DNA of 12,387 nt, taken from the NCBI GenBank assembly GCA_016840125.1, contig JAEOSY010000181.1, forward strand, positions 1 to 12,387, in the 5' to 3' direction. The notes beneath the pieces are model-generated. The model was not told the DNA's origin. It saw only the letters and a program-made list of their open reading frames with translations, and did no database searches. Source of the stretch: Candidatus Helarchaeota archaeon (GTDB lineage: Archaea; Asgardarchaeota; Lokiarchaeia; Helarchaeales; HEL-GB-A). Positions 1-12,387 of the stretch are shown one piece after another. The stretch's first letter is position 1, and each line of letters starts with the position of its first letter. The translations under genes and the position numbers were made by a program.

Positions 1-8
1 CCCGAAAT

Positions 9-65
9 ATTACTTTAAAGTAATAAATTACGTAATATATTATGTAATAAATGAAGTAATACTAA
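9..65. repeat. four imperfect 12-bp tandem repeats containing GTAAT, with palindromes
   Basis: The pentamer GTAAT occurs at 20-24, 32-36, 44-48 and 56-60, exactly every 12 bp, inside four units of rough form ANGTAATAAATN. The first unit overlaps a perfect 16-bp palindrome (9-24) and the second a perfect 10-bp palindrome (27-36). Such phased arrays can be operators or iterons. The window begins here, so the full extent and any neighbouring gene are unseen. Confidence 0.6.
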
Positions 66-83
66 TAAATTCAATCGCTGGTA

Positions 84-98
84 CGCAAGAATCTTGCG
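84..98. repeat. 15-bp inverted repeat
   Basis: The arms CGCAAGA and TCTTGCG flank a single central base, giving a near-perfect palindrome. A T-run begins about a dozen bases to the right on the plus strand, so it could be a terminator-like hairpin for a gene left of the window or a protein-binding site. Its function is not established. Confidence 0.4.
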
Positions 99-240
99 AT
101 CCCCATCCAATTTTTTCCCCCTTTGAATTACACGTAGCAGTTGAGGAAAATATTCTTAAAGTAAAGATGTATCTACCATAAGTGAAAGGTCGGATGTGAA
201 GGATGCCAGGCAGGTTCGATTACTTTTGAATAAATTATTA

Positions 241-262
241 TCCCCTCCTCCCCTCCCCCTTT
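241..262. repeat. pure C/T tract, G-rich on the minus strand
   Basis: More than 20 consecutive pyrimidines lie on the plus strand. The minus strand reads G5-A-G4-A-G2-A-G4, which could form a quadruplex or triplex-type structure. It stands out from the surrounding AT-rich sequence. No associated gene is visible within 200 bp. Confidence 0.5.
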
Positions 263-452
263 TCACGAACGGATCTGCCCATCACACTTTGCATCCTGTT
301 AAATGAATGAGATGAAATCAACCACGTATCAATAGGTGTTATTCAGTTAGAGGAGAAAAGAATTTGGAAACCACATCTTATTCAAAATAAATCCTATAAT
401 AGGGGAATTATCTCGTTTAAAAAATTCAATTTCGTTTTTTAACAAAAAAAGT

Positions 453-464
453 CGGGTAAACCCG
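453..464. repeat. small palindrome upstream of the acetyltransferase gene
   Basis: CGGGT and ACCCG are separated by two bases, 45 bp before the acetyltransferase start. Seven A residues at 444-450 make it read as a short hairpin followed by T7 on the minus strand. It may be an operator for the downstream gene or a weak minus-strand terminator. Confidence 0.35.
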
Positions 465-508
465 AAAATAAAAAAGGTTCAAATAAAATAACTGTATGGG
501 AGAAAATT

Positions 509-982
509 ATGAAAGTACGTTTAGCTACATTGGAAGATTTATCACATCTTGTTTCCTTATGGTGGGAAATGCAGAGTTCTCTATTCGAATATGATCTCTT
601 CTTTTATAATACTAAATTAGAACAAATTTCAAAGGCGATCTCAGCAGAGTATTTTAAATTTTGTCTTAGAAAAAAAAATGATACTTTAATTGTGATGGAA
701 GACGAACAAAAGCCTATCGGAATGCTTCACAGTGAAATTTCAAGTCGCCCCCCTATTTTCAAAGAAGAAAGAATAGCTACAATAGTTGAAGCTGTCGTAA
801 CAGAAAGTTTTAGGGGGCAAGGAATATTCCATCTCATGTTTAAGTTCTTAGAGCAAGAATTAATTCGTAGGAATATACGACTGTGTATTTTATCAGTTGA
901 TAAAGAGAACCTGAACGCGCTTCGCGCTTATGAAAAATGTGGGTTTCAAGAACGCCAAAAGAAAATGATTGTTAGATTTTAA
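509..982 (+). CDS. GNAT-family N-acetyltransferase
   Basis: This 157-residue protein is a stand-alone GNAT acetyltransferase that would move an acetyl group from acetyl-CoA to an amine; the substrate cannot be read from sequence. It opens with the typical first strand (MKVRLATLEDL). Motif A with the acetyl-CoA pyrophosphate loop RGQGIF lies at about residues 102-107, with Phe where many members have Gly or Ala. The motif B region NLNALRAYEKCGF is at 134-146. Length is normal for a single domain. The ATG follows GGGAG at 498-502, a good ribosome site. It stands alone and converges with the minus-strand genes ending at 1111. Confidence 0.85.
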   Translation: MKVRLATLEDLSHLVSLWWEMQSSLFEYDLFFYNTKLEQISKAISAEYFKFCLRKKNDTLIVMEDEQKPIGMLHSEISSRPPIFKEERIATIVEAVVTESFRGQGIFHLMFKFLEQELIRRNIRLCILSVDKENLNALRAYEKCGFQERQKKMIVRF

Positions 983-1110
983 ATTCTAGAAGTTAAAACA
1001 CCCCTGAGATGTCCCACTTCAATTTCCCCGCGTTAAACCGAGCTGAGATCGTCGTAACCTCCTAAAAAGCTGTGATGGTAATTAGAGTTAAAGATGGAGT
1101 GTATAATCAG

Positions 1111-1458
1111 CTAAATACCATATTTTTCTTTTAAACATACTATTAAATCAATAGCCTCTTGAAGTTCGATTGTACTCGTCTCATCTGCATTTTTGATTCT
1201 TGCTTTAAAAAAGAGTTCTGCGGGGGGTTCATATCCTAGTGGTTCAATACGGTAATTACCAAGGGAGATTGTTATAGGCGTAGTCAGATTTGTAGGAGGG
1301 ATTACCCCTAATCTTTCAAAAAACTCTTTGTATTCTTTGCTTGTAATGGGTTTCCCTGCAATATTATTATAGATTTTTGCTAGAACAACAGTGGGATTGG
1401 TGGTTTCTTCAAGATTGAAAATGTAATAATTAGTTGGAACTTTACGGTCTTTTTGCAT
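1111..1458 (-). CDS. small hypothetical protein, second gene of a minus-strand pair
   Basis: I do not recognise this protein of 115 residues. It has no predicted signal peptide, membrane segment or cysteine motif. It seems to be a compact alpha/beta protein: alternating hydrophobic strands (NYYIFNL, TPITISLGNYRI, ELFFKARI) and a C-terminal helix (ELQEAIDLIVCLKEKYGI). I favour the ATG at 1458, which has GAGTGA just upstream; a GTG three codons earlier overlaps that ribosome site. It starts 12 bp after the winged-helix gene stop, so the two are surely co-transcribed and may work together. Confidence 0.7.
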   Translation of the reverse strand: MQKDRKVPTNYYIFNLEETTNPTVVLAKIYNNIAGKPITSKEYKEFFERLGVIPPTNLTTPITISLGNYRIEPLGYEPPAELFFKARIKNADETSTIELQEAIDLIVCLKEKYGI

Positions 1459-1470
1459 TATTATCACTCT

Positions 1471-1785
1471 TTACTCAATAAAATAATACTCTTGCCCTTT
1501 TACTTGCTTCACTTGAATTTTACCACTTTTAACCATCTGTCTTAATGTACTTGAAAAGGTATATTGATTTAAAACATTTAGAGCAAAAACCCCAACATTA
1601 TCCCATGTCCAATACGAACCTTTTTCATTAGGCCTATGGGGAATTGACTTTTTAAGTCCTTCATAGATTTCGTTGCTAGTGAAGGCTTGTGTTTTGTGTG
1701 CTTCTAGAAATTTGGCTATTTTAATTTCTTCCGCTTCATAATTTGTATATTTTTTAACTTCGTCTATTGGCATTGGTATTTTCAT
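1471..1785 (-). CDS. small winged-helix DNA-binding-like protein
   Basis: This 104-residue protein has the layout of a winged helix. A helix near residues 22-31 is followed by FTSNEIYEGLKKSI (helix 2 region), a central segment, and then a likely recognition helix and wing, SSTLRQMVKSGKIQVKQVKG, ending YYFIE. It is probably a small transcription regulator or the DNA-binding partner of the next gene. The ATG at 1785 directly follows AAGGTGG; two GTG codons upstream overlap that site and are less likely starts. It forms a two-gene unit with the 115-residue gene. The exact family is not assigned; the fold is inferred from pattern. Confidence 0.7.
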   Translation of the reverse strand: MKIPMPIDEVKKYTNYEAEEIKIAKFLEAHKTQAFTSNEIYEGLKKSIPHRPNEKGSYWTWDNVGVFALNVLNQYTFSSTLRQMVKSGKIQVKQVKGQEYYFIE

Positions 1786-1988
1786 CACCACCTTAATTTT
1801 TTATTTGTTCTGTTAATCTAAAATGCCAGCTTTTGAAAATCTATTTAATTAAACAAATTTTTTCTGCTGATCTTCTTAAGGAATAGTGTAACTACTGCTA
1901 ACCTAAACCTTTGAAATTCCCATGTAATTAATTAGATTTTATACGAGAACTTTTTTAAAAGATTCTTCTATTTTAGTAGTTTAAAGGT

Positions 1989-2141
1989 TTATTTTTCTCC
2001 AATTGAATCTTTGAGACATTTAGTATGAGCTAAACCTTCAAATGAACCAAACTCTTTTGTATATATTTTTACATTGTCAAACTGTTCATTTCCTTTACCA
2101 CAAATATCACATATACGTTCTTCAAGAGGTTTTTCACTCAA
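1989..2141 (-). CDS. 50-residue zinc-finger-like protein, TTG start
   Basis: This small gene begins with TTG six bases after a strong AGGGGTGA ribosome site and ends with TAA. The protein has a CDIC pair (Cys-x2-Cys) at about residues 12-15 and a later HTKC (His-x2-Cys), a four-ligand set that could hold one zinc. The rest is charged and polar (ends KDSIGEK). Similar tiny zinc-ribbon proteins are common in archaea, often of unknown role in nucleic-acid or protein binding. It lies upstream of the winged-helix pair in the same direction, about 200 bp away, and could be the first gene of that unit. Confidence 0.65.
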   Translation of the reverse strand: MSEKPLEERICDICGKGNEQFDNVKIYTKEFGSFEGLAHTKCLKDSIGEK

Positions 2142-2673
2142 TTTTATTCACCCCTTTTAATATTGTCCTGATCACTAATGGGCTCCATTCAATAAAAATG
2201 TATCTCTGTTACGAAACTTCGTATCATTCTAATTAAAAACCAAAATTTTAATATTTTTATAAAATTTTACCACTGATAAATAGGTTAATTATAATTTAAG
2301 ATTAAGAATTAAAATTATTAATATCTAATCATTACTTAATCGCCACTAACGCATCAAACACTGCGTCAATCCCCCGCTCCGCATAGATGATCCCGTAGAT
2401 CCCCTCAATCAATGTTCCTTTGCTCTTTAGGACCTTTTCATAGTTCTTCAATAGCTTTTTTCATAAAAGTTGGGAATTTATTTAGGTCCAGTGGCTTAAG
2501 GCTGTGTTAAATATACTTGTAACGGTGAGCTTGGTTAAGGCGTTCGGCTAACTTAAAGATGAGTGGTGGACTGCAGGTGTAGTTATGGAATAAACAAAAT
2601 GGGACACGCTCCAAAACAAATAATGAGACGGGATTTCTTCTCACACCTAAAATCCTACAAGATAAATGTACCA
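2142..2673. other. largely non-coding region with one gene remnant
   Basis: This stretch is AT-rich from 2142 to about 2335 with no convincing gene. A GC-richer block at 2332-2451 carries a remnant listed separately. 2460-2673 shows only short frames that overlap the end of the next gene on the other frame; I do not consider them real. No tRNA or repeat array was seen. Confidence 0.45.
2332..2451 (-). pseudogene. C-terminal remnant of an unidentified protein
   Basis: A frame of 39 codons reads as plausible protein (for example GTLIEGIYGIIYAERGIDAV) and ends with a clean TAA. Its base composition is more GC-rich than the flanks, as in real genes here. Upstream the frame closes at a TGA at 2461-2463, and there is no ribosome site at the only available TTG. 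This looks like the tail of a deleted or frame-broken gene. I cannot name the parent family. A tiny intact protein is less likely. Confidence 0.4.
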
Positions 2674-3639
2674 TCAACCTATCGCGTGAGATGTGTGGTA
2701 TTCCCACACCCCTAATCTATAACGGCAAAAAACTTTGAGAATCCGAATAAACGCGAAGAGATTTTGATAGATATCAATTAAATCTTGAACAGTTAAAATC
2801 ATATTTTCGATTACATTCTCAGGTTTGGCTTTAATTTTACGGGCGATCCGCATTCGCTTATGCTTTTCAAGGTTCTCATTATAACAGACAACGATAAGAT
2901 CTAGAAAGGGAGTGTCTTTGTGCAAAGGTTTGACATAATAAGAACTGTGGGAGATCATAGAGTTCTTCACGAAGCGTATTGTGTTAAGCGCGTTATGTAA
3001 CTCAGGGTAATTTTTCTTCAAACCCGGAAACTCAAAAATACTGTACAATTTGTATTGGATTGTCTTCCTTGGATTTAACTTGGATATCCACTTGCTCAAG
3101 ACGATGCAGCTCCTCTCAAAGAGAGGAAAGAAGTCCACAAAGGTCCGCTTGAAAACTCTGAGGAATTGTATAAAATCTTCTTTTTTGGCTATTTCATAGA
3201 TGGTATTTTCTTTTGGATCAGCAGGCAGGTCCACCGTCATAAGGATTGATACTAATGTATTCAGGAGGAGAATAAGATGGCTATTTCCGGTCTGGGGAAC
3301 TGCATATTCCTTTAGGGAGATCACCTTAATAAAATCTATATCTAGCTCATCGAATTCCTTGAGATCAACTTCCGCCCTTAAAAAATTTAAGAAACCAAAC
3401 CAGACTTCATTTTTCGTCTTAAGCCTTTCGTTGAGTTTGTCAAACTTTATGGCCTTCTTAATATATTTCTCTAACTCAATCCCCACTACCCTGGTAAAAT
3501 CATCAATCCAAAGCTTGATATATGGAATAATATTTTCAATATACCTCTCGGATTCTTGCAAAGAATTGTTTGTTTCGTTCCAAAAATACTCAATTATTTT
3601 TGATATCTCTTCCTTTGGCAGGTCTCCATGCAATACCAT
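2674..3639 (-). CDS. helical protein with a HEPN-like motif, possible RNase or abortive-infection type
   Basis: This 321-residue, mostly alpha-helical, lysine-rich protein has no membrane segment. Residues 221-233 contain RFVKNSMISHSS, which matches the style of the HEPN signature (Arg/Lys-Asn, then four residues, then His), here with Lys225-Asn226 and His231. HEPN proteins are often metal-independent RNases in toxin or phage-defence systems, or helper domains for nucleotidyltransferases; no such partner is seen next to it. The first ATG is 3639, with no ribosome site. The frame stays open upstream to a TAA near 3705, without a standard start, behind a GGGGTGGTG run, so the true start may be an unusual codon or an indel may be present. 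Function is inference. Confidence 0.65.
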   Translation of the reverse strand: MVLHGDLPKEEISKIIEYFWNETNNSLQESERYIENIIPYIKLWIDDFTRVVGIELEKYIKKAIKFDKLNERLKTKNEVWFGFLNFLRAEVDLKEFDELDIDFIKVISLKEYAVPQTGNSHLILLLNTLVSILMTVDLPADPKENTIYEIAKKEDFIQFLRVFKRTFVDFFPLFERSCIVLSKWISKLNPRKTIQYKLYSIFEFPGLKKNYPELHNALNTIRFVKNSMISHSSYYVKPLHKDTPFLDLIVVCYNENLEKHKRMRIARKIKAKPENVIENMILTVQDLIDIYQNLFAFIRILKVFCRYRLGVWEYHTSHAIG

Positions 3640-4148
3640 TTCAATTAATTGATCAGTCTTCTCTTTCGTTCCCTGTTTAGTGGGAGTATCATCCTGAATT
3701 TACACCACCCCAAATTAATATCCTAAATGAGGGATCTGTTAAAAAGGTAGACGGGTTAAATTATATTTTTAAAACATAAAAGCTGGATTCATTGTAACTA
3801 TACTATTTCCTCCCGCCACCGAAACCCGCACCCGAAGCACCGAGAGAGGACAAAAGTTTTGTAGTTTCGTAAATGATTAATTATTCCATCCACCCCCTAA
3901 AGGAAGTGGCTTTTACCTAAGGTATAATTTTGGTAAAGTCTACTAAACGTGTTTTATCAGACACGCTCAATAGAGCTCTTTTTATTCGTATCATTTACTA
4001 AAAAGCTATCTTTTAAGCGCGTAGAAAGAAATGATTTGCTCTCTCCTCGAATAGGGGAGCTTGAAGCACTAGTTTCAATCGCAACGCCTTTAAGTAGGAT
4101 AAGCCTACTAGAAAACTAATCAAAAAAATTGGTTTTAGGTGTAAAAAT
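3640..4148. other. divergent intergenic region between the HEPN-like gene and pyrB
   Basis: An A/T element (TATATTTTTAAAA, about 3764-3776) could be a TATA box for either side. 3803-3880 holds a minus-strand frame with a glycine-rich end (GASGAGFGGGRK then stop) and no start, probably the tail of a lost gene. From about 3912 to 4118 there is a run of stable hairpins before pyrB, listed separately. No tRNA was recognised. Confidence 0.5.
3912..4118 (+). promoter_or_regulatory. possible structured leader RNA before pyrB
   Basis: Several inverted repeats line up on the plus strand: TTTACC/GGTAAA (3912-3917, 3932-3937); CGTGTTT/AGACACG with a 4-nt loop (3948-3965); AGAGCTCT followed by T-rich sequence (about 3972-3984); CTCCTC/GGGGAG with a 5-nt loop (4043-4059); and AGTAGG/CCTACT with a 5-nt loop (4093-4109), enclosed by TAGTTT/AAACTA (4070-4075, 4113-4118). 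The density is unusual for intergenic DNA and points to a structured 5' leader or small RNA. It matches no riboswitch I know. A role in pyrimidine-dependent control is speculation. Confidence 0.3.
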
Positions 4149-5075
4149 TTGGATTTTACTAGGAGACATATTATTTCTATAAAACAATTTACGAGAGAAG
4201 AGCTTGACTATATCCTTAATATTGCAAATAAAATAGAAAAATATTACAAGACTGGAACCGATTTATTAAAGGGTAAAATACTTGCGACATTATTTTTTGA
4301 GCCCTCCACAAGAACTCGGCTGAGTTTTACATCCGCTATGTATAAATTAGGGGGGCAAGTAATTTCCCTGTCAAATCCTGAGATGTCTTCCATCTCAAAA
4401 GGGGAAAATTTGACTGATACTATTTCAGTAGTTCAAGGCTATTCCGATGTGATTGTTCTTCGTCACAAATTGGAGGGATCCGCAAAATTAATGTCTGAAA
4501 TTAGTCAAGTTCCTATTATAAATGGCGGAAGTGGAACCAAAGAACATCCTACTCAAGCGATGCTAGATCTTCTTACTATAAAAAATGAGATGCGCGGAAA
4601 GCTTGATGGCATTCGAGTAGCACTTTGTGGCGATTTAAAATATGGACGAACTGTAAAGTCACTCGCCTATGCCCTATCCCATTATGATGTAGAGATTAAC
4701 TTTGTATCTCCACCTTCCCTACGAATGAGAAACGAGGTTATTTCAGATCTTAAAGATTTAAATGTATCGTTGAAAGAATATGAGGACATATCAGATGTCA
4801 TCGATGACATGGATGTAATATATGCTACTAGAATCCAGAAAGAGCGCTTTCCCGATCCCGCAGATTACGCTAAAGTAGCGGGATCCTATCGAATTACTGT
4901 TAATATGCTAGATAATGTAAAGGACAATCTGATAATTATGCACCCACTACCAAGGGTCGAAGAAATTGATTATAGAATTGATACAACAAAACATGCCCGG
5001 TATTTCAAACAATCCTATTATGGAGTAATCCTTAGAATGGCACTACTGGCTCTTGTATTAGGAAAATCTGTTTAG
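4149..5075 (+). CDS. pyrB: aspartate carbamoyltransferase catalytic subunit
   Basis: PyrB condenses carbamoyl phosphate with L-aspartate to N-carbamoyl-L-aspartate, the committed step of pyrimidine synthesis, in the cytoplasm. The 308-residue length is normal. The carbamoyl-phosphate loop STRTR is at 53-57, the SKGE loop with the catalytic lysine at 83-86, HPTQ at 133-136, and the late HPLPR motif at 265-269. The start is TTG, preceded by TTAGGTG eight bases upstream; the N-terminus MDFTRRHIISI fits the family and no ATG would do so. pyrI follows after 28 bp, so both form the classic archaeal pyrBI operon whose products assemble into a regulated holoenzyme. All key active-site motifs are intact. 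Confidence 0.95.
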   Translation: MDFTRRHIISIKQFTREELDYILNIANKIEKYYKTGTDLLKGKILATLFFEPSTRTRLSFTSAMYKLGGQVISLSNPEMSSISKGENLTDTISVVQGYSDVIVLRHKLEGSAKLMSEISQVPIINGGSGTKEHPTQAMLDLLTIKNEMRGKLDGIRVALCGDLKYGRTVKSLAYALSHYDVEINFVSPPSLRMRNEVISDLKDLNVSLKEYEDISDVIDDMDVIYATRIQKERFPDPADYAKVAGSYRITVNMLDNVKDNLIIMHPLPRVEEIDYRIDTTKHARYFKQSYYGVILRMALLALVLGKSV

Positions 5076-5103
5076 ATTGTTATTAATATTTGGAGAATTA
5101 AAG

Positions 5104-5601
5104 ATGGGCGATTTAACAAAAGTAGATTATGAAAAATCCTTACGAGTTAGAAAAATCAAAAATGGAACTGTTATCGATCATATCTCTCCCGGCAATGCTT
5201 TAAACGTTTTAAAAATTGTGGGGATTACAGGTAAGGAAGGAATGATTATTTCCATTGCCATAAACGTGTCTTCTGGAAAAAGTGACCTAAAAGATGTTGT
5301 TAAAATCGAAAATAAGGAATTGGCCCCGGAAGAAATCAATCGCATTGCTCTTATTTCACCAAATGCTTCTATCAACATAATCCGCAATTATGAGGTGGTT
5401 CGGAAATTCACAGTGGTTCTTGAAGAAAAACTTGAAGGTGTGGTTAAATGTATGAATCCAAATTGTATTACGAATGGTAAAGAACATGTTAACTCCCTAT
5501 TTAAAATTGAAAAATCAGATCCTGTCAATCTTCGATGCCTCTACTGTGACCGTATATTAGAACATCCGGATATTGTGCGACAGTTCCAAAATTCCTCTTA
5601 A
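5104..5601 (+). CDS. pyrI: aspartate carbamoyltransferase regulatory subunit
   Basis: PyrI has no catalytic activity; in this family it binds nucleotide effectors (CTP/ATP) through its N-terminal domain and docks to PyrB through a C-terminal zinc domain. The 165-residue protein shows the N-terminal allosteric region (VRKIKNGTVIDHISPGNA, about 15-32) and the zinc site Cys116-x4-Cys121 ... Cys145-x2-Cys148, the same spacing pattern as known PyrI. The chosen ATG has GGAG nine bases upstream; an upstream TTG-extended frame lacks a ribosome site and is not homologous. It ends 40 bp from the convergent porB stop, with T/A-rich tracts between. Confidence 0.95.
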   Translation: MGDLTKVDYEKSLRVRKIKNGTVIDHISPGNALNVLKIVGITGKEGMIISIAINVSSGKSDLKDVVKIENKELAPEEINRIALISPNASINIIRNYEVVRKFTVVLEEKLEGVVKCMNPNCITNGKEHVNSLFKIEKSDPVNLRCLYCDRILEHPDIVRQFQNSS

Positions 5602-5609
5602 TGGTTTAC

Positions 5610-5628
5610 TTTTTTTAATAAAAAAAAA
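5610..5628. terminator. bidirectional T/A-tract terminator between pyrI and porB
   Basis: T7 followed by AATA9-type sequence sits between the two convergent stops. Read from pyrI it gives a U-run; read from porB on the minus strand it gives a run of nine U. Archaeal RNA polymerase commonly stops at U-rich tracts without a hairpin, so one element can serve both genes. Confidence 0.5.
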
Positions 5629-5641
5629 TTTGAAAGGGGAA

Positions 5642-6637
5642 TTAATCCGAAAGCAATGGATTCATTATCCCAAAAGAGCCCGTACGCACGAGCGCGGATT
5701 TGAGAAATTGAAACCCGATATCATAGGTCGAGCCGTCGCCTCCGATCGCTACCACGTATGGTACTTCACCCTTATAATGACCTTTTGTTTGCATGATCCG
5801 ATAGGCAGTCGCGATCGCGTCCCCAGTCGTCGCAGCTGTTTCGAATAAGTGGTGCGCCCAAGGCGTATTGTAGCTCGGCACATCATCTTTACTCAAAGAT
5901 ACTTCACTGCAGCTCGTATTATTTGTAAAAATAACATTCATTCCTGCCACCATTTGAATACCAATTGCCATTTGCTTAAGGGCTATTCCTGCACCGCAAC
6001 CTTGGCAGAGACCATGTCCAGGTGAGATTATTTCTTGGTTTGGTAATTCGGACAACTTAAGTTTATAAGTTTCAAATTGCCCCTCTGGATCTCCGAATTG
6101 ATTGACTAAACCTACTACATTGTTTGCCCGGGCATGTACCATTTTAACTAGGTCGTTAATTAAATCTTCCCGAGGTGGCTTTACAAGATGGCGATATCGC
6201 CCCATTAGCGATAAATATTCTGTCAATAATTCTTTGGTTTTATCGAACTTAATTTTTCTATTGATAGAATAAGTTGGCTGTCCATCTTTAACTCGAATTG
6301 AATACAAAGGCCAAAATCCTGAATCCACTGCCAATTTGTTTATCTTCGTCGTTATATTAACAGGATGTCGCCATCCTCGATCACATGAAGTGAGTGCTTG
6401 TATAAAAGCTGCACCCGGAGTCTTTAAAGCTTCAACCATCTTTCCGATGAAATCCATTGGATAAGCGGTACTCACGGTAGCCAGAAATGCACTCTTCATA
6501 CCAAGAAATGCAAATCCATCAATGATATCTTGTTTAACCCCAATCTTACCCGGAACTGCTTTTCCGCTCGGACCGGTGGTAGTAGAAGCTCCGAAAGGCG
6601 TCGACCCACTTTCTTGAATGCCCGTATTTGTGAGAAC
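5642..6637 (-). CDS. porB: circularly permuted 2-oxoacid:ferredoxin oxidoreductase beta subunit (main frame)
   Basis: PorB carries thiamine diphosphate and the proximal 4Fe-4S cluster of the oxidoreductase. Here the family order is reversed. The frame begins with the C-terminal half (NTGIQESGSTPFGASTTTG, then AFIQALTSCDRGWR and MGRYRHLVKP) and continues without a stop into the N-terminal half (ISPGHGLCQGCGAGIALKQM, NNTSCSEV, then the GGDGSTYDIGFQ cofactor motif near 5740). It ends in an unrelated frame (SFGIMNPLLSD). All four likely cluster cysteines are kept. The first in-frame ATG is 6499, inside the domain; no ribosome site precedes it. The 6640 TAG closes the frame upstream. It may be a decaying copy, a functional permuted enzyme needing frame repair, or an assembly artefact. 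porA lies upstream, separated by three nuclease-like genes. Confidence 0.8.
   Translation of the reverse strand, partial: VLTNTGIQESGSTPFGASTTTGPSGKAVPGKIGVKQDIIDGFAFLGMKSAFLATVSTAYPMDFIGKMVEALKTPGAAFIQALTSCDRGWRHPVNITTKINKLAVDSGFWPLYSIRVKDGQPTYSINRKIKFDKTKELLTEYLSLMGRYRHLVKPPREDLINDLVKMVHARANNVVGLVNQFGDPEGQFETYKLKLSELPNQEIISPGHGLCQGCGAGIALKQMAIGIQMVAGMNVIFTNNTSCSEVSLSKDDVPSYNTPWAHHLFETAATTGDAIATAYRIMQTKGHYKGEVPYVVAIGGDGSTYDIGFQFLKSALVRTGSFGIMNPLLSD
5655..5669 (-). repeat. 3' copy of the duplicated porB Asp-Asn-Glu codons
   Basis: The minus strand reads GATAATGAATCCATT here and GATAATGAAGCCTTT at 6664-6678, 13 of 15 identical. In this 3' copy the frame is offset by about 13 missing bases, so the motif is not translated in the main frame. 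The pair flanks the permuted gene. Confidence 0.6.
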
Positions 6638-6660
6638 CTAGAACGCATCTAAGCTCTTTT
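6629..6660 (-). other. 32-nt hairpin-forming insertion inside porB
   Basis: These 32 bases separate ATG (6661-6663) from AATACGGGC (from 6628). Deleting them joins YDNEAFM to NTGIQESG in the family frame. The exact ends can slide by up to two bases because A residues flank both sides. The insert contains AGAGCTTAG-7 nt-CTAGGTTCT (6657-6633), nine pairs with two G-U wobbles, and carries a TAG in each arm. It lacks the central four-pair helix of a canonical archaeal bulge-helix-bulge intron as far as I can fold it by eye. Confidence 0.7.
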
Positions 6661-6765
6661 CATAAAGGCTTCATTATCGTAGTTGAAGTAGAGCATGTAG
6701 TTTCGGGTTTCGCGTTTTAATAACTCCTTAACATCGACAACCCTCGACTTATAATCTTGTTTCAT
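6649..6765 (-). CDS. porB: short leading frame of the permuted porB, cut off by an insertion
   Basis: An ATG at 6765 with an AAGGTGAT ribosome site opens a 38-codon frame. Its second half is porB: LLKRETRNYMLYFNYDNEAF corresponds to the helix and Asp-Asn-Glu strand that normally follow GDG...GFQ in the cofactor motif. The family continues with Met-Asn-Thr-Gly, but here it reads MKRA and stops at TAG because of a 32-nt insertion. The first 11 residues or so (MKQDYKSRVVD) are not PorB-like and probably come from the flanking DNA. The good ribosome site suggests that translation of the permuted gene really begins here. Confidence 0.65.
   Translation of the reverse strand: MKQDYKSRVVDVKELLKRETRNYMLYFNYDNEAFMKRA
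6664..6678 (-). repeat. 5' copy of the duplicated porB Asp-Asn-Glu codons
   Basis: This is the in-frame partner of the repeat at 5655-5669; it encodes Asp-Asn-Glu-Ala-Phe in the short leading frame. The two copies in the same orientation, about 1009 bp apart, mark both ends of the permuted porB. Confidence 0.65.
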
Positions 6766-6787
6766 AAAAAATCACCTTAATATTTAA

Positions 6788-6802
6788 TTTTATATATATT
6801 TT
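6788..6802 (-). promoter_or_regulatory. possible TATA box for the permuted porB
   Basis: The minus strand reads AAAATATATATAAAA about 25-35 bases upstream of the 6765 ATG. If used, transcription would start close to the ribosome site, giving a very short leader. The base-rich context in A and T makes chance matches common, so this is tentative. Confidence 0.3.
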
Positions 6803-6803
6803 C

Positions 6804-6826
6804 AATCTAATTCATTCAATTAGATT
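6804..6826. repeat. inverted repeat between the last nuclease-like gene and porB
   Basis: AATCTAATT and AATTAGATT form perfect 9-bp arms around a 5-nt loop. A second perfect hairpin, CCATTTC/GAAATGG with a 6-nt loop, follows at 6843-6862. Together they fill the 146-bp gap and could be processing or termination elements after the nuclease genes, or an operator for porB. Confidence 0.45.
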
Positions 6827-6842
6827 ATGAGTATTAATTTCA

Positions 6843-6862
6843 CCATTTCTATTTTGAAATGG
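6843..6862. repeat. second inverted repeat in the gap before porB
   Basis: CCATTTC and GAAATGG are perfect complements separated by six bases; AATT sequences flank both sides and could extend the stem after a short internal loop. It lies 50 bp downstream of the 242-residue gene stop on the minus strand, where a 3' stabilising or terminating hairpin would be expected. Confidence 0.4.
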
Positions 6863-6911
6863 CTAATTAAATATTACTAACTAAAAACATACAAAAAAGG
6901 AAAAATTATTT

Positions 6912-7640
6912 TTATATTCCAAACAGTCGCTTTCTAATTTCTTGACTTAATCTCGACCTTAGTGCATATTCTTGTTTTTCAGATGGCGTTAAAACATCTA
7001 CAATTTTAGGAAATGATAGTCTTAATTTATAACCTACTGTTTTACCTTTTACTGTCATTTTTGAAGGTTTCAAACTGTTTAAATATCCTTCATAATCGCT
7101 TAAACTATTATTATTTACGATTATGTAAGTATAAGGTATTCTTTCGTTTCCAAATAATTCACGTAACTTCTTCATATCATCTTCAATCTCAGATAACGAT
7201 TTCCCCTCTTTAATTATTCCCCACTTTTTAAAATTGCTTACTTTCTCTCCCACTAAAATTAAGGTCAGTAGTCCTTTTTTCAGAAATTCAAGCTGTAATA
7301 ACGTTAAGTCCATTTCTTTCATCATCAAATAATGTAATTTAGCTCCTATTGCATGTTTCCTCCCTCCCGTAGAACTTTTGGGGGCTGTAGCACGTAATCT
7401 TGCGAATTTCAGCTCGATAGTTCCTAAAACACCATTCCTTCTATATAAGATATCCCCTGTTGGGGGTACAAACGGAAATCCCTTATAGTAGTAGGGATCG
7501 GGACACGGTGTATGGCGACAATCCCACAGTTCAATACCCTGAACCTTCTCAAAAATCGTATTTATCAGTTCACAACGAATTTCATCCTCATTTACAAAAT
7601 ACGGGTAGTTAAAATTGCTAGAAATCTTTTTAGTGAGCAT
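6912..7640 (-). CDS. PD-(D/E)XK nuclease-like protein, third tandem paralog
   Basis: The 242-residue protein has a layout typical of the PD-(D/E)XK nuclease fold: an N-terminal helix with Glu24 (NEDEIRCELINT), then PPTGDIL with Asp63, then IELK with Glu76 and Lys78 on the next strand. These would bind metal and cut DNA. A conserved CRHTPCPDPYYYKGF block precedes the core and the C-terminus ends in SRLSQEIRKRLFGI, also shared by its paralog. I cannot name a family. It starts at ATG 12 bp after the 233-residue gene, with AAGGAT as ribosome site, so it is in the same operon. It may act in DNA mobility, repair or defence; the active-site call is from pattern only. Confidence 0.7.
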   Translation of the reverse strand: MLTKKISSNFNYPYFVNEDEIRCELINTIFEKVQGIELWDCRHTPCPDPYYYKGFPFVPPTGDILYRRNGVLGTIELKFARLRATAPKSSTGGRKHAIGAKLHYLMMKEMDLTLLQLEFLKKGLLTLILVGEKVSNFKKWGIIKEGKSLSEIEDDMKKLRELFGNERIPYTYIIVNNNSLSDYEGYLNSLKPSKMTVKGKTVGYKLRLSFPKIVDVLTPSEKQEYALRSRLSQEIRKRLFGI

Positions 7641-7652
7641 AGAGATGAATCC

Positions 7653-8354
7653 TTATATCCCAAACAAACGCTTTATGATTTCTATACACAATCTCGATCT
7701 CACTGCGAAACCAACTTCTTCAACTGGGGTTAATTCACTTACTATTTTTTCTAACCGCAACGGAAATTTATAGGTGAAGACCTCCCCCTTCTTTTTTATA
7801 GCCTGTGGTTTTATGCTATTAATATATGATTCATATCGGTGGTAGTTCTCCTTTGTTATAATAACAAAAGTATACGGGATTTTATCTTGCCCGAATAGAT
7901 CACGTAATTTTGCGATATCTTCCTCAATTTCTGATAGGGGTTTACGTCCCTCTGAAATTTCCCATTGACTCACATCCTGTACCATCTCCCCTATAACAAT
8001 CAAGGTCAGTAATCCCCTTTCTAGAAACTCTTTCTGCCGAACTAACAATTCAGCACTCCCTAAAATTCTGTAATAAAGAGTTCCCGTTCTCTGGTCTTTT
8101 AGAGCCCGCATGGTGGGGTACTTCAACTCATACGTGTGAAGTTTCTCATTCTCCTTCACTAAAATATCCCCTGTCGGGGGTACAAATGGGAATCCCTTAT
8201 AATAGTAGGGATCAGGACACGGTGTATGGCGACAATTCCACATTTGGACAGTTTTTACTTTTTCCAAAATAGTATTAATTAGCTCGAGTCGAATTTCATC
8301 CTCGTTTACAAAGTATGATTGCTTATATTCATACGAAATCTTACTCTCTATCAT
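7653..8354 (-). CDS. PD-(D/E)XK nuclease-like protein, second tandem paralog
   Basis: This 233-residue protein is a close paralog of the next gene. The shared features are the start YFVNEDEIRLELINT (Glu24), the CRHTPCPDPYYYKGF block (41-55), PPTGDIL with Asp63, YELK with Glu76-Lys78, the RGLLTLIVIGE strand, and the RSRLCIEIIKRLFGI tail. DNA identity is very high over about 75 bp around the CRHTPCPDP block, so the duplication is fairly recent. The ATG lies 21 bp after the 436-residue gene. All putative catalytic residues are kept in both copies, which argues that each is maintained for function rather than decaying. Confidence 0.7.
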   Translation of the reverse strand: MIESKISYEYKQSYFVNEDEIRLELINTILEKVKTVQMWNCRHTPCPDPYYYKGFPFVPPTGDILVKENEKLHTYELKYPTMRALKDQRTGTLYYRILGSAELLVRQKEFLERGLLTLIVIGEMVQDVSQWEISEGRKPLSEIEEDIAKLRDLFGQDKIPYTFVIITKENYHRYESYINSIKPQAIKKKGEVFTYKFPLRLEKIVSELTPVEEVGFAVRSRLCIEIIKRLFGI

Positions 8355-8375
8355 GTAACATGCACAACCTATAAC

Positions 8376-9686
8376 TTATTCTAGCTTGAATAGTCTTTTT
8401 GTGATTTCTAAGCAAATTTCTGACCTTTTCGCCCGATAACGATTCTCTTCTTCTGTATAATCCCGCCACAAGGTCGGAAAACGGGTCTGCTTCCTCCTCT
8501 CAATAACATTTCCCCATTCGTCTCTTTTTTCTCCAACCTTTAAATTATCGAAATAAAACTCATAGTCTTCCCAATTACTACTCTCAATTAATAAATAGGC
8601 GTAGGTAAGTTCATCCCTTCCCAAAGCCTCTCGAATGATTTGTATATCTTGAACGGCTCTTTCTCTTGTTACTGCAACTGATGAAACTCCAAGCCCAACA
8701 ACATCCTCCACAAACTCTGCGAGGATCACTAACTTCATTATTCCATTTTTGATTAACTCCAACTGGTTTAACTTAATTGGTACTGAGCGTAAAACTCTAT
8801 AACACAACCCTCCAACCTTCGAGTCTTTTTGAGGGTTGAGAGTTGTAAACTTCAGCTCTATGCTCTTGAACTTACCCTTTTCAAAGTAATGGATATCCCC
8901 AGTTTGAGGGTATAAAGGAAACTCTCCATCCATGATAGGTTCAATACACTTATCCTTCCTAGAATCCATGATATCTATCCTATCTACATTATCATAAAAG
9001 ATGTTAATCAATTCTCCCCGAAATTCTTCCTCCAGTGCAAAATAGGGGTATTGTATCGTATATGGAAAGGGATTTTTTATCTTAAAACGAGTTGCATTAC
9101 AATTTGGACAATGTACTTCCCCTCGACGAAACTCTTTTGCTTTTGTAAGGTCATCTATTTCAGTAGTCCATCCACACCCTTCACACTTTACATTCGCCCT
9201 TATTATGGCTAGTGTTTGTTCAGTTTTTTCGGTTTTAGGCGTTTCAAAAATCCCCTTTAATTTAATTTTCTCAGTTAAATATGGAATTATAAATGAGTTC
9301 CCAGAACCCTTTTTAAACCCCCCTTTAGTAGAAATATCGTTATTTTTAACCAGATCAATGGAATCATTCCCTATACTCGCGTTCGGAGATAACTGAGTTC
9401 CTCTATAAGCTAAATCACCTATATTTTTCAATTTATCAGATTTATCAACCTGAAGGTCTTCAATTTGCCGTCTATTTCGAACTTGCTCTCCCTTCCATCG
9501 AGAGTATTGAATAGGATCGAATGAATCTTTCTTTAGTCTATCGGTCAAGCACCAGCTTGTCCGAGTATCTTTGAGAATCCGATCCTTAGCATGTTTAACC
9601 ACAAAGAATAAGTTGTTGTTTAAAAAAAGAAGATTAGATATTAAAAGATATTTCAGCTGCTTTTCTTCACCTTTAAAAACCCTCAA
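8376..9686 (-). CDS. PD-(D/E)XK nuclease-like protein with zinc ribbon and long N-terminal extension
   Basis: The last 220 residues match the two smaller paralogs: Glu225 (FRGELINIF), PQTGDIH with Asp264, IELK with Glu277 and Lys279, and a C-terminal RSEICLEITKRLFKLE. The Cys-His block of the paralogs is replaced by DSRKDKCIEP. Before the core is a zinc ribbon: Cys168-x2-Cys171 and Cys193-x2-Cys196. The first 150 residues or so are polar, charged and unlike any domain I know. The only start that covers the frame is TTG at 9686, overlapping the end of porA by 14 bp; AAAGGTGAA follows it, so a later start is possible and the true protein may be shorter. Likely DNA-acting, with the ribbon for recognition. 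Confidence 0.6.
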   Translation of the reverse strand: MRVFKGEEKQLKYLLISNLLFLNNNLFFVVKHAKDRILKDTRTSWCLTDRLKKDSFDPIQYSRWKGEQVRNRRQIEDLQVDKSDKLKNIGDLAYRGTQLSPNASIGNDSIDLVKNNDISTKGGFKKGSGNSFIIPYLTEKIKLKGIFETPKTEKTEQTLAIIRANVKCEGCGWTTEIDDLTKAKEFRRGEVHCPNCNATRFKIKNPFPYTIQYPYFALEEEFRGELINIFYDNVDRIDIMDSRKDKCIEPIMDGEFPLYPQTGDIHYFEKGKFKSIELKFTTLNPQKDSKVGGLCYRVLRSVPIKLNQLELIKNGIMKLVILAEFVEDVVGLGVSSVAVTRERAVQDIQIIREALGRDELTYAYLLIESSNWEDYEFYFDNLKVGEKRDEWGNVIERRKQTRFPTLWRDYTEEENRYRAKRSEICLEITKRLFKLE

Positions 9687-10890
9687 TCTTTCCTTTTGTT
9701 TCTCGTACTGCTAGATAAGTATAAAGGTCACCTTTCATATCGTTTATTTTCGCAATCTTGTTTTTCACGGCATCTAATTCGTCGTTTGTAACATCGCGAC
9801 CTCCTAAACCAAGAACAAAACTATGGAACAAGGTATTTAATGGATATAAAGCGGGTGCAATGCTGGATGCCACCTGAGGAAGCGGTGCACCTATTGCATC
9901 ATTCTTCTCTAAAATTATGAGTTTCTCAAGATTACTATCCTCAACAATTTTTCTAATTTTCTCTGTAGGAAAAGGTCTGTAAGTCCGAATTTTTATTAAG
10001 GCAACATCTGGATTTTTTCGAATCCATTGTTTGATTGTCCCACACATCGATCCCATTGTTATAATTCCAATCTTAGGTTTCTCAATATTTGTGGTTTCAA
10101 TTCGTTCATAATTCCGTCCTGTTAATTTACCAAATTCCTTGAAGATTTTATCCATTTGCTCCGGTACTTCTCGTTTCGCCACGTCCACCGCTCTGCGTTG
10201 CTCCATAAAGTAAGCTGGCGTTACAATCCCACCCCATGTGCCGGGTTTAGACGTTGATATTGCATGCCGTTTAATACGGGGCGTAAATTTCTGGACCATT
10301 TCATCAGGTATCGCTTTAAACTTCTGCGCACTATGCGAAATAATGAACCCATCATGACAAAATATCGTTGGGAATAATGTTTCCTCGGCAATGCGACAGC
10401 TCATAATTGCTGAATCATAAGTTTCTTGGACACTCTCGCTGAACAGTTTGTTCCAGCCATGGTCTGCTAGAGTCGCCTCCCACGAGTTCCATATAGAAAG
10501 GTTCGGTGCATTCCACGCCCGATTTGATAACAGCATGTAAACCGGCGCTCTCCACCCAACAGTCATTGGAAGGCCTTCTTGCATTAACAAGTATCCTTGG
10601 GAAGCTGTCGCGGTAAATCCGCGCGCCCCAGCCGTTACTGCGGCGGTAATGTAACTTATGGCTGCAAGTTCGCTCTCAACATTCACAAACGCAGCCTTTA
10701 AGCGCCCATGATTAACTGTATCACTTAGACCTTCAACAGACTGGGTTTGCGGTGTAATAGGAAACGCACAAATTACATCAGGATCTGTCTGCGTGACCGC
10801 TCCTGCTACTGCATAATTCCCCGTCATTGTTAAAATCTTTTCTTCTTTTATTTTTTCAAAGAATGGGGCCATTGGTACTACACTCATCAT
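9673..10890 (-). CDS. porA: 2-oxoacid:ferredoxin oxidoreductase alpha subunit (PorA-like)
   Basis: The alpha subunit binds the 2-oxoacid and pairs with PorB to build the thiamine-diphosphate site. The 405-residue length is typical. Residues 43-53 read FPITPQTQSVE, the family's substrate and cofactor-facing loop; FVNVESELAAI is at 68-78; the transketolase C-terminal domain follows at about 270-390 (KPKIGIITMGSMCG, RPFPTEKIRKI). The stretch NRAWNAPNLSIWNSWEATLADHGW replaces the usual alanine-serine-aspartate-rich segment of pyruvate enzymes, so the substrate may not be pyruvate. ATG at 10890 has GAGGTGA five bases before. It follows porGD by 10 bp, so both are one operon. Confidence 0.9.
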   Translation of the reverse strand: MMSVVPMAPFFEKIKEEKILTMTGNYAVAGAVTQTDPDVICAFPITPQTQSVEGLSDTVNHGRLKAAFVNVESELAAISYITAAVTAGARGFTATASQGYLLMQEGLPMTVGWRAPVYMLLSNRAWNAPNLSIWNSWEATLADHGWNKLFSESVQETYDSAIMSCRIAEETLFPTIFCHDGFIISHSAQKFKAIPDEMVQKFTPRIKRHAISTSKPGTWGGIVTPAYFMEQRRAVDVAKREVPEQMDKIFKEFGKLTGRNYERIETTNIEKPKIGIITMGSMCGTIKQWIRKNPDVALIKIRTYRPFPTEKIRKIVEDSNLEKLIILEKNDAIGAPLPQVASSIAPALYPLNTLFHSFVLGLGGRDVTNDELDAVKNKIAKINDMKGDLYTYLAVRETKGKIEGF

Positions 10891-10900
10891 TTCTCACCTC

Positions 10901-11851
10901 TTAATGTTCTACTGCCTCTCCAATTTTCTTTTCAATAGCGCTAAGAGCTTTCACACCGCCCTTACCTGGACACACTTCTATACAACTCCTACAACCCTTA
11001 CAATGAAAATTATCTACGCCACGAATTTTATAGGTCCCGTCCTGTTGCTTTTCTCGGATAATGCAGAAATCTGGGCAGGCCCGATAATAGCATGCCTGAC
11101 AGTTGATGCATCGTTCTTCATCCCAATGTATATGGTAGATCCCCCAGCTTCCCGTCTTTACTTTCTTAGAGGCTCCTGGCTCATACCAAACAGCCCCAAC
11201 AGTCATATCCTTCCATCCCGGAAGGTCGGGGTTAACATGACTCCATTTTTCTTTTACACCCTTCGATGGGTCATATGGGACTTTAGTTTCTTGAACTTCG
11301 GTTTCCTTATAAGCTCTTTCGACAACTTTATGGTTAATATCGGCTATTTTTTTCGTAAATGTGCGAGACAGTCCTCCTTTTAACTCATCCAAAGTGAACG
11401 CGTTTGAAATTTTCACAATCCCACCTAGAATCGCAGTATTTGTGATAGGACGTCCAATAATATCTAAAGCAATAGTTGTTGCATCAACTTTTGCAACGTT
11501 TAGGTCATCCCGTTTAATTAGCTTTTTAAGGTTTTCAAAACTCATGGTTGTATTAACAATTATTGTGCCCCCTGGTGGCATTCCTGCAGTCACATCTACT
11601 TCACTCAGGAGTGAAGGGTCAAGAACACCTACATACCGCGGGGTATATACTGCCGTTTGAGCTTGTACCAACTCGGGATTCTTGCTCATAGTTGCATATG
11701 CTTGGGTAGGAGAACCCATTCTTTCCGCACCGAAAAGTGGCTGCGCCCTGCCCATTCCATCAAAACTTTCCACTGCAACTTGGGCGGCGGTGACCCCACC
11801 TTGCCCACCACGTGCGTGGAATCTCATTTGTATAACATCATCATCAGACAT
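10901..11851 (-). CDS. porGD: 2-oxoacid:ferredoxin oxidoreductase gamma-delta fusion subunit
   Basis: One 316-residue chain joins the gamma subunit (1 to about 185, opening MRFHARGGQGGVTAAQ and PLFGAERMGSPTQAY) with the two-cluster delta subunit (about 200-316). Delta carries electrons from the active site to ferredoxin. Cluster site one is Cys248, 251, 254 and 259 followed by Pro; the last gap is four residues instead of the usual three, and Cys263 follows nearby. Site two is the normal Cys284, 287, 290, 294. Fused gamma-delta subunits are known in several archaea and bacteria. The ATG at 11851 sits 29 bp after the ferredoxin stop with AAAGGAT upstream, so all are likely one transcript. Confidence 0.9.
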   Translation of the reverse strand: MSDDDVIQMRFHARGGQGGVTAAQVAVESFDGMGRAQPLFGAERMGSPTQAYATMSKNPELVQAQTAVYTPRYVGVLDPSLLSEVDVTAGMPPGGTIIVNTTMSFENLKKLIKRDDLNVAKVDATTIALDIIGRPITNTAILGGIVKISNAFTLDELKGGLSRTFTKKIADINHKVVERAYKETEVQETKVPYDPSKGVKEKWSHVNPDLPGWKDMTVGAVWYEPGASKKVKTGSWGIYHIHWDEERCINCQACYYRACPDFCIIREKQQDGTYKIRGVDNFHCKGCRSCIEVCPGKGGVKALSAIEKKIGEAVEH

Positions 11852-11880
11852 AATTACATCAATCCTTTTTTTTCAAAAAA

Positions 11881-12090
11881 TCATTCCAATTCTACTATAA
11901 TTGCCTCCTCTGGGCAATTTTCTTGACAGGCGAGGCATTCAATACATTCATCCATATTGACTACCTTTGCTTTGCCGGTTTCTTCGTCCAATTCATATAC
12001 ATTGACTGGACATGTATCCACGCAAATCCCGTCGCCATTACATTTGTCGAGATCTACGGTTATGTTTTTCACCAAAGTAATAACCTTCAT
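11881..12090 (-). CDS. ferredoxin with one Asp-ligated cluster site
   Basis: A 69-residue ferredoxin with two iron-sulfur sites, probably the electron acceptor or a partner of the oxidoreductase next to it. Site one reads Cys17-x2-Asp20-x2-Cys23-x3-Cys27-Pro: the second cysteine is Asp, as in Pyrococcus furiosus ferredoxin, where the cluster is easily converted between 4Fe and 3Fe forms. Site two is a full Cys49, 52, 55, 59 set. There is no signal peptide, so it is cytoplasmic. The ATG has no ribosome site, consistent with a short or leaderless transcript from the A/T element at 12124-12137. It is the first gene of the por operon. Confidence 0.9.
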   Translation of the reverse strand: MKVITLVKNITVDLDKCNGDGICVDTCPVNVYELDEETGKAKVVNMDECIECLACQENCPEEAIIVELE

Positions 12091-12123
12091 GAATAAGTAT
12101 TTTAAAATTAAATTTACGTTTAG

Positions 12124-12137
12124 TTTAAAAAATATAT
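12124..12137. promoter_or_regulatory. shared TATA-like element between ferredoxin and HAD genes
   Basis: TTTAAAAAATATAT lies in the 90-bp divergent gap. It is nearly symmetric and could serve both directions: read leftward it would place a start about 15 nt before the ferredoxin ATG, read rightward about 25 nt before the HAD TTG. These spacings fit archaeal TATA-to-start distances. Confidence 0.4.
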
Positions 12138-12180
12138 CTTTTAATAACGATCTAGTTAATTAAAACTTGAAGGGACATTT

Positions 12181-12387
12181 TTGACTCGAGGTCTAATCTT
12201 GGACATGGATGGCACAATTTTGGACTCTCACGACTTTCATTTAGAAGCTTGGAAATTATTATTAAAGAAATATGACATTGAAAAAACGGAATCTGAAATT
12301 TTGGCGCTTTTCGGGAAAACTACAGAATCTATTGCAATGAGTCTTTTTCCACCCGAATTTGATCCTGTGACGATTGGAGAAGAAAAA
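12181..12387 (+). CDS. HAD-family phosphatase, N-terminal part (runs off the window)
   Basis: Sixty-nine codons are seen. The sequence opens LILDMDGTILDS, the haloacid dehalogenase motif I with the nucleophile Asp8 and the general acid Asp10, then a helical cap start (FHLEAWKLLLKKYDI and FGKTTESIAMSLF). This arrangement, with cap inserted after motif I, fits the phosphoglycolate phosphatase or beta-phosphoglucomutase branch; the substrate cannot be told from this end. The start is TTG with AGGGA five bases upstream; ATG at Met9 would remove the catalytic Asp8. The gene is incomplete at the right edge. It diverges from the por operon. Confidence 0.85.
   Translation, partial: MTRGLILDMDGTILDSHDFHLEAWKLLLKKYDIEKTESEILALFGKTTESIAMSLFPPEFDPVTIGEEK

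Follow-up and report, generated by a model that had tools for sequence, protein, structure and literature searches.

A class-wide, circularly permuted PorB homologue in Asgard archaea and the tiny putative introns in its active-site codons

How does a subunit of a central metabolic enzyme come to be encoded with its two halves in reverse order, and how could such a gene be expressed if a stop codon lies among the codons of its active site? Both questions are raised by a 12,387-nucleotide contig of a Candidatus Helarchaeota archaeon (JAEOSY010000181.1; this whole stretch is referred to below as the window). We consider it very probable that a 2-oxoacid:ferredoxin oxidoreductase subunit is circularly permuted across an entire class of Asgard archaea and that its gene has been interrupted repeatedly by tiny introns spliced by the endonuclease EndA; in this proposal, we infer the splicing, the ligation, the activity, and the substrate. 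The locus is laid out as follows.

10901 to 11851, minus strand: porGD, the gamma and ferredoxin-like delta subunits, fused (domain and profile matches)
9673 to 10890, minus strand: porA, the PFOR alpha subunit (POR_N, 2.4e-53; PorA_Arch, 6.8e-93, under the curated cut-off)
6912 to 9686, minus strand: three paralogous open reading frames (ORFs) of 242, 233, and 436 aa, between porA and porB
6659 to 6765, minus strand: predicted exon 1 of the permuted porB, with a new N-terminal extension (about 20 aa) and the strand NYMLYFNYDNEAFM, ending after the second base of the MNTG Asn codon
6627 to 6658, minus strand: predicted bulge-helix-bulge (BHB) intron of 32 nt, with a 10-bp stem (6657-6648 with 6642-6633) and a loop (6647-6643)
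6664 to 6661 (UAUG) against 6632 to 6629 (CACA), minus strand: central strand of this intron, 3 of 4 pairs
5642 to 6626, minus strand: predicted exon 2, with the remaining old C-terminal half, the linker, the old N-terminal half, a C-terminal tail, and the stop
5642 to 6499, minus strand: 285-aa ORF
about 6047 to 6094, minus strand: linker from the old C-terminal helix to the old N terminus (FGDPEGQFETYKLKLS; alignment with normal-order Asgard PorB, hand-computed coordinates)
5678 to 6046, minus strand: old N-terminal half (LPNQEIISPGHGLCQGCG, TSCSEVS, and GGDGSTYDIGFQ; structure, profile, and alignment matches, hand-computed coordinates)

Beyond porB, on the opposite strand, lie two ORFs that appear pyrB- and pyrI-like by eye. 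ARAGORN found no tRNA in the window, and Rfam gave no match there at gathering scores.

Reversed order of the two PorB halves

The original prediction placed the C-terminal half of PorB before the N-terminal half on the minus strand, and matches to structures and to profiles agree with it, both being swapped. In a PDB search with the 285-aa ORF, residues 5 to 108 align with residues 191 to 286 of the oxalate oxidoreductase beta chain and residues 149 to 272 align with residues 8 to 127 (E value of 4.7e-29 for the whole), and the halves are swapped likewise against the Methanosarcina PFOR beta chain. The NCBIfam PorB profile (PRK11865; 1.4e-45) aligns in two segments, the better of which places residues 5 to 124 on profile positions 178 to 292 of 300, at a score of 155.8 bits against a curated cut-off of 405, that is, below the family threshold; Pfam finds no domain in the ORF at 1e-3. 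Since a PorB chain runs from N-terminal half to C-terminal half and the order in the window gene is reversed, we file its product as a circularly permuted homologue rather than as an ordinary PorB member.

Where was the chain opened, and how were its old ends closed? In the alignment, both new termini map to a single point of the family sequence, after the GDG helix and before the (Y)DNE strand, as had been foreseen. A linker had been expected at roughly 6040 to 6145, which is approximately correct: some 15 new residues (about 6094 to 6047) separate the helix of the old C terminus from the old N terminus. Four cysteines (C117, C243, C246, and C275 in the numbering of P0001, an uninterrupted 363-aa relative) are invariant in 79 sequences and align with the cysteines of normal-order PorB; these are presumably the ligands of the [4Fe-4S] cluster. 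GDG 332-334 and N36 are also invariant and now lie at opposite ends of the chain; together, they form what we take to be the thiamine-diphosphate (ThDP) motif of PorB. In the predicted model, the active-site stretch (residues 33 to 40 and 53 to 66) has a pLDDT below 50.

In its two halves, its four cysteines, its GDG and NTG motifs, and its operon with porA and porG/porD, the window protein thus matches PFOR/PorB and the oxalate oxidoreductase beta chain (9bt4_C and 5c4i_C). It differs from them in the reversed halves, the new linker, the N-terminal extension of about 20 aa, the tail of about 10 aa at the C terminus, and scores under the NCBIfam cut-offs. On these grounds, the gene probably encodes the beta subunit of a 2-oxoacid:ferredoxin oxidoreductase, for which pyruvate would be the probable substrate.

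A short insert in the cofactor-binding codons

The claim that the two halves are fused in one frame did not hold. Translation from ATG 6765 would run for 38 codons before reaching a TAG, and the 285-aa ORF lies in a different frame; a 32-nt insert with stops (6658 to 6627, minus strand) interrupts the cofactor-binding codons. With the insert removed, the product is 363 aa long and matches P0001 without gaps at 338 of 363 residues (93%). The nearest relative, P0006, is free of the insert and is identical at 298 of the first 310 residues of the spliced product.

Is the insert simply a defect? The permutation could be real and the insert either a mutation that disables this copy or an error of sequencing or assembly, leaving a pseudogene or an artefact in a single genome; the window insert is indeed seen on one contig, and P0006 lacks it. 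We regard this reading as unlikely, because four further genome records carry inserts of 30 to 31 nt within the same six codons (36 to 41), because three of these interrupted genes (L038, L059, and L064) are under purifying selection despite the insert and two of them show stem compensation, and because the terminal branch of the window sequence in the tree is short (0.0065). Among 59 loci in which the spacing from NYDNEAFM to TTTGP was measured, it is 69 nt in 55, 99 nt in L038 and L059, and 100 nt in L057 and L064. Seven of the 66 loci with a permuted gene stand outside this count: L036 (cut), L052 to L056 (pattern mismatch, one open frame), and L065 (not a close relative). In P0001 numbering, the insert lies at codon 36 in the window, at codon 39 in L057, L038, and L059, and at codon 41 in L064; those of L038 and L059 contain an in-frame TGA. 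In the tree, L038, L059, and L064 form one clade, and the window and L057 are placed elsewhere.

The inserts of L038 and L059 agree at only 18 of 30 bases, and all nine stem pairs are kept, three of them by double change. In simulations, all pairs were kept in 2,853 of 100,000 trials with random bases at the same substituted positions and in 92 of 100,000 with random positions; a column shuffle for covariation, weak because it has two rows only, reached the observed value in 67 of 500. Across 235 codons, the coding parts of these two genes are 94.9% identical, with synonymous sites saturated (pS, 0.877; pN, 0.053), which implies long-standing purifying selection on the interrupted gene; synonymous distances are saturated in most pairs. 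A search for other frame-changing inserts, of 737 ORFs against 67 sequences, returned only L057 and L064 and is weak as a control, since it is blind to in-frame inserts (L038 and L059 were missed) and missed the window as well.

If the insert is an intron, does its RNA have the form that the archaeal splicing endonuclease would need? Each of the five inserts contains a hairpin, and in each of the five, exactly one frame-restoring junction fits a BHB in which each three-base bulge is cut after its second base. The predicted spliced products read NYDNEAFMNTGIQESG (four printed; that of L059 fits the pattern), and, by eye, the predicted cut in L038 and L059 yields the invariant Ile, not Val or Leu. 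The central helix has 4 of 4 pairs in L057 and L064 and 3 of 4 (relaxed) in the window, L038, and L059. With the central helix forced in the fold, as in all BHB scores on which we rely, shuffled inserts did as well in 1 (window), 2 (L057), 4 (L038), 0 (L059), and 0 (L064) of 1,000 trials; Fisher's combination over the five, 1.3e-9, is too small because L038 and L059 share ancestry. Ranked among nearby BHB-compatible junctions, the predicted ones stand at 16 of 754 (window), 1 of 887 (L057), 57 of 905 (L038), 153 of 915 (L059), and 2 of 888 (L064), so, judged by rank, three of the inserts have strong evidence and two weak. A blind BHB scan would miss the junction in L038 and L059, and narrowly in the window. 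A cruder score, which ignored bulged stems and wrongly restricted the L038 and L064 junctions, was equaled in 3 (window), 671 (L057), 1,604 (L038), and 125 (L064) of 2,000 shuffles. The unforced fold around the window insert has a z of -3.03 (0 of 200 shuffles equally low) and forms the hairpin and an exon-exon helix; the central helix is absent from it, and the splice sites lie inside an internal loop.

Could the insert instead stay in the mRNA and be dealt with by the ribosome? Phage T4 gene 60 is a known case of ribosome bypassing, and a hairpin within every insert would suit bypassing or a shift of frame. We judge this very unlikely: in the window, a single shift is unworkable because the exon-1 and exon-2 frames each meet a stop inside the insert, and a junction at the standard BHB cut positions restores the motif in every case (matching take-off and landing codons were judged by eye only). 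A third reading, expression in two pieces, in which the DNE strand would be supplied by a separate 38-aa peptide that assembles, unspliced, with a 285-aa subunit from 6499, is extremely unlikely. Both frames are open from start codons of their own, and the relative P0003 is annotated from the identical Met, but such an arrangement omits NTGIQESG...KQD (about 42 codons, 6626 to 6500), which is rich in residues invariant in the family, and the 285-aa frame offers no earlier ATG, GTG, or TTG after the stop.

In the splicing model that we favor, an intron of 30 to 32 nt interrupts the new N-terminal active-site segment in the window and at least four relatives. The pre-mRNA would adopt a bulge-helix-bulge, the tRNA splicing endonuclease EndA would cleave each bulge between base 2 and base 3, and the exons would be ligated and then translated into the complete chain, of 363 aa for the window gene.

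Spread and origin of the permuted gene

A protein search found 285 relatives at an E value of 1e-3; the best 120 of the 285 align in the query's own order over 85 to 100% and are mostly proteins of about 362 aa. At an E value of 1e-60 or better, the permuted porB is present in 66 of 83 whole genomes of the class of genome G001, and the listed best matches in these genomes all span the C-to-N junction. It was found in 0 of the 144 remaining genomes of the phylum (227 in total; at most 8 candidates scored per genome). A scan of the species collection gave the 66 loci used above, 65 of them Asgard-like and one from Eubacterium; L002, counted among the 65, is labelled Bathyarchaeota yet groups with Asgard sequences in the tree. 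The two family-specific peptide patterns used are only suggestive of absence outside Asgard archaea, and viral contigs held no relative of P0001. When the halves are swapped back, one branch (support, 100) splits 25 permuted from 21 normal Asgard PorB sequences. Of ten genomes reached through the loci, nine carry a normal-order porB, matched in both halves, alongside the permuted gene; in the tenth (G009), the second gene is matched in its C-terminal half only, within a 311-aa open frame.

The original prediction allowed for a true permutation with its new ends within the ThDP motif, and this is strongly supported by relatives in those 66 genomes that form a single clade. The alternatives it named (misassembly, insertion of a circle carrying porB, or a recombination of tandem copies confined to this genome) have a practically negligible chance: partial copies of the porB 3' end do lie downstream in L003 (2079 to 2231), L020 (6072 to 6266), L036 (3596 to 3946), L048 (12093 to 12212), and L060 (2888 to 3082), but such conservation across relatives refutes private events, and the G001 copy lies on a record titled chromosome (CP070831.1) and so is no misassembly. 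These repeated 3'-end fragments are perhaps traces of insertion or tandem duplication, and tandem duplication with deletion is a likely ancient route to the permutation.

We thus posit one circular permutation in the ancestor of the Lokiarchaeia-like class. A short linker would have joined the old termini, and the chain would have been reopened within the ThDP motif, at the loop that leads from the GDG helix to the DNE/NTG strand. The permuted chain should retain the PorB fold, the four iron-sulfur cysteines, and the partnership with PorA and the fused PorGD. The genes porA, porG, and porD adjoin porB in the window and in most loci, and the order porGD-porA-porB is retained in most; porGD is a single frame in the permuted relatives, and porG and porD are mostly separate matches in normal-order Asgard operons. 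Two further PorB-like ORFs, in L117 (2133 to 3620, plus strand; 495 aa) and L118 (172 to 1653, minus strand; 493 aa), begin with what looks by eye like a 2Fe-2S ferredoxin-like stretch.

Splicing machinery, neighboring ORFs, and known systems

Do these archaea have the machinery to remove such introns? Two PF01974 genes are present in 7 of 7 relatives' genomes, three of them intron-bearing, as expected for a two-subunit EndA. In a control with cbf5, the gene scores above the family cut-off in 80 of the 83 class genomes and is split in one, G160, where a 32-nt insert (L120, contig 151, about 8026 to 7994, minus strand) lies inside the catalytic Asp codon of GTLDP and fits a BHB with 4 of 4 pairs; 2 of 1,000 shuffles were as good, and its junction ranks 13 of 1,013. 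The known intron class thus seems to be present in Asgard genomes too, although G160 may be wrongly placed: the ten nearest database relatives of its cbf5 (83 to 98%) are ORFs of 239 to 262 aa that lack the N-terminal domain, and one is named Candidatus Jorda....

What might bring the inserts in? The three ORFs between porA and porB share TGDI...(x12)ELK and look PD-(D/E)XK nuclease-like by eye; none has a relative in the 66 loci, and a search with the 233-aa ORF found one homologue outside the window, P0122. In L064, a 798-aa ORF between porGD and porA (6141 to 8537, plus strand) has a GIY-YIG-like stretch by eye and a C-terminal helix-turn-helix; a PHROG homing endonuclease family matches another part of it at an E value of only 0.073. 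We considered homing as the source of the inserts and did not adopt it, since the family libraries support the nuclease labels poorly and, among the four intron-bearing loci covered (window, L064, L057, and L038), such ORFs were seen by eye within the por operon only in the window and L064.

Permuted tRNA genes are restored to the normal order by RNA processing, whereas the permuted order persists in the PorB protein. Those genes resemble porB in combining a permuted order with BHB motifs, according to the portion of the source available (PMC3978253). The closest parallel to the inserts themselves is the crenarchaeal cbf5 intron, as described in the available part of PMC2738675: it is tiny (16 to 44 bp, against 30 to 32 nt in porB), often has a relaxed BHB, lies in an active-site codon, is cut between the second and third bulge bases, and is handled by a two-subunit EndA that accepts relaxed motifs (in the Asgard genomes, this enzyme is predicted); relaxed substrates in general are covered in part of PMC12397907. 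The porB inserts differ in their gene, in belonging to another archaeal phylum, and in having three insertion points within six codons, and their splicing is predicted, whereas that of cbf5 was shown by cDNA. The same part of PMC2738675 describes putative introns in other archaeal protein genes, their splicing unconfirmed, and 12-bp inserts in an archaeal virus; these, too, are short inserts in coding genes with predicted splicing, as in porB. In the accessible text of a 2020 paper, only one additional archaeal BHB intron is reported, in the cbf5 mRNA (PMC7714728), and the accessible text of a 2026 review of non-canonical splicing leaves cbf5 unnamed (PMC13149111). Among the matches listed from the open-licence literature, no title or abstract dealt with a permuted PFOR or with introns in Asgard coding genes.

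Nature seldom provides an experiment in protein evolution of this kind: a central metabolic enzyme whose chain has been opened within its cofactor motif by a circular permutation shared across a class. If the introns are real, EndA-type introns in protein genes exist outside cbf5 in the archaea nearest to eukaryotes. We speculate further, and tentatively, that gain and loss of spliced pre-mRNA introns continue in Asgard archaea: tiny introns of the EndA type may repeatedly enter the best-conserved codons of the active site (36, 39, and 41) in the permuted PFOR subunit, the window intron having been gained, or lost in the relative, since the split from a 96%-identical protein, perhaps with help from the nuclease-like genes (by eye) in the same operon at two of the five loci. 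Real introns would also mean that such proteins are cut short by gene callers. Annotation starts at internal methionines in two close relatives, P0003 (285 aa, starting at the Met of the window's 285-aa ORF) and P0005 (265 aa), which may carry the same intron as the window.
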